From positions 124,001 to 188,000 of the forward strand of contig NZ_MJAT01000033.1 in the NCBI RefSeq assembly GCF_001742305.1: a DNA stretch of 64,000 bases. The letters are read 5' to 3'. Both the position numbers and the translations under genes were made by a program. Shown here in pieces: positions 1 to 64,000 of the stretch. Every line of letters begins with the position of its first letter. Within the stretch, counting starts at the first letter, position 1. The notes under the pieces are model-generated. The model was not told the DNA's origin, searched no databases, and saw only the letters and a list, made by a program, of their open reading frames with translations. Origin of the DNA: Desulfuribacillus stibiiarsenatis. GTDB lineage: Bacteria; Bacillota; Bacilli; Desulfuribacillales; Desulfuribacillaceae.

Positions 1-832
1 GCATCATCCCAATGGAAAAAGCAATTTCTATAGCCGTTAATCGCCAAACATCACTACCAAAACTGCGTGTAACCTGAAGAGGAGTTAAAAAAGCTGCCGG
101 TGCAATGAGCACAAAGAAGACAGCGAAAAAGACAAAAAACTTCTTCAAAAAAGCATGCTGACGAATATAATTAATCCCTAGTTGTAAATCTTTAAAGTAA
201 CTGGTTGTTTGCTCTTGCAGGGCTTTTGCATGCACTGGAATTTTCAGAAGGAATAGTAACGTAAAAATCGCAATTACTGCTGTAATCACATCAATGAAGA
301 AAATAGCCTCTAATGTAGCAATGCTCAGAAGAACGGCACTAGCCATTGGAGCTAGAAGATTGACGATCGCATGAATACTCCCATTGATTCCATTCACTTT
401 TGTAAGATTGTCGGCTGGAACTATCTGTGGAAGTATGGCTCCCACCGCTGGTGTCTGGATGCCAGTCCCGACCGCCCGAATCGATGCCATCAGAAATAAA
501 AGCCACGTAGTTCCATATCCCAAAAGAAAAACAATCGCCAGAATCAGTGTTGCCGTTGCAATCAGCGCATCCGCCATAATGATGAGGTTCTTGCGATTAT
601 AACGATCTGCCCATACCCCCGCAATCGGAGATAAAAAAAACGTAGGAAGAAACCCACATATAATATACATCGTCATCATTAATCCCGACTCAGTTGTTAA
701 CGTAATATACCATAAGATAGAAAACTGCACTAAAGCAGAGCCAAAAAGCGATATCGTTTGACTTGATAAAAATAGAATAGTATTCTTTTGCCAATTCGAA
801 TAACTATCATTTACTTGTTCGTTTGTTTGCAT
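1..832 (-). CDS. MFS transporter, partial (3' end outside window)
   Basis: The reverse strand reads from an ATG at 832 to the window edge without a stop, giving about 277 residues beginning MQTNEQVNDSYSNWQ. The translation shows about seven hydrophobic helices and the MFS loop 2-3 signature GVWADRYNRKN (near residues 73-83). This is typical of 12-helix drug/proton antiporters of the macrolide-efflux (MefA-like) branch of the major facilitator superfamily. It should sit in the cytoplasmic membrane and export small molecules; the substrate cannot be told from sequence. The C-terminal third lies beyond base 1, so nothing suggests a broken gene. The family call is strong and the branch is tentative. 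Confidence 0.85.
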   Translation of the reverse strand, partial: MQTNEQVNDSYSNWQKNTILFLSSQTISLFGSALVQFSILWYITLTTESGLMMTMYIICGFLPTFFLSPIAGVWADRYNRKNLIIMADALIATATLILAIVFLLGYGTTWLLFLMASIRAVGTGIQTPAVGAILPQIVPADNLTKVNGINGSIHAIVNLLAPMASAVLLSIATLEAIFFIDVITAVIAIFTLLFLLKIPVHAKALQEQTTSYFKDLQLGINYIRQHAFLKKFFVFFAVFFVLIAPAAFLTPLQVTRSFGSDVWRLTAIEIAFSIGMM

Positions 833-1000
833 ACTGATTTCACGTCCTTACTTATCATCACATAAAGAAGACTTGTGTAGTGTCGAAGATGATTATATCA
901 AAACATAAACTGAGAATAAATGCCACTGTTACGGATACACTAAGAAATATTTTTCAAGTAGATTTCAAAATACATTAAACAGATTTATGGAGGCTATAGT

Positions 1001-1345
1001 ATGGAAACCTTTCAATTAGCAGACAAGATGGTCTTCTCAGACAAATCCTTAACGAAAAAGATTATTTATAGCGATAACAGTATCTTAGTTTTCGTTCTCA
1101 ACTTTAAGCCTGGACAGGTATTACCTCCTCATACTCATCCAGGGATGGTTACAATTGTTCAAATCCTACAAGGGACTGCAATATTTACAGTAGACGGAAA
1201 GGATACTCAACTTACTTCGGGACAGGGACTCATCTGTCAGGAGAAAGAAATGCTGAGTTTACAGAATAGTGGAGATGAAGATCTTTCCCTTTATGTAACT
1301 CTTTCACCAGGACCTGAGAATAAGATATTCGCTGAGGAAATCTAG
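1001..1345 (+). CDS. Small cupin-domain protein
   Basis: This 114-residue protein has a good ribosome binding site (GGAGG, 7 nt upstream of ATG). It is a single cupin_2 fold: motif 1 is around PGQVLPPHTHPG (residues 38-49, metal-ligand histidines in HTHPG) and motif 2 around residues 70-85 (GKDTQLTSGQG). Small stand-alone cupins bind a metal and often act as sensors, isomerases or dioxygenases; the substrate is unknown here. It is monocistronic, between the divergent MFS gene and a shared terminator at 1356-1388. The fold is clear, the role is not. Confidence 0.8.
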   Translation: METFQLADKMVFSDKSLTKKIIYSDNSILVFVLNFKPGQVLPPHTHPGMVTIVQILQGTAIFTVDGKDTQLTSGQGLICQEKEMLSLQNSGDEDLSLYVTLSPGPENKIFAEEI

Positions 1346-1355
1346 AGCACATCTA

Positions 1356-1388
1356 AAAGAGCCTAATCAATCAAATGATAGGCTCTTT
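1356..1388. terminator. Bidirectional rho-independent terminator (cupin / GbsR-like)
   Basis: A 10-bp perfect stem, AAAGAGCCTA (1356-1365) with TAGGCTCTTT (1379-1388), has A-rich and T-rich flanks. It lies between the convergent cupin and GbsR-like genes and can serve both. Confidence 0.8.
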
Positions 1389-1404
1389 ATTCTATATTTC
1401 TTAT

Positions 1405-1959
1405 CTATTTATCCTTCTTCTTATCCGTTGGAACAAAGTTTAGAATTTCCTGTGTCTCAAAACTGTCGATCAGTCTATCTTGCCAATCATAATAGTTAAG
1501 CCTTTCTTCTAGCTTTTTAAGATCACCCATGGCACTCTCACGGATTTCTTCTGAAGTATTAGGATCATCAATGAGTTGTTTTAGTTTGGCAATGGATTTC
1601 TCCATCGTACTGCTATTCATCATAATAGCTGCTCGCCATTTAATTGTGAAGTAATCAAAAAAGCACTGATACCAATCTTCTTTGATTGTATATAAATCCT
1701 TCCTTTCCCCTTTTACCCAAACCTTTTCCACCATATTTAAATCAAGTAAGCTTCTAACCGAAACACTCATACTTGTTTTACTCATACCAAGCTCTTCTTT
1801 CATTTCATCAAGCGTAAGCGGCTTATTGGCAAAAAACAGTAGACCATATAACCTTCCAGCAGATTGAGTGATTCCATATAGGTTCATGTTTTGAGCAAGT
1901 GCCTCTATAACCATAGCTCTAGACTTTTCTAATATTTTAATATCATTCAATGATTTCAC
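1405..1959 (-). CDS. GbsR/OpcR-type MarR-family transcriptional repressor
   Basis: The 184-residue protein carries a winged helix-turn-helix around residues 45-90 (LTLDEMKEELGMSKTSMSVSVR is the DNA-reading part) followed by a helical C-terminal dimer region. This matches the GbsR family, whose Bacillus members (GbsR, OpcR) repress betaine-synthesis or betaine-uptake genes and respond to choline. It is divergently transcribed from the opuA-like operon at 2205, and a 32-bp palindrome sits between them. The inference is that it represses that operon and perhaps itself. Effector and direction of control are not shown by sequence. Confidence 0.85.
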   Translation of the reverse strand: MKSLNDIKILEKSRAMVIEALAQNMNLYGITQSAGRLYGLLFFANKPLTLDEMKEELGMSKTSMSVSVRSLLDLNMVEKVWVKGERKDLYTIKEDWYQCFFDYFTIKWRAAIMMNSSTMEKSIAKLKQLIDDPNTSEEIRESAMGDLKKLEERLNYYDWQDRLIDSFETQEILNFVPTDKKKDK

Positions 1960-2077
1960 ATCCTATAAATTATTAATACTATTTAGTTCTAGCCTACATA
2001 TTCACGAAAGAAATGTAAAGTGCTCTTTTATAGCATAATCGGGAGTATATAAGAGTATTTATAAGTAATCTTCCTGG

Positions 2078-2109
2078 ATATTACGTACAGTTATAACTGT
2101 ACGTAATAT
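2078..2109. promoter_or_regulatory. 32-bp perfect palindrome, candidate operator of the GbsR-like regulator
   Basis: The sequence from 2078 to 2109 is a perfect inverted repeat with no spacer; its half is ATATTACGTACAGTTA. It lies between gbsR-like and opuA-like genes, 27 bp upstream of the -35 box of the opuA promoter. There is no T-tract, so it is not a terminator. A dimeric MarR-type operator is the simplest reading. Confidence 0.6.
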
Positions 2110-2136
2110 ATAAACGATAAACACGGTATACAAAGT

Positions 2137-2166
2137 TTGAACTATATCAAACAAACGGACTATAAT
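2137..2166 (+). promoter_or_regulatory. Sigma-A promoter of the opuA-like operon
   Basis: TTGAAC (2137-2142) and a consensus TATAAT (2161-2166) are separated by 18 bp, 38 bp upstream of the ATP-binding subunit's ATG. Confidence 0.6.
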
Positions 2167-2204
2167 TAATGAGGTCATAGTGGCCAAATTAAAGAGGTGA
2201 AAAA

Positions 2205-3443
2205 ATGATAACAAATATAAAAATTAAAGTCAGTGATGTGACCAAGATTTTTGGTAAATCCTCAAAAAGGGCTTTGCAGTTAATAAAAGAAGGAAAGTCA
2301 AAGGATCAAATATTAAAAGAAACGGGATCAACAGTTGGTGTCAATCGTGCATCCTTTGAAGTCAAGTCAGGCGAAATTTTCGTTATTATGGGTTTATCCG
2401 GTAGTGGCAAGTCTACCCTAGTCCGATTGCTAAATCGTCTGATTGAACCAACGTTAGGCCAAATCCATATCGATGGTAAAGATGTAGTGAAGATGAGTAA
2501 GGAAGAACTTAGGGAAGTAAGAAGAAAGAAAATAAGTATGGTCTTTCAAAAGTTTGCATTGTTCCCTCATAGGACAGTGCTAGAAAACACTGAATATGGT
2601 TTAGAAATTCAGTGTATTGAAAAGTCCAATCGACACAAAAAAGCAATGGAAGCCTTACACTTAGTAGGACTTAATGGTTATGAAAACCAGTACCCTAGTC
2701 AGCTTAGTGGTGGAATGCAGCAACGTGTAGGACTTGCGAGAGCTCTAGCAAATAATCCAGATATTCTTCTAATGGATGAAGCATTTAGCGCATTAGATCC
2801 TTTAATTCGAAAAGATATGCAGAATGAGTTGCTAGAATTACAATCTACTATGGAGAAAACAATCGTCTTTATCACCCATGATTTAGATGAAGCACTTCGT
2901 ATTGGAGACAGAATTGCACTAATGAAAGATGGTAATATCGTACAAATCGGAACACCTGAAGAAATATTGATGAGTCCTTCGAATGAGTATGTTGAGCGAT
3001 TCGTAGAGGACGTAGATCTTGCGAAAGTATTAACCGCGCAACACGTTATGAAGCGTGCAGAGACCGTTCAAGTTGATAAAGGTCCTCGCGTCGCACTTAA
3101 GTTAATGAAGGATTTAGGAATCTCATCAATTTACGTCGTGGATAAACAGCAAACTCTACTCGGGGCAATTACCGCAAAAGATGCTTCGAAAGCAGCGGAG
3201 GAAAACCAATCATTAACAGCCATACTAGATAAAGATATAAATGTAGTTGGAACAGACACAATCTTAATCGATTTATTTGATAAAGTATCATCGTCCAGCA
3301 TCCCCGTGGCAGTTACGGATGGAAAAGGGCGCTTAAAAGGAATTCTAATCAAAGGGGCTGTTATTGGGGCTCTTGCTGGTAACGAGCAATATATCAATGC
3401 GGTTGCTAGTTCCCAGGTAACAGAATCTAAGGAGGTGATGTAA
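2205..3443 (+). CDS. opuAA: Glycine betaine/proline ABC transporter, ATP-binding subunit with CBS domains
   Basis: The 412-residue ATPase has Walker A GLSGSGKST (63-71), ABC signature LSGGMQQR (167-174), Walker B ILLMDEAF (187-194) and a tandem CBS module from about residue 280 to 400. That architecture is specific to OpuA/ProV osmoprotectant importers, where the CBS pair senses ionic strength. The ATG is preceded by AGAGGTG. It is the first gene of a three-gene operon, with permease and binding protein following within 2 nt or overlapping. It energises uptake of glycine betaine or a related compatible solute at the membrane. Confidence 0.95.
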   Translation: MITNIKIKVSDVTKIFGKSSKRALQLIKEGKSKDQILKETGSTVGVNRASFEVKSGEIFVIMGLSGSGKSTLVRLLNRLIEPTLGQIHIDGKDVVKMSKEELREVRRKKISMVFQKFALFPHRTVLENTEYGLEIQCIEKSNRHKKAMEALHLVGLNGYENQYPSQLSGGMQQRVGLARALANNPDILLMDEAFSALDPLIRKDMQNELLELQSTMEKTIVFITHDLDEALRIGDRIALMKDGNIVQIGTPEEILMSPSNEYVERFVEDVDLAKVLTAQHVMKRAETVQVDKGPRVALKLMKDLGISSIYVVDKQQTLLGAITAKDASKAAEENQSLTAILDKDINVVGTDTILIDLFDKVSSSSIPVAVTDGKGRLKGILIKGAVIGALAGNEQYINAVASSQVTESKEVM

Positions 3444-3444
3444 G

Positions 3445-4293
3445 ATGAACGGTATTTTACCGAAGCTTCCTTTAGCAAAATGGATTGATAGTTTAGTAGA
3501 CTGGATGACCGCTACCTTTGGCGGAATATTTGATAGCATATCTGATGGGGTTGAATTTTTCGTAGAAGGAATTGTCTCAGGTTTAGGCGCGATGCCTGCT
3601 ATACTCCTAATTATTCTCGTGACGTTGCTATCTTGGAAAGTTTGTAATATACGAATTGGAGTCTTTGCATTACTAGGTTTGCTTCTAATTGATAATCTAG
3701 GGTATTGGGAACATATGTTAGAAACACTTGCTCTTGTTTTGACTTCCGTATTGATTTCTATCGTTATTGGAATACCTACTGGTATATGGGCATCACAAAG
3801 CGACAGAGTTAGGCAGGTTGTTACACCTATACTAGATTTGATGCAAACAATGCCTGCATTCGTTTATTTACTACCAGCAATTTTCTTCTTTAATATTGGA
3901 GTAGTACCAGGGGTTATAGCATCCGTCATCTTTGCAATGCCGCCAACTATTCGTTTAACCGTGCTAGGAATTCAACAAGTTCCAGCAGATTTAATTGAAG
4001 CAACAGAAGCATTTGGCTCCACCACCAAACAAAAGCTTTTAAAGGTGCAATTACCACTAGCAATGCCAACAATCATGGCAGGGATAAACCAAAGTATAAT
4101 GTTATCATTATCCATGGTGGTAATAGCATCTATGGTTGGAGCCCCTGGGTTAGGTACGGAAGTCTATCGTGCTGTAACTCAAATTAAAACCGGTGTTGGG
4201 TTTGAAGCTGGTCTGGCAATCGTTGTCATTGCTATTTTGCTAGATCGCATCACTCAAAATATAAGCAAGAAAAAACAAGGGGGAACAGCGTAA
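3445..4293 (+). CDS. opuAB: Glycine betaine/proline ABC transporter, permease
   Basis: The 282-residue membrane protein has about six to seven helices and the EAA cytoplasmic loop (EATEAFGSTTKQKLLKVQLP, about residues 186-205) that docks on the ATPase. It starts one base after the stop of the ATPase gene, behind GGAGGTG. Length and the PTGIWAS / MQTMPAFVYLLP segments fit ProW/OpuAB. Its last base overlaps the start of the binding-protein gene (TAATG), so the three genes are translationally coupled. Confidence 0.95.
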   Translation: MNGILPKLPLAKWIDSLVDWMTATFGGIFDSISDGVEFFVEGIVSGLGAMPAILLIILVTLLSWKVCNIRIGVFALLGLLLIDNLGYWEHMLETLALVLTSVLISIVIGIPTGIWASQSDRVRQVVTPILDLMQTMPAFVYLLPAIFFFNIGVVPGVIASVIFAMPPTIRLTVLGIQQVPADLIEATEAFGSTTKQKLLKVQLPLAMPTIMAGINQSIMLSLSMVVIASMVGAPGLGTEVYRAVTQIKTGVGFEAGLAIVVIAILLDRITQNISKKKQGGTA

Positions 4294-5189
4294 TGTTTAA
4301 AAGAATTATTGGAATTACACTAGCTTTAGTATTAACTATGGGATTAGCAGCCTGTGGAGGAGACCAAACAGGAAGCCCATCTGAAACTACTAAATCTGTA
4401 GGGGAACAAGTCGGTTACAAGATTGTAGGAATTGATCCAGGTGCAGGATTAATGAAATTAACAATAGACAAAATCATCCCTGAATACGGACTTGATAACT
4501 GGAAAGTAGTGGAGGGTTCTGGTGCTGCTATGACTGCCGCTTTGAAAAAAGCCTATGACAAAGGGGATCCAATCATTATAACAGGTTGGAGCCCACACTG
4601 GAAATTTGCAAGCTATGACTTAAAATACCTAGAAGATCCAAAAGGTATTTATGGTGGAGCTGAAGATGTGAATACAATCGTTCGTCTAGGATTAAAAGAA
4701 GATCACCCTGAGGCTTATAAGGTTCTTGATCAATTTAACTGGAATCCAGAGCATATCGAAACAGTAATGAATTTGATTCAACAAGGCGCTGAACCAGCTG
4801 ATGCTGCGGCCCAATTTGTAAGTGAAAATGAAGCTTTAGTTAGTACTTGGACCGAAGGAGTTAACCCAGTTGACGGGAAAGAAATCAAAATGCTTTATGT
4901 AGCATGGGACGATGTCATCGCTAGCTCAAACGTAGTGAAAAATGCACTTGAAAGCATCGGTTATAAAGTAACTTTAGTTCAAGTCGATGCTGGTCCAATG
5001 TGGGCTGGTATAGCTAGCGGAAGTGGTGATGCAATGGTGGGTGCATGGTTGCCAACAACTCATGCTGACTACTACGCTGAATACGAAGGAAAGTTTGAAG
5101 ACCTAGGTGCTAACCTTACTGGCACAAAGTTAGGATTAGTTGTACCAGCATACATGGATATTAACTCAATCGAAGATTTAAAAGAATAA
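4293..5189 (+). CDS. opuAC: Glycine betaine-binding lipoprotein of OpuA-type ABC transporter
   Basis: The 298-residue protein begins with a lipoprotein signal peptide ending in the lipobox LAAC (Cys21), so the mature protein should be lipid-anchored outside the membrane. The remainder is one OpuAC/ProX substrate-binding domain; Trp-rich segments such as GWSPHWKF and WLPTTH are typical of the aromatic cage that holds quaternary ammonium ligands. The gene overlaps the permease stop by one base and ends just before a strong terminator. Betaine is the likely ligand; proline betaine or carnitine cannot be excluded. Confidence 0.93.
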   Translation: MFKRIIGITLALVLTMGLAACGGDQTGSPSETTKSVGEQVGYKIVGIDPGAGLMKLTIDKIIPEYGLDNWKVVEGSGAAMTAALKKAYDKGDPIIITGWSPHWKFASYDLKYLEDPKGIYGGAEDVNTIVRLGLKEDHPEAYKVLDQFNWNPEHIETVMNLIQQGAEPADAAAQFVSENEALVSTWTEGVNPVDGKEIKMLYVAWDDVIASSNVVKNALESIGYKVTLVQVDAGPMWAGIASGSGDAMVGAWLPTTHADYYAEYEGKFEDLGANLTGTKLGLVVPAYMDINSIEDLKE

Positions 5190-5190
5190 T

Positions 5191-5244
5191 ATATACAACG
5201 CAAAACCCTGAATAATAATTTATTCAGGGTTTTGCGTTGTATAT
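5191..5244. terminator. Very strong bidirectional terminator after the opuA-like operon
   Basis: The left arm from 5191 and right arm to 5244 are perfectly complementary over 25 bp with a 4-nt loop. The arms contain AACGCAAAACCCTGAATA and its complement, so either strand has a T-rich tail. It separates opuAC from the convergent small wHTH gene. Confidence 0.9.
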
Positions 5245-5270
5245 TAATCTGCTGTTGAAATCCAGTTGCC

Positions 5271-5450
5271 TTATTCTGCTGGTTCCCACTTACAACGAAC
5301 TGGAGAAACAATCGCATTATCTTTCTTTAACTCTTTAAATGCATTATCAACCTCTTTGCGGTCTAATCCTGATAATTTCTCAACCTCACCAGCACTTACT
5401 GGTTTACCTGCTGCCTTCATTACTTCTAATACTTTATCTTTAGCACTCAT
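5271..5450 (-). CDS. Small winged-helix DNA-binding protein (59 aa)
   Basis: The reverse strand encodes a 59-residue protein beginning MSAKDKVLEVMKAAGKPVSAG and ending CKWEPAE. AGGAG lies 7 nt before the ATG at 5450. The pattern of three short helices (residues 3-13, 18-25, 31-43) followed by a strand pair (NAIVSPVRCKW) is a minimal winged helix like those of MarR/ArsR-type regulators. It is a single gene, convergent with opuA. Target genes are unknown. It falls below the usual 60-codon cut-off and is easily missed. Confidence 0.75.
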   Translation of the reverse strand: MSAKDKVLEVMKAAGKPVSAGEVEKLSGLDRKEVDNAFKELKKDNAIVSPVRCKWEPAE

Positions 5451-5528
5451 TCGATCATCTCCTAATATTTAATGTGGTTTTATTCCCTATTTTACCCTAA
5501 TTAGATAATGTGGTAAATAAAAACGTAT

Positions 5529-6755
5529 TTAATTTTTCAGTAACGCCTTATGGTACGTTTTCTTCCCCTTACGAATTTTGACACCGTTTTGCAATTCGTC
5601 TGAAGTAATATTATGATCGATAGATTCAACCTTCGCTTCATCAACATATACCCCACCCTGTTGAATCAGGCGCCTCACTTCACTCTTAGAAGCTGCCATA
5701 GAGCATACCAGCATCAAATCTACTATGTTTATAACTCCAGCACTTAGCTGTTCAACAGCTATCTCCGTTGTTGGCATATTGGAATCATCCGCACCCCCTG
5801 CAAACAGTGCGTGAGCAGCGCTCTTAGCCTTCTCGGCTTCCTCTTCACCATGGATCATCTTCGTTAGTTCATAAGCCAGGATTTCCTTAGCTTCATTTAA
5901 TTGACTGCCTTCCCACTTGTCCATTTCATCAATCTGTTCTAGTGGCAAGAATGTAAGCATGCGTATGCACTTAAGTACATCGGCATCACCAATATTACGC
6001 CAGTATTGGAAGAATTCAAACGGTGAAGTCTTGTTAGGATCTAGCCATACAGCACCCTTTGCCGTTTTCCCCATCTTATTGCCCTCAGAATTCATTAACA
6101 GTGTAATTGTCATTGCATATGCATTTTTGCCTAGCTTACGACGGATTAATTCTGTACCACCCAACATATTCGACCATTGGTCATCCCCACCAAACTGCAT
6201 ATTACAACCGTAGTGCTGAAACAGATGATAGAAGTCGTAAGACTGCATAATCATATAATTTAATTCTAGGAATGAGAGGCCCTTTTCCATTCTCTGCTTA
6301 TAACATTCAGCACGCAGCATGTTATTGACAGAGAAATGTGGTCCAACTTCACGAAGCATTTCAATATAATTAAGCTTCCCTAGCCAATCTGCATTGTTCA
6401 CCATAATCGCTTTATCATCTGCAAATTCAATGAATCGTTCCATCTGTTTCTTAAAGCATTCAATATTATGCTGGATTATCTCAGGTGTCATCATCGTACG
6501 TAAGTCTGTTCGGCCCGACGGATCACCAATCATACCCGTACCACCTCCTAGAAGGACTACCGGCTTGTTTCCAGCAATTTGCAAACGCTTCATTAGGCAT
6601 AATGCCATGAAATGCCCAACATGTAAGGAATCGGCAGTTGGATCAAACCCAATGTAAAATGTTGCTTTCCCATTGTTCACTAGTTCTGTAATTTCTTCTT
6701 CGTCGGTAACCTGGGCGATCAAACCACGGGCTACTAATTCATCATAAATTTTCAT
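5529..6755 (-). CDS. tyrS: Tyrosyl-tRNA synthetase
   Basis: The 408-residue class I synthetase has the HIGH-type motif HVGH (45-48), the KMSKS-type motif KMGKT (near 230) and a C-terminal S4 RNA-binding domain (about 345-408, QQGGVYVDEAKV). It charges tRNA-Tyr with tyrosine in the cytoplasm. ATG is preceded by AAGGAG. It is transcribed leftward and preceded by a tyrosine T-box leader, which fits amino-acid-limited induction. It is monocistronic. Confidence 0.98.
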   Translation of the reverse strand: MKIYDELVARGLIAQVTDEEEITELVNNGKATFYIGFDPTADSLHVGHFMALCLMKRLQIAGNKPVVLLGGGTGMIGDPSGRTDLRTMMTPEIIQHNIECFKKQMERFIEFADDKAIMVNNADWLGKLNYIEMLREVGPHFSVNNMLRAECYKQRMEKGLSFLELNYMIMQSYDFYHLFQHYGCNMQFGGDDQWSNMLGGTELIRRKLGKNAYAMTITLLMNSEGNKMGKTAKGAVWLDPNKTSPFEFFQYWRNIGDADVLKCIRMLTFLPLEQIDEMDKWEGSQLNEAKEILAYELTKMIHGEEEAEKAKSAAHALFAGGADDSNMPTTEIAVEQLSAGVINIVDLMLVCSMAASKSEVRRLIQQGGVYVDEAKVESIDHNITSDELQNGVKIRKGKKTYHKALLKN

Positions 6756-6820
6756 CGTAACAGCTCCTTATTAAAATTTAAACATTAAAGAAAAATTGGC
6801 ATTCGCCAATCTTATAGTAC

Positions 6821-7092
6821 AAAAAACCCCTGCTCCGAAAGGAACAGAGGGCAGAAATTGCGGTACCACCTCAAATTTGGAAATTCCTCACAGAATTCCC
6901 CTCAACAAGTGTATGAACACTCAAACGCTATATTGGGCGTACCCATTACACCCTACTACAAGTTCAGGTGGCGGCTCCAGGATGTATTCGAATCAGTGCG
7001 TCTACAGCCTCTCACCAACCAGCTGCTCTCTGAATGACGTGATACTAACCTACTTCTTCCCTTCAAAGCTTGGATTTATTCACTTAACGATT
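6821..7092 (-). ncRNA. T-box leader of tyrS (tyrosine-specific)
   Basis: On the reverse strand the leader contains the antiterminator T-box core GGTGGTACCGC (about 6860-6872). It is followed by a terminator hairpin CCCTCTGTTCC-TTTC-GGAGCAGGGG and six T (6821-6851). Stem I holds a specifier-loop segment GAATACA, in which UAC (6984-6986) is a tyrosine codon, matching the downstream tyrS. An AGTA-type bulge segment (near 7040) is also present. Uncharged tRNA-Tyr should pair with UAC and with the T-box bulge to block termination. Confidence 0.93.
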
Positions 7093-7098
7093 AAACAA

Positions 7099-7127
7099 AT
7101 TCTAATCGAATTGACGATAAAAGTAAA
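7099..7127 (-). promoter_or_regulatory. Promoter of the tyrS T-box transcript
   Basis: On the reverse strand TTTACT (7127-7122) and TAGAAT (7104-7099) are separated by 17 bp, placing the transcription start near 7092. This is just after the methyltransferase stop. Confidence 0.5.
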
Positions 7128-7142
7128 GTCACAGCTAAAAGC

Positions 7143-7760
7143 TTATTTTTTAGCATCAATAATAAACATCGATGCATCTTGACCCATAAATAGTTTGCTT
7201 CCAGTGTAAAATGTTTCAGTTTGAACGTCTTTAAACCCTATCTCCAACATTATTGCTTTAAGCTGTTCCTGATCAAACCCATTATGGACCAAATCTGAAA
7301 CAACATTTTCATTTTTATTAAAGTCAACGAGTAATAAATGACCCTCATGGTTTAAAATATTATATAACTTTGATAAGACAGAAGTATAGTCTCGAATATG
7401 TAGCAGAACTTGTGCCATAAAAATATAATCAGCTGAGTTGTCAAGATTGATAGAAGTTTCTAAATCTAGACATAAAGAGCTTGCATTCTGAGCATTAGCA
7501 TCAGAAATCTTCTTATTAACGATATGAAGCATATTCTGTGAAGTATCTAGAAATAGTATGGATCTAAATTTATCTAACAAGTCCATACCTACCAGACCAG
7601 TTCCACATCCAAAGTCAATCGCGTCCTTATCCCTAGTGTTAACTAATAGATTTTTGATAGCATCTGTTGATACCTTAGCAATATGGACTCTTTCAGGAGT
7701 GTCATATATATTGGCTATCATCTCAAAAATATCATTATTTCCCATTCTTGTACTCTCCAA
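7143..7760 (-). CDS. Class I SAM-dependent methyltransferase
   Basis: The 205-residue protein has the SAM-binding glycine loop DFGCGTGLVGMDL (about residues 46-58), followed by acidic motif II (ILFLDTS) and a motif IV-like FMAQVLLHI. This is the Methyltransf_11/25 pattern seen in small-molecule methylases. The segment GVDFNKNENVVSD near residue 145 fits the same fold. Substrate unknown. It lies upstream of the tyrS leader but the T-box has its own promoter, so it is probably a separate transcript. Confidence 0.8.
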   Translation of the reverse strand: MESTRMGNNDIFEMIANIYDTPERVHIAKVSTDAIKNLLVNTRDKDAIDFGCGTGLVGMDLLDKFRSILFLDTSQNMLHIVNKKISDANAQNASSLCLDLETSINLDNSADYIFMAQVLLHIRDYTSVLSKLYNILNHEGHLLLVDFNKNENVVSDLVHNGFDQEQLKAIMLEIGFKDVQTETFYTGSKLFMGQDASMFIIDAKK

Positions 7761-7888
7761 TCTGTCTCAATCAATTAACACTTGCATATTGTATCAAATT
7801 CAGAACTTATGGTACAGTTAATTGACATCCATATGATCTTAAAGCATCGAAAAAACATTCTTCAATCGTTATACTGGAGGAAAGACAC

Positions 7889-9091
7889 TTGAATATCGAA
7901 AAAATTGAAAAGGCCCATGCAAAATTAATGGAATTCATTCACAACACACCATTAAAACACTCCCATACATTTTCGCAGATGGTGAATTGCTCTTTATACC
8001 TTAAGTACGAGAATCAGCAGAAAACGGGTTCTTTTAAAGTCCGTGGCGCTTACAATAAAATCTCTACATTACTAGAAACATCTTCTCCCCCAGCCGTCAT
8101 TGCGTCTAGTGCTGGTAATCACGCACAAGGGGTTGCTTTTGCCGCTTCTTCGCTGGGAATCAAATCAACCATCGTAATGCCTAAGAGCACACCTATAGCA
8201 AAGGTCGCTGCCACCGAGGAGTACGGCGCTGAAATTGTATTATATGGAGATTGCTATGATGACGCGTACAACAAAGCAATGGAGCTACAGCAAGAGAGTG
8301 GGGCTGTCTTCATTCACCCCTTCGACGACGAAGATGTGATTGCAGGCCAAGGAACCATTGGCCTAGAAATATTTCGTGACTTACCTGATGTCGAAGTAGT
8401 GATTGTACCAGCAGGTGGTGGCGGATTACTGGCAGGCGTTGCATACTATATGAAACAAGTCAACCCAAAGGTAAAGGTTATTGGGGTCCAATCATCTGGA
8501 GCCGATGCCATCGTTCGTAGCTTTTACAATGCCAAGTACACCGAAACAGAAAAGGCAATCACCATTGCCGACGGAATTGCCGTAAAGAAGCCTGGCTTAT
8601 TAACGATGTCTCTCATCCAAAAGTATGTTGATGAAATAGTGACAATCTCGGATGCCGAGATTGCTGCAGCCATCCTACTCATGTTAGAACGGGACAAGCA
8701 AGTTGTTGAGCCCGCAGGGGCTGCTTCCTTAGCTGTTGTCCTCAATAATCGCTCAGACTTCGCTGGGAAGAAGGTTGCTTGTGTTCTTTCAGGAGGAAAT
8801 ATCGATGTAAGCTTTATTCATAAAATCGTAGAAAAGGGCCTTGTGAAGCGTGGAAGGCAGTTAAAATTACGTACCGTTATGCTTGATAAACCCGGGAGTT
8901 TAGAAAAATTCGCTTCCATCGCTTCAAAGTGTGGCGCCAATATCATCATGGTACAACACGACCGAACGAACGCCGACTTACATCTGAATGAAGCGATCCT
9001 CCATGTAATATTCGAAGTCAGTGGTCCAAAGCATGGAAACGAACTAATCCAAGCCTTAGAACAAAACGGTTACCGAGTAACGATTGAATAA
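7889..9091 (+). CDS. ilvA: Threonine ammonia-lyase (PLP- and ACT-domain type)
   Basis: The 400-residue fold II PLP enzyme has the Schiff-base lysine in TGSFKVRGA (Lys50), the SSAGNHAQG substrate loop (about 74-82) and the phosphate-binding PAGGGGLLAG loop (about 173-182). A C-terminal ACT domain spans about 330-400. It deaminates threonine to 2-oxobutanoate, feeding isoleucine synthesis or threonine catabolism. The short form with one ACT domain is typical of TdcB/IlvA of Bacillota. TTG is used as the start with GGAGG 9 nt upstream. Confidence 0.93.
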   Translation: MNIEKIEKAHAKLMEFIHNTPLKHSHTFSQMVNCSLYLKYENQQKTGSFKVRGAYNKISTLLETSSPPAVIASSAGNHAQGVAFAASSLGIKSTIVMPKSTPIAKVAATEEYGAEIVLYGDCYDDAYNKAMELQQESGAVFIHPFDDEDVIAGQGTIGLEIFRDLPDVEVVIVPAGGGGLLAGVAYYMKQVNPKVKVIGVQSSGADAIVRSFYNAKYTETEKAITIADGIAVKKPGLLTMSLIQKYVDEIVTISDAEIAAAILLMLERDKQVVEPAGAASLAVVLNNRSDFAGKKVACVLSGGNIDVSFIHKIVEKGLVKRGRQLKLRTVMLDKPGSLEKFASIASKCGANIIMVQHDRTNADLHLNEAILHVIFEVSGPKHGNELIQALEQNGYRVTIE

Positions 9092-9108
9092 AGAATCTCG
9101 TACGTACC

Positions 9109-9139
9109 GTGTCTTCAAGTAGCTACGCTACTTGGACAC
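9109..9139. repeat. Imperfect hairpin downstream of ilvA
   Basis: GTGTC-TT-CAAGTAG (9109-9122) pairs with CTACTTG-GACAC (9128-9139) around a 5-nt loop, with a 2-nt bulge. No T-tract follows, so it may be an mRNA 3' stabiliser or a relic rather than a terminator. Confidence 0.4.
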
Positions 9140-9201
9140 GCTTTCGTGGCGCACCAAAAAGATTAATTATGAAATGATTGAAATTAGTTGTAGAAAGTGC
9201 T

Positions 9202-9267
9202 ATGCTACCAACGGTAAACTCTAACATGCTTCACTACATAACAATAAATTGCATGGGGATATTATAA
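9202..9267 (+). other. Possible 21-codon leader ORF upstream of ABC-F gene
   Basis: ATG at 9202 opens a 21-codon frame ending at TAA 9265-9267. It is followed by a small hairpin with a T-run (9286-9312) before the ABC-F start. The ribosome binding site is weak (GAAAG). Antibiotic-resistance ABC-F genes are commonly controlled by such leader-peptide attenuators, but the match here is only architectural. Confidence 0.25.
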
Positions 9268-9285
9268 ATTGAAGAGTATATATTG

Positions 9286-9312
9286 AAGAGCGTATTCTAT
9301 AGGCTCTTTTTT
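9286..9312 (+). terminator. Terminator-like hairpin in the leader of the ABC-F gene
   Basis: AAGAGC (9286-9291) and GCTCTT (9303-9308) form a 6-bp stem with an 11-nt loop followed by T, ending 21 bp before the ABC-F ATG. An upstream copy of GAAGAG (9271-9276) could pair alternatively with the right arm. It could simply terminate ilvA. Confidence 0.4.
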
Positions 9313-9333
9313 ATCGATTAGCGAGGTAATAAT

Positions 9334-11073
9334 ATGATAAAAGTTGATAACTTATCTTACTCATTTCCACAGAAAGATCTATATACTAAGATTTCATTTA
9401 CATTAGAAGATGGCCAACATTGTGCTTTTATAGGATCAAGTGGCAGTGGAAAAAGTACACTGGTCGATATCATTATGGATCCAGAAAGATATATGTTCGA
9501 TGGAAAATTAGAGATTGAACCTAACTGTAGAATTGGATATGTAAGCCAATTTTCACAACTAGACAAAACAAAAGAAACTACAGTTTTCGAATATATAGGG
9601 GAAGAATTTATTAAGCTACAACATGAGATAGCATCTATTTGTACTGAAATGGAAACAGCTTCAGATTATGATGTTTTACTAGAAAAGTACAAACAAGCTT
9701 TGGACGCATTTGATGCTATCGGTGGAGATAACTTTGAAAGCAATATCGATAAGAAGCTACATCTTGCAAACCTCAACAAGAAGAAAAACCTAATGGTATC
9801 TGAACTTAGTGGTGGGGAGTTCAAACTGATTCAGGTCATTAAGGAAATGCTTAAAGATCCAGATTTAATGATTATGGATGAACCCGAAGTGTTTTTAGAC
9901 TTCGAAAACCTTAATGCTCTTAAAAATCTAATTAATTCACACAAAGGCATATTGTTAGTTATTACGCACAACAGATATCTATTGAATCACTGTTTTAATA
10001 AAATCATACACCTTGAAAACATGGAGCTCCAAGAGTTTGATGGTAGATATATTGATTATAACCTTGCCTTACTTCAAAGCAAAATTGAGGCACAAGAATT
10101 AGCTATTGGTGATGATAATGAAATTGCGAGAAATGAAATCATAATCGATAAATTAAGATATATAACAACTTATAATTCTGAAGCTTCTAGAGGGAAAGCA
10201 CTAAAAGCTAGAGTTAAAAATCAAGAAAGATTAGAAGCTCGTAGAATTAAAGCGCCATTTGTAGAAATAAAACAGCCAAATATCCGCTTATTTAATAATC
10301 ATGAAATTGAAGAAAGCATTGCTTTAAAAGTTACAGATTACAGTGTTTCTTTTGATGAAATACTTCTAGAAAATATTAACTTTGAGATTAAATCTACTGA
10401 TAAGGTAGCTCTTATTGGTTCAAATGGTACCGGGAAAACGACTTTACTTCGAGAAATCTTTAAAAACAATCAACCTTCTATTGAAGTAAATAAAGACATT
10501 AATATGGCTTATCTATCTCAACTTCAAAGCGAAATGCTAAATGAATCTCAAACAATACTTGATGAGTTCTTCGATGTAGGGTTCAAAACTACTGATGAGA
10601 TAACATCATATATTTCAAACTACGGTTTCGACAATGAAATTATCAATCAAAAGATTGAATCTTTATCAAGTGGAGAAAAAAACATACTTCAATTAGCTAA
10701 AATTTCTGCTAGTAAAGCAAACATGTTACTTCTTGATGAACCGACAAGTCATTTAGACACCTATTCACAAATAGCACTGGAAAAAGCCCTAAAAGACTAT
10801 AAAGGTGCAATTCTAATGGTTTCTCATGATTACTATTTTATAGTAAATTGTATGGATTATGTTTTAATCATTGAAGATAAGACGATTAGAAAAATGACAA
10901 TGCGAAAATTCAGAAAGATGATTTATGCTAATCATTTTGATAGAGATTATTTAGAAATTGAAGAAAATAAAAAATCAGTTGAAACAAAAATAGAATTAGC
11001 TTTAAGGGATACTAATTATGAACTTGCGAAAGTTTTGACTGAAGAGTTAGAAGAGCTAATTAAGTTACTTTAA
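9334..11073 (+). CDS. ABC-F ATPase, probable antibiotic resistance/ribosome protection protein
   Basis: The 579-residue soluble twin-ATPase has no membrane segments. NBD1 has Walker A GSSGSGKST (34-42) and signature LSGGE; NBD2 has GSNGTGKTT (near 365), LSSGEKN and LLLDEPTSHLD. The two are joined by a long charged linker (about 230-330) that in ABC-F proteins reaches into the ribosomal peptidyl-transferase centre. The N-terminus resembles clostridial CplR/Lsa-like proteins, from memory. The last about 35 residues (ETKIELALRDTNYELAKVLTEEL) look like a UVR-type helical hairpin, an unusual tail. It follows a possible attenuator leader. Confidence 0.85.
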   Translation: MIKVDNLSYSFPQKDLYTKISFTLEDGQHCAFIGSSGSGKSTLVDIIMDPERYMFDGKLEIEPNCRIGYVSQFSQLDKTKETTVFEYIGEEFIKLQHEIASICTEMETASDYDVLLEKYKQALDAFDAIGGDNFESNIDKKLHLANLNKKKNLMVSELSGGEFKLIQVIKEMLKDPDLMIMDEPEVFLDFENLNALKNLINSHKGILLVITHNRYLLNHCFNKIIHLENMELQEFDGRYIDYNLALLQSKIEAQELAIGDDNEIARNEIIIDKLRYITTYNSEASRGKALKARVKNQERLEARRIKAPFVEIKQPNIRLFNNHEIEESIALKVTDYSVSFDEILLENINFEIKSTDKVALIGSNGTGKTTLLREIFKNNQPSIEVNKDINMAYLSQLQSEMLNESQTILDEFFDVGFKTTDEITSYISNYGFDNEIINQKIESLSSGEKNILQLAKISASKANMLLLDEPTSHLDTYSQIALEKALKDYKGAILMVSHDYYFIVNCMDYVLIIEDKTIRKMTMRKFRKMIYANHFDRDYLEIEENKKSVETKIELALRDTNYELAKVLTEELEELIKLL

Positions 11074-11140
11074 ATTAACAGGAGATACAATTTAAAAAAG
11101 TATTTTAAACCTTAACCATTCCTTTGCACTTGCGAATATA

Positions 11141-11178
11141 CACAAAAAGCAGTTCTCTGATGAGAACTGCTTTTTGTG
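11141..11178. terminator. Bidirectional terminator between ABC-F and amino-acid ABC operon
   Basis: A 17-bp perfect stem, CACAAAAAGCAGTTCTC with its complement around TGAT (11158-11161), has T-rich ends both ways. The right arm abuts the stop of the leftward ATPase gene. Confidence 0.9.
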
Positions 11179-11943
11179 TTATTTATTATCAAACCGTTTC
11201 AAAAATAGCTTCGTACGCTCATGCTGAGGATTATTCACTAGGTCTACCGCATTGCCTTGTTCTACGACAACGCCTTTATCCATAAATAGAATGTAATCAG
11301 CAACATCTCTAGCAAAGCTCATTTCATGAGTTACAATCACCATAGTCATATGCTTACTAGCTAACTCCCTGATAACAGCCAAAATTTCCCCTGTAAGTTC
11401 AGGATCTAGTGCACTCGTTGGCTCATCAAAAAAAAGTATATCAGGATTTTGTGCAAGGGCACGAGCAATGGATACGCGTTGTTGTTGACCACCCGAAAGC
11501 TGATATGGGTAGGTATCAGCTTTATCAGCTAGGCCCATCTGCTGCAATAAATGCATAGCAATTTCATTCGCTTGCTCTCTCGTCTGTTTGCCTACATTAA
11601 TTGGTGCTTCCGTAATGTTACGAAGTACCGTAAAATGCGGAAATAGATTAAAATTCTGAAAAACGAGCCCAAAATATGAACGAATTTTTTTCAGTTGAGA
11701 GGAGTTTGCATAAACAGCTTTCCCGTTTGTATCGTTTACAACCATTGGTTCTCCCTTGTAATAGATAGAACCTGTATCAACTGTTTCAAGCATAGTTGCA
11801 CAACGAAGTAATGTGGATTTCCCTGAGCCAGATGGACCAATTATCCCGACCACCTGTCCCTGGGATACTGTCATTGAAATATCTTTCAATACTTCGTTAT
11901 CACCAAACGCTTTACCAATATTCTTCATTTCTAGCAAAGTCAT
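11179..11943 (-). CDS. Polar amino-acid ABC transporter, ATP-binding subunit (GlnQ/TcyC type)
   Basis: The 254-residue ATPase has Walker A GPSGSGKST (about 36-44), signature LSGGQQQRV (about 147) and Walker B ILFFDEPTSALD. The spacing and the EAPINV segment are those of the PAAT (polar amino acid uptake) family. It powers import by the permease and binding protein encoded just upstream in the same leftward operon (gap of 13 nt to the permease gene). Substrate (glutamine, cystine, arginine or similar) cannot be fixed from sequence. Confidence 0.93.
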   Translation of the reverse strand: MTLLEMKNIGKAFGDNEVLKDISMTVSQGQVVGIIGPSGSGKSTLLRCATMLETVDTGSIYYKGEPMVVNDTNGKAVYANSSQLKKIRSYFGLVFQNFNLFPHFTVLRNITEAPINVGKQTREQANEIAMHLLQQMGLADKADTYPYQLSGGQQQRVSIARALAQNPDILFFDEPTSALDPELTGEILAVIRELASKHMTMVIVTHEMSFARDVADYILFMDKGVVVEQGNAVDLVNNPQHERTKLFLKRFDNK

Positions 11944-11956
11944 AAATTGATAGCCC

Positions 11957-12628
11957 CTATTTATAAATATTCATCCGTTTTTCGAAACCTTCCATAATCC
12001 AAGCTACTACATAGTTCATGATATAGTAGAATGCACCAGCGACAACGAACGGCAGTACTGATGATTTAGCTGATGCGAGTGCCTTTGCGGCAGTAAACAT
12101 TTCTCCAACAGATATCACCATCGCTAATGACGTGTCCTTAACTAACGTGATTACTTCATTCGTTATTGATGGCAGAATCCGTTTGATAACTTGTGGAAAG
12201 ATAATCCGGAAGAATGTTTGGACCTTGTTAAAACCCAACACTTGTGCAGCTTCATATTGCCCACTAGGCATAGATTCTATGCCGCCTCGATAAATCTCAG
12301 CAAAATACGCTGTATAATTTAACACGAAACCTATAATAACAGCATAGAATCTATATTCGCCACTAATTGACACACCAAAAATATAATATGGTCCAAAATA
12401 TACCACCATTAACTGTAGCATAAGTGGCGTGCCACGCATAATAGAGATATAAATCTTCATACTCCAGCGCAATATTTTATTTTTAGACATGCGCCCGAAT
12501 GCTACCAATAAACCAAACGGTAGTGAAAACACAAGTGTAAGAATAAATATTTTGACTGTAGTCATTAGACCTACAGAAAGTTGACTGAATATCACAGCCA
12601 AATCATTTGAAATGATACCTTCTAACAT
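11957..12628 (-). CDS. Polar amino-acid ABC transporter, permease
   Basis: The 223-residue membrane protein has about five helices and the HisM/GlnP-type EAA loop (around GQYEAAQVLGFNKVQTFFRI). The FNYTAYFAEIYRGGI segment is characteristic of the family. It is the middle gene of the binding protein-permease-ATPase operon and should form the homodimeric channel. Substrate unknown. Confidence 0.93.
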   Translation of the reverse strand: MLEGIISNDLAVIFSQLSVGLMTTVKIFILTLVFSLPFGLLVAFGRMSKNKILRWSMKIYISIMRGTPLMLQLMVVYFGPYYIFGVSISGEYRFYAVIIGFVLNYTAYFAEIYRGGIESMPSGQYEAAQVLGFNKVQTFFRIIFPQVIKRILPSITNEVITLVKDTSLAMVISVGEMFTAAKALASAKSSVLPFVVAGAFYYIMNYVVAWIMEGFEKRMNIYK

Positions 12629-12662
12629 AATGTTTCCACTCCTGTAACGCCTAAGCTGCTAA

Positions 12663-13457
12663 TTATTTCCCGATAATTGTTATATCTTTACCAAACCATG
12701 ATTCTGAGATTTCTGCAAGCTTACCATCAGCAGCCATCTCAAGAAGAGTTGCTTCAACTTTATCACGCAATTCAGTATTTCCTAGCTTAAATCCAACGCC
12801 AAATACTTCTGCGCCAACTGACTCATCTAGCACTTTATAGTTAGCACCTTTTTTCTCAATATTAAAACGCGCAACAATCTCATCCATAACAACTGCATCA
12901 ACTGCACCAGACTCTAGTTCCATCAACGCATTTAAATTCGTTTGCGTTTTTACAAGATTACCAATAGAATCTTTCAATGCAACATTTCCTTCAATCGCAG
13001 TAAGTGCACTAGAATCATCTTGTACAGCTACAGATTTGCCTGCGACATCAGCCAGTGTTGTAATATCAGAATTCTTTAGTACTACAACAACTTGGTTATT
13101 TTCCATATATGGTTGAGTCCAAGTATATTCGCTTTTACGTGCTTCAGTTATAGTAAATCCATTCCAAACGACATCGACGTTACCAGATTCAAGCTCCATA
13201 TCCTTAGCTGACCAAGAGATAGGTTGAAGCTTTAATGTATAGCCTAAGCGATCTGCAACTTCTTTCGCAAGGTCTAAATCGAAACCAACAAAAGAACCAT
13301 CATCAGCAACGTACCCCATTGGAGGAAACTCTTTGTCAAATCCAACTATAAAAGTATCCTTAACTTCATTACCGCTTTTACTGCTATTTCCACCACAAGC
13401 TGTTAATACTGTTACTGCTAAGACTAATGATAAAATCAAAATTAAATACTTTTTCAT
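12663..13457 (-). CDS. Extracellular amino-acid-binding lipoprotein (SBP family 3)
   Basis: The 264-residue protein begins with a lipoprotein signal peptide (LTACGG, lipobox Cys about 21) and is followed by an SBP_bac_3 domain. The family signature GFDLDLAKEVADRLG is at about 58-72 and the ligand-binding WNGFT loop near 110. It is the first gene of the operon; RBS GGGGGATGG precedes ATG. It captures an amino acid outside the membrane and hands it to the permease. The exact ligand is not evident. Confidence 0.93.
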   Translation of the reverse strand: MKKYLILILSLVLAVTVLTACGGNSSKSGNEVKDTFIVGFDKEFPPMGYVADDGSFVGFDLDLAKEVADRLGYTLKLQPISWSAKDMELESGNVDVVWNGFTITEARKSEYTWTQPYMENNQVVVVLKNSDITTLADVAGKSVAVQDDSSALTAIEGNVALKDSIGNLVKTQTNLNALMELESGAVDAVVMDEIVARFNIEKKGANYKVLDESVGAEVFGVGFKLGNTELRDKVEATLLEMAADGKLAEISESWFGKDITIIGK

Positions 13458-13534
13458 TTTCCATCCCCCATTTTCTATTAAATAAATGTTCTTCTCTAAG
13501 TTACCATTTTAATATATTAGCCTACTAAAGTAAA

Positions 13535-14374
13535 CTAGTAAGAGATGCTGTTTTGCAAAAACGTGCCTTTTTTCAAATCGTCAAAAGCTTTATCCAATTC
13601 TTCCTTAGTATTCATGACTATAGGACCACCCCAAACTACTGGTTCCGCTAGGAGTTTCGAACTTATATATAACACTTGGGCACTTTTATCCGTAGCCATT
13701 ATCTCAACATGGTCGCCGGAGGTAAGTTTTACCGCTGTCTTTTCTTTTATCAACTCTCCACCTACATATGCGTCCCCTAATAAGGTAAACACCATGACGG
13801 AGCGCTCTCCTTCTGTATTTAAGACCATAGGTGAATGCGGGTTTAGGTGTATGTCGTAATAATCCAGCGGAAGATATTTGCTCACATATCCTTTTCTTCC
13901 CTCATATTCGCCAGCGAGCAATCTCAGCTTGCCGTTCTCCAGCTCAATTTCTTCAATTTCAGAGTTCTTGATACTGCGATAAGCCGGCGGAGCCATTTTG
14001 TCCTTTGCCGGAAGATTAAGCCAAAACTGCACTCCAAGCAATCTTGTGGATGCCGGTATTTTTTCTTCATGTAAAATACCAGAACCAGCTGTCATCCATT
14101 GGACTTCTCCTTCTCCAATTGTATCCTCATTACCCAGGCTATCTCTATGTGTCATATATCCACGATACACATAACTGATAGTTTCGATTCCTCTGTGAGG
14201 GTGCATGGGAAATCCCGCAGTGTAATCATCGGGATTGGTACTGTCAAAGGAATCGAGCATTAAAATCGGATCGTATTCCTGAATAGTTCTGTTCCCCAAA
14301 ACTCTGACTAAATTCACTCCTGCACCATCTTGTGTTCTATAGCCTCTTACCTGTTGCTTAATTTTTCTCTCCAT
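13535..14374 (-). CDS. Pirin-family bicupin protein
   Basis: This is a bicupin with the pirin signature HPHRGIETISYV (about residues 54-65) and the metal-binding GILHEE near 100. The reading frame opens at 14389, but the sequence GGAGGAGGGTAAC lies directly before the ATG at 14374, so translation most likely starts there (279 residues, MERKIKQQVRG). Pirins are iron-binding; some bacterial ones are quercetinases or redox regulators. Function here is unassigned. It is probably monocistronic. Confidence 0.88.
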   Translation of the reverse strand: MERKIKQQVRGYRTQDGAGVNLVRVLGNRTIQEYDPILMLDSFDSTNPDDYTAGFPMHPHRGIETISYVYRGYMTHRDSLGNEDTIGEGEVQWMTAGSGILHEEKIPASTRLLGVQFWLNLPAKDKMAPPAYRSIKNSEIEEIELENGKLRLLAGEYEGRKGYVSKYLPLDYYDIHLNPHSPMVLNTEGERSVMVFTLLGDAYVGGELIKEKTAVKLTSGDHVEIMATDKSAQVLYISSKLLAEPVVWGGPIVMNTKEELDKAFDDLKKGTFLQNSISY

Positions 14375-14445
14375 GTTACCCTCCTCCATTCATCTTTAGA
14401 ATAATCCATAATATAATTATGCTCCAACCATACCTTTATTTTCTT

Positions 14446-14594
14446 CATGAGTTTTCTCCTAATTTACCAAAGGTTTCATTCAATTGACGGCCAGCTTCTT
14501 GAGTAATGGCCTCGAATACAATCGACGACTTCCCTGACCAGGATACTCCAGTAACAATTGTTCTTTTAAGTTCAGTTATCGTCTCAAACACGTC
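14446..14594 (-). pseudogene. Remnant of an UvrA-like (drug-resistance-type) ATPase gene
   Basis: The reverse strand reads DVFETITELKRTIVTGVS, then WSGKSSIVFEAITQEAGRQL, then NETFGKLGENS and a stop. This matches the N-terminal Walker A region of UvrA paralogues (usual TGVSGSGKSSLVFDTI). No ATG, zinc fingers or second ATPase domain follow, and the P-loop has Trp in place of Gly. Only about 50 codons remain, so this is a decayed fragment, not a working gene. Confidence 0.65.
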
Positions 14595-14814
14595 TTATTT
14601 GCTTTCTTTATTATACTATTATTTTTTTCAACTACCAATATTTACACCTGGTGTAGCACTATTCTTCGTGTAACCAGTGATCTCATACTTTGATAAGCTT
14701 TTTAGCTGTGCATTCTCTCCTTGCTAAAGAAAGAAGAACGCCATGCATAGAATGAAAGACGGGAGAAAAAAAGAATACATCCGCTTAAAATGAAAACCAG
14801 ACTCTAAAGTGAAC

Positions 14815-14872
14815 TGATGCCTCCAAAGTAGACAGTCTAATTAAAATTAGACCAATATACTTGGAGGCATCA
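14815..14872. repeat. Nested inverted repeats (possible IS-end relic)
   Basis: TGATGCCTCCAA (14815-14826) and TTGGAGGCATCA (14861-14872) are perfect inverted repeats enclosing a second palindrome, GTCTAATT-AA-AATTAGAC (14835-14852). There is no T-run. The region 14595-14814 shows no gene. The arrangement resembles the paired ends of a collapsed insertion sequence but no transposase is left. Confidence 0.45.
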
Positions 14873-14894
14873 TATCAAAGAGCCTGGTTATTTA

Positions 14895-16022
14895 TTAAGA
14901 CAATCTCATCTTGAAATCTTGATATCCAAATTGTTGGACGATTTGACATTCGCCATCTTTATCTTGAAGTGCGATCGCAGGTAAAGGCATACCATTAAAG
15001 GTCGTGTTCTTAACCATTGAGTAAATAGCCATATCTCCAAACACTAATCGATCGCCAGGTTTTAACGGCTCATCAAAGGAATAATCCCCTATGACATCAC
15101 CTGCTAGGCAGGTTTGACCACCTAGACGATACGTATAAGGTTTCTCACCTGCTTCTCCAGAACCAAAAAGAGGAGGGCGGTAAGGCATCTCTAATACATC
15201 TGGCATATGACAAGATGCGGACGTATCAAGGATAGCGATATCGATTCCATTGATATGATTATCAAGAACAGTAGTGACTAAATACCCTGCATTGAGTGCA
15301 ACCGCTTCACCAGGCTCAAGGTATACGCTTAAGCCATATTTTTCTTGCATTCTTTTAATGCAGCTTTCTAATCGAGGAATATCATAATCTTCTCTAGTAA
15401 TGTGATGACCACCACCAAAGTTGATCCATTCCATTTGTGATAGCCAAGGGCCGAACTTTTCTTCTACTGCATTTAGTGTTTTTTCTAAGTCGTCTGAGTT
15501 TTGCTGACATAATGTGTGAAAATGCAATCCAGAAATGCCTTCTAGCAAATCAGGGCGAAAATGTTCTATTGTTACACCAAAACGTGATCCAGGAGAGCAA
15601 GGATTGTATATGGCATGACCAATCTGTGTAGAGCATTCAGGATTAATTCGTAATCCCATTTTCTTACCAGCTTTCATAACCTTATCTTTAAATCTTTCGA
15701 TTTGAGAAAATGAGTTAAAGATAATATGGTCACAAATGGATATAATCTCATCTATCTCGTCATCACGGTATGCAGGAGCAAAGACATGATTTTCTTTTCC
15801 CATTTCCTCATATCCAAGACGAGCTTCATAGAGACCACTAGCAGTTGTACCCGTTAAATACTCTCCAATGAGCGGATACATTTTATACATAGAAAAAGCT
15901 TTTTGAGCTAAAACAATTTTGCATCCTGTACGGTCCATGACCCCACGCAGGATTCTTAAATTTTTCTCTAATAGGGCCTCATCTACTACATAGCACGGGG
16001 TAGGTAACTCTGTAAATTTCAT
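14895..16022 (-). CDS. nspC: Carboxynorspermidine decarboxylase
   Basis: The 375-residue fold III PLP decarboxylase has the PLP lysine in LAQKAFSMY (Lys41). The glycine-rich INFGGGHHITREDYD and the YLEPGEAV arginine/ornithine-decarboxylase-type motif also support it. It removes CO2 from carboxynorspermidine or carboxyspermidine, the last step in the alternative route to (nor)spermidine. It starts 1 nt after the stop of the synthase gene, so the two form an operon. Polyamines act in the cytoplasm on nucleic acids and biofilm control. Confidence 0.93.
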   Translation of the reverse strand: MKFTELPTPCYVVDEALLEKNLRILRGVMDRTGCKIVLAQKAFSMYKMYPLIGEYLTGTTASGLYEARLGYEEMGKENHVFAPAYRDDEIDEIISICDHIIFNSFSQIERFKDKVMKAGKKMGLRINPECSTQIGHAIYNPCSPGSRFGVTIEHFRPDLLEGISGLHFHTLCQQNSDDLEKTLNAVEEKFGPWLSQMEWINFGGGHHITREDYDIPRLESCIKRMQEKYGLSVYLEPGEAVALNAGYLVTTVLDNHINGIDIAILDTSASCHMPDVLEMPYRPPLFGSGEAGEKPYTYRLGGQTCLAGDVIGDYSFDEPLKPGDRLVFGDMAIYSMVKNTTFNGMPLPAIALQDKDGECQIVQQFGYQDFKMRLS

Positions 16023-16023
16023 C

Positions 16024-17223
16024 TTAGTCTACAAGCTCCGGATCAAAGCTTTCTTTCCATGGTAATCCCCATTTATTCAGTGCTTCCATAAATGGATCTG
16101 GATCGAACTCTTCAATATTATAAACACCTTTTTTATCCCATGTTCCTGTCATTAACATCATGGCACCAATCATTGCGGGAACTCCTGTTGTATATGCTAC
16201 CGCTTGAGAGCCCACCTCTTCGTAGCACTTTTCGTGAACACAAACGTTATATACATAGTAGGTCTTGTCTTGTCCATTCTTTTTACCACGGAAGATACAA
16301 CCTATATTCGTTTTCCCTTTTGTACGTGGTCCTAATGAAGAAGGATCTGGTAATACTGCTTTTAAGAATTGTAATGGTACAATTTGCTTACCTTCAAATT
16401 CAATTGGCTCAATGGAAGTCATTCCAACGTTTTCAAGACATTTTAAGTGCGTAAGATAGCTTTGTCCAAAGGTCATAAAGAAGCGAATACGTTTTAATCC
16501 AGGCATATTTACCGCAAGGGATTCAAGCTCTTCATGGTAAAGAAGGTACATATCTTTTTCCCCTACTTCAGGGAAGTTATATGTTCTTTTAATTTCCATT
16601 GGCTTCGTTTCAATCCACTCGCCATTTTCCCAGTATCTTCCGTTCGCTGATACTTCACGAATATTAATTTCTGGATTGAAATTGGTTGCAAAAGGATATC
16701 CATGATCTCCAGCATTACAATCAAGAATGTCAATATACTCTATTTCATCAAAGTAGTGCTTAAGTGCGTAAGCAGAGAATACTCCTGTTACACCAGGGTC
16801 AAAGCCGCTACCAAGAAGAGCAGTAATACCAGCTTCTTCAAAACGCTGACGGTAATCCCATTGCCATTTATATTCAAATTTTGCCGTATCCTCTGGCTCA
16901 TAATTTGCAGTATCTAAGTAATTTGTTTTTGTTGCTAAACAAGCATCCATTATCGTTAAATCTTGATAAGGTAGAGCTAAATTCATAACAAGATCAGGCT
17001 TGACTTGTTCAATTAAAGCAATTAACTCATCTACATTATCTGCATCTACTTGTGCAGTTGTAATTTTAGTTTTTCCGCCGTCTAATTTTTCTTTTAAGGC
17101 ATCGCATTTTGATTTCGTACGACTAGCAATGCAGATTTCTTCGAATACTTCACTATTTTGAACACACTTGTGAATAGCTACTGATCCTACTCCGCCACAA
17201 CCAATAATAAGTGCTTTTCCCAT
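16024..17223 (-). CDS. Carboxynorspermidine synthase (saccharopine-dehydrogenase-like)
   Basis: The 399-residue protein has a Rossmann nucleotide loop GCGGVGSVA (8-16) and the saccharopine dehydrogenase C-terminal domain. A lysine-forming saccharopine dehydrogenase is the alternative, but the immediate nspC partner favours CANSDH, which condenses aspartate semialdehyde with diaminopropane or putrescine using NADPH. It starts with ATG behind AGGAGAC and is first in the operon. A leader of about 480 nt with a terminator precedes it, suggesting attenuation. Confidence 0.9.
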   Translation of the reverse strand: MGKALIIGCGGVGSVAIHKCVQNSEVFEEICIASRTKSKCDALKEKLDGGKTKITTAQVDADNVDELIALIEQVKPDLVMNLALPYQDLTIMDACLATKTNYLDTANYEPEDTAKFEYKWQWDYRQRFEEAGITALLGSGFDPGVTGVFSAYALKHYFDEIEYIDILDCNAGDHGYPFATNFNPEINIREVSANGRYWENGEWIETKPMEIKRTYNFPEVGEKDMYLLYHEELESLAVNMPGLKRIRFFMTFGQSYLTHLKCLENVGMTSIEPIEFEGKQIVPLQFLKAVLPDPSSLGPRTKGKTNIGCIFRGKKNGQDKTYYVYNVCVHEKCYEEVGSQAVAYTTGVPAMIGAMMLMTGTWDKKGVYNIEEFDPDPFMEALNKWGLPWKESFDPELVD

Positions 17224-17281
17224 TTCACATGTCTCCTAACCATTTAATTTTTTAGCTGAGCAAAACAACCCGAAAAACAAC

Positions 17282-17326
17282 AAAAAAGCAGGTGTAAACG
17301 CATAATCGCGCACAACACTTGCTTTT
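17282..17326 (-). terminator. Terminator/attenuator hairpin in the leader of the carboxynorspermidine operon
   Basis: On the reverse strand AGCAAGTGT and ACACCTGCT form a 9-bp stem with one mismatch, extended by CGC/GCG inside the loop, and are followed by six T. It ends about 60 bp upstream of the synthase ATG, between the predicted promoter and the gene, as expected for an attenuator. Confidence 0.65.
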
Positions 17327-17499
17327 GATATAATCCATTAATATTAATTATAAGCACACTTTAACCGCAGTCATAACTAAACAATACAGTATAGTCCCAT
17401 GACCTATGTAAATAGCTTTTTAATATTCAGATATATCGTACTATCATCAGAGTCTATATAGCAAATAATTACTTTTACCACTCTTATTGATCGTTTCAC

Positions 17500-17700
17500 A
17501 AGTTGATGTGCAATGCACCGGTTATAAAGTAACCAACTTATAAAATTTGAGCTTTTAACTCAATCAATAAAGCAACTAAAGTTGCCGATCGGCATTTGAC
17601 CCGGCTGTCCGTATGGCCTTAACCTCATGAAGAAGTGGTCATAATTATCTGCGTGGAAAGACTCAAGTAGATATATTGAATAGTAGCTTTCCAATTAACG
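17500..17700 (-). ncRNA. Structured leader segment, riboswitch-like, class not recognised
   Basis: The first 200 nt of the predicted transcript contain several stems: TGGAAAG/CTTTCCA (17640-17692 region), GCCGATCGGC, GCAAC-TTTA-GTTGC, TTGAG/CTCAA and TTATAA-GT/AC-TTTATAA. Local GC content is higher than in the flanks. I compared it by eye with T-box, lysine, SAM, c-di-GMP, c-di-AMP, TPP, cobalamin and guanidine cores and found no convincing match. 17327-17499 shows nothing further recognisable. Confidence 0.35.
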
Positions 17701-17707
17701 CTTCTTT

Positions 17708-17736
17708 ATTCTATCAGTATATACATGAATCTACAA
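17708..17736 (-). promoter_or_regulatory. Promoter of the carboxynorspermidine operon leader
   Basis: On the reverse strand TTGTAG (17736-17731), a 17-bp spacer and TAGAAT (17713-17708) place transcription start near 17700, about 480 nt upstream of the gene. 17737-17895 holds no gene. Confidence 0.5.
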
Positions 17737-17895
17737 TAGGCAAATTAAAATTTTTCGCAAATTTCGACATGACATTCTTTCTCATCCAGGATTCTCAGAA
17801 TATATTTTAAACAAATACATTAAAAAATTAAACGCTATCATTGTAATCGTAAACATTATCATTTATAATTTCATTAAAGATTAAGGAGGTTTTCC

Positions 17896-18111
17896 ATGTC
17901 TGTATCTGAACAACTAAAAATTTTATGCGTAAAACTTGACGTCAGCGTTTCAGAGCTTGGTCGCATGGCCGGAAAAAGCCCGCAAGCATTCAGCCAGAAG
18001 TTAAAAAGAGAGAGTTTTACAGTTGATGAGCTTAAACACATCGCCGAGGCGACAGGCTGTAAATATGAAGGCTCCTTTGTTATGCTTAATGGCGAAAGGG
18101 TAACATACTAA
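17896..18111 (+). CDS. Small XRE-type helix-turn-helix protein
   Basis: The 71-residue protein has one Cro/C1-like helix-turn-helix: helices over residues 4-13, 17-24 (SVSELGRMAG), 28-37 (SPQAFSQKLK) and 43-52, then a short C-terminal tail. AGGAGG precedes ATG. It lies 21 nt upstream of the fic gene in the same direction, so it may regulate it or act as its partner. Its DNA target is unknown. Confidence 0.75.
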   Translation: MSVSEQLKILCVKLDVSVSELGRMAGKSPQAFSQKLKRESFTVDELKHIAEATGCKYEGSFVMLNGERVTY

Positions 18112-18132
18112 ATGGTGAAGTGAGGGTCTACA

Positions 18133-18873
18133 ATGAACATTTATGATAAAATTGACCAGCTAAAGTCATTAATTGATATACATCGGCCGTTTGAGGGTGA
18201 GCTCCTGAATGGAATAAAAGCCTATTATCGCATAGGGCTTACATGGTCGAGCAATGCCATAGAGGGGAATACACTTACCGAAAGTGAAACTAAGGTTCTT
18301 CTAGAGGATGGATTAACTGTCGGAGGCAAACCGCTCCGCGATACTTTTGAGGCCCTTGGTCATGCCCAAGCATACGACTTCATGTTTACGTTGCTGAATA
18401 GCCGCCAGATCACTGAAACCGACACCATGACTATGCACCGGATGTTCTATAAGGACATAGATGCCGAGACAGCTGGGCAGTATCGTACCCGACCTGTTAT
18501 CATAACTGGTTCTAAATTTGCCGTTACTAAAGTTGAGAAAATTCAAGAGGAGATGGAGAAGTTATTCCAGTGGGTGCTTAAGGAGCGAGACAGACACCAC
18601 CCTGTAGAGTTTGCAGCTCAACTTCATAAGAAGTTTGTATTTATTCACCCTTTTATTGATGGCAACGGAAGGATATCACGACTGTTAATGAATACGGCAC
18701 TTATTCAGGATGGATATATGATGGCTGTAATTCCGCCAATCCTGCGACAAGAGTATATCAGTTTACTGGAACGAGCTCACAAGGATGATAGGCCTTTTAT
18801 GGACTTTATAGCAGAGCGTGTGCTAGAGTCCGAGAAAGAGATAATTCGCTTGCTTCATATTACCCTTCCCTAA
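18133..18873 (+). CDS. Fic-family AMP-transferase-type protein with N-terminal inhibitory helix
   Basis: The 246-residue protein holds the Fic active site HPFIDGNGRISR (172-183, catalytic His172). It also holds the inhibitory motif SxxxEG in SNAIEG (40-45), which places it in the class II Fic proteins that inhibit themselves through a glutamate finger (Glu44). Fic proteins usually transfer AMP to a target hydroxyl, and some are toxins. GTGAGGG precedes the ATG; it follows the small XRE protein at 21 nt. Target unknown. Confidence 0.88.
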   Translation: MNIYDKIDQLKSLIDIHRPFEGELLNGIKAYYRIGLTWSSNAIEGNTLTESETKVLLEDGLTVGGKPLRDTFEALGHAQAYDFMFTLLNSRQITETDTMTMHRMFYKDIDAETAGQYRTRPVIITGSKFAVTKVEKIQEEMEKLFQWVLKERDRHHPVEFAAQLHKKFVFIHPFIDGNGRISRLLMNTALIQDGYMMAVIPPILRQEYISLLERAHKDDRPFMDFIAERVLESEKEIIRLLHITLP

Positions 18874-18879
18874 AATATA

Positions 18880-18921
18880 CCCACTCAACATATCCCTTTA
18901 TAAAAAGATATGCTGAGAGGG
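18880..18921. terminator. Bidirectional terminator between fic and RhuM-like gene
   Basis: CCCACTCAACATATC (18880-18894) pairs with GATATGCTGAGAGGG (18907-18921) with two mismatches and is followed by a T-rich stretch. Confidence 0.75.
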
Positions 18922-18923
18922 TT

Positions 18924-19976
18924 TTATTCTTTCTCATCCATGTTCTTTGCTTTCTCTGCAAATTCTAGTAGAAACTTGTCATAGTCAGACATGAAAATCC
19001 TATCTTGAATGATGCGATACTTTTCAAATTCACTTTCGGCATGTAATTTTGCTATTTCTGCTGTTACTTTTCCTGCATCTTTCAGTAAACCATATTGGAA
19101 CATTTCAATAAAGGCATTCAACCGCGTTTCCCAATCTTGCATGGTTAAGGGAATTTTTCGTTCGGCCATGTTTTCAGCAAAATCTAAGTATGAGCTTACC
19201 ATACGATGTAATTGATTCAATTCAAATTCGGACAAATAGTTTTTAGCAACCGTAACATCAGTAATTTTAATTTTTCCATCGGGGGCATCTTGCCAAGTAG
19301 TTAGTCCCATATGCTCTTTTTCGCTATTTGCTCTGCCAACGATAAGTTCCGCAGCAGTATGCCCGTGAACTGCGAAGTGCATTTTATTCTGTACCGTTGC
19401 GTAAAAACGTTTTGTAGATTTTGCGTTTTTATCATAATCAATTGCCGTTGCATATAAGTCAGTTATTTTTTGATAAAACTTTCGCTCACTGGCGCGAATT
19501 TCTCTTATCCTTGCTAACTGCTCCTCGAAATATTTGTCAGTTATGTATGATCCACTTTTTAATCGTTCATCATCCATAACCCAACCTTTAATCGTGTAAT
19601 CCTTTACAATCTGATTCGCCCATTTACGGAATTGGACAGCACGTTCATTATTCACTTTAAAACCCACAGCAATAACCATCTGCAAGTTATAGTGATTAGT
19701 ATCGTAGGTTTTACCATCAGCAGCAGTTATTCGAAATTTTCGAATAACTGAACTCTCCTCTTGTTCCGAGTCGACAAATATCTTTTTGATATGGTAGTTA
19801 ATTGTATGTGTTTCCACATCATACAGAGTAGCCATAATTTTTTGTGTCAGCCATATATTTTCATCCTCATATCGCATTTCAAAGTTGTCTTGATTTTCTC
19901 CCATTGAAGCGACAAAAGTCAGATACTCTGCGGCTGAACTACGGATTGTAATCTCATTTTTCTTTTTCTTTAGCAT
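18924..19976 (-). CDS. RhuM-family protein
   Basis: The frame opens with GTG at 20000, but AGGAG lies 10 nt before the ATG at 19976, so the protein is probably 350 residues starting MLKKKKNEITIRS. It matches the RhuM (virulence protein) family: the N-terminal segment WLTQKIMATLYDVETHTINYHIKK is a HTH-like region and FRKWANQIVKDYTIKGW the central signature. The family is found on pathogenicity and defence islands, often by restriction systems. Biochemical function is not established; some members have a Fic/Doc-like C-terminus, which is not obvious here. Confidence 0.82.
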   Translation of the reverse strand: MLKKKKNEITIRSSAAEYLTFVASMGENQDNFEMRYEDENIWLTQKIMATLYDVETHTINYHIKKIFVDSEQEESSVIRKFRITAADGKTYDTNHYNLQMVIAVGFKVNNERAVQFRKWANQIVKDYTIKGWVMDDERLKSGSYITDKYFEEQLARIREIRASERKFYQKITDLYATAIDYDKNAKSTKRFYATVQNKMHFAVHGHTAAELIVGRANSEKEHMGLTTWQDAPDGKIKITDVTVAKNYLSEFELNQLHRMVSSYLDFAENMAERKIPLTMQDWETRLNAFIEMFQYGLLKDAGKVTAEIAKLHAESEFEKYRIIQDRIFMSDYDKFLLEFAEKAKNMDEKE

Positions 19977-20328
19977 ATTCTCTAGTCTCCTATAACTCAC
20001 TTACTCATGGATGGAATTGAGCAATTTCAATACTGTATTTGATATCAGCCGCACATAACGAGTGTTTTTAAAGTGCTTGCTTACTAAAAAAATAACCCGT
20101 ACAGAAATGGATTTATTATAATAAAACGGCCCACCTTGGGACACGTTGTTAAGAGGTGCAGGCGGGATTTGTTATAATATTATACTAAAAATAATCAGTT
20201 ATTACTGCTTTTTCATCTGCTGGTATTTCCTCTATATGGAGTATAGTCTTTTTTGAACGGATTAGATATGGTGGTAGAGCAAAATATAAGGACTAAATAT
20301 CCATGGCCCAATTTGAAAATCTGCTAGC

Positions 20329-21192
20329 TTAATAGTGCTGGTCAGTAAAAGTGTAGTAAGCCGCAATAGAAAGTAATGTTCTTTGATTCACTTCAAAGTC
20401 TTCCCCATAAAAAACAGATAACATAAAGCTATTTTCCAGAGAAGATCTCCATACCTCACCAATACCACTGAATACAGCATTTTCATTTTCTAGCACATAT
20501 CGCCTTAAATGATTAAACAAACCTAAGTAATTTGGACTGTTTGCCATAAAAGCTTCCTGGAATTTAATACGTATTTCAGAATTATTTTGACTTACAATAA
20601 TAGTAGCTGTTTTATCATCATGAAGTATTACTTCTTTAACAATACCCATAATTAGTCTGGGTGTGTTTTCATCGGTTTCCTTTAACATATCTACTGTTCT
20701 TTTTGGTAGATTTGGACCCCTTAAACCTTTTCGCGCAATTTCAGCTTCTTCGGTACCGCCAGATAACACTAAACTTACTGATGGTTTTTTTCTTTTTGTA
20801 ACCGTTGTAGGATTATTCTTCTTATTTTTTTTATCCTCCCTAATCCGAGCTTTTTCTTCTTCTGTCATATTATATAATAGGTAAGCCTCTCTTAACGCCC
20901 TCTTTTTTCTTTCCTCTGATAATTCAACATTAATAAAATTAGTGGTATCTGTTCCGACTCTTCCTTTAATTCGTTCAAACTGATATATACATTTTTCAAT
21001 ATGGTCATCTTTATTCCACGTTTTGAAATACTTTCTCGAACCTCCACTAAAGATAACCCTTGCCACGCAACTTTCAGTCGGACAAAATAAAAAACCTTTA
21101 AGCTTATTATTATACAGCTTTGAATCAACTTGATTAAGAAAATATTCAGCTTTTTCTTCACCGTTAATATATCTCGCTGACTTAATAGACAT
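20329..21192 (-). CDS. Unrecognised protein with N-terminal CoiA-like zinc-binding motif
   Basis: This is a 287-residue protein with RBS GAGGTGATG. Residues 36-70 contain CPTESCVARVIFSGG ... KYFKTWNKDDHIEKC, a C-x4-C ... H-x3-C arrangement like the zinc ribbon at the front of CoiA-like competence proteins. A basic middle (KKNKKNNPTTVTKRKKP, 120-137) and a C-terminal beta-rich region follow; no catalytic motif is evident. The 328 bases between it and the RhuM-like gene hold no gene. It is codirectional with the restriction operon but separated by an IS3 relic. Function not known. Confidence 0.6.
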   Translation of the reverse strand: MSIKSARYINGEEKAEYFLNQVDSKLYNNKLKGFLFCPTESCVARVIFSGGSRKYFKTWNKDDHIEKCIYQFERIKGRVGTDTTNFINVELSEERKKRALREAYLLYNMTEEEKARIREDKKNKKNNPTTVTKRKKPSVSLVLSGGTEEAEIARKGLRGPNLPKRTVDMLKETDENTPRLIMGIVKEVILHDDKTATIIVSQNNSEIRIKFQEAFMANSPNYLGLFNHLRRYVLENENAVFSGIGEVWRSSLENSFMLSVFYGEDFEVNQRTLLSIAAYYTFTDQHY

Positions 21193-21442
21193 TTTTTCAT
21201 CACCTCGAACACCATGAAAGTTTTAAGCTATGTAATACATGTATTATCTTCTCTCTTCTGCCTTTGTTACTCTAATAAGTTTAGGCACACTCCTTTTTAC
21301 AAATTTTTACTAATATAAATTTATTTCGACGCCATTAGCAGAAACCCTTGTTCGAAAATCGTCATATTTTGTCGATTGAAATAAATATTTTCATAAAAAT
21401 CCTTTGCATATGGATGTGACCCTAAAAAGTTAGAGTTTTATA

Positions 21443-21552
21443 TTAGGTAGCTAATTGGCTGGTGTAAATTTGGCATTTTACTGGACTCATACCTGCCAAT
21501 TTTTGCCGCATACGCTTGTTGTTAGAATAATCAATAAATTTAGCTATAAATA
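21443..21552 (-). pseudogene. Transposase OrfB C-terminal fragment
   Basis: The reverse strand reads FIDYSNNKRMRQKLAGMSPV, then KCQIYTSQLAT and a stop. This matches the conserved IS3-family OrfB tail (YNNKRxxxKLxGMSPVxYR). The catalytic DDE core is absent. Confidence 0.75.
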
Positions 21553-21554
21553 AA

Positions 21555-21590
21555 CACCCCAAAAGTCAGTTTTTACTCTAACTTTTGGGG
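21555..21590 (-). terminator. Terminator of the restriction operon, built from the IS end
   Basis: CACCCCAAAAGT (21555-21566) and ACTTTTGGGGTG (21581-21592 region) form a 12-bp stem, followed on the reverse strand by TTTATTTAT. It lies 50 bp past the nuclease stop codon. Confidence 0.55.
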
Positions 21591-21642
21591 TGCATTACAC
21601 TACTGGGATGGCAATTCTCCTGCCATACTCCCCAAATCCACT

Positions 21643-23103
21643 TTATAAATGAAGTATACCTATATCCATTTTTTCACTTGCTAAATAGTACGAGTATATC
21701 AATGCTGCGGGCAACTGTCTTATTTGTATATTCTGTAAACCGAGAGCATCTAACATTTCTATATTGACGTATCCTTTATTAATAATGCTATGTTGTTCGG
21801 TTGGCATCAAAAAGCAATTTTTAACATCTTGAATTCCATGATCATTAACAAATTTTTTATATGCCAACTGATATAGGTACTGCTTTGTAATATCACCAAT
21901 TCCAGGTTGTCCACGCAGTTCTTTTCCATGCTCAAGTTGAATATTATAATACTTAGCATCAAATATAATGAACTGATGTGAGTTATTCATCTTATGGATT
22001 GACACAAGGTCTGGAACGAGGGTATCCCTAGCGGTCTTTTGAAATTCAGAACTATCTTGCTTATAACCATTCCACTTTGGCTTTTCTATTAATGAAATGA
22101 GTAGGTCATAAGGATTATATCCGTCAGTTAAAGAAATAGACAGTGAACCGAGTGGAGTCTGTAATTGATTGTCTAGTACTTCCGCACACACCTTTTCCCA
22201 TACTAGATTAAAACTGTTTGTACCAAACATAGTGAAACAATCAATTTCTGTAAGAACGCTACAATGTGCAACATAAGCATATAACGTCTTTAGTAATAAC
22301 TGCTTTCTTGTATTAAACTGCAAATTCAATTCATTTTGTATGCGGTAAAGTATATAGTTTGTTTCTCCAAAGTCATCTAGTTCTTCATCAGACATTCCAA
22401 CTGGTAGGATATCAAACAAATCCAGCAAATCTGCATCTTGTAGTTCTCTAGAGCAAATACTTACAATTGATTCATGAAGCCTTTTAAAGTAATCAAAATC
22501 ATCATTAATACATTTTTGTGTAAACAGTTCTGTGTAATATGGTCGATTGTTACAGAGATAAGTAAAAGTCTCATTTATCGTCTTGTCCCACAGTATTTCA
22601 CCAGAACCATTAGTTTCAATTATATTTTTTATATTCGTATATGCACCATTTTCGTAATAGTCATGTAGCAAGAAAATCATAACAGCAAGTAAGTTGAAAG
22701 CACTGCTTTCACTATTATCATTATACATACGAATGATTTGCTCTTTGGCATTATACTTTTCAAGAACCTTTATTATTATTTTTAACTCTGTTAAAGGCTC
22801 ATTATTAGATAAGATATATTTAGGATAGCATTTTAATACACAACCCCAAACAGTTATTACACCAACGAAAGTAAACACATAAAGGTATTCGTTCTCACCA
22901 ATCTCTACATCTGCAACTTCAATATCTTCGTCCATAAGATCTGACATATTTTTTTGAGAATCCGTTGCTTTAACAGCCTTTAGAACACCAAACTCTTTCA
23001 AGCGCTTAATAATACCTACCGTTTTTTCTTCCGAACATTGAAAGATGCCCTGTAATTCAGCTTGATTGTATCTTTTCTGTTCTCGGACAAACTTCGATAT
23101 CAT
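21643..23103 (-). CDS. LlaJI-type restriction endonuclease subunit (McrC-like)
   Basis: The 486-residue protein has a C-terminal PD-(D/E)xK nuclease signature PDLVSIHKM ... FIIFDAKYY (about 362-384), preceded by a McrC-like N-terminal domain. It matches the LlaJI R2/BsuMI YdjA group, where this subunit cleaves DNA and is driven by the McrB-like partner. Its ATG overlaps the stop of the AAA+ gene (ATGA), so the two subunits are translationally coupled. It is the last gene of the five-gene restriction-modification operon. Confidence 0.85.
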   Translation of the reverse strand: MISKFVREQKRYNQAELQGIFQCSEEKTVGIIKRLKEFGVLKAVKATDSQKNMSDLMDEDIEVADVEIGENEYLYVFTFVGVITVWGCVLKCYPKYILSNNEPLTELKIIIKVLEKYNAKEQIIRMYNDNSESSAFNLLAVMIFLLHDYYENGAYTNIKNIIETNGSGEILWDKTINETFTYLCNNRPYYTELFTQKCINDDFDYFKRLHESIVSICSRELQDADLLDLFDILPVGMSDEELDDFGETNYILYRIQNELNLQFNTRKQLLLKTLYAYVAHCSVLTEIDCFTMFGTNSFNLVWEKVCAEVLDNQLQTPLGSLSISLTDGYNPYDLLISLIEKPKWNGYKQDSSEFQKTARDTLVPDLVSIHKMNNSHQFIIFDAKYYNIQLEHGKELRGQPGIGDITKQYLYQLAYKKFVNDHGIQDVKNCFLMPTEQHSIINKGYVNIEMLDALGLQNIQIRQLPAALIYSYYLASEKMDIGILHL

Positions 23104-25325
23104 TCCGCACCGTCCTCCGTAATGTTAATTGCAGGAGCAGGAGCAGGAAATTTATTACTGATATTTTTGGCAAAGATAAATATACCCTTATCCTCAAACT
23201 CTTTACAAATAGAAGAGTATTTCGTCTTATCATTACAACCATCAAAAAGAGTCTGGCGTTTTTGCTTTGCTGCGTCATCAAATAGATACATGATAACTTT
23301 GCTCTTAAATGTGGCAATAAACTTTTGTGGGTCAATAGGCTCAGTTTCAGGAACGATTTTCTTTGACAGGAAATAAGGGCCAAGCAACTTATCCTCATTC
23401 AACTTATATGAAAGAAGTTCAGTATTTATTGCTTTACGCAATTCATTCCACTCAACGATTCTCTTGTTTACACCTTTACCAAGTTCAACAGTTTTACCTG
23501 CTATTTTTTCTTCGCTATCATCAATACCTAAATAAGTGAAGTCCCATCTACGTTTGAATGCAGTATCCATCGGGAATACGCCTTGGTCAGCACTATTCAT
23601 AGTTGCCCAGATAAACATATTATCTGGGATTTTGATTTCAGAATACTCTTGTGGCTTTCCACCTAATTCTTTAGCAAGATATTTTTTAATGTCCTCAGAT
23701 GTCTGAATAGCATATTCACTGACATTATCCTCATCACGGTCTAATAACTGGAATATATCACCAAATACAGCTGCAACATTCGATCTGTTGATTTCTTCAA
23801 CAATTAATAAATATGGCTTAGGATTTTCTGACTTAGCATTTTTAAGTGCTTTAACATACGTCCTCATAAATGGGCCAGGAACGTATTCATATGCAATTTC
23901 ACTAGCAGGCCTATTATTTGAAATCAGATTTACATATGGCCTAATCGCACGACCATGATTTCGTTCAACGCTATTATCACCACTAGCATCAGAGCCATCT
24001 TTTTTCTTAGTTTTAAACTTGTCATCATTATATAGCCCTAGCAAAAGTGGTAAGCGAGTTAAATCGCCATCTTTAAATTTGTCATATAGCAAATTATATT
24101 TTTCTTGAGCCGTTTTATCATCCAATAGAACTGTTAAAACATCCCTCTCATCTTCGCTTCCAATCAGATTCTCTACTGCATCCACCACCATCGTAGGCTT
24201 GTAAGTTCCCACAAAGTTAGCATACGAATAGTCGGGATGGAAAGTCACACGTTCGTACTCGCCACCATTTTCAAACAAGATATCCTTATCTCGATTTAAA
24301 GTATAACTTTTGCCTGTTCCGGGAGCACCAAAGATAATTCTATTATGGTGGAATTTATCAGTTTGATATCCTGTTTTAAATTTTATGGATTCGGCACTAG
24401 AAGGATTAGTAAGATAGTTGCCATTGGATTCATGTACCGTATCTGCTCTACCCTGTACTTCTTCATACTCGTCAATTCCTACAATTTTTGTAGTACTTAG
24501 AGACAGGAATGTAGAAACACGTTTTTGATAATCGGCAAGTCTTAGATCTGGATCGTTTGAATAAGTAACTGTTCCACGCGAATAATTCAAATATGGATTA
24601 GTTCCATCACTTAGCGAGGTTTTCAGAACTCGTAATGAACCCTTGGCTTCTTTATCACCATTAATGTCTACTGGTGCGGTGGTAGTTAAAAGTTTACGAT
24701 AGATGCTATCTTGATTAAAAATTACATCTTGACCGCTATCATCAAGTTTAAATACTGCTGTTTCTGACATAGCCGTTAATACGGACTTAAGTAATTTATC
24801 TTCACGTTCACTTGTGGCAACATTCAATCCTAACCAATTAAGCAAAACTTCCTTATACTTCTCCTCTGTCACAGCCATAGCGACATCAATAATATCCATA
24901 TTCAAAGTAAAATGTATCTCTTTTGGATATCTCACACCGCCTGTTCTCTCAGAACTAACAGGCTTAGTATTATCCTGAAAAACAATTTCCCCCAATTTCC
25001 AATACAGTTCAAACGCTACAATTAGAGCTTCCATTTGCGATTTTAATAGTTGATTGTTATTCACTGTTTGGCGAAATTGATCATCCGAAACGCCATGAGC
25101 ACTATACACTGGCGAAGAGTATGCAACAAGCTTATTCATGAGTTCATCCGAAATACGAATTGACTCACCATCTTGAACCGAATACTTTACTTCTGCCGGA
25201 CGTCCTTCACTCTTCCAAATCAAAATAAAAAGGGCAAGTGTCGCTTTAACATTGGGCAAAGACGACTTAATGCCAAGTTTTAAATCTATATCTTTATAAA
25301 TTAACATGTTTCCTGGCCTTTGCAT
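23100..25325 (-). CDS. McrB-like AAA+ restriction motor subunit
   Basis: The 741-residue protein has AAA+ Walker A GAPGTGKSYT (from about residue 333), Walker B LLIVEEINR (about 503) and the McrB-type N-X-X-D-equivalent loop ATMNSADQGVFPMDTAF. The C-terminus is AAA+ lid. The N-terminal about 320 residues are probably the DNA-recognition part; the family is not clear. It starts with ATG behind AAGGAGG and overlaps the C5-methyltransferase by 32 nt. It resembles LlaJI R1 and BsuMI YdiS; GTP use is inferred from McrB. Confidence 0.88.
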   Translation of the reverse strand: MQRPGNMLIYKDIDLKLGIKSSLPNVKATLALFILIWKSEGRPAEVKYSVQDGESIRISDELMNKLVAYSSPVYSAHGVSDDQFRQTVNNNQLLKSQMEALIVAFELYWKLGEIVFQDNTKPVSSERTGGVRYPKEIHFTLNMDIIDVAMAVTEEKYKEVLLNWLGLNVATSEREDKLLKSVLTAMSETAVFKLDDSGQDVIFNQDSIYRKLLTTTAPVDINGDKEAKGSLRVLKTSLSDGTNPYLNYSRGTVTYSNDPDLRLADYQKRVSTFLSLSTTKIVGIDEYEEVQGRADTVHESNGNYLTNPSSAESIKFKTGYQTDKFHHNRIIFGAPGTGKSYTLNRDKDILFENGGEYERVTFHPDYSYANFVGTYKPTMVVDAVENLIGSEDERDVLTVLLDDKTAQEKYNLLYDKFKDGDLTRLPLLLGLYNDDKFKTKKKDGSDASGDNSVERNHGRAIRPYVNLISNNRPASEIAYEYVPGPFMRTYVKALKNAKSENPKPYLLIVEEINRSNVAAVFGDIFQLLDRDEDNVSEYAIQTSEDIKKYLAKELGGKPQEYSEIKIPDNMFIWATMNSADQGVFPMDTAFKRRWDFTYLGIDDSEEKIAGKTVELGKGVNKRIVEWNELRKAINTELLSYKLNEDKLLGPYFLSKKIVPETEPIDPQKFIATFKSKVIMYLFDDAAKQKRQTLFDGCNDKTKYSSICKEFEDKGIFIFAKNISNKFPAPAPAINITEDGAE

Positions 25326-26400
25326 ATGTAGTATCCTCCTTATAGACTTCTATATCCTTCATAATTACCCGAGCAATGGCTTTAGCCAATGAAGGTGGAA
25401 CAGCATTTCCTACCTGCTTCATTTGAGATCCTTTAGTACCAACAAAGCGAAAAGAGTCTGGGAAAGACTGTATGCGAGCCGCTTCACGAACAGTAATTGC
25501 ACGATTCAAAAAAGGATGTGTAAACTTTCCTGATGATGGAGTATCAAACCGTGTCGTAATGGTAACAGATATTTCATTTTTTTTCATACGGGTCCAAGTA
25601 CCACTATAAATAGATTTTGTTAAGTGCTCTTCTGGAAGAACTTCCTTGCCACTATTTGGTGGAATCAATGACAACCTTTCTAAAGCTAAAGCAGAATGAT
25701 TAGTTGCAACGTGATTATATAAAATAGTTGATTCTTTTCTCAAAGTTTCTTGATAAGAACTTTGTGGCGGGTTTCTGTATTCTTGTTTTTCAGATCCCTC
25801 ACCAGAATTCAAGTAAGCTAAATCACTTATTGCATCCCATATTGTTACTTTACCTTCTTGTGGTTTTGGAAGTGAAGGAGCAACATCTCCTTGCTTACCA
25901 ATAATTATCGCACGTTTTCTATTTTGTGGCACTCCATAATCTGAAGCATTCAACATTCCCATGTTTAATTCGTAACCCATGTCATTAAAGATTTGCTCTA
26001 GTTCATTCTTAAAATAACCGCGTTCAGCAGTAAGTAAATTAGGGACATTTTCCATTACAAAGTACTTTGGACGTACTTTCTCAACAACTCTCACAAAAGA
26101 TTTAAAAAGGAAATTACGTTCATCTTGAATTGTTTTTCTCTGACCCTTTTGAGAAAACCCTTGACATGGTGGCCCTCCGATAATGACATCTATTTCCCCT
26201 AAATACCTTGAAAATGTTTTTTCAAAATCTACAGTTGTTATATCGGCCACTAGCATATCCGTATTAGGATGGTTTATTTTATAAGCATCTGCTATTGAGA
26301 AATCATACTCATTCGCAAATACTACATCAAATCCCATCTGTTCAAATCCCAAAGACATTCCTCCAACACCAGCAAATAAATCGATTACTTTAGGCTTCAT
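25294..26400 (-). CDS. DNA cytosine-C5 methyltransferase
   Basis: The frame opens at 26433, but the ATG at 26400 gives the canonical start MKPKVIDLFAGVGG and is used here (368 residues). Motif I is FAGVGG (9-14). Motif IV is PPCQGFSQKG with the catalytic Cys near 79. Motif VI is ENV and motif X is near VGNAVPPSLAKAIA. The variable region between VIII and IX (about 190-280) sets the target sequence. It overlaps the preceding amino-methyltransferase by 11 nt. It should protect host DNA from the LlaJI-like nuclease. Confidence 0.93.
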   Translation of the reverse strand: MKPKVIDLFAGVGGMSLGFEQMGFDVVFANEYDFSIADAYKINHPNTDMLVADITTVDFEKTFSRYLGEIDVIIGGPPCQGFSQKGQRKTIQDERNFLFKSFVRVVEKVRPKYFVMENVPNLLTAERGYFKNELEQIFNDMGYELNMGMLNASDYGVPQNRKRAIIIGKQGDVAPSLPKPQEGKVTIWDAISDLAYLNSGEGSEKQEYRNPPQSSYQETLRKESTILYNHVATNHSALALERLSLIPPNSGKEVLPEEHLTKSIYSGTWTRMKKNEISVTITTRFDTPSSGKFTHPFLNRAITVREAARIQSFPDSFRFVGTKGSQMKQVGNAVPPSLAKAIARVIMKDIEVYKEDTTYAKARKHVNL

Positions 26401-27121
26401 TTGGCACCGCCTCAATACGCTTAGATGCTGCATTAAAATAATCTTTATCTAACTCAATTCCTATAAAGTTTCTATTATGTCTTTTCGCAGCTACTCCAGT
26501 TGTGCCGCTTCCCATAAATGGGTCTAAGACAGTATCACCCTCAACAGATAAAATTTCCACAAAATGTTCCATTAATTGTTCCGGCTTTTGAGTAGGGTGC
26601 TTACCATATTTTTTCTCCCCATTTGGTGTAATTGAGGTTTCTATAAAATCATGTATTAAACGCCCCTCGTTATTAAATGTACCTGTACGTGTCCTATATG
26701 TGAAGTATAACCATACTTCAGTTGAATTGACAAAATGGAGGTTCATATTTCGTGGCATTGGATTTAACTTATGCCAAATACCTGTAGTCTTATAATAAAA
26801 TCCACTTTTTTCTGCAAGCCTAATCAACGTTTCAACTTTAATAATTGCCATGAAAACGATCATGGAACCACCTTTTTTTAATACCCTAGCAGACTCCATA
26901 AAAAGGTTGTCCATTGATTTTTGCCAATCATCAAAATCAAGGTCATCCCAACCAGCTGCTCCAAAAAAATTTTCTCTCATTTTCACAAGATTAGTATCTC
27001 TATTTTTCATAAAATTCCCTAAATTATATGGGGGATCGGTTATTATCAAATCAACTGATGCATCGTCTAGTTGCTTCATCGTTTCGATACAATCACCGTT
27101 GTGTAAACGTATTTCTGCCAT
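26390..27121 (-). CDS. Site-specific DNA amino-methyltransferase (beta-class, N4-C or N6-A)
   Basis: The 243-residue protein has motif IV DPPY (29-32) before motif I DPFMGSGTTGVAA (about 201-213), the order of beta-class DNA methylases; KHPTQKP (about 179-185) is the usual link. DPPY allows either N6-adenine or N4-cytosine. RBS GGAAGG is 8 nt before ATG. It lies 20 nt after the HTH gene and overlaps the C5-methyltransferase. Two MTases of different chemistry in one system suggest an asymmetric site or two-strand protection. Confidence 0.9.
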   Translation of the reverse strand: MAEIRLHNGDCIETMKQLDDASVDLIITDPPYNLGNFMKNRDTNLVKMRENFFGAAGWDDLDFDDWQKSMDNLFMESARVLKKGGSMIVFMAIIKVETLIRLAEKSGFYYKTTGIWHKLNPMPRNMNLHFVNSTEVWLYFTYRTRTGTFNNEGRLIHDFIETSITPNGEKKYGKHPTQKPEQLMEHFVEILSVEGDTVLDPFMGSGTTGVAAKRHNRNFIGIELDKDYFNAASKRIEAVPNEA

Positions 27122-27141
27122 AAAGCTCTTCCTTCCAAAAC

Positions 27142-27330
27142 TTATTCTATCGCGCTTTTTCCACTCTTAATCCATTCATCAACTTCTGAAAGTTTAAACT
27201 TCCACTGCCGACCAATTTTATGAGCAGGGATATCAGTTTTTTTTATCCAATTTCGGATTGTATCTTTTGTAACCCCTAAATATTCTGAAATTTCCTCAAG
27301 GTTTGACCATTTTTCATTCATCTCATTCAT
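27142..27330 (-). CDS. Excisionase-like HTH protein, probable R-M controller
   Basis: The protein has about 62 residues (start MNEMNEKWSNLEE at 27330, chosen because GAGGTG lies 6 nt upstream; the frame runs to 27372). It holds an HTH_17/MerR-type fold: LEEISEYLGVTKDTIRNWIK, then DIPAHKIGRQWKFKLSEVDEWI. It is the first gene of the restriction-modification operon, 20 nt before the first methyltransferase, a position typical of controller proteins. DNA target unknown. A direct role in excision is less likely. Confidence 0.75.
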   Translation of the reverse strand: MNEMNEKWSNLEEISEYLGVTKDTIRNWIKKTDIPAHKIGRQWKFKLSEVDEWIKSGKSAIE

Positions 27331-27372
27331 TTCATTCACCTCGGACATCAAACTGGTGATAATTATTAACAA

Positions 27373-28162
27373 ACTATTATAACATAAAAGTCTATGAATA
27401 TAAATCTTTTAATATAAAAGCGCATTATTAAATATAAATAGATGGTAATAGATAATAATAAGCACTGATAGATATTGTTTATATTAAATAATTATTATTT
27501 CAATTCCATCTATCATATCGAACCCATATGGTTAGGACATTTGTTATTTATTACATCCATCCTATCTCCGCACCCTACAACCACTCCTTCAGTCGATATG
27601 TTTCTCCAATTAATAAAAACAAGGATTTCCAAGGCTAAGAGCACCCACCGCGCGACCGGCAGAATGTTTCCCAATCTCGAAAACCCTTTATTTATCAGTG
27701 TTTTGTATAGCCCTATTTCTCTACCCTTGACATCAAGGCAACACACTCAACATGTGTGCTGTGTGTAGTAAAGCTTAATAACTTCTCACATTCTTGCTCA
27801 TAATTCTTTCGTTATTTTTTGAGCCATTAAACTATTGTTCCATCCTATTCATTCTGTCCCCTTTGACTATTTCTAATAGTTTTAAATCGATAATATCACC
27901 AGTCCTTAATCAAATATTAGGAGGTTCCAGCATCAAAGCTGTTGGTATCATAGGATAGGATTATACAACGATATATTAAATTATATATTTTTTCAATAAA
28001 TTTCCTTATTCGACGAATTATTACAAACATCGACAAAGGGTTTTTAAAGCCATTGTCGAAGAATACAATAAAATTAGTTGTTACTAATATGAAATTGTTC
28101 TTTACTTGGATTGGATGGAAATATTAAATATTTAAATATTCTACATTTGAGGAGAGAAGATT
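27373..28162. other. Gene-free stretch upstream of the restriction operon
   Basis: There are 790 bases with short overlapping open frames in both strands (27475-27768 and 27513-27746), but no family, ribosome binding site or conserved motif could be recognised. It presumably carries the promoters of the divergent restriction operon and the 374-residue gene. Confidence 0.4.
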
Positions 28163-29287
28163 ATGAATTATGTTAAAAAGAAAGAGTTAATTCAACTATT
28201 AGACAGAGTTAGCGAAATAGATAAAATAGTATTCGAAACGGTTAACGGTGAAGAATATGCAGCTAGTAATGAAGATATTTTAGTAGAAGGATTAAGGGAG
28301 CCGTTTCAAAAACTTATTCCAAAAACAACTTGGACAAAATATGATTATGCAATTAAGTACGGCCAACTAACACTGTTGGGTATCCAAAAAGATGCCGATG
28401 GACAATCTCAGTTAATTATCGGTATAGATGAAGAAGAAACAACATTCATTACAACGACAGAGGCATTATTCCAATTATTCGAACGAATACACATGGGGAA
28501 CTACTCTTCTTTTCTTATGGAATCTGATGAGAATTTCGATTTGTTAAATTATAACTTTAAATATTGGTTTAAAGGAAAATTAGCGGACACAGATGTGCTA
28601 CTTAGAACAGTTATTGAAAAAGGGCAACCCATAGCTAGATGTTTTGCTTCCCAGCGATATCAACAAATAGATAATCACATACTAATGTATTGCACTGTTT
28701 GGGCACTAGATACATTAAAGTTTAATTTCAAACTTACCTCACAGAAAGTAATGCATTCAAGCATGAAATTAAGTTTTGAATCAGATAAAATATTTGATAT
28801 AGATGGCATCGGTAAGTTATCATATGGGTTTTCAGTTATTAACTCAGAATCTAAATCGCATTCTGTAGAACTTCTACCAACTTGTAATATCCAAAATGTA
28901 GACGGTACTAGAGTCAGTATTATTCTTGATAGAACAATTAAAATTCGCCACTTAGGTAATAGTATAGAGCCAGTCATTAAAAAAATACTTGAGCTAAAAC
29001 ATTTACCCGAGCATGTAGAAAGAGCGATAGAAGTCATTATTTCAGTTAAAAATGAGAAAATAAATCCTTTTTTAGCTTATAAAATTCAACAATCACTGAT
29101 TGATATAATCGGGAAAAAGGCTTTTAGTACATATATCGATAAATATACACAAGTCTCGTCAGAGAACACATATTCTCTATTAGAGTTTTTCGGCAGACTA
29201 CACGAGATTCCTGTTCAGAATGAAGACAAGCAGATTCTAATCGAAAGCTTATATTGGTCAACTTTAAATTCTTTTTCAAAAAAATAG
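28163..29287 (+). CDS. Unrecognised 374-residue protein
   Basis: A strong RBS (GAGGAGAGAAG) precedes the ATG. The protein is mixed alpha/beta and mainly hydrophilic, without signal peptide, membrane helix, nuclease or ATPase motif that I can identify. Its N-terminal 30 residues (ELIQLLDRVSEIDKIVF) and C-terminal helices (AYKIQQSLIDIIGKKAF) look like oligomer or DNA-contact segments. It is monocistronic in the accessory region between the restriction operon and the reverse-transcriptase relic. Phage, plasmid or defence origin are all possible. Confidence 0.5.
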   Translation: MNYVKKKELIQLLDRVSEIDKIVFETVNGEEYAASNEDILVEGLREPFQKLIPKTTWTKYDYAIKYGQLTLLGIQKDADGQSQLIIGIDEEETTFITTTEALFQLFERIHMGNYSSFLMESDENFDLLNYNFKYWFKGKLADTDVLLRTVIEKGQPIARCFASQRYQQIDNHILMYCTVWALDTLKFNFKLTSQKVMHSSMKLSFESDKIFDIDGIGKLSYGFSVINSESKSHSVELLPTCNIQNVDGTRVSIILDRTIKIRHLGNSIEPVIKKILELKHLPEHVERAIEVIISVKNEKINPFLAYKIQQSLIDIIGKKAFSTYIDKYTQVSSENTYSLLEFFGRLHEIPVQNEDKQILIESLYWSTLNSFSKK

Positions 29288-29744
29288 ATTTTAGACTTAC
29301 TTTACAAAGTGGATTTAAATAGCCTCTTTGCATTTTGTGTGTATTTTAAACAAAAGTACTATCAACACTAAACACTCCTGCCAAACGAAGAAACCAATCT
29401 TATAGTAACTATACAGCCAACAAATTACATAGTTATCTAATCAATTGTTTTTTATTCTACCTTTACTTACATATAGGTAATGTGCTACTTTACGTTATCG
29501 TAAAAACTTATCTTTTATCTATTCTAACAAGCGACACAGCACTCATCAGTAAACTGCAGCCAATCATCACTCACCTTCTTGGGCAATCCTAGCATGGGTG
29601 GAACATGTGAGGAGATGACAGGGAGTACATTGTTATTGGAATGACATTTGCTCTATATCAATCGGAAGACACAGAATTGTATTATTTTGTAACATTAGTT
29701 ATCAATAATAATGTGAACAGTTATTTTTAGAAAAAGGTGATAAA
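29288..29744. other. Gene-free stretch before the reverse-transcriptase relic
   Basis: I found no credible coding region, repeat or RNA gene in these 457 bases. Confidence 0.4.
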
Positions 29745-30532
29745 ATGACTACAACTGTTGATCTTATTGAAAGGGGTTACTTCCCTCAGGAGTTACCACC
29801 CCTTTTTCAACTAATTTACAGCCAAAATTACCGATGCTACAGCCTACAAGCAATTGTAGAGTTAAAAGAAGCAGATATATTTCTTATGACATACCTAGAC
29901 TTAAGCTCCAAAGACGTCATCTATCTATTCCTTATTCCATTACACCACATAAAACTATGTGAAGCAATCGAGGCTAATTGAACAAACATACAGACACATT
30001 ATGCCAAATCACAAATATCAATAAGCACTCCTGTTGTTTCGACTACACGTGCAGTCACACCAAATAGAGGTTTTGAAGACGTGGTTTTTGAAAGAATTCT
30101 TCGCTCGTCTAGTAGCAGGGTATTACTTAGAACTGATATATCTCGTTATTACTCGACAATCTACACCCATAGTATACCCTTGGCGGTTCATACAAAGGCC
30201 TTTTGCTAAAAGAAATAGGCAAAATTCGCACTACGGTAATCTGTTAGACGAATGTATGCGTAATTGCCAAAGATGGGCAAACAATAGGAATTCCAATCGA
30301 CCCTGATACCTTTTTAATAGTATCAGCAATCATAGGCTCAGAAATTAATTTCCTTTTTTCAACAATGTGTAAGGCAAGTAAGGGGTTTAGATTCGTAGAT
30401 GATTACTATTTATATTTCGAATCAATGTCTGATGCTGAACAAGCTTGCTCAGCCCTGCATAAAACTAAACTAGAGTTGATAACCTTTCTCTTATCAGTAT
30501 TAATTATGGAGAAATTCAGAATAATAGTATAA
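29745..30532 (+). pseudogene. Broken reverse transcriptase gene (antiphage-type RT)
   Basis: Frame 1 encodes MTTTVDLIERGYFPQELPPL, typical of the N-terminus of bacterial defence RTs. At 29979-29981 a TGA stands where Trp is expected, and the same frame continues with RT motif A, LLRTDISRYYSTIYTHSIPL (stop at 30207). One extra T near 30201-30204 and one extra A near 30269-30271 move the reading frame to motif B (QDGQTIGIPIDPDTFLIVS) and motif C (FVDDYYLYF). The gene then ends at 30532, losing the whole thumb and C-terminal part. The RT class is not assigned. Confidence 0.8.
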
Positions 30533-30567
30533 ATAAGTTAAGACTGCTTTAAAGGGGGCAAACTTTT

Positions 30568-31728
30568 ATGGAGCATGGGAGATATGGATTAACATTAACT
30601 AGAACAGTTAATGAAGTATTCGACCCTTGGGAACTTTCTAACTTTATTAATAATTTCGGAAACGAATACTATAAATTAGACCTGTTAAGAACTATCTCGA
30701 AAGAGTTACAACATGGAATATCGCCTAGAAACCTTTTAATTTTAAATAATCCTATTAAAAGAAAATACTTCAACTTTGAGTATGTTGATTTGACAAAAGA
30801 TAATCAGTTTTTTGCGTTTCAATCAATTGGATATCCTATAACTTTATACCCTAATAAGACGATATTAAAAATATCAATACTGATTAGATTGTATAAGAGA
30901 TTGAATGCAATACTTACACGTAATATCTCTACCAGTATACTATTTCGAGCCTCCAAATTAATAGGTGATTCTTTTACTGATGCTCTTGACGAATTAACAT
31001 CTGCGGCAATTAGAAATTTACCAAAGACTGCTACTGGAACATTAAAGAATAATATTTCGAATCAAAAGAAGGAATTGGAAAGTGAATTTAACGAATACCT
31101 TAAATACGAACATGACATAGATGATTACATTACTATTTTGGATAAAAATAAAAATGACAATGTCACTTCGTTAGAAAAGTTTCCTTTATACTTTAATAGT
31201 TTTTTTGAAGCTTTTAATAAAATTCAGAAGCCATTAATTGGAGTTTATTTAGAGGAAGAAAATAAAGTTAAAATTCTCTGCTCCGACCATTTGAAAAAAA
31301 GAAAAGAAACGTTACCTGAACTCGACTTTAAGAGCTTCGGACATAACAGCCCTTCTTTCTTTGATGTATTACCTAATGTGGCTCAAGTGGGAAAAACTAT
31401 TTATGACGCAACCCAAGAGCAAAAAGTAAGGAACGAACAAATTAAAACAGAGCAACTTACTCAAGAATATATAGTTGAAAAAATTGAAACCGAAAAAGTT
31501 AAAAGAAAGTTTCTTGAAGAACACATAAAAAATCTGCAACAAAAGAATTCAACTCAAAGCAATAAAATAGGTACAATCGATCAAGAAATTATTAATATTC
31601 CTGCTACCCAAATTAAGATTCAAGCTTTTGACGCATACAATCAGCAAGCGAAAAGCCTGAACGACTTACTAAGAAAAAACAAACTTATTGTAAGTAAGTA
31701 CGAAAATAGAGTTGATCAAAAAGCATAG
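30568..31728 (+). CDS. Unrecognised 386-residue protein with C-terminal coiled coil
   Basis: RBS AAAGGGGGC lies 9 nt before ATG. Residues about 1-150 are mixed alpha/beta (a helical region at 90-150). Residues about 265-345 are strongly charged with Gln/Lys/Glu heptads (EQKVRNEQIKTEQLTQEYIV and following), predicting a coiled coil. No membrane helix, nuclease or ATPase motif is evident. It follows the RT relic by 35 nt in the same direction and may be the intact partner of a lost defence system, or an independent defence or phage protein. Function unknown. Confidence 0.5.
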   Translation: MEHGRYGLTLTRTVNEVFDPWELSNFINNFGNEYYKLDLLRTISKELQHGISPRNLLILNNPIKRKYFNFEYVDLTKDNQFFAFQSIGYPITLYPNKTILKISILIRLYKRLNAILTRNISTSILFRASKLIGDSFTDALDELTSAAIRNLPKTATGTLKNNISNQKKELESEFNEYLKYEHDIDDYITILDKNKNDNVTSLEKFPLYFNSFFEAFNKIQKPLIGVYLEEENKVKILCSDHLKKRKETLPELDFKSFGHNSPSFFDVLPNVAQVGKTIYDATQEQKVRNEQIKTEQLTQEYIVEKIETEKVKRKFLEEHIKNLQQKNSTQSNKIGTIDQEIINIPATQIKIQAFDAYNQQAKSLNDLLRKNKLIVSKYENRVDQKA

Positions 31729-31751
31729 TTCCAAAAGAATTATAAAGAGAA

Positions 31752-31776
31752 AAAGAGGGGTTCGCAGCCCCTCTTT
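31752..31776. terminator. Bidirectional terminator between accessory region and rlmD
   Basis: AAAGAGGGG (31752-31760) and CCCCTCTTT (31768-31776) with a 7-nt loop. It terminates the 386-residue gene and, on the other strand, rlmD. Confidence 0.85.
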
Positions 31777-31801
31777 GCTATTTCGCCAATACATCTCCGA
31801 T

Positions 31802-33253
31802 TTAGTTGTCCTTCCGCACCAACAGTGAGCAACACTCAACATGACTAGTATGCGGGAACATATCAACTGGCTGGACTTCCTTCGCTTCATACCCACCTTG
31901 CACTAGAATCTGTAAATCCCTCGCTAGCGTACTCGGATTGCAGGATACATAGACAACCCTTTCTGGTTTCATTGCTATAATCGTATCTAATAGCTCTTGC
32001 TCACAGCCTTTTCTTGGTGGGTCGACTACAATTACTTCTGGTAAACTGTTACACTCGTGACCCCGTTCATCTTTATCTGTATCGTTGCTATCACTATTAC
32101 CTAACTTCTTATACAACTGCGGAATCCATTCCTCTGCCTTAGCGACGGCAAACTCTACATTATCAACCCCGTTAATCTCAGCATTGTACCGCGCATCCTC
32201 TATCGCTTCGGGAACAATCTCTACACCATAAACCATCTTTGCCTTTTTCGCTAGAAATAACGTTATCGTCCCAATACCACAATACGCATCGATAACCGTT
32301 TCCTCACCCGTCAATTCAGCATACTCTAGTGCCTTTGCGTACAAAACTTCTGTTTGCACAGGATTCACTTGATAGAAAGATCTGGCTGATATACCGAATC
32401 GAATATCTCCTATGTAATCAAAAATCTTATCTTCCCCGTATAACACTCTAGTTTCATCACCAAATATGACATTGGTCTTCTCTTTATTCACATTCAAGCA
32501 GATACTCTTAATGTTCTGCGACAAGCTCGCAATCTCTTGTACCAATTGCCCTTGATTTGGCAGTGACTTGCCGTTGATTACGAGGACAATCATCACTTCA
32601 TCTGTCTTAAATGCCGTGCGAATGACCACATGACGCAATAAGCCTTTGTGTGTAGATTCGTCATACGCTGTAATCCCATGCTTTTCGGCAAGCTTTCGTA
32701 CTTCTACGACCAATTCATCATTATAGGAATGCTGAATATTGCATGCGTCCATTGGAATAATCTCATGACTTCGAATTGCATAGAATCCACTGACAAGTCC
32801 TGCTTCATTATCGATTGCCGCTCCAATCGGAACTTGCGCCTTGTTACGATAATTCCATGGGTTGTCCATGCCAATCGTCGGATGCACCGTCACATCGGTT
32901 AACTTACCAATCCTTTGCAGGTTATCGATTACAATCTGACGTTTGAATGCAAGTTGCGCCTGGTAGTCCATATGCTGTAACTGACACCCACCACAACGCT
33001 TCGCAATCGTACAAGCAGGCGTTACCCTATTTCCTTCACTGGTTGAGATGATATCCATCAGCTTCGCAACGGCAAACGTCTTCTTCACGAAAATAATCTT
33101 TGCTTCCACTGTTTCCCCAGGGAGCGCCTCAGGAACAAACACGGTAAAATCATTATATTTGCCAATCCCCTGACCTTCATGTCCAAGGGCATGGATAGTA
33201 ATTTCAATGATTTGATTCTTAGCAACGGGAATTACTTGGTTCCTCTTATTCAT
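31802..33253 (-). CDS. rlmD: 23S rRNA (uracil-C5) methyltransferase, RlmD/RlmCD-type
   Basis: Length is about 483 residues with the ATG at 33253 (GGAG 6 nt upstream; the frame opens with TTG at 33265). It has an N-terminal TRAM domain, a 4Fe-4S-cluster cysteine set (CTIAKRCGGCQLQH, about 77-90) and a C-terminal SAM methyltransferase with the catalytic VSCNPSTLARDL (Cys about 437). Such TrmA-family enzymes methylate U747 and U1939 of 23S rRNA; specificity for one or both is not visible. It begins the core-gene block read leftward. Confidence 0.93.
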   Translation of the reverse strand: MNKRNQVIPVAKNQIIEITIHALGHEGQGIGKYNDFTVFVPEALPGETVEAKIIFVKKTFAVAKLMDIISTSEGNRVTPACTIAKRCGGCQLQHMDYQAQLAFKRQIVIDNLQRIGKLTDVTVHPTIGMDNPWNYRNKAQVPIGAAIDNEAGLVSGFYAIRSHEIIPMDACNIQHSYNDELVVEVRKLAEKHGITAYDESTHKGLLRHVVIRTAFKTDEVMIVLVINGKSLPNQGQLVQEIASLSQNIKSICLNVNKEKTNVIFGDETRVLYGEDKIFDYIGDIRFGISARSFYQVNPVQTEVLYAKALEYAELTGEETVIDAYCGIGTITLFLAKKAKMVYGVEIVPEAIEDARYNAEINGVDNVEFAVAKAEEWIPQLYKKLGNSDSNDTDKDERGHECNSLPEVIVVDPPRKGCEQELLDTIIAMKPERVVYVSCNPSTLARDLQILVQGGYEAKEVQPVDMFPHTSHVECCSLLVRKDN

Positions 33254-33289
33254 TTCGTTCTCCAATCCATCACAAGCGCAAACCTTTGC

Positions 33290-33317
33290 TGTGATAGTTT
33301 TCCTGTGATAGTTTTCT
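33290..33317. repeat. Short tandem repeat upstream of rlmD
   Basis: TGTGATAGTTTTC occurs twice in direct succession with one base between. The stretch lies between rlmD and the siroheme protein gene and has no assigned role. Confidence 0.5.
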
Positions 33318-33376
33318 TTGATACATTATATCGAATCTTCCTTAAGAATGAAAACGAAAGAAACGAAAGACAAAAA

Positions 33377-33396
33377 AAGTGCCCTATCGGACACTT
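33377..33396 (-). terminator. Terminator of the siroheme/ferredoxin gene
   Basis: On the reverse strand AAGTGTCC and GGGCACTT form an 8-bp stem with one mismatch around GATA, followed by a run of T. It overlaps the stop codon. Confidence 0.65.
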
Positions 33397-34037
33397 AGAT
33401 ACTCTTGCAACGCTTCGATTCCCGTTCTCTTAATTAAGTCACCAAAGCGTTCGTGCTTAAGCGAGTACTCTTTGAAGTAGGTAATAATCTGCCTTACGAT
33501 ATCCTCTACTTCTTCTCCCTTAACAAAAGGCACAGCTTCTACTGCTAGCTGAGGGTGGCGACCAAGCTTACCTCCGACTAGAATACGATATCCAGTATCA
33601 AGATTCTCAATGGCACTTGTTGGACATACTCGAACACACTCGTCGCATCCAACGCAATGGTCTTGATTGATGACAATTTTCTGATCGATAAAGTCAATAG
33701 CATCCTCTTTGCAAACATTCAAACAACGCATACAAGATATACACTGATCTAAATTCACTTCCACAATTGACCTAGCCATAATCGCTAAATCATTAATTTG
33801 CGGTTTCGAGCAACCATTCGGACAACCAGAGAAAACGATATCAAACACGTGATGATTCGCAATACGTTCTCCAAACTTGTGACGAATGATTTCATCTAAT
33901 TTCATTTCCTCTACAACCCTAGCGATTGATTCTGCCACCAGTGATGTATCCACTACAGCCTTTGGACAACCCTGTATGGCTTTACATTGAGAAACTGCAA
34001 ACCCTATGCGATTGTTAGTAGGATTCTGGCTGTTCAT
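33384..34037 (-). CDS. Siroheme-type sulfite/nitrite reductase domain with 4Fe-4S ferredoxin (AsrC-like half)
   Basis: The start is the ATG at 34037 (AAGGAG 8 nt upstream; the frame opens at 34061), giving 217 residues. C-x5-C (CKAIQGC) and C-x3-C (CPNGC) form the motif that holds siroheme plus a 4Fe-4S cluster in sulfite/nitrite reductases. Two ferredoxin motifs follow (CISCMRCLNVC, CVGCDECVRVC). It resembles the C-terminal part of AsrC or DsrA/B but lacks the N-terminal ferredoxin-like half, so alone it may be a small sulfite-reductase-related protein. Its substrate is unproven. It is monocistronic. Confidence 0.75.
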   Translation of the reverse strand: MNSQNPTNNRIGFAVSQCKAIQGCPKAVVDTSLVAESIARVVEEMKLDEIIRHKFGERIANHHVFDIVFSGCPNGCSKPQINDLAIMARSIVEVNLDQCISCMRCLNVCKEDAIDFIDQKIVINQDHCVGCDECVRVCPTSAIENLDTGYRILVGGKLGRHPQLAVEAVPFVKGEEVEDIVRQIITYFKEYSLKHERFGDLIKRTGIEALQEYLSVR

Positions 34038-34139
34038 GGTACCGCTCCTTACTCGTATCAATAATTCTCATTTTACCACGGTACTTACTGGGATTTCAGT
34101 GGCAAATACCACAATAATTGTTACAATAATGTTAAATTT

Positions 34140-34373
34140 CTACCACTTCTTATGTTCGTAACGTTCTAGAAATCGCATCAGTTGCTCTCGTAGAGTCTGT
34201 ACGCGGATTTTCTCCACCGCTAGGTCCTCTATCCCTTGTAAATCCAATGTATCGAATTTAGCAAGTACTTCTGTTTCAAATTGTTCTTCGCGATGCTCTA
34301 ATTTCTTTATAACATTTCGCAGTCTATGGTAACGGTTTTCTAGGCCTTTTTCCTGCTTAATTATTTTTTCCAT
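34140..34373 (-). CDS. Small charged coiled-coil protein
   Basis: The 77-residue protein is almost fully helical and highly charged (KNVIKKLEHREEQFETEVLAK), with no membrane or metal motif. Its start overlaps the end of the 334-residue gene by 13 nt, suggesting translational coupling and perhaps a complex between the two. No family recognised. Confidence 0.6.
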   Translation of the reverse strand: MEKIIKQEKGLENRYHRLRNVIKKLEHREEQFETEVLAKFDTLDLQGIEDLAVEKIRVQTLREQLMRFLERYEHKKW

Positions 34374-35335
34374 TTTTCGATTAACTGAATTAATTCTTGT
34401 TGAAATTCTAAGTTCGCTTTTTTCTCCTCCATCAATTTATGTATTTCCTCTAGGTTGTTCTCGTGAAAAAATTCCAGTACTTCATTGGACATCTTATCAT
34501 TCCGCTCTTTCAGGATTTCTACCCCTGCGGCTACTTGTTTAATTACTTCGGCAAATACTTCATTGACTTCATTGTTGTGGTTCATGTTGTGTTCCCCCTC
34601 ATAATTCACTATAGTCTCTAGTTCTTGTTTAAGTACATCTTCTTGTCTATTTTCATTTTCATTATTTTCTTCATTATTTTCTTCATTGTTATCAGTATGC
34701 TCATTATTATTTTCACTGTTTTCATTATTTACATGCTCATGTAGGACGACCTTGCCATTCTCAAACACTTCAAATCGTAGATCTACCTCAGGAATCCAAA
34801 GCTTCTTCGGATGACCCTTCTCCTGAATTTGCGACGCCATGATTTGATAAATATAATTTGAGCTTGTTTCTAACCGCTGTTCTTGAATTAGGTACTGATA
34901 AATTTCATCGTTGGCAATTTCCCATTCTGCTAGTAACCAGCGATCCATATCATATATTTGAACAAAACGAACATCCTCGTCCATATGTAATTGACGTTCT
35001 ATTTGGGCGATTGGTGTCTTTGTTTTTTTGGATACCTGTTTAATAATCTTATCTAGCGATTGCGGCTTCCCTATTTGCAGCAAAAATTCATAGGCAATAT
35101 TATTCATCTGCAATGAAAACTGTTTCAGTCTTATCACATCTTGTTCCATGATAAATGGTGTACTGCTTTCTAGTAAAACAGCATCTACTAAATCTCTAGC
35201 GCCCATATAATATACAGAGTGGAAATAATCATCATATGGTTCGAGCAGTTGATATAATTCCGATTTGCTAACTTCTTTTTCTTGCACCATGAGGAACCTT
35301 TTTAAAAAACTCAATGGCGTGTAAACTGGTTGCAA
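34361..35335 (-). CDS. Unrecognised protein with Asn/Glu-rich linker
   Basis: The frame opens at GTG 35365, but the TTG at 35335 follows GGGGGAG by 6 nt and is the likelier start (about 324 residues). An alpha-helical N-terminal domain (to about 200) is joined by a low-complexity tract rich in Asn and Glu (about 203-235, DNA 34636-34730) to a helical C-terminus. No catalytic motif, signal or membrane helix is seen. It overlaps the small coiled-coil gene. Function not known. Confidence 0.6.
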   Translation of the reverse strand: MQPVYTPLSFLKRFLMVQEKEVSKSELYQLLEPYDDYFHSVYYMGARDLVDAVLLESSTPFIMEQDVIRLKQFSLQMNNIAYEFLLQIGKPQSLDKIIKQVSKKTKTPIAQIERQLHMDEDVRFVQIYDMDRWLLAEWEIANDEIYQYLIQEQRLETSSNYIYQIMASQIQEKGHPKKLWIPEVDLRFEVFENGKVVLHEHVNNENSENNNEHTDNNEENNEENNENENRQEDVLKQELETIVNYEGEHNMNHNNEVNEVFAEVIKQVAAGVEILKERNDKMSNEVLEFFHENNLEEIHKLMEEKKANLEFQQELIQLIEKWKK

Positions 35336-35422
35336 AAGTATCTCCCCCTTGAAGCTTGTTGGCACCTTCTTAACATATTACTTGGATTCAAGTCATTTGA
35401 CAAGGATAATTCGGTACTAAAA

Positions 35423-35463
35423 AACGGCTTTTATCAAAGGATTATTCCTTGAACAAAGCCGTT
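35423..35463 (-). terminator. Terminator of the UPF0145 gene pair
   Basis: AACGGCTTT (35423-35431) and AAAGCCGTT (35455-35463) form a 9-bp stem with a nested hairpin in the loop; the reverse-strand tail is T-rich. Confidence 0.75.
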
Positions 35464-35469
35464 ACTTGA

Positions 35470-35793
35470 TTAAACTTCATCTTCTACAACGAGCGCCGTA
35501 CCATAGACGAGTATTTCTGCTGCCCCTTGCGCAATTTGTGCGTTCATAAAGCGCAGATTCACAATAGCATTCGCACCACGGGCCTCAGCTTCTGCGACCA
35601 TACGCTGCACAGCACGTTTACGAGCGTCATCCATGAGATTAGTATACTCTTTAATTTCGCCACCTACAATGTTTCTTAAGCCTGCAATGATATCCTGCCC
35701 AATGTGTCGCGCTTGAATCGTACTGCCCTTCACATAACCAATTGTACGAACAATTTTCTTCCCTGGAATTGTCTCAGTATTGACTAGAATCAT
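35470..35793 (-). CDS. UPF0145/YbjQ-family protein
   Basis: The 107-residue protein has the family core: start motif VNTETIPGKKIVRTIGYVKG, the AGLRNIVGGEIKEYT region and the conserved ARGANAIVNLRF near residue 80. Proteins of this family form pentameric beta-barrels and are thought to bind metal or nucleotide; the role is unsettled. It overlaps the upstream two-helix membrane protein by 20 nt, so the two are probably an operon. Confidence 0.9.
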   Translation of the reverse strand: MILVNTETIPGKKIVRTIGYVKGSTIQARHIGQDIIAGLRNIVGGEIKEYTNLMDDARKRAVQRMVAEAEARGANAIVNLRFMNAQIAQGAAEILVYGTALVVEDEV

Positions 35794-35989
35794 CTGTACC
35801 TTCCTTTCGTCGTTCCTTCATTCTCTCAATGAGTAGACTACCTAAAATTACTACAACTCCTACTGCACCAACAATTATGTAAATCCCTGGATTCTTGTAA
35901 TCACCAAAAAACGTGGCAATACTGCTACCAATCACCCCAAGAAATCCAAATGCAATTAACAACATACCCAGACAATGTATAGGATTCAA
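35774..35989 (-). CDS. Small two-helix membrane protein
   Basis: The 71-residue protein has two hydrophobic helices (about 3-25 and 35-53) separated by GDYKNP and ends in a charged tail (ERMKERRKEGTDDS). No family recognised. It is co-transcribed with the UPF0145 gene, which suggests a membrane anchor or partner for it. 35990-36115 has no gene. Confidence 0.65.
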   Translation of the reverse strand: MNPIHCLGMLLIAFGFLGVIGSSIATFFGDYKNPGIYIIVGAVGVVVILGSLLIERMKERRKEGTDDSSQY

Positions 35990-36115
35990 AAATCATCACC
36001 GCCCATAACATTATTTACTATTATATCATTAATTATGAGCATTTATGAAAATTAAGGAAAATTTAATTTAATCGTGTACAGAAAAACGCGAAAAAAAAAA
36101 TACAAGCAAAAAATA

Positions 36116-36137
36116 AGAGAGCAGTCACCTGCTCTCT
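36116..36137 (-). terminator. Terminator of gatCAB
   Basis: AGAGAGCAG (36116-36124) and CTGCTCTCT (36129-36137) with a 4-nt loop, followed on the reverse strand by a T-rich stretch. Confidence 0.85.
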
Positions 36138-36173
36138 ATCTACATAGCTATTTTACATAACTATTTTGCAAAA

Positions 36174-37610
36174 CTATAGCTTCTTCAATTCTGTTATGAT
36201 CAGTTCATTGACTAATTGAGGGTTTGCTTTTCCTTTGGTCTCTTTCATGACTTGCCCTACGAAGAATCCAACAGCACGCTCTTTACCATTCTTGAAATCT
36301 TCTACCGATTGTGGACTAGACTCGATTGCTTTTTTTACGATAGCAAGGATTGCACCTTCGTCGCTAATTTGCTCTAAGCCCTTTTCTTTTACAATCGTTT
36401 GTGGATCTTTGCCTGTTTCCAGAATTTCTTGGAAGACTGTCTTAGCTATCTTTGTGCTGATCGTACCAGCTTCAATTAAGCTCACCATCTTGCCTAGATT
36501 CGCTGGATCAAGGGTAAGATTCTTAAATTCAATATTGTTAGCGTTCATATAGCCAAGTAAGTCACCTTGCAGCCAGTTGGCAGCACTCTTGGCATCCTTA
36601 CAATGCTCCATCGTCTTTTCGAAGAACTCTGCCAGCTCTCTTGATGAAGTGATAACACTTGCATCATAAGCAGATAGCCCATGTTCCGCCATATAACGTT
36701 CCTTACGTTTATCTGGAAGCTCAGGGATTGTTGCTTGAATCTGCGCAATCCACTCATCATCGATTTCTAGTTTTACTAGGTCTGGTTCAGGGAAATAGCG
36801 ATAGTCATGGGCTTGCTCTTTGCTTCTCATCGAGATGGTTTTGCCTGCTGCATCATCCCAGCGGCGAGTCTCTTGAATGACCTTCTCACCTTCACGCAGA
36901 ACCTGCGCTTGGCGTTTCTCTTCATACTCAAGGCCCTTCTGAACACCTTTAAAGCTATTCATGTTCTTCAGCTCAGCTTTTGTACCGAGTTCCTGTTGGC
37001 CTATAGGGCGCAAGCTGATATTCGCATCGCAACGAAGACTGCCCTCTTCCATCTTCACGTCTGATACATCTGTATACTGGATAATTGCCTTTAGCTTCTC
37101 CAAGTATAATCGTGCTTCTTCTGGAGAACGAAGATCAGGCTCTGATACGATTTCAATCAACGGTGTTCCTACACGGTTATAGTCTACTAAAGAGCTACTA
37201 CCATCGGCCGAGTGGATTAGTTTACCTGCGTCTTCTTCTAAGTGAACACGGGTAATTCCAATGCGCTTTTTCTCGCCGTTTGGCAGATCAATATCAATAT
37301 ATCCATGCTCGCCGATTGGCTTATCGTATTGCGAAATCTGATACGCCTTTGGAAGATCTGGATAGAAATAGTTCTTACGGTCAAACTTACTCTGCTGGTT
37401 GATTCTGCAATTTAGCGCCAAAGATGCTTTGATTGCATATGTCACTGCTTGTTCATTAAGCACCGGCAGAACCCCTGGTTGTCCCAAACAAACTGGGCAA
37501 GTATGTGAATTCGGTGGAGCACCGAAGGCTGTTGAACAACCGCAAAAGATTTTCGTATTGGTGTGCATTTCTACGTGGACTTCTAATCCTATGACTGTTT
37601 CAAAGTTCAA
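36174..37610 (-). CDS. gatB: Asp/Glu-tRNA amidotransferase subunit B
   Basis: The TTG at 37610 (AGGAGG 8 nt upstream) gives the typical start [15 protein letters not shown] and about 478 residues. Contents are the GatB catalytic core (ATP-dependent transamidation, [22 protein letters not shown]) and a C-terminal YqeY-like tRNA-binding domain. GatCAB amidates Asp-tRNA-Asn and Glu-tRNA-Gln in the cytoplasm. It is last in gatC-gatA-gatB, with 12 nt to gatA, and ends before a strong terminator. Confidence 0.98.
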
Positions 37611-37622
37611 TTTCTCCACCTC

Positions 37623-39089
37623 CTAAAGAACTGGTCTTTGCTTATAGAACTGTGTTGCTTGCTCATAAGCATAAGACGCTTGTAATATCGTAGATTCAGC
37701 AAACGCTTTACCAATCAATTGTAATCCGACTGGTAGACCGTCAACAAACCCACATGGAATGCTAATCGCAGGTAAGCCTGCTAGGTTAATTGGAATCGTG
37801 CAAATATCATTTAAGTACATTGTCAGTGGATCCGCCGTTTTCTCACCAATTTTAAATGCTGTCGTTGGTGCCGTTGGTCCGACAATTAGGTCATACTTCT
37901 CAAATACTTTATCGAAGTCTTGCTTAATTAATGTTCTTACTTTCTGTGCTTTTAAATAGTACGCATCGTAGTAACCAGAGCTTAAGGCATATGTACCTAC
38001 CATGATTCTACGCTTTACCTCTTCACCGAAGCCTTGGCTACGGGTTTTCTTATACATATCTAGTAAATCCTTCGCACCATCAGCACGAATTCCGTATTTC
38101 ACACCATCATAACGAGCTAGATTAGAAGACGCCTCTGCAGGAGCTATCAGATAATAGCTTGCTAGGGCGTACTCTGTATGCGGAAGGGACACTTCTTCAA
38201 TTTCCGCACCAAGGGCTGCTAATTGGTCAATTGCCTTCTGAATTACTGCGCGTACCTGAGGGTCAATTCCTTCCCCCATGTATTCTTTAGCAACAGCGAT
38301 CTTTAGTCCCTTAATATCACCTGTTAATGCGTCTCTATAGTTAGGCACAGTAACATCAGCAGAAGTAGAATCTTGCTCATCATACCCTGCAATCGCTTGT
38401 AGTACATCTGCGGTATCCTCTACGTTTCTTGTTAAAGGACCGATTTGGTCTAGAGAAGATGCATAAGCTACGAGTCCAAAGCGTGACACAAGTCCATACG
38501 TAGGCTTTAACCCTACTACGCCACAATAAGCTGCTGGTTGACGAATCGATCCACCTGTATCAGATCCTAAAGCGAATACAACCTGTCCTGCAGCAACGCT
38601 TGCCGCCGAACCACCGCTAGAACCTCCCGGCACATAATCGAGATTCCATGGATTTCTCGTAATCTGGTAAGCAGAATTCTCTGTTGAGCTGCCCATTGCG
38701 AACTCGTCCATATTTAACTTACCCATAGGAACTGCACCTGCTGCATGTAAACGTTTCATTACCGTTGCACTATATGGCGGAATGTATCCTTCTAAGATTC
38801 TACTACCACAAGTTGTCGGCATCCCCATTGTGCAGATATTATCTTTAATCCCTGCAGGGATACCTGCCAGAATTGGAAGATCTTCCGCATCTTCTAGTTC
38901 CGTAATCTCTTGCTCTATTTGCTGTGCTCTTTTCGGAGCTTTCTCTTGATTTAATGCTAGAAATGCCTGTACTTTATTATCTGTTGCCTCGATGCGCCCA
39001 AATGATTCTTGCACAAGTTCTGAAACCTTTATTTCTTTATTTTTAAGTAAACTATGTATCTGACTAATGCTATTTTCTAAAATTGACAC
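37623..39089 (-). CDS. gatA: Asp/Glu-tRNA amidotransferase subunit A
   Basis: This is a 488-residue amidase-signature enzyme. The catalytic Lys is in GIPAGIKDN (Lys about 84), and the serines are in [15 protein letters not shown] and [13 protein letters not shown] (Ser about 158 and 182). It hydrolyses glutamine to supply ammonia to GatB. GTG start behind GGAGGG. It sits in the middle of the gatCAB operon. Confidence 0.98.
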
Positions 39090-39105
39090 AAGCTTGTCCC
39101 TCCTA

Positions 39106-39393
39106 CTACTCTATGATTGGCGGTACTTTAAAGTGTCCGTCCTCGTTACTTGGCGCATTACGAAGTGCCTCTTCTCTAGGTAAAGAAGGAACTACTTCAT
39201 CTTTTCGCATAACATTCTTTATATCTAGTACGTGACTTGTTGGTTCCACATCGTCAGTAGAAAGCTCATTAATCTTCTCTGCTAAATGTAAGATAGAATT
39301 CAACTGCCCCGTAAATTTCTCCTGCTCTTGCTCAGAAAGCTGTAATCTTGCCAGATTTGCTACGTGTTCTACCTCTTTGATCGTAATACTCAA
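39106..39393 (-). CDS. gatC: Asp/Glu-tRNA amidotransferase subunit C
   Basis: The protein is about 95 residues from the TTG at 39393 (AGGAGG 8 nt upstream; the frame opens at 39402). The family motifs [19 protein letters not shown] and [17 protein letters not shown] are present. GatC is the linker subunit that holds GatA and GatB together. It is the first gene of the operon, and its promoter is at 39451-39480. Confidence 0.97.
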
Positions 39394-39450
39394 AGATTCC
39401 ACCTCCTAAAGGATACGCTCATATGTATGAAAACTTAAAATCATTGAATT

Positions 39451-39480
39451 ATTATATCATATAGCTGATTTTAAAGACAA
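39451..39480 (-). promoter_or_regulatory. Promoter of gatCAB
   Basis: On the reverse strand TTGTCT (39480-39475), an 18-bp spacer and TATAAT (39456-39451). Transcription start is near 39444. Confidence 0.6.
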
Positions 39481-39658
39481 ATATTAGATTTTGTCGTTGA
39501 CGATGATTATCAATAATGATATTATAATAACTTTTTAGAAAAATTTTTTTGAAATTTTCTTCACAATGTTCGTGAAGATTTGAATAATCCCCCGTAACCT
39601 CTGATATCATAGTAACCATCCAAAATCCGTCTGTGAATCTCGACTAAATTGCTAGCGA

Positions 39659-39687
39659 TTGACAAGACTTTTTTTATCCGTTATATT
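39659..39687 (+). promoter_or_regulatory. Strong promoter of the ferredoxin gene
   Basis: Perfect TTGACA (39659-39664) and TATATT (39682-39687) with 17 bp between them, 51 bp before the ferredoxin ATG. Confidence 0.7.
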
Positions 39688-39738
39688 TTAGACAAGTTTA
39701 CTACACTTTAGAGAAAAAATTTGAGGAGGAACTTACAT

Positions 39739-39909
39739 ATGGCATATTTAATTAGTGAAGATTGCATTAACTGCGGAGCTTGCGTAGATAGCTGCCCTGT
39801 AGACGCTATTTCTGAAGGCGCATCAATCCACGAGATCAAAGCTGATGTTTGCATCGATTGCGGAGCTTGCAACGACGTTTGCCCAGTAGACGCTCCAAAC
39901 CCTGCATAA
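39739..39909 (+). CDS. 2[4Fe-4S] ferredoxin
   Basis: The 56-residue protein starts at ATG 39739 (GAGGAGGAAC 7 nt upstream; the frame also opens at TTG 39721). Two clostridial-type cluster motifs, CINCGACVDSCP (9-20) and CIDCGACNDVCP, give eight cysteines for two 4Fe-4S clusters. It is a low-potential cytoplasmic electron carrier, as in anaerobes. Monocistronic, with its own strong promoter and terminator. Confidence 0.95.
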   Translation: MAYLISEDCINCGACVDSCPVDAISEGASIHEIKADVCIDCGACNDVCPVDAPNPA

Positions 39910-39926
39910 TTGAAATTTGCACAGTA

Positions 39927-39954
39927 AAGCACTGTTTCTTAGGAAACAGTGCTT
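39927..39954. terminator. Terminator between ferredoxin and phosphatase-superfamily genes
   Basis: AAGCACTGTTTC (39927-39938) with its complement (39943-39954) around TTAG, then six T. The reverse strand also has an A-rich flank. Confidence 0.9.
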
Positions 39955-39960
39955 TTTTAC

Positions 39961-41442
39961 TTAGTGGATTAAATCTAGAATAAACTTTTTTAAATCTACA
40001 ATCCGTGGATATTTCGGCTTCTTATCCGTTCCGCCAATAATAATCGGAATTTCAGAATCTTGGCGATGAAGAGATCCATGGCTACCGCCACCATTATGGT
40101 TCGCGCTCCCTTGGGATTGGAACTCATAGCCCGGCTTCGCTGTTACGACAAGTACGTCTTGTGTACGTTGTCCGAAAAACGCGGCTTGTAATCTCTTGAG
40201 GGCATCAGGGTAGTCGTCGTAGTCGATACGATTATCTTTCACATGTAGGTCTAATACCTGATAATCTCCTGAGATGTTCCACGTTTGATTATACGGATCT
40301 GTATAATCTCCTGTTTCACTATACACAAGTTTTAAGTCTTTCTTCTTATTAGAGTCGTGATCTCTTTTCTCTACGGTGATTTGTTGGTTGTTACGATGGG
40401 CAACAAAGTCAATGCGCGAATCTGCTAATAGAGCTTCCATGATTTTGTCCTTTTTCATTCGGAAGAAATATAAGTAGGTCAACCGCTCATTATTACAAAT
40501 CACTACATCCATCGTAGCTGAATCAATGGGCTTGCGCAGGTTATGGATTGTTAAATCGCTAAGGATTTCTGGCAGCGGGATTTGCCCTATTCCCTCTTTC
40601 ACATCTGTCTGTCCATGATCGCTGAGAATAATCCAAATCGTCTCTTCCATGGCCTTTTCTGGGCCGCCTAAAGCGTCTAACAGCTGCCCAATTTTCTTGT
40701 CGATTTTCTGAATCGAATCAATGGCAAATTTCGTCCCTTTTTTATGTACCGCTTGGTCTAAATCCGGGAAGTACATCATCGTGAAGTCTGGCAGTTGCTT
40801 CTGTCTTACGATTTCTTGAAATACTTCAATCGTATATTCGTCATTTAAGCCATATCGCTTAAATACTGATGATGGTGCATTAATATCGTATGGTTTGTTG
40901 AGTTCTCCCTTGACTAGCTTACCCACCGTTAGTATATTAGGGCCTTTTACCTTTTTATTATTCAATTGAAATTTCGTCATGAGGTTTAATAGAAACGGCA
41001 TCTTCATTGTGTGTTCTGACTTGCCGCGATATACGCCGAAATTTATGTTACCTGTGGTTAACCCTCTCTTTTCTAAATCTTCATAAATTGTCGTTACTTT
41101 CTTGCTTAAATGCTTGCTATGCAAGTCATGAATTACGTCTTGTAAGACCTGCTTGAACCCTAGACGCCAGGTAATGCCAAAGCTACTTCCATAGTCGACA
41201 ATACGGTTCTCTTTGGGGTTATACCACATAAGGCCTGGCACATGGTGCTCATCGGGGTAACAACCTGTGATGATAGACGAATCAACAACGCACGACATGG
41301 TCGGCAATAATGTGACTCCTCGTTTAATAAAAGTTCCCGTTTCTGCAATGGCAGACATATTTGGCACTTCGCCACGTTCCATCGCTTTCTCTAATGGCCC
41401 TGGCAATAGTGAGTCTACAAGTAAAAGGATAACTTTTTTCAT
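39961..41442 (-). CDS. Alkaline phosphatase superfamily protein (type I phosphodiesterase/nucleotide pyrophosphatase-like)
   Basis: The 493-residue protein carries the two-metal motifs of the superfamily: VDSLLPGPLEK start, the Thr/Cys nucleophile region TLLPTMSC (about 42-49), ILSDHGQTDV (about 273) and a histidine pair near SHGSLHRQDSEIP. It lacks a signal peptide, so it is probably cytoplasmic. It would hydrolyse a phosphodiester or phosphomonoester, substrate unknown. RBS AGGAGG precedes ATG. Confidence 0.88.
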   Translation of the reverse strand: MKKVILLLVDSLLPGPLEKAMERGEVPNMSAIAETGTFIKRGVTLLPTMSCVVDSSIITGCYPDEHHVPGLMWYNPKENRIVDYGSSFGITWRLGFKQVLQDVIHDLHSKHLSKKVTTIYEDLEKRGLTTGNINFGVYRGKSEHTMKMPFLLNLMTKFQLNNKKVKGPNILTVGKLVKGELNKPYDINAPSSVFKRYGLNDEYTIEVFQEIVRQKQLPDFTMMYFPDLDQAVHKKGTKFAIDSIQKIDKKIGQLLDALGGPEKAMEETIWIILSDHGQTDVKEGIGQIPLPEILSDLTIHNLRKPIDSATMDVVICNNERLTYLYFFRMKKDKIMEALLADSRIDFVAHRNNQQITVEKRDHDSNKKKDLKLVYSETGDYTDPYNQTWNISGDYQVLDLHVKDNRIDYDDYPDALKRLQAAFFGQRTQDVLVVTAKPGYEFQSQGSANHNGGGSHGSLHRQDSEIPIIIGGTDKKPKYPRIVDLKKFILDLIH

Positions 41443-41548
41443 ATGTGCCTCCTTATAAAAGCTAATCTGGCTTTAAAAAAACTTCAGAGATTTGCAATAT
41501 TACGAATCGTCCAATAAAATCGGAAACATTTTACGGATATCAGTAGAA

Positions 41549-42505
41549 TTATCGGTATATAAGTAGGATAATGACTAGACTTAACAAAGAAAAACAGATG
41601 CCTACTACATAGATAAACGTTACGATGTGGGGCTGACTAAGCCCTAGTTTCATCAGACGGTGATGGACATGCCCTTTATCTGCTACATAAATCGGCCGGT
41701 TTTCACGCCACCTTCGAAACATAACGTACAGAGTATCAAAAATCGGAACGCCAAAGACGAATAGAGGTACAAATAATGTCAGTATAGTTGCCCCTTTAAA
41801 AGCACCTTCTATGGAAACCCCCGCTAGAATGCAACCTAAAAACAGAGCCCCTGCATCCCCCATAAAAATTTTTGCTGGATGAAAATTATACTTTAAAAAT
41901 CCCAGTGTTGTTCCTAAGAGAGCAATCGAAAGTAATGCTAGGATTTCTTGTTTTTGTATGAGTGCAATTAAGAACAATGTCATGGCAGAGATTGCCGAGA
42001 TTCCCGCAGCTAAACCATCCATTCCGTCCAAAAAGTTCAACATATTCATGATTGCAACAATCCAAAGAATCGTTAAAAAAAAGCTAATAATAGAGAAAAA
42101 CTGCCAAGTCACTTGATCATCAAACATGAAGCCTCGTATGCCGAGAATTCGAATACCACCATAATATAAAACTGTGGCAGAAATGACTTGTACAATCAGT
42201 TTCGGCCAAGCAGGAAAATCCTTGCCATGGGCTTTATTCCAATCATCAATAATACCTACCATAAGTACAAGGGAACCGGCAAGAAACAGAGTGACAATTT
42301 TTTGGTTCATCGGGATAAAGAGCAACGCAGAAACCCCTAAACCTAAAAAGATTGCGAGCCCGCCGAGCAATGGAATCGGATCGGCATGTATCTTCCGTCC
42401 ATTCGGTTTATCGACAATCCCTAAGCGAATCGCAATTTTCCTAGTTATAGGAACAAAGGCGTATGTAATTAAAAAAGCAGTAAAAAAGGAAAAAACATAC
42501 GTCAC
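41549..42505 (-). CDS. tagO: Undecaprenyl-phosphate N-acetylglucosamine-1-phosphate transferase (TagO/WecA-type)
   Basis: The 318-residue membrane protein has about ten to eleven helices and the polyprenyl-phosphate transferase motifs: NMLNFLDGMDGLAAG (about 151-165) and MGDAGALFLG (about 213-222). The cytoplasmic KGHVHHRLMKLG loop holds the conserved histidines. It links GlcNAc-phosphate to undecaprenyl phosphate to begin teichoic-acid or other surface-glycan synthesis. GTG start behind GGAGGG. Monocistronic. WecA-like function is equally possible. Confidence 0.93.
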   Translation of the reverse strand: MTYVFSFFTAFLITYAFVPITRKIAIRLGIVDKPNGRKIHADPIPLLGGLAIFLGLGVSALLFIPMNQKIVTLFLAGSLVLMVGIIDDWNKAHGKDFPAWPKLIVQVISATVLYYGGIRILGIRGFMFDDQVTWQFFSIISFFLTILWIVAIMNMLNFLDGMDGLAAGISAISAMTLFLIALIQKQEILALLSIALLGTTLGFLKYNFHPAKIFMGDAGALFLGCILAGVSIEGAFKGATILTLFVPLFVFGVPIFDTLYVMFRRWRENRPIYVADKGHVHHRLMKLGLSQPHIVTFIYVVGICFSLLSLVIILLIYR

Positions 42506-42548
42506 ATGAATCCCTCCTAAAGGGTGTGCGTTTATTTTTTCCCAAAAT

Positions 42549-45945
<3,397 letters not shown>

Positions 45946-46172
45946 TGGAGATACCATCCTTCCATTCTATGAAAATTAAAACTACGCTAGCTATTACAGT
46001 GAAAATTAAGTTCAATCATAGTGTTCTAGATATGTAAACATATAGCAAGTTGATATGATTATTGCACCTATAAAGAATGACTACTTATAGTATCTATAAA
46101 TTCTATAGTACTATAATTCGCATATCCGAGTAAACATATATGTTTAATTATAATTAAATATTTTTTCTTTAT

Positions 46173-48389
46173 CTATACTTTCTTCACTGGAGCAAATTTA
46201 GCCATCAGCTTCTTAAGTCCGGTGGGCTTATCAAAGGCAATCGATAACTCTAGGCTATCGTCAGATCCTTTGGTAGATACGATTGTACCAATCCCCCAAG
46301 CTTTGTGCTCGACCTTATCACCTGGATTCCAAGATTCATTTAAGTCTGCGCCTTGGACTTCGATCTTACGCGCACCCTTCATCACAGTTGCTTGGCTTGT
46401 AGCACCTATTCTTTGATTTCCACTGCCATATCCCATATTCGAACTAGCTTGATTGCGAACTCCTCGCACATCTTCAATCAATTCCTTAGGGATTTCTTCA
46501 AGAAAACGAGATGGACTATTATATTGTGTTCTACCATATAACATGCGCATACTTGCACAAGTCATGTATAATTCTTTTTCGGCACGTGTGATTCCCACAT
46601 AGCAAAGACGACGCTCTTCTTCCATTTCACTCTCATCCATTAGAGAACGATTATGCGGGAAGATCCCTTCCTCTAAGCCTGCTAAGAAAACAATTGGGAA
46701 TTCTAGCCCCTTGGCGCTATGCATCGTCATCAGAATTACCTGTCCACGGTCTGTTTCTGTCCCGTCGTCCACACTATCGATATCGGCAATGAGGGCAAGA
46801 TCTGTTAGGAATGCTACTAAAGATTTATCTTCGCTGCTACGTTCGAACTCCTGTGTAACAGATAAGAATTCTTGAATATTCTCGATGCGAGCTTGTGCTT
46901 CAATCGTGCGTTCATTCTCCAGTTCTTTCTTATAGGCTGTCATTTTCAGAACCTCTTCTACTAGCTCTGTGACTGGTAGGAACTCTTGCATTGCTCGTAG
47001 GGAACTGATTAAGCGGAAGAATCCTTGGACACTACTGACGGCCCTTGCAGAAAGTCCAACTTCCGAAAGATCAGCACACGCCTCATACATGGAGATTCCT
47101 TTTTTTCTACTATATTCTTCTATTTTATCGACTGTCGTGTCACCAATACCACGCTTTGGAACATTGATAATACGCGTCAAACTAGTATCGTCTTTCGGGT
47201 TAGCGAGTAAGCGCAGGTACGCGAGTAAATCTTTAATCTCTTTACGATCATAGAACTTCAATCCACCGACAATGGTATAAGGAATGTTCGACTTCATGAA
47301 AAGTTCTTCAAATACACGTGATTGGGCATTGGTTCGATACAATATGGCAATTTCTCCGTATTGGTGATGATCGCGAACTTTATCTAGAATCTTTTGCGTA
47401 ATAAAATAGGCTTCATCCTGCTCGCTATACGCTTGATAGAATTGAATCCTAGAACCTTCATTATTCTCCGTCCATAGCTTCTTATCTTTACGTTCGCTGT
47501 TGTTCTTAATTACTTCATTGGCTGCAAGTAGAATCGTCTGGCTCGATCGGTAATTCTGCTCCAGCTTAATGACGGCAGGATTCTCATAGTCCTTCTCAAA
47601 ATTAAGAATGTTACGAATATCCGCTCCACGCCATTTATAAATGGATTGATCAGAATCCCCTACCACGCATAGGTTACGGTGCAGCTTTGCCATGAGGTTA
47701 ATCAAGTAGTACTGGGATTTATTGGTGTCTTGATACTCATCAATATGTATATATACGAACTTACGTTGATAGAACTCAAGAACATCTGGGAATTGGTCGA
47801 ACAATCGTACCGTTAGCATAATGATATCGTCAAAATCGACAGCGTTATTACTCTTTAGTTTGCGGTTGTATTGCTCAAAAACCTTCGCAACAGTTGCTTC
47901 ATAGTATCCGCTATTCTGCTGGCTATATTCTTGTGGGGATAGCAGTTCATTCTTGGCGTTGCTAATGGCCGCCAAAATCCCCCGTGGGTCAAATTTCTTA
48001 GGATCAATATTCTCAGCTTTTAAAATATTGCGCACTACACTCTGCTGATCAGATGAATCTAAAATCGTAAAGCTAGAATCATAGCCTAGCTTCTCGATGT
48101 CTTTGCGTAGAATCCGTACACATAGAGAGTGGAAGGTAGAGACCCAAACATCATGCCCCTTAGGACCGACAATTCTTTGCACGCGTTCTTTCATTTCTTT
48201 TGCTGCTTTATTCGTGAATGTCACTGCCAGGATACTCCATGGCGCAACCCCTTGTTCGATGAGATAAGCTATACGATGAGTAAGTACGCGCGTCTTACCA
48301 CTGCCCGCCCCTGCCATTATTAACACGGGACCGTTTGTAGTTGTGACCGCAAGCCTTTGCTCTGGATTTAAACCTTCTAGTAATTTCAA
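46173..48389 (-). CDS. pcrA: ATP-dependent DNA helicase PcrA
   Basis: The frame runs up to 48470, but the TTG at 48389 (AAAGG 9 nt upstream) gives MKLLEGLNPEQ and 738 residues, the usual PcrA length. Motifs seen: Walker A AGAGSGKT (26-33), Walker B (HIDEYQDTN), SDQSIYKWRGA and the LMTMHSAKGLEF motif V. The C-terminal RNA-polymerase-binding Tudor-like domain (WNPGDKVEHKAWGIGTIV) is intact. It unwinds DNA 3'-5' in repair and plasmid replication. The gene pair pcrA-ligA is conserved in Bacillota. Confidence 0.97.
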   Translation of the reverse strand: MKLLEGLNPEQRLAVTTTNGPVLIMAGAGSGKTRVLTHRIAYLIEQGVAPWSILAVTFTNKAAKEMKERVQRIVGPKGHDVWVSTFHSLCVRILRKDIEKLGYDSSFTILDSSDQQSVVRNILKAENIDPKKFDPRGILAAISNAKNELLSPQEYSQQNSGYYEATVAKVFEQYNRKLKSNNAVDFDDIIMLTVRLFDQFPDVLEFYQRKFVYIHIDEYQDTNKSQYYLINLMAKLHRNLCVVGDSDQSIYKWRGADIRNILNFEKDYENPAVIKLEQNYRSSQTILLAANEVIKNNSERKDKKLWTENNEGSRIQFYQAYSEQDEAYFITQKILDKVRDHHQYGEIAILYRTNAQSRVFEELFMKSNIPYTIVGGLKFYDRKEIKDLLAYLRLLANPKDDTSLTRIINVPKRGIGDTTVDKIEEYSRKKGISMYEACADLSEVGLSARAVSSVQGFFRLISSLRAMQEFLPVTELVEEVLKMTAYKKELENERTIEAQARIENIQEFLSVTQEFERSSEDKSLVAFLTDLALIADIDSVDDGTETDRGQVILMTMHSAKGLEFPIVFLAGLEEGIFPHNRSLMDESEMEEERRLCYVGITRAEKELYMTCASMRMLYGRTQYNSPSRFLEEIPKELIEDVRGVRNQASSNMGYGSGNQRIGATSQATVMKGARKIEVQGADLNESWNPGDKVEHKAWGIGTIVSTKGSDDSLELSIAFDKPTGLKKLMAKFAPVKKV

Positions 48390-48513
48390 TGCAATCAACC
48401 TTTCATTGTTAGGATTAGTCGAAATTCTACTAATCTTCCAATGAATAATAGCATAAACCGAGCATTTCATAAAGTAGTATCTGGAATTCTTATTAGGGTT
48501 TTAGAATAAAAAA

Positions 48514-48565
48514 GCTCCTCTGTAATAAACAGTTTTATTGTTTAAACTGTCTACTACAAGGGAGC
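48514..48565 (-). terminator. Terminator of nrfHA
   Basis: On the reverse strand GCTCCC ... ACAGTTT pairs with AAACTGT ... GAGGAGC over about 22 bp with few mismatches, followed by TTTTTTATT. It lies 34 nt past the nrfA stop. Confidence 0.8.
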
Positions 48566-48599
48566 GAATCATAAATGCTATTTTCTCAATCTTTACATT

Positions 48600-50147
48600 T
48601 TAGCGCAATCTTGTCGTTCCATCCCACATCAGTTCTGCTTCCGGTAATAATGGTAAATATTGTAGCCATTTATGAGAATTCAAATGCTCTTGGCTTTGTT
48701 GAAGCTTACGGCTATGTTCCATAATAGGGGGAACAATCTGCTTAATATCCCCTTCTAATTGTGAGGCAATTCCGTGTTTTGTCGCTTTACTTGCAGTTTC
48801 TACAGCCTTAGTACTTGCTTGCTGGGATAGCGCCAGAGTTTCTAAAGCCTTTGCAGGATTGTGGAAGCCTACACTGTTCTCTGCAGATACGAAATCCCAA
48901 TACAACTGCCCTTCACGAACGAATTCGCGAGCTTCCGCCAACAATTTATCGTAATCGGCATGTTTTTCTCCTGTGTATTCAGCTGCTAATCGAACAGCTT
49001 CATGGGCTTTCACTGATAAGTCTTGAGCAACTAATAGCTGTTCCCATGTCTTTTCTTGTACATAATTTACTCTTTCCTTTACCCATCCAGCATCTTTATC
49101 TCCATGACATTGTAAGCAAGATTGCTCAGGAGATTTTAAAGGTGATGTCCAATGGTGAGATGAGATTTTCTTTTTCCCATCTACTCTCACATACGGCATA
49201 TGGCAGTCTGCACAAGTAACTCCTGCTGCGCCATGAGGACCGTCAACCCAAGTCTCAAACTCAGGATGCTGCATTTTAATCATCTTTGTTCCAGATACCG
49301 CATGTGTCCAGTCTGCAAATTGTCCTTTAAACCCATCTTTCTCTGGATTTCCGTCCTTGAAGTATTCATAAATATTCTTCGGATGATACCCATTATCCCA
49401 AGGGAAGTGCGGCTTCGATGCTACACCATGATCTTTAGTCTCAAAGTAGTACTCGACGTGACATTGCGCGCACACATAAGAGCGCATATCGTTCTTGCTT
49501 GCATTCTTCCAATCGATACCTTGGCGTTGTAATGCCTCGTCTAATGGAACGCTAGTGATGACTAAATCCATAGTTTGAGGATCATGACAATTTGCACAGC
49601 CTATAGAATGCATTCCTGGCTTTTGCTCCTCACGCAGTTCGTTAAAGTTCATTGACCAGAAGCTATCACCATACTTTTCTAAGTATGTCGGAATCATTGT
49701 CGTTTTACAGTTATAGCACGTTGCTGGTAAACCGGCCTTCTCGTCATATCTGTTTACGCGGTCAATGTGCAAAATATCTTCAATGGCAAACGTGTGTCCA
49801 CGTGCTCTCTTATATTCATAGGAAAAAGGATAACCTAACCATAAATTCTTCAAATAAGGTTGTGCATGCTTATATCCTTCTGGCAGTTGATTTACGCCAT
49901 CATGTTTATCATGAGGTACAGACCCACCATACTCCGTCATTACTGTATCTTCACTATTTCTTAAATAACTTTCCCAGTGTAATGGGAATAGTTGTGCAAA
50001 AGCTTCATTATTGACTTCTTTTTCGTCTAACCCCGTGCTAAATGTTGGGGTTGCTGTTGTTGGTACATCCTTCGCACATCCAGCGATCACAAAAAGGCCG
50101 ATAACTGCGATGAAGGCGATGCTCAACAATATTCTATATTTACTCAC
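48600..50147 (-). CDS. nrfA: Cytochrome c552 nitrite reductase (ammonia-forming) NrfA
   Basis: This 515-residue pentaheme cytochrome has a lipoprotein signal peptide (VIAGCAKD). The active-site heme uses CYNCK (lysine-ligated), and CANCH, CAQCH, CADCH and CLQCH bind the other four. NrfA reduces nitrite to ammonium with six electrons at the outer face of the membrane. Its ATG overlaps the end of nrfH by 8 nt. Lys in the first motif is diagnostic, so no other nitrite reductase fits better. Confidence 0.96.
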   Translation of the reverse strand: MSKYRILLSIAFIAVIGLFVIAGCAKDVPTTATPTFSTGLDEKEVNNEAFAQLFPLHWESYLRNSEDTVMTEYGGSVPHDKHDGVNQLPEGYKHAQPYLKNLWLGYPFSYEYKRARGHTFAIEDILHIDRVNRYDEKAGLPATCYNCKTTMIPTYLEKYGDSFWSMNFNELREEQKPGMHSIGCANCHDPQTMDLVITSVPLDEALQRQGIDWKNASKNDMRSYVCAQCHVEYYFETKDHGVASKPHFPWDNGYHPKNIYEYFKDGNPEKDGFKGQFADWTHAVSGTKMIKMQHPEFETWVDGPHGAAGVTCADCHMPYVRVDGKKKISSHHWTSPLKSPEQSCLQCHGDKDAGWVKERVNYVQEKTWEQLLVAQDLSVKAHEAVRLAAEYTGEKHADYDKLLAEAREFVREGQLYWDFVSAENSVGFHNPAKALETLALSQQASTKAVETASKATKHGIASQLEGDIKQIVPPIMEHSRKLQQSQEHLNSHKWLQYLPLLPEAELMWDGTTRLR

Positions 50148-50619
50148 CTGCTACCATCCTTTCAGAAATTGGTTTCTTGCTAAAATGCGGTACTGTTCGA
50201 TGACAATCTACGCAAAATTCTTTGGAATCCATTGCCACATTGGTATTCGTCATTTCATGGCAATTGAGGCAGTTCTGATTTACGATTTCCCTTGTTTTAG
50301 CATTTGCATGAATTACATCATCCACGTCACCAACTAAATTCTTATAAATATCCTTTGCTCCTGCTTTGGCCTTAAATGGTATTTTCGCTACAATATTATG
50401 TGGTGCATGACAATCATTACATGACAAATTGGCATGGGTCGAAAACTGGTGTGTTCTGTGTACACCTGTCATAACATGGCAACTACCACAAAATTCCGGC
50501 GAATCTGTATACTTCATGGATACAGCGGTACCAGTATAAAACACGATTGCAAATACTAAAACAAAAAATAGCACTGCCCATCTGTTTGCGTTTTTGAGCC
50601 TCTCCCTTAAAGCGCTCAT
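50140..50619 (-). CDS. nrfH: NrfH, quinol-oxidising membrane tetraheme subunit
   Basis: The start is the ATG at 50619 (GGGGGTGG 8 nt upstream; the frame opens at GTG 50631), giving 159 residues. One membrane helix (about 14-33) anchors the protein. The four heme motifs are CGSCH, CNDCH, CLNCH and CVDCH. NrfH belongs to the NapC/NirT family and passes electrons from menaquinol to NrfA. It is first in the nrfHA operon and has an Fnr/Crp-like box at its promoter. Confidence 0.95.
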   Translation of the reverse strand: MSALRERLKNANRWAVLFFVLVFAIVFYTGTAVSMKYTDSPEFCGSCHVMTGVHRTHQFSTHANLSCNDCHAPHNIVAKIPFKAKAGAKDIYKNLVGDVDDVIHANAKTREIVNQNCLNCHEMTNTNVAMDSKEFCVDCHRTVPHFSKKPISERMVAGE

Positions 50620-50686
50620 TTCAATATCCACCCCCTTCGTTATAATTAGTAAAACCTTAGTGAAACGCTAGCATAGCGCTAGGAAT

Positions 50687-50692
50687 ATAATA
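50687..50692 (-). promoter_or_regulatory. Predicted -10 element of nrfHA
   Basis: TATTAT on the reverse strand. A start site near 50680 places the Fnr/Crp-like box (centre 50721.5) at about -41.5. No clear -35 box is present, as expected for an activator-dependent promoter. Confidence 0.45.
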
Positions 50693-50713
50693 GTCTTATT
50701 AAAAAAAGATCAC

Positions 50714-50729
50714 TATGAAATAAATCACA
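50714..50729 (-). promoter_or_regulatory. Fnr/Crp-like box upstream of nrfHA
   Basis: The reverse strand reads TGTGA-TTTATT-TCATA, one mismatch from the Bacillus Fnr consensus TGTGA-N6-TCACA. Its position suggests anaerobic activation of nrfHA. Confidence 0.55.
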
Positions 50730-50811
50730 AATCACTAGTAATTCAGAAAAAAATTCATAAAATATTCTAATTTTCACCTATAATTTTCCTATTAATATAG
50801 GGTTAACAAAA

Positions 50812-50835
50812 AGACACTTGGATTCCCAAGTGTCT
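50812..50835 (-). terminator. Terminator of the yerC-like gene
   Basis: AGACACTTGG (50812-50821) and CCAAGTGTCT (50826-50835) form a 10-bp stem with a 4-nt loop and a T-run on the reverse strand. Confidence 0.85.
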
Positions 50836-50868
50836 ACAGTTCATCAATCTTCAGTTGTATATCTATAA

Positions 50869-51174
50869 CTATTTCTCTTCGTCTGCCTGTAAACGATCAA
50901 GCACAAGCTGATAGCCATCTGTTCCGTATTGGAAACAACGCTTTACCCGACTAATAGTAGCTGTACTCGCACCTGTTTCCTTTTCAATTTGGCTATAGGT
51001 ATATCCTAATCGCAGCATACGAGCAACTTCAAGTCGTTGCGCCATTGACTGGATTTCATTGACAGTGCATAAATCATCAAAAAACTGGTACACCTCTTCT
51101 AATGTCTCTAACTTCAGTACGGCAGAAAATAGCTGTTGAATTACTTTATCATCACGCAGTTTTTCGAGCTGCAT
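50869..51174 (-). CDS. yerC: YerC/YecD TrpR-related transcriptional regulator
   Basis: The start is the ATG at 51174 (AGGGGG 6 nt upstream), giving 101 residues. It is a compact helical protein with the TrpR-like signature MAQRLEVARMLRLGYTYSQI and the recognition helix GASTATISRVKRC. Bacillota homologues lie near pcrA and ligA, as here. Its regulated genes are not evident; in B. subtilis it is a small DNA-binding protein of uncertain role. Confidence 0.9.
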   Translation of the reverse strand: MQLEKLRDDKVIQQLFSAVLKLETLEEVYQFFDDLCTVNEIQSMAQRLEVARMLRLGYTYSQIEKETGASTATISRVKRCFQYGTDGYQLVLDRLQADEEK

Positions 51175-51265
51175 TGTCATCCCCCTATCCTTTTCACTCT
51201 TTAACGCGTTGCATTGTTATATAACATTATACATAATTATTATAGAATAGGGAAGAGTTTCATAA

Positions 51266-52333
51266 TTATTTTTGTACATTTACTGTGATTACATCAGGAA
51301 CAATCTGGATCCATGTATTTCCAGGCATAAGAGCAATTTCATCATTTCCATTATAGAAACGCATCATTCCATTTACATGTCTCCACGTAACATCTATCAT
51401 TTTGCCTTCTTGAAAAGCAAATCCTTTTCCAGTAGTTTTCAAATTGATATCAATTCTTCCTACTTTATCTACGATGTTATGACGAGCGTATGCAACTAGG
51501 ATGTTATTCGCCGTCAATTGTTCCTTACTTGTCATATCAGCATGTGGTTCGTTATTAATAAAGCGTTGATACCGTTGTTTTTCCTCATCGTAAATATATT
51601 TCACTTGATAGATATTCCCGTAAGGGATAACGAATTCCTTAGATACTGTCCCCTGAACCTCTTGTCCTTCCGCTCGAAACGATAGAGATGGTAAAGTGTA
51701 GTTATCTCGGAATTTGAGTGTTTGTGCACCCTTTGTCAATAGATCAATGTTTGAGTATACATTATGAGGCGCTTTACGGAATTTTTCCCGTTTAAAATAC
51801 GATCCATTGATTATTTCAGAGATGCTAGGTAGCTTTTCTTTTTGGATTCTGGATAACGCTCCTGGACTCCCACCCGCATGCACTATCACAGCATCATAAT
51901 CATTGGCGATGTCTAACATATATTCTCTAGCACTGCGAATCGGTCCAATCGTCTCTGGCTTTTGGCTTTGGAAAATTCCAATAAATCGTGTAATCCCGCC
52001 TTCTGCCATTACCTCATAGACTATATCCGCTTTGTCCAATCCTGATTGTGGTCGTGCATTCGGACTATTTTCCACAAATACTGCGATTGGCCTATTGTTA
52101 ACTTCTTTCTCTACTCCCATATTTGTTAAAGGCGCTTTATATTTATATTCAGGTTGCTTGTTTTCACTTTTGGGTTCTTTTTCTTCTACTCTAGGACTTT
52201 CTGGTTCTTGACTTGTCGGGTCTACGCTTGTTTGCTCGTCTTTCTTACATCCTGCGAATGCGAATAGTAGAACAAATGCAAATAGTATAATAATTAGTTT
52301 CTTTTGCCACGATGCTTTCCTTTGAATTGTCAT
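51266..52333 (-). CDS. yerB: YerB-like lipoprotein (DUF3048)
   Basis: The 355-residue protein has a lipoprotein signal peptide (FAFAGCKKD, Cys about 29) and a charged, Pro/Glu-rich linker (about 32-65). DUF3048 follows from about residue 70, including NRPIAVFVENSPNARPQSGL and HAGGSPGALSRIQ. Exported and membrane-anchored; the activity of DUF3048 is unknown. The gene order yerB-yerC-pcrA-ligA mirrors Bacillus, with nrfHA inserted between. Confidence 0.9.
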   Translation of the reverse strand: MTIQRKASWQKKLIIILFAFVLLFAFAGCKKDEQTSVDPTSQEPESPRVEEKEPKSENKQPEYKYKAPLTNMGVEKEVNNRPIAVFVENSPNARPQSGLDKADIVYEVMAEGGITRFIGIFQSQKPETIGPIRSAREYMLDIANDYDAVIVHAGGSPGALSRIQKEKLPSISEIINGSYFKREKFRKAPHNVYSNIDLLTKGAQTLKFRDNYTLPSLSFRAEGQEVQGTVSKEFVIPYGNIYQVKYIYDEEKQRYQRFINNEPHADMTSKEQLTANNILVAYARHNIVDKVGRIDINLKTTGKGFAFQEGKMIDVTWRHVNGMMRFYNGNDEIALMPGNTWIQIVPDVITVNVQK

Positions 52334-52475
52334 GATTTCAGTCTCCCTTCCTCTGTCATCTTACAAATTCGACAAAAGTTGGAATTTCCCTGCCCAGAGT
52401 AGACATTTAGATTTTTCATTTTCCCTCCAATGCGCTATACTATCTTTAGGAAATCTTGTAAAAGGATGATTACCT

Positions 52476-52934
52476 ATGAAATTTCGTAGCATGAGAGCTA
52501 ATAAAATGAATATAACCCCTACAAAAGTTAGAGGTGCCTCTAAAGATAATTTGCAAGAAGTTGGTACTATAATCGAAGAACCTAATGTTAAGAAAACTGA
52601 GCTAAATAGTCTGAATCAACCTCAGGATCATAGCCTAACGGATCTTGTGGAAAAGTTAAATGAAGTTGCCGCATTAAATTCCAAATTAGATCAACTAGGG
52701 CGACACTTCGAAGGTTCCAGATTAGAAGATGTGCTACAAAACTTCGCAAACCCTTGGAGAGTCATGCGCATTAATTTCCTAGTTGGCTTATCGAGGGGAA
52801 TTGGTCTTACATTAGGGACAGCATTCTTCTTAGGGATATTTATTTTTCTATTAAGTAAAATAGTAACTATGCCTGTCGTTGGCGAGTATATTGCAGAGTT
52901 ACTAGAGTGGATTGATCAGTACCGTACATATTAG
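52476..52934 (+). CDS. DUF5665-like membrane protein
   Basis: The 152-residue protein has a charged N-terminus (about 1-60), a segment LVEKLNEVAALNSKLDQLG and RNFxVGLxRGxG-like residues (MRINFLVGLSRGIGLTLG, about 107-124). One C-terminal membrane helix (about 116-137) follows. This is the DUF5665 arrangement. RBS AAGGATG lies upstream of ATG. Transcribed alone, opposite to its neighbours; function unknown. Confidence 0.7.
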   Translation: MKFRSMRANKMNITPTKVRGASKDNLQEVGTIIEEPNVKKTELNSLNQPQDHSLTDLVEKLNEVAALNSKLDQLGRHFEGSRLEDVLQNFANPWRVMRINFLVGLSRGIGLTLGTAFFLGIFIFLLSKIVTMPVVGEYIAELLEWIDQYRTY

Positions 52935-52960
52935 AATCAAATTTAGGAATGTTATGTTAA

Positions 52961-53017
52961 AAAGCTACCATTAGTTCCGTGGACAAATCGTAAGATCCAC
53001 GGAAGTATGGTAGCTTT
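52961..53017. terminator. Terminator of the DUF5665-like gene
   Basis: AAAGCTACCAT (52961-52971) with ATGGTAGCTTT (53007-53017) encloses a second stem TCCGTGGA/TCCACGGA; both strands have T-rich tails. Confidence 0.85.
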
Positions 53018-53073
53018 ACTTTTTACTTTTTATTGTATGCTCTATACTTTATAATCTCTATACTTTATAATCT

Positions 53074-55185
53074 CTATACTTTGAACCTAGAGACTAGTTG
53101 ATTTAATTCATCCGCCATACTTTCTAATGTTTCTGCGGCTTTCGTCACTTCTTCCATAATTGCCAACTGTTCTTGTGATGATGCGGCAATATTTTGCGTG
53201 TTGTTCGCAGACTCCTTCGCAATATTGGCAAGCTCGTGGACGGAAGCGCTGATTTCTTCTGTTCCAGCTGACATTTCTTCTGATACTGCAGATAGTTCCT
53301 CGATTTGTCTGGAAACTTCAGTAATTGTACTTAGTATTTCTTTGAACATTTCTTCCACATTGCGTATATTTTCAATACCAATACTGACTTGTTTTTTGTT
53401 CCCATCCATTGATGCTACGGATCCGTCTACATTTTTACGGATTTTCTCGATGATCAATTGAATACTTCCTGTTGCTTGGGAAGTTTGATCTGCGAGTTTT
53501 CTAATCTCATCCGCGACGACGGCAAACCCTCGGCCCGCATCTCCTGCTCGAGCAGCTTCAATCGCAGCATTAAGAGCAAGTAAATTCGTTTGACTAGAAA
53601 TGTTAGTGATAATCTCGAGAATCCCACCAATTTCTTGCGCGTCTTCTTGTAATTGCACGATGGATTGGGAAGTTTCAATTGTCTCTTTTTCTATCTGACC
53701 CATTTGTTCTACTGTTACACCCAGCTGCTTGTTTCCATTACGTGCTCGCTCGGTCATTCGGTTTGCTGATTCAGCAATTGACCCTGCACTCTCTGCCACA
53801 CGCGTAATGCCTTGAGCCATTTCCTCAATGGCAACTGAACTCTCTTTTGAACTTGCTACTTGCGTCTCTGACCCGAGTGATACCTGTTGCGCTGCTTCTG
53901 CTACTGCATTCGTCACTTTCATCGTCTCCTGAGCACTTGCGGACAGTTCTTCAGATGCTACCGCCAGTTGATTGGATACACTCTTGCTACTTTCAATCAA
54001 ACGTGCAAGAGATTGCGCCATTTCATTAAATGATAGACCGATATGAGAAAGTTCGTCCTTCGTTTCTAATCTCGCTCTCGCCGTTAGGTCGCCCCCAGCA
54101 ATTGCATGCGCTGTTTGATTTAATGTCTTAATTGCCCGCATAGTAGAAACATAGAATCCGATAAAGAAATACATAACTATAACGCTAATACCAACATTTA
54201 AGAAAATTAAGAACAATTTATAATTTTCTTGATTCGCTACATTCTTCTGTAGTTCGGATGCTAATAAATCGCTTACTGTATCAAAAATTTCAAATCCCGA
54301 ATCGATTGCTGTTGTCGCCGTTGCGAAATATTCTGTAGCTTGAAATTCAATTTCCTGTCCGGATAGTATTTCCTTCTCGATTAACTGAAAATATTGATTC
54401 ATTGTATGATTTAAATTTTCGACTAACGGTTGTATTTTACCCGACAACGATGGGTTTTCCGTCATGGAAATATGCAAATTATATTCAACGGTTGATAGTT
54501 TTGTCTCTGCAGAGCTCTTTAAAGCTAATAATTGGTTTCTTTCTACTTCCGTCATATTTTCACGATTGATAATTGATGTTCCACGGGCTCGTAATTGTCC
54601 TAAATCTTCCGCTAACGATGGTAATTCTCGTATGCTTGTCATGATTAAATAGTGACGGTCCAGCTGCGAATCTAGTACTAACGAGGACTGATTTCCCACT
54701 TGATTCATTAAACTCTTGATTGCATCCACTAAATCCGTGTGCTGTTGAAAGCTTTTATTCTCTTGTAAGTTGAAAACGTTCTGCTCAATATCATACCATT
54801 GTTTTTCAATTGACTGCCAAGGGGATATCGTCTGCAGTAGTGTTCCATCTTTTATATTCTGTTGTTGTATGGACTGTATTACCTGCACAATTTCTTTTTG
54901 TTTCTCTACCACTCGGGGTTTTATAGTTTCATCACCACTAAGGTAAGATCCAGCCATGCCGCGATGTTGTTGGACATTTCTCATTAAGTCTTTAAGTAAC
55001 GTGTTATAGTGTGCGCCAATCTGTTGGTTTTTGGCATTTTCTAGATCCTGATTAATAACATTCATCAGTTGAAGATTTATAATCATAACCAAAACCCCGC
55101 CAATACCCACAATACACATGAATTTTTTGATATACGTGAGTTGATTCATAAAAAGCTCCACGGGTCTAACAAACATCTTCCACAT
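53074..55185 (-). CDS. Methyl-accepting chemotaxis protein with NIT-type sensor domain
   Basis: The start is the ATG at 55185 (GAGGGGG 8 nt upstream; the frame opens at 55272), giving 703 residues. An N-terminal membrane helix (about 18-40) and a second one (about 320-345) flank an extracellular helical sensor. The segment [18 protein letters not shown] resembles the nitrate/nitrite-sensing NIT domain. HAMP and the MCP signalling domain follow, with the hairpin tip [20 protein letters not shown]. It would direct movement toward a ligand, perhaps nitrate or nitrite, fitting nrfHA 3 kb away. Confidence 0.87.
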
Positions 55186-55359
55186 AAACTGTCCCCCTCG
55201 TAGTAACAAATGACTATTTGACTTTCTTTTATCATAATTGAAAACACGTTTATATGCAGTGATAAAACTCACGGATTACGACCAATTTAAAAAATTTTCA
55301 ATAGTTGTACTTTCGCAAAAGCACGGTAATTTATTACTAATGTGTTGCTAAAAGAAAAA

Positions 55360-55387
55360 ACCAGATTGATGGGGGGATCAACCTGGT
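55360..55387 (-). terminator. Terminator of ablAB
   Basis: On the reverse strand ACCAGGTTGAT and ATCAATCTGGT pair over 11 bp with a six-base loop, followed by TTTTTTCTTTT. It lies about 160 bp past the ablB stop; 55388-55545 holds no gene. Confidence 0.75.
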
Positions 55388-55545
55388 AAAGGCTATGCTA
55401 TATTCTAGGTATCCTAAGATAAATGATCTTACGGTTTTATTTCTTCATATATTTTAGGATATTCAGAATGATGATTGTCTAATTCCATATATATTTATAT
55501 TTACACCATCGCTCAGTATTCGTTAGAAGAGCTAGTATAAGTTTC

Positions 55546-56394
55546 TTATACAGTAGTGTTTAATTGCTTCTCCCAAATATTCATGCTTTCATATTGACCG
55601 CATATATGACAATTATTCACAAGCCGCCCACGATATTGATAGCCTCTATTGCGGAACACCATTGTAATTCCTAAGCTTCGAGCCCTCGCTAGACTATACA
55701 CACATGGTATATCCAGTGTAAGCATCTCCGTTTCAAGCGCATCAATCAAATTATCCATAAGACCCAAACCTCTATATTCCGGTAACGTCGCACAATCTGT
55801 CATTTCTGCATTTTTGTGATTCCAATCGATTTCTGCCGAAGCTACACTCGCAATTCTATCATCGATTACGCATACTTTAAACAGTACGTGTTGATTCATA
55901 ATCTCTGCAATATAGGATGGATCATGTAGTTGCGTTGGATACGTACTAAATACCTTGCGAAATATCTGACTTAACTCTTGAGCATCTGCTGTCGTTGCTG
56001 TTCGTGTGACAATCTTGATCTGATCTCGCCGCGAAGTGTCCATGTTGGACGTGTACTGCTCTGTTTCTAGCAAAACTTTATCTTCTTCAGCCGAATATGG
56101 ATTCTGTTGTCTCTCGTCTTGTAGGAACAACGATAATAGATATGCCTTCTCCCCTCGGAAAAACTTTTCAATTGTACCTTCTATTTGAAACCCGTATCTA
56201 CGATACTTCCGATAGGAATATTCCCCAGCAGTCACAATAATCTTATCAAGATTCTTTGCTTTTGCGATACACTTTAGTGTTTCTACTTCATCACGAGCCA
56301 GTTCATTATTATAATTCACAATCTTGATTCTACTGTTCTTATGATCAAGCACGGCATTTGCAGTTCCTGGCTTACCTTGTTCATTTAGACGCAT
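55546..56394 (-). CDS. ablB: Beta-lysine N6-acetyltransferase
   Basis: The protein is about 282 residues from the ATG at 56394, one nucleotide after the kamA stop; AAGGAG is 12 nt upstream, rather far. The frame extends to 56445, so a start inside kamA is possible. An N-terminal AblB-specific domain is followed by a GNAT acetyltransferase domain (about 140-282, LPEYRGLGLMDNLIDAL). It acetylates beta-lysine to N-epsilon-acetyl-beta-lysine, a compatible solute. Confidence 0.93.
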   Translation of the reverse strand: MRLNEQGKPGTANAVLDHKNSRIKIVNYNNELARDEVETLKCIAKAKNLDKIIVTAGEYSYRKYRRYGFQIEGTIEKFFRGEKAYLLSLFLQDERQQNPYSAEEDKVLLETEQYTSNMDTSRRDQIKIVTRTATTADAQELSQIFRKVFSTYPTQLHDPSYIAEIMNQHVLFKVCVIDDRIASVASAEIDWNHKNAEMTDCATLPEYRGLGLMDNLIDALETEMLTLDIPCVYSLARARSLGITMVFRNRGYQYRGRLVNNCHICGQYESMNIWEKQLNTTV

Positions 56395-56395
56395 A

Positions 56396-57691
56396 TTAAC
56401 TGGTCGCTCCTTGAATATCTTCAAACGCCTTACGTCTCTCTTCACGCATGTTTCCTTCTGGAACTAAACTAATTTCCTTATCATTAAACAATGTTCCCAA
56501 GCCGCTGGCTGCTAACTTTTTCCCTTTTTTATCACGGCACAGCTCTTTCGTACAAGTCGTACAATCGCTAGCGCTATTCTCTGGTTCTGTGTATACGCAA
56601 ATGACACCCTCGTAATTACGCAAAATTGTTTTATCACTAGATTGCGAAATTAAATATTGTGGATTTACTGGAATCTTTCCACCGCCTCCAGGCGCATCGA
56701 CTACAAATGTAGGAACGCTAAGACCAGACGTATGTCCACGAAGCAATTCTATAATCTCTATTCCCTTCGAGACAGAAGTTCTAAAATGATCAATTCCTTG
56801 AGACAAATCGCACTGGTATAGATAATATGGTCGAACTCTCATTTTCACAAGTTCATGACATAGTTTCTTGATAATATGGTGACAGTCGTTAATGCCCTTT
56901 AATAGAACACTCTGATTCCCCAAAGGTACACCGATATTTGCAAGCTTTGTGCAAGCTTCTTTCGCTTCAGGAGTGATTTCGGATGGGTGGTTAAAATGTG
57001 TATTAATCCATACTGGATGGTATTTTTGAATGATAGCGCACAATTCCGGGGTAATTCTTTGGGGTAATACTACGGGCGTTCTTGTCCCTAAACGAATAAT
57101 TTCGACATGTGGTATTGCTCTTATGTTTTTCAGCAAATATTCAACTAAATCGTCCGATACACAAAGGCTATCGCCTCCTGATATCAAAACATCTCGTATC
57201 ACTGGATTGGACTTAATGTACTGAATTGCACGGTTAATCTGTGCTAACGGCATTGTCTTGTCTGTGTTCCCTGCAACTCTTCTGCGAGTGCAATGTCTAC
57301 AATACATAGAGCATTGATCAGTCACTAATAGTAATACTCGGTCCGGATAACGATGGGTAATCCCTGGCACTGGCGAATCTACTTCCTCGTGCAATGGATC
57401 TTCCATATCATGACAACCTGTCTCTAGCTCCAGCTTTGTCGGTATGGCTTGTTTGCGAATCGGACAATCTGGGTTCTTCGAATCGATTAGAGTAGCATAA
57501 TGTGGAGTAATGGCCATCGGTAGAGTTTCCAGACAGGTTTTAATCCCTTGCTCCTCTTCTTCTGTAAGATCTACAATTTCCTTCAACTCCTCCAAGGTAG
57601 TGATTCGATTTCGAAGCTGCCACTTCCAATCGTTCCAATCCTCAGGTGATACATCTTTCCATAAGCGAAATTTGGTATAGTCTTTCCTCAA
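56396..57691 (-). CDS. ablA: Lysine 2,3-aminomutase
   Basis: This is a 431-residue radical SAM enzyme. The 4Fe-4S/SAM motif is CSMYCRHC (Cys127, Cys131, Cys134), and the PLP-binding lysine lies in APGGGGKIPV. It turns L-lysine into beta-lysine. TTG start behind GGAGG. It is followed by ablB after 1 nt, which makes this the osmolyte pathway rather than lysine fermentation. It differs from EpmB by its length and by the partner gene. Confidence 0.96.
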   Translation of the reverse strand: MRKDYTKFRLWKDVSPEDWNDWKWQLRNRITTLEELKEIVDLTEEEEQGIKTCLETLPMAITPHYATLIDSKNPDCPIRKQAIPTKLELETGCHDMEDPLHEEVDSPVPGITHRYPDRVLLLVTDQCSMYCRHCTRRRVAGNTDKTMPLAQINRAIQYIKSNPVIRDVLISGGDSLCVSDDLVEYLLKNIRAIPHVEIIRLGTRTPVVLPQRITPELCAIIQKYHPVWINTHFNHPSEITPEAKEACTKLANIGVPLGNQSVLLKGINDCHHIIKKLCHELVKMRVRPYYLYQCDLSQGIDHFRTSVSKGIEIIELLRGHTSGLSVPTFVVDAPGGGGKIPVNPQYLISQSSDKTILRNYEGVICVYTEPENSASDCTTCTKELCRDKKGKKLAASGLGTLFNDKEISLVPEGNMREERRKAFEDIQGATS

Positions 57692-57882
57692 TTGAATTCC
57701 TCCTTTTCCCCGAAAAAAATAATTTTCCTCGACTATTCAATTGTATCACGACCAAAAATTTACAACAAAGTGTGTCATCATGGGTCACATGTCTGTGCCT
57801 TTCATAACCTTGACTTAGGGGGAGTCACCTATGATATATGGAAAATTGCTCTAGATAACTCCCATCTCGTCTATATTTCAAA

Positions 57883-57915
57883 ATTGCCTTGCTTTTGCCC
57901 TGCTTTTGCCCTGCT
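57883..57915. repeat. Triple 11-bp tandem repeat
   Basis: Three copies of an 11-bp unit, TTTGCCCTGCT (the first diverged, ATTGCCTTGCT), lie directly 3' of the NagD-like gene. 57692-57882 holds no gene. Confidence 0.6.
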
Positions 57916-57921
57916 TGCCTG

Positions 57922-58701
57922 CTAAAGTATCCATTGATTTAAGGAATCAATACAATACGTTGGTTTCCTGTCTTTTTGTTGCAAATCTTCTTTTGAAGTA
58001 AATCCAGTAAAAACGAGTAACGTATCCATACCAGCGTTAAAACCTGTGCAAATATCCGTTTCATAGTTATCGCCAACCATCAGTGCCAAATCTTTTGCTA
58101 CCCCTAGTTTCTCAAGTGCGTACTGTGTAATGATTGGCATTGGTTTGCCAACAACGATTGGTTCTATGCCAGTGGATGTCGTGACGACTGATACAATCGA
58201 TCCATTCCCTGGTAGTAGGCCCCGCTCGGTAGGAATCGCGCGATCGAGATTTGTCGCAAGTAGTTTTGCCCCATTGCGAATTGCTAGACATGCAGTAGCA
58301 AGTTTCTCATAGTTGATATGACGGTCAATCCCCATCACAACATGGCTAGGATTGTCTTCTGTAATCTGAATTCCTTGGCTTTTAACCGCTTGTATCATCC
58401 CTTCTTCCCCAATCACATAGGCACGGATTCTCTCGTGCTGGTTTTCTTGTACTAGAAATCTAGCAGCAGCCATGCTCGATGTATACACATGGTCTACAGT
58501 GATTGTAAGTCCATAGGAGTTAAGCTTTTCTGCTACTTGCAGTTGGGTCTTTGACGAATTATTCGTAAGAAACAGAAACGGAATGTTTCTCTCCTGTAAC
58601 CGCTTTACAAATTCGATTGCCTCAGGAATTGGCTCTGTTCCACGATATATAGTCCCATCTAAATCTAGCAAATATCCTTGATACTTTTTCAACCGCTCCA
58701 T
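57922..58701 (-). CDS. HAD-superfamily IIA phosphatase (NagD/YutF-like)
   Basis: The 259-residue protein has HAD motif I DLDGT (13-17), motif II LTNNSS (about 46-51), a class IIA cap with GIDRHINYEKL, and motif IV MVGDNYETDI (about 214-223). It should be a cytoplasmic phosphatase of small sugar phosphates, nucleotides or p-nitrophenyl-type substrates. The exact substrate is unclear. Monocistronic. Confidence 0.92.
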   Translation of the reverse strand: MERLKKYQGYLLDLDGTIYRGTEPIPEAIEFVKRLQERNIPFLFLTNNSSKTQLQVAEKLNSYGLTITVDHVYTSSMAAARFLVQENQHERIRAYVIGEEGMIQAVKSQGIQITEDNPSHVVMGIDRHINYEKLATACLAIRNGAKLLATNLDRAIPTERGLLPGNGSIVSVVTTSTGIEPIVVGKPMPIITQYALEKLGVAKDLALMVGDNYETDICTGFNAGMDTLLVFTGFTSKEDLQQKDRKPTYCIDSLNQWIL

Positions 58702-58830
58702 TCTATCACCTCAGTATTATTCTATGCGAAACAACTTAGAATCACAATTCTAATAGAAATATCGTATAGTGTTGCTAACGCACCACTCTACTACTTCATT
58801 AAATATTATACTTTCTTATTATAATGAAAA

Positions 58831-58855
58831 GAAGATGGCACACTTCGCCACCTTC
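58831..58855 (-). terminator. Terminator of the pur operon (after purD)
   Basis: GAAGATGGC (58831-58839) and GCCACCTTC (58847-58855) form a stem with one mismatch, followed on the reverse strand by a T-rich tail. It lies 57 nt past the purD stop. Confidence 0.7.
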
Positions 58856-58911
58856 TCCTGTATCATCCAACTATCTAATTATCTAAAATCCTTACTTCAG
58901 TTGCTAGATTA

Positions 58912-60201
58912 CTATTGAACGTTTTTAATTCCTTTTAACCCTATATCGGTACGATAGTGCGCACCTTCAAATGCAATGTAAGGAATCGCCTGATATGCAT
59001 AATCGCGAGCTTGCAATAAATCCATGCCTCTCCCCATAACACCTAACACGCGTCCACCATTCGTTACAATTTCTCCATCCTTAGTTGTGGTTCCAGCATG
59101 GAACACATATACGTTGTTGCCAAACTCCCTATCAATCTGCTCTAGACCAGTAATGACACGACCCTTTTCATAGGTGCCCGGATAGCCCCCTGCTGCCATG
59201 ACAATACATACGGTAGCATCATTCGACCACTCAATGTCAATGTACTCAAGTTTTCCTTGAATGACGGCACTAAAGACTGAGATGATTTCCGTTTCTAAAC
59301 GCGGTAGTACCACTTGTGTTTCTGGATCTCCAAAACGAGCATTAAATTCAATAACTTTCGGACCGTCTTTCGTAATCATTAGACCAGCATATAGGACGCC
59401 TTTGTAAACAATCCCTTTATCTTTTAGTGCATCGACTGTTGGTTGAATAATTGTTTTTACAACCTCATCCGTAAGCGACGCAGGGAATTGCGGTACTGGA
59501 GAATACGTTCCCATTCCACCAGTATTCGGTCCTTCGTTATTGTCAAACACTGGCTTATGATCCTGTGCCATCACCATCGGAACTACCGTCTTCCCATCGA
59601 CAAATGCCATGATTGTTACTTCTTCACCTTCTAAGAACTCCTCAATCACGACTCGACTTCCAGCGTTGCCAAAGATACTATCGCCCATGATTTGGTCTAC
59701 AGCATCTAATGCTTCTTCCAAGGTCATAGCTACAATTACACCTTTACCTGCTGCTAAACCATCTGCCTTTACTACAATAGGGGCACCTTGTTTACGAATG
59801 TATTCCTTCGCTGCCTCTAATTCTGTAAACGATGCATATGCTGCTGTTGGTATGTTATACTCTACCATTAGTTTCTTCGCGAATTCCTTACTAGCCTCGA
59901 TTTGTGCAGCATCTTTCGTAGGACCAAATGCTGGTATCCCTGAATCCGTTAATGCATCCACAAGACCAGCAGAAAGTGGCGCTTCTGGGCCGACGACAAC
60001 AAGATCCATCGTCTTCTGTATGGCAAAAGTAACAATTTCCTCGATGTCTAATTCATCGATTGCTACGCATTCACATTGTGGAATTGTCGCGATTCCAGGG
60101 TTACCAGGCGCAACATACACATTCAGCACTTCAGGACTTTGAGCCAATTTCCATGCGAGTGCATGCTCACGTCCACCACGACCAACAACTAAAACTCTCA
60201 T
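58912..60201 (-). CDS. purD: Phosphoribosylamine-glycine ligase
   Basis: The start is the ATG at 60201 (AGGAGG 7 nt upstream), giving 429 residues. Contents: N-terminal VGRGGREHALAWKL, ATP-grasp domain (AYASFTELEAAKEYIRKQ) with EEFLEGEEVTIMAFVDG, NTGGMGTYSPVP and FNARFGDPETQVVLPRL. It joins glycine to phosphoribosylamine, step 2 of purine synthesis. Last gene of the purF-M-N-H-D segment. Confidence 0.97.
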   Translation of the reverse strand: MRVLVVGRGGREHALAWKLAQSPEVLNVYVAPGNPGIATIPQCECVAIDELDIEEIVTFAIQKTMDLVVVGPEAPLSAGLVDALTDSGIPAFGPTKDAAQIEASKEFAKKLMVEYNIPTAAYASFTELEAAKEYIRKQGAPIVVKADGLAAGKGVIVAMTLEEALDAVDQIMGDSIFGNAGSRVVIEEFLEGEEVTIMAFVDGKTVVPMVMAQDHKPVFDNNEGPNTGGMGTYSPVPQFPASLTDEVVKTIIQPTVDALKDKGIVYKGVLYAGLMITKDGPKVIEFNARFGDPETQVVLPRLETEIISVFSAVIQGKLEYIDIEWSNDATVCIVMAAGGYPGTYEKGRVITGLEQIDREFGNNVYVFHAGTTTKDGEIVTNGGRVLGVMGRGMDLLQARDYAYQAIPYIAFEGAHYRTDIGLKGIKNVQ

Positions 60202-60218
60202 ATTCAAACCTCCTGCGA

Positions 60219-61760
60219 TTAGTGTTTAAAGTGGCGCACTCCTGTGAACACCATCGTTATTCCATGTTTATCTGCTTCTTTGATAGAGTCTTCATCTCGA
60301 ATCGATCCACCTGGCTGAATGATTGCTGTAATTCCTGCCTTAGCTGCCGCTTCTACTGTATCTGCCATTGGGAAGAACGCATCTGACGCTAGGACTGATC
60401 CTTTTGCATTAACTCCCGCTTGTTCTATGGCTATCTTTGCTGAACCGACACGGTTCATCTGCCCTGCTCCAACACCAATCGTTTGATTATCCTTCGCTAA
60501 TACGATAGCGTTTGATTTCACATGCTTTACTACCTTCCAAGCAAATAATAATTGGCGAATCTCTTCTTCCGTAGGCTGACGCTTTGTCACTACTTTTAAT
60601 TCGGTTGCCTCTATTGTCTTCAGGTCTTGCTTCTGAACTAAAAGACCACCACCAACCTTTAATGTTGTATACGGATTTCTTAAATCATTGCTTGCCTCTA
60701 TGTCTATCTCTAACAAACGTAGGTTTTTCTTCGCCGTAAGAATCGATAGTGCCTTGTCTGAAAACTTCGGCGCTACAATGATTTCTAAGAATACATCTTT
60801 CATTGCATTCGCCGTCTCTTCATCAACCTCGCGATTGAGTGCAACAATCCCACCAAAAATTGATACAGGGTCTGCCTCATACGCCTTTTGGTAAGCACCG
60901 TAAATACTACCTGCAATACCAACCCCGCAAGGATTCGTATGCTTTACAGCTACTACTGCTGGCTCCGAATATTCTGCCAATATCGATAATGCAGCATGGG
61001 CATCATTGATATTATTATATGAAAGTTCTTTGCCATGAAGCTGTCTCGCTGTCGATATATTACCAGCATCCGGCAACGCTTCACGATAAAATGCAGCGTT
61101 TTGATGAGGGTTCTCTCCATAACGCAGATCTTGGATTTTCTCATACGTCATAGTGATTTTCTCTGGGAACTCTTGTCCTGTTTGCTTTGTTAAATATTCC
61201 GCAATTAACGCGTCATACGCAGATGTGTGACGGAATACCTTAGCAGCTAGTGCGATACGCGTTTCGTAAGAAACAGAACCCTTTTCCTGCAACTCGTTTA
61301 GGACTGGCTCATAATCTGTGCTATCGACTAATACAATCACATCCTTGTGATTCTTAGCCGCTGAACGTAGCATACTTGGACCACCAATGTCGATATTCTC
61401 GATTGCATCTTCTAATGTAACGTCAGCTTTAGAAATTGTCTCTTTGAAAGGATATAGGTTCACGATTACGAAATCGATTGGTTCAATTTGATTCTTTTCC
61501 ATTTGTTCAAGATGAGAAGGTAAGTCTCTACGCCCTAAAAGACCACCATGAACATTCGGGTGTAACGTTTTTACACGTCCATCGAGTATTTCTGGAAATC
61601 CTGTAATGTCAGATATACCGATTACAGGTACCTCGTTTTCTTGCAGAAGCTTTTTCGTGCCTCCGGTAGAAATAATTTCTACACCGATTTCTACTAGCTT
61701 TTTTGCCAATTCCACAATACCTGTTTTATCAGAAACTGATACCAGTGCTCGCTTTTTCAC
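60219..61760 (-). CDS. purH: Bifunctional AICAR formyltransferase/IMP cyclohydrolase
   Basis: The 513-residue protein has an N-terminal IMP cyclohydrolase ([25 protein letters not shown]) and a C-terminal formyltransferase ([12 protein letters not shown], about 269-280). It catalyses the last two steps of purine synthesis. It lies 58 nt downstream of purN and 11 nt before the 5' end of the purD frame. Confidence 0.97.
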
Positions 61761-61818
61761 TACCTATTTCCTCCTAAAATTTCTTTATATATCATAATAA
61801 GTATCATATTATTAGCTT

Positions 61819-62448
61819 TTAGATAATCTCAGTCCGTCTTCCGTGGCGGATGATTCGGTTCTGCGCATATAGGTTCACAACTTCCACAACCATACGATGC
61901 TCATGTTGTTGGATTTTCGCTTGCAGGGATTGTTCTGTGTCGTGAAAATCAACCAGTACTGCTTGTTGCAGAATAATTGGTCCTGTATCTAAACCTTCAT
62001 CGACAAAGTGAATTGTACATCCTGATACCCTAACCCCCGCATCAATTGCCTGCTGTGGAGCATGAAGCCCTTGAAAGGCTGGTAACAACGACGGATGTAA
62101 GTTAATCATTCTTCCTTCATACGCCTGCAATAGTTCCTCACCGACAATCCTCATGTAGCCTGCAAGTACAACAAACTGCACTTCATGCTGGTGCAAGTAC
62201 TGTACAATTTGCTTTTCGTACTCTTGTTTCGACACAAAAGCTTTCGGCGATAGCTCATACGCTGGAATTTCTGCATTCCGTGCGCGCTCTATTGCCTTGG
62301 CACCAGGCTTATCTGTGATTACAGCTACAATCCTATATTGAGAGTTACTATCGTCTTGTCGATCGATTAACGCTTGCAGATTCGACCCATTTCCTGATGC
62401 AAGGACAGCTATTTTCAATCGTTGCGAATCTAAATTATTCGATTCCAC
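61819..62448 (-). CDS. purN: Phosphoribosylglycinamide formyltransferase
   Basis: The 209-residue protein has [13 protein letters not shown] (about 15-27) and the active-site motif [18 protein letters not shown] with the conserved catalytic segment [13 protein letters not shown]. It uses 10-formyl-tetrahydrofolate to formylate GAR. Its start overlaps the end of purM by 14 nt. Confidence 0.97.
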
Positions 62449-63469
62449 GAATCACAACTCCTGGCTCTTCAGCATTTCTCGCCTCGATATGCCCGATGCG
62501 GTAAGCAGTCTCGCCATGTTCTGTCGCTAATTGCATGACTGCATCTGCCTGCTCAGCAGGTACAACTAAAAGCATACCAATCCCCATATTAAATGTACGG
62601 AACATCTCACGTTTTGGAATTTGGCCTTTTTCTTCTAAGAAAGAGAAAATCTTCGGGATTTCCCAAGCTCCTAACTCGATTACAGCTTTATAAGCATCTG
62701 AGAAGACGCGAGGAATATTCTCGTAAAATCCGCCGCCCGTAATGTGCGCCGCCGCATGTAAAGCGAATTGCTCTTTCACAGCTAATACAGATTTCACATA
62801 AAGCTTTGTCGGAGTTAAAATCTCTTCCCCTATCGTCTTACCATTGAATTCTTGGTCAAATGGAATTTGATTGTCAGAAATGACCTTACGAACGAGTGAT
62901 AATCCATTCGAGTGAACACCACTAGATGCAAGCCCAATGATAACATCCCCTGCTTGTACCTTTGATCCATCAATGATTTCACTCTTATTCACTGCACCTA
63001 CAGAAAACCCAGCGATATCATACTCGCCTTCCGCGTACATACCCGGCATTTCAGCAGTTTCGCCGCCAATTAATGCGCAACCTGACATTGCACAGCCATC
63101 AGCAATTCCCTTGATAATCTGCTCAACCTTGCCCGGCTCTAGCCTGCCACAAGCAAGATAATCTAAGAAAAATAATGGCTCTGCACCTTGTACTACGATA
63201 TCATTGACACACATTGCTACCGCGTCGATACCAATCGTATCATGTTTATCCAATGCAAAAGCAACCTTCAGTTTCGTACCTACGCCATCCGTTCCTGAAA
63301 CTAGAACAGGCTCATGGAACTTTTTCAAATCTAACTGAAACAGCGCCCCGAAACTTCCCAAGTCTGTTAACACTTCTTTACGCCACGTTTTCTTTACGTG
63401 CGGTTTCATACGATTGACCGCTTCATTCCCTGCATCTATATCTACACCAGCATCTTTATATAAGCTCAT
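62435..63469 (-). CDS. purM: Phosphoribosylformylglycinamidine cyclo-ligase
   Basis: The 344-residue AIR synthetase has the nucleotide-binding loop [15 protein letters not shown] (about 57-71), the [17 protein letters not shown] core, and [14 protein letters not shown]. It makes AIR, step 5 of purine synthesis. It lies 7 nt after purF. Confidence 0.97.
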
Positions 63470-63476
63470 ACTGTCC

Positions 63477-64000
63477 CTACCTCTCTAAGCTATGTTTATC
63501 TTGTTCAATAATTTCCGTCGGATACGATCCACTGAAACATCCTTCACAATACCCACAGCATTGAGTTGCTTCACTGATAGCCCCTAAACGATCTTTAAAC
63601 GTGTCGAGCATTCCTTCTGTCGATAAGTATGCGAGGGTGTCTGCCCCGATATGTTCACGAATCTCTTCTATCGATTTACTAGAAGCAATTAACTCTTCTT
63701 TCGCAGAAGTATCTATGCCATAGTAGCAAGGGTGCGTTACTGGCGGTGAACTAATGCGAACATGCACCTCTGTAGCACCAGCTTCACGCAGCATGCTGAC
63801 AATTCGTCCGCTGGTAGTACCACGGACTATCGAGTCATCAATCATGACCACGCGTTTCCCAGCAACTACCTTGCGGACAGCGTTCAATTTCAAACGTACT
63901 CCGCGTTCTCTTAATTCTTGCGAAGGTTGTATAAAGGTTCTTCCTATATAACGGTTTTTGATTAACCCAAGCTCGTACGGGATATTGGCTTCTTCTGCAT
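63477..64000 (-). CDS. purF: Amidophosphoribosyltransferase, C-terminal part (5' end outside window)
   Basis: The reverse frame is open from the window edge to the stop at 63477 (about 173 codons). It contains the PRPP-binding loop [13 protein letters not shown], the [14 protein letters not shown] motif and the C-terminal [14 protein letters not shown]. This is the phosphoribosyltransferase half of PurF, which uses glutamine to make phosphoribosylamine, the first purine step. The N-terminal Ntn glutaminase is beyond 64000. The shorter frame starting inside is not a separate gene. Confidence 0.95.

Follow-up and report, generated by a model that had tools for sequence, protein, structure and literature searches.

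The RNA leader upstream of a carboxy(nor)spermidine dehydrogenase-nspC operon in Desulfuribacillus stibiiarsenatis is a member of a widespread family of candidate polyamine riboswitches, of which the databases hold only an optional fragment. The window comprises 64,000 nucleotides of contig NZ_MJAT01000033.1 (positions are those of the window; leader features lie on the minus strand and are given 5' to 3'). A sequence-only reading had described the leader as riboswitch-like; the finding is real and larger than first noted. Judged from comparative sequence analysis, the leader is probably a transcription-attenuating OFF riboswitch that would bind spermidine or a close polyamine. Our confidence is high that it works as an attenuator and moderate that its ligand is a polyamine. 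Comparison among relatives supports a conserved fold, mutually exclusive pairing, a terminator, and an exclusive tie to genes of polyamine synthesis or import; we infer that a ligand binds directly, what that ligand is, and that the switch works in the OFF direction.

A promoter had been claimed for the leader. We found by consensus scan a sigma-A type site (TTGCCT-16-TATACT, 17743-17716) whose position agrees with the promoters of relatives, although it is weak by the scan alone (7 promoter-like sites in the region vs. 5.7 expected). A good upstream sigma-A promoter is present in 75% of 67 non-redundant relatives, compared with 8% of shuffles, and the promoter ends 90-150 nt 5' of helix P5 in 51 of the 67 (146 nt in the window). 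Transcription would start near 17709, and the structured leader RNA (17694-17449) lies between the promoter and an intrinsic terminator (AAAAGCAAGUGU...ACACCUGCUUUUUU, 17326-17283). The terminator, a hairpin of -16.2 kcal/mol with a T run behind it, is located 60 nt upstream of the ATG at 17223, as had been read from the sequence. Among the matches listed, a terminator lies 5' of the ORF in 120 of 133 relatives and is nearly always strong. The consensus scan of the region did not list the terminator at 17326-17283, probably because its pattern admits only continuous stems with short loops.

The first regulated gene (16024-17223, minus strand) encodes a carboxy(nor)spermidine dehydrogenase (CASDH) of the saccharopine-dehydrogenase fold, and the second, nspC (14895-16022, minus strand), encodes a carboxy(nor)spermidine decarboxylase (TIGR01047, 499.9 bits, above the curated cut-off). 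The dehydrogenase scores 426 bits against NF043000 (carboxynorspermidine synthase), for which 800 are required, so carboxyspermidine dehydrogenase is the safer name. The genome has speD-, speA- and speE-like genes at other places; a covariance model of the element core (R1) finds a single copy in this genome and no second one. Divergent from the operon and directly behind the promoter, the region 17896-20000 encodes a 71-aa protein and a Fic/DOC family protein (18133-18873), with a RhuM-family protein (18924-20000) beyond the Fic/DOC gene; its content suggests a mobile or defence-type segment. At 21643-25325 (minus strand), two adjoining ORFs resemble, by the ORF list alone, a McrB-type ATPase and a McrC-type partner.

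A scan of 17200-17900 gave a single Rfam family at E <= 1, RF02440 (SpF59, "ldcC RNA"), which matches 17641-17589 with 70.7 bits (gathering score 37.2) and covers 53 of the ~210 nt of the element. RF02440 is a 54-nt model typed as an sRNA gene and carrying no ligand, so the scan returned no class with another ligand. The earlier reading, in which no known class was recognised by eye, must give way for 17641-17589 and stands for the core (17570-17449), where Rfam gives nothing at E <= 1. The core (by Rfam 15), the terminator and the antiterminator are all absent from Rfam. At the gathering threshold, neither RF02440 nor any other Rfam family was found at the element in 17 of 18 core-bearing loci scanned, and in 11 divergent loci RF02440 was the only family to reach E <= 1. 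The core is kept in many relatives that carry a short hairpin in place of the RF02440 domain; one locus (L181) matches both RF02440 and R1. The domain is therefore not essential to the element but an optional peripheral part of it.

In the window's element, as in many relatives, the RF02440 model corresponds to the P2 domain. What it describes appears to be one piece of a cis-regulatory leader found in many Bacillota; its typing as a Streptococcus sRNA gene may need correction. The alias "ldcC RNA" indicates that the gene association of the RNA had been noticed before. A likeness of the RF02440 part to 5S rRNA, seen by eye, was discarded, with no Rfam 5S match at E <= 1. Lysine riboswitches and T-boxes (RF00230) resemble the element in acting by transcription attenuation in Bacillota, but neither is matched in the leader at E <= 1. 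Neither the window leader nor the 11 divergent loci matched the SAM family (the SAM-I scaffold) at E <= 1.

Comparison of 18 RF02440 loci, taken from a 398-genome sample of the phylum, showed that they have ~210 nt in common, not 54. A pattern derived from the common 3' part, scanned over 84,980 species, gave at least 120 loci, which among the matches listed include Paenibacillus, Bacillus, Aquibacillus, Acetobacterium, Faecalibacterium, Mediterraneibacter, Ruminococcus and others. In total we gathered at least 138 loci in Bacillota, most of them selected with an exact pattern in which parts of P5, P7 and P10 are fixed. Seven of 138 gathered loci end too early for gene context. In all 131 evaluable loci, among the matches listed, the next gene is speD (43), speA (41), CASDH (30) or potA (17), so the RNA is logically tied to the genes of one metabolite. 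R1 matches 24 of 398 genomes of the phylum (~6%; 18 of 267 genera) and 28 of 299 genomes of the class. It also finds divergent loci (45-56 bits), several of them beyond the reach of the exact pattern, and these too precede speA, speD or CASDH. A complete operon speD-speA-speE-speB-CASDH-CASDC behind one element was read in two loci (L024 and L102), and two import operons behind the element read as potABCD-like.

The stem-rich RNA of about 200 nt noted earlier is borne out as a conserved 5' leader fold of ~210 nt with covarying helices. The element is closed by P1, in which GCAGATAATTA (17652-17642) pairs with UAAUUAUUUGC (17471-17461). In a fixed-position test over 36 loci, the 15 nt before GACC pair more stably with the 3' strand of their own locus (-5.42 kcal) than with those of other loci (-3.48 +/- 0.27 kcal), a locus-specific covariation with z=-7.1 (0 of 5000 permutations). 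Between the promoter and P1 lies the P0 hairpin (GGAAAG...CTTTCC, 17692-17655); similar hairpins in relatives (mean -7.9 vs. -5.9 kcal for shuffles, sd 3.2) weakly suggest that it is conserved. GAGUC in the 3' arm of P0 (17664-17660) is complementary to GACUC at 17454-17450 and is an alternative P10 partner in many, not all, relatives.

Within P1, the peripheral domain P2/P2a/P2b with loop CAUACGGACA (17641-17589) is the part matched by RF02440. The CGG of the P2b loop (P2b, 17618-17598) and the downstream GCCGA (17593-17589) are near-invariant and tend to come and go with the P2 domain, which suggests a tertiary contact; the bases of a possible pseudoknot between this CGG and the downstream CCG(A) are conserved and have no covariation. 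The P4 hairpin follows (GGCAAC-UUUA-GUUGCU, 17586-17571). Present in nearly all of 72 non-redundant loci, it has a mean stability of -7.35 kcal vs. -2.88 kcal for shuffles, and its sequence changes in relatives (e.g. GGCGGU/ACCGCC).

The core contains helices P5 to P9 and a pseudoknot, P10. In P5, UUAUUGA (17570-17564) pairs with UCAAUAA (17490-17484), with 97.4% of cells paired and a compensatory change to UGUUGA/UCAACA in locus L161. The P6 hairpin (UUGAG-UUAAAAG-CUCAA, 17563-17547) has both-sided changes in 5 of 5 pairs. P7 joins UUUUAUAAGUU (17545-17535) to AACUUGUGAAA (17504-17494), the switch strand; 97.3% of cells are paired and double changes occur in 6 of 10 pairs. An initial assignment of AAGUUG/CAACUU as the entire P7 was replaced by this longer helix, which RNAalifold also finds. 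The P8 hairpin (GGUU..AACC, 17534-17520) has double changes in 4 of 4 pairs, and P9 (GUGC-AUU-GCAC, 17518-17508) is variable, most relatives having a hairpin of other sequence at the same place. P10 straddles P1, with GAGU (17483-17480) pairing with 17453-17450 in the conserved 3' end UAUAUAGACUCU (17460-17449); 96% of cells are paired, and the pairing changes to GAGC/GCUC in locus L161 and possibly to AGUA/UACU in loci L181-L184.

In a 101-row model alignment, which is biased to P5-P8 as helices contained in R1 (P10 is absent from the model), 96.1% of cells in P5, P6, P7, P8 and P10 are paired. Double changes occur in 19 of 30 pairs, vs. 5.1 +/- 1.8 in shuffles; the covariation score is 0.112, vs. 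0.054 in shuffles; and pairing falls to 32-50% when partners are slid by 1-3 columns. RNAalifold recovered P5, P6, P7 and P10 de novo from an independent MAFFT alignment. In loci L019-L138, the 5' strand of P10 and the 3' strands of P5 and P7 owe part of their invariance to the search pattern, which holds these strands fixed. Three loci before pot-type genes (L054, L090, L118) have an insertion of ~100 nt in the core near P8, with further hairpins, and keep P9 and the switch strand. Four shortened elements (L015, L029, L055, L103) lack most of P6-P9 and keep P5, the GUGAAA..UCAAUAAGAGUnGUAAAAG segment and the 3' end; these may represent a minimal functional core.

The 3' strands of P9 and P7 (17516-17498) also form the 5' half of an antiterminator, pairing with the 5' arm of the terminator (17322-17300) in a duplex of -16.0 kcal. 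This switch strand lies ~175 nt upstream of the terminator, not adjoining it. Because the same bases form P9/P7 in the aptamer and the antiterminator in the alternative, the two states are mutually exclusive, and stabilisation of the aptamer would free the terminator. Across 56 non-redundant loci, the ACUUGUG-region strand pairs with its own terminator 5' arm at a mean of -11.5 kcal, compared with -8.9 +/- 0.30 kcal in permuted loci (z=-8.8, 0 of 2000 permutations). The terminator 3' arm and three other aptamer strands gave z between -0.6 and 0.6 in the same test; the permutations ignore phylogeny, as do those of the P1 test, and these control strands have the same phylogeny as the tested strand. 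In the pot loci it is the 3' strand of P9 that pairs (GCAUAC with GUAUGC), a shift that shows selection on pairing and not on one sequence. By its sequence anatomy the leader is a predicted transcriptional OFF switch. With covariation and a conserved terminator both present in relatives and the antiterminator matched locus by locus, the attenuation layout first proposed for the leader is strongly supported.

In the mechanism we propose, RNA polymerase starting near 17709 would produce an aptamer of ~210 nt closed by the long-range P1 and by pseudoknot P10 and containing P5-P9. With ample polyamine end product (most likely spermidine), this ligand would bind and keep the aptamer folded, P7 and P9 included. 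That would hold the ACUUGUG strand away from the terminator 5' arm, the terminator would form, and transcription would stop before CASDH-nspC. When the polyamine is scarce, the 3' strands of P9 and P7 would pair with the terminator 5' arm and the operon would be transcribed. Counting against this reading is the loss of most of P6-P9 in some relatives (e.g. L015, L029 and L055), which makes any assignment of the ligand-binding parts tentative.

The choice of ligand follows from gene context. Both the CASDH route and the speD/speE route yield spermidine, which is also a Pot substrate. CASDH-nspC, speD-speA-speE-speB and potABCD are linked by spermidine alone, which favours it as the ligand. The leader had been suggested to sense a metabolite of the polyamine, lysine or aspartate family. 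A polyamine fits all four gene contexts best; lysine and the aspartate family fit worse, because the RNA also precedes speD-speA-speE-speB operons and potABCD importers.

The same attenuator could instead serve an aptamer for a different pathway metabolite (decarboxylated SAM, putrescine, agmatine, arginine or lysine), which we regard as unlikely, though the strongest of the alternatives. SpeA uses arginine or lysine and makes agmatine or cadaverine, SpeD makes decarboxylated SAM, and a large, highly conserved core would suit a ligand bigger than spermidine. Decarboxylated SAM may be present in the window's organism, given its speD-, speA- and speE-like genes, but it is outside the CASDH route, and the potABCD operons (17 loci) and stand-alone CASDH-nspC operons (CASDH comes first in 30 loci) have spermidine in common, not decarboxylated SAM, arginine or lysine. 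The CASDH route uses putrescine as a substrate, and repression of CASDH-nspC by its own substrate would be illogical.

That a protein, an RNA-binding antiterminator or repressor, reads the fold in place of a small molecule seems improbable. The size of the element and its very high sequence conservation could fit such a regulator, but the element is spread over many families and several operon types, and, as is typical of aptamers, many of its conserved nucleotides are unpaired. We know of no polyamine regulator of this kind.

The pneumococcal counterpart of RF02440 bears on whether the RNA acts in trans. In S. pneumoniae TIGR4 it is SN20, an RNA of ~318 nt with a promoter and a Rho-independent terminator between SP0915 and SP0916 (PMC2887815), also listed as F59/srn235 (PMC3395615); the names F59, SN20, srn235 and Spd_sr49 are equivalent. 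The 2010 authors guessed at an FMN switch (PMC2887815), and a 2025 study still places the RNA among putative sRNAs (PMC12323649). Detection of a discrete RNA in these studies (PMC2887815, PMC3395615, PMC12323649) agrees with the trans-acting sRNA as which RF02440 is typed in Rfam and in the pneumococcal lists, but a terminated leader accounts for the short RNA, and among the matches listed the element is always in cis before polyamine genes, with a terminator and a matched antiterminator; we consider a trans-acting sRNA very improbable. Least probable is leader-peptide attenuation or a T-box, which would share the attenuation layout and an example of which occurs elsewhere in the window (a T-box, RF00230, 6844-7075, minus strand, 105.3 bits, above the gathering score), since the leader has no T-box match even at E <= 1, its short ORFs are without an obvious ribosome site or a run of pathway codons, and what is conserved is RNA structure, with frame-breaking indels.

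Under an OFF riboswitch for a polyamine, the pneumococcal operon should rise when polyamines are scarce. Blocking polyamine uptake with AMXT 1501 raised SPD0809, 0811, 0813, 0814 and 0815 by 1.4-1.9-fold (PMC10887117), as an OFF switch predicts; that study did not link the rise to the RNA. With DFMO, two genes of the same operon decreased by 1.5-fold (PMC10887117), which is opposite to simple derepression, the effect of DFMO on the pools there being ambiguous.

In the literature searched, one validated spermidine riboswitch class was found, a rare SAM-I variant (Trichococcus ilyis ldcC; PMC10853860). It controls ldcC, speE and speB and, like the element described here, is a transcriptional OFF switch acting by a choice between terminator and antiterminator (PMC10853860). 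The window's element differs in its scaffold, having no SAM-family match at E <= 1, and is far more widespread, also preceding CASDH, speD and potA. The potE and odc1 motifs are likewise candidate cis-regulatory RNAs tied to polyamine genes, set apart by their descriptions: potE is confined to Veillonella and environmental samples, and odc1 to alpha-proteobacteria (PMC8632094). We found no description of the element as a polyamine riboswitch in the literature searched, a body that excludes the 2017 Weinberg candidate-RNA list, and no mention of ldcC or of a bacterial polyamine candidate in the 2010 candidate list or in reviews.

Natural polyamine riboswitches have long been claimed without proof, and polyamines, which bind RNA non-specifically, are a hard class of ligand. 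The balance of evidence leans slightly toward the element being a second class of natural riboswitch for spermidine (polyamines) in Bacillota, independent of the first in structure and far more widespread, that would use a pseudoknotted core within ~210 nt to control both synthesis and import, with the pneumococcal "sRNA" F59 as its terminated product. If so, the pneumococcal RNA would be explained anew, the element would present a complex new fold, and there would be a general RNA mechanism for polyamine homeostasis in these bacteria, including gut Clostridia, Paenibacillus and probably streptococci.
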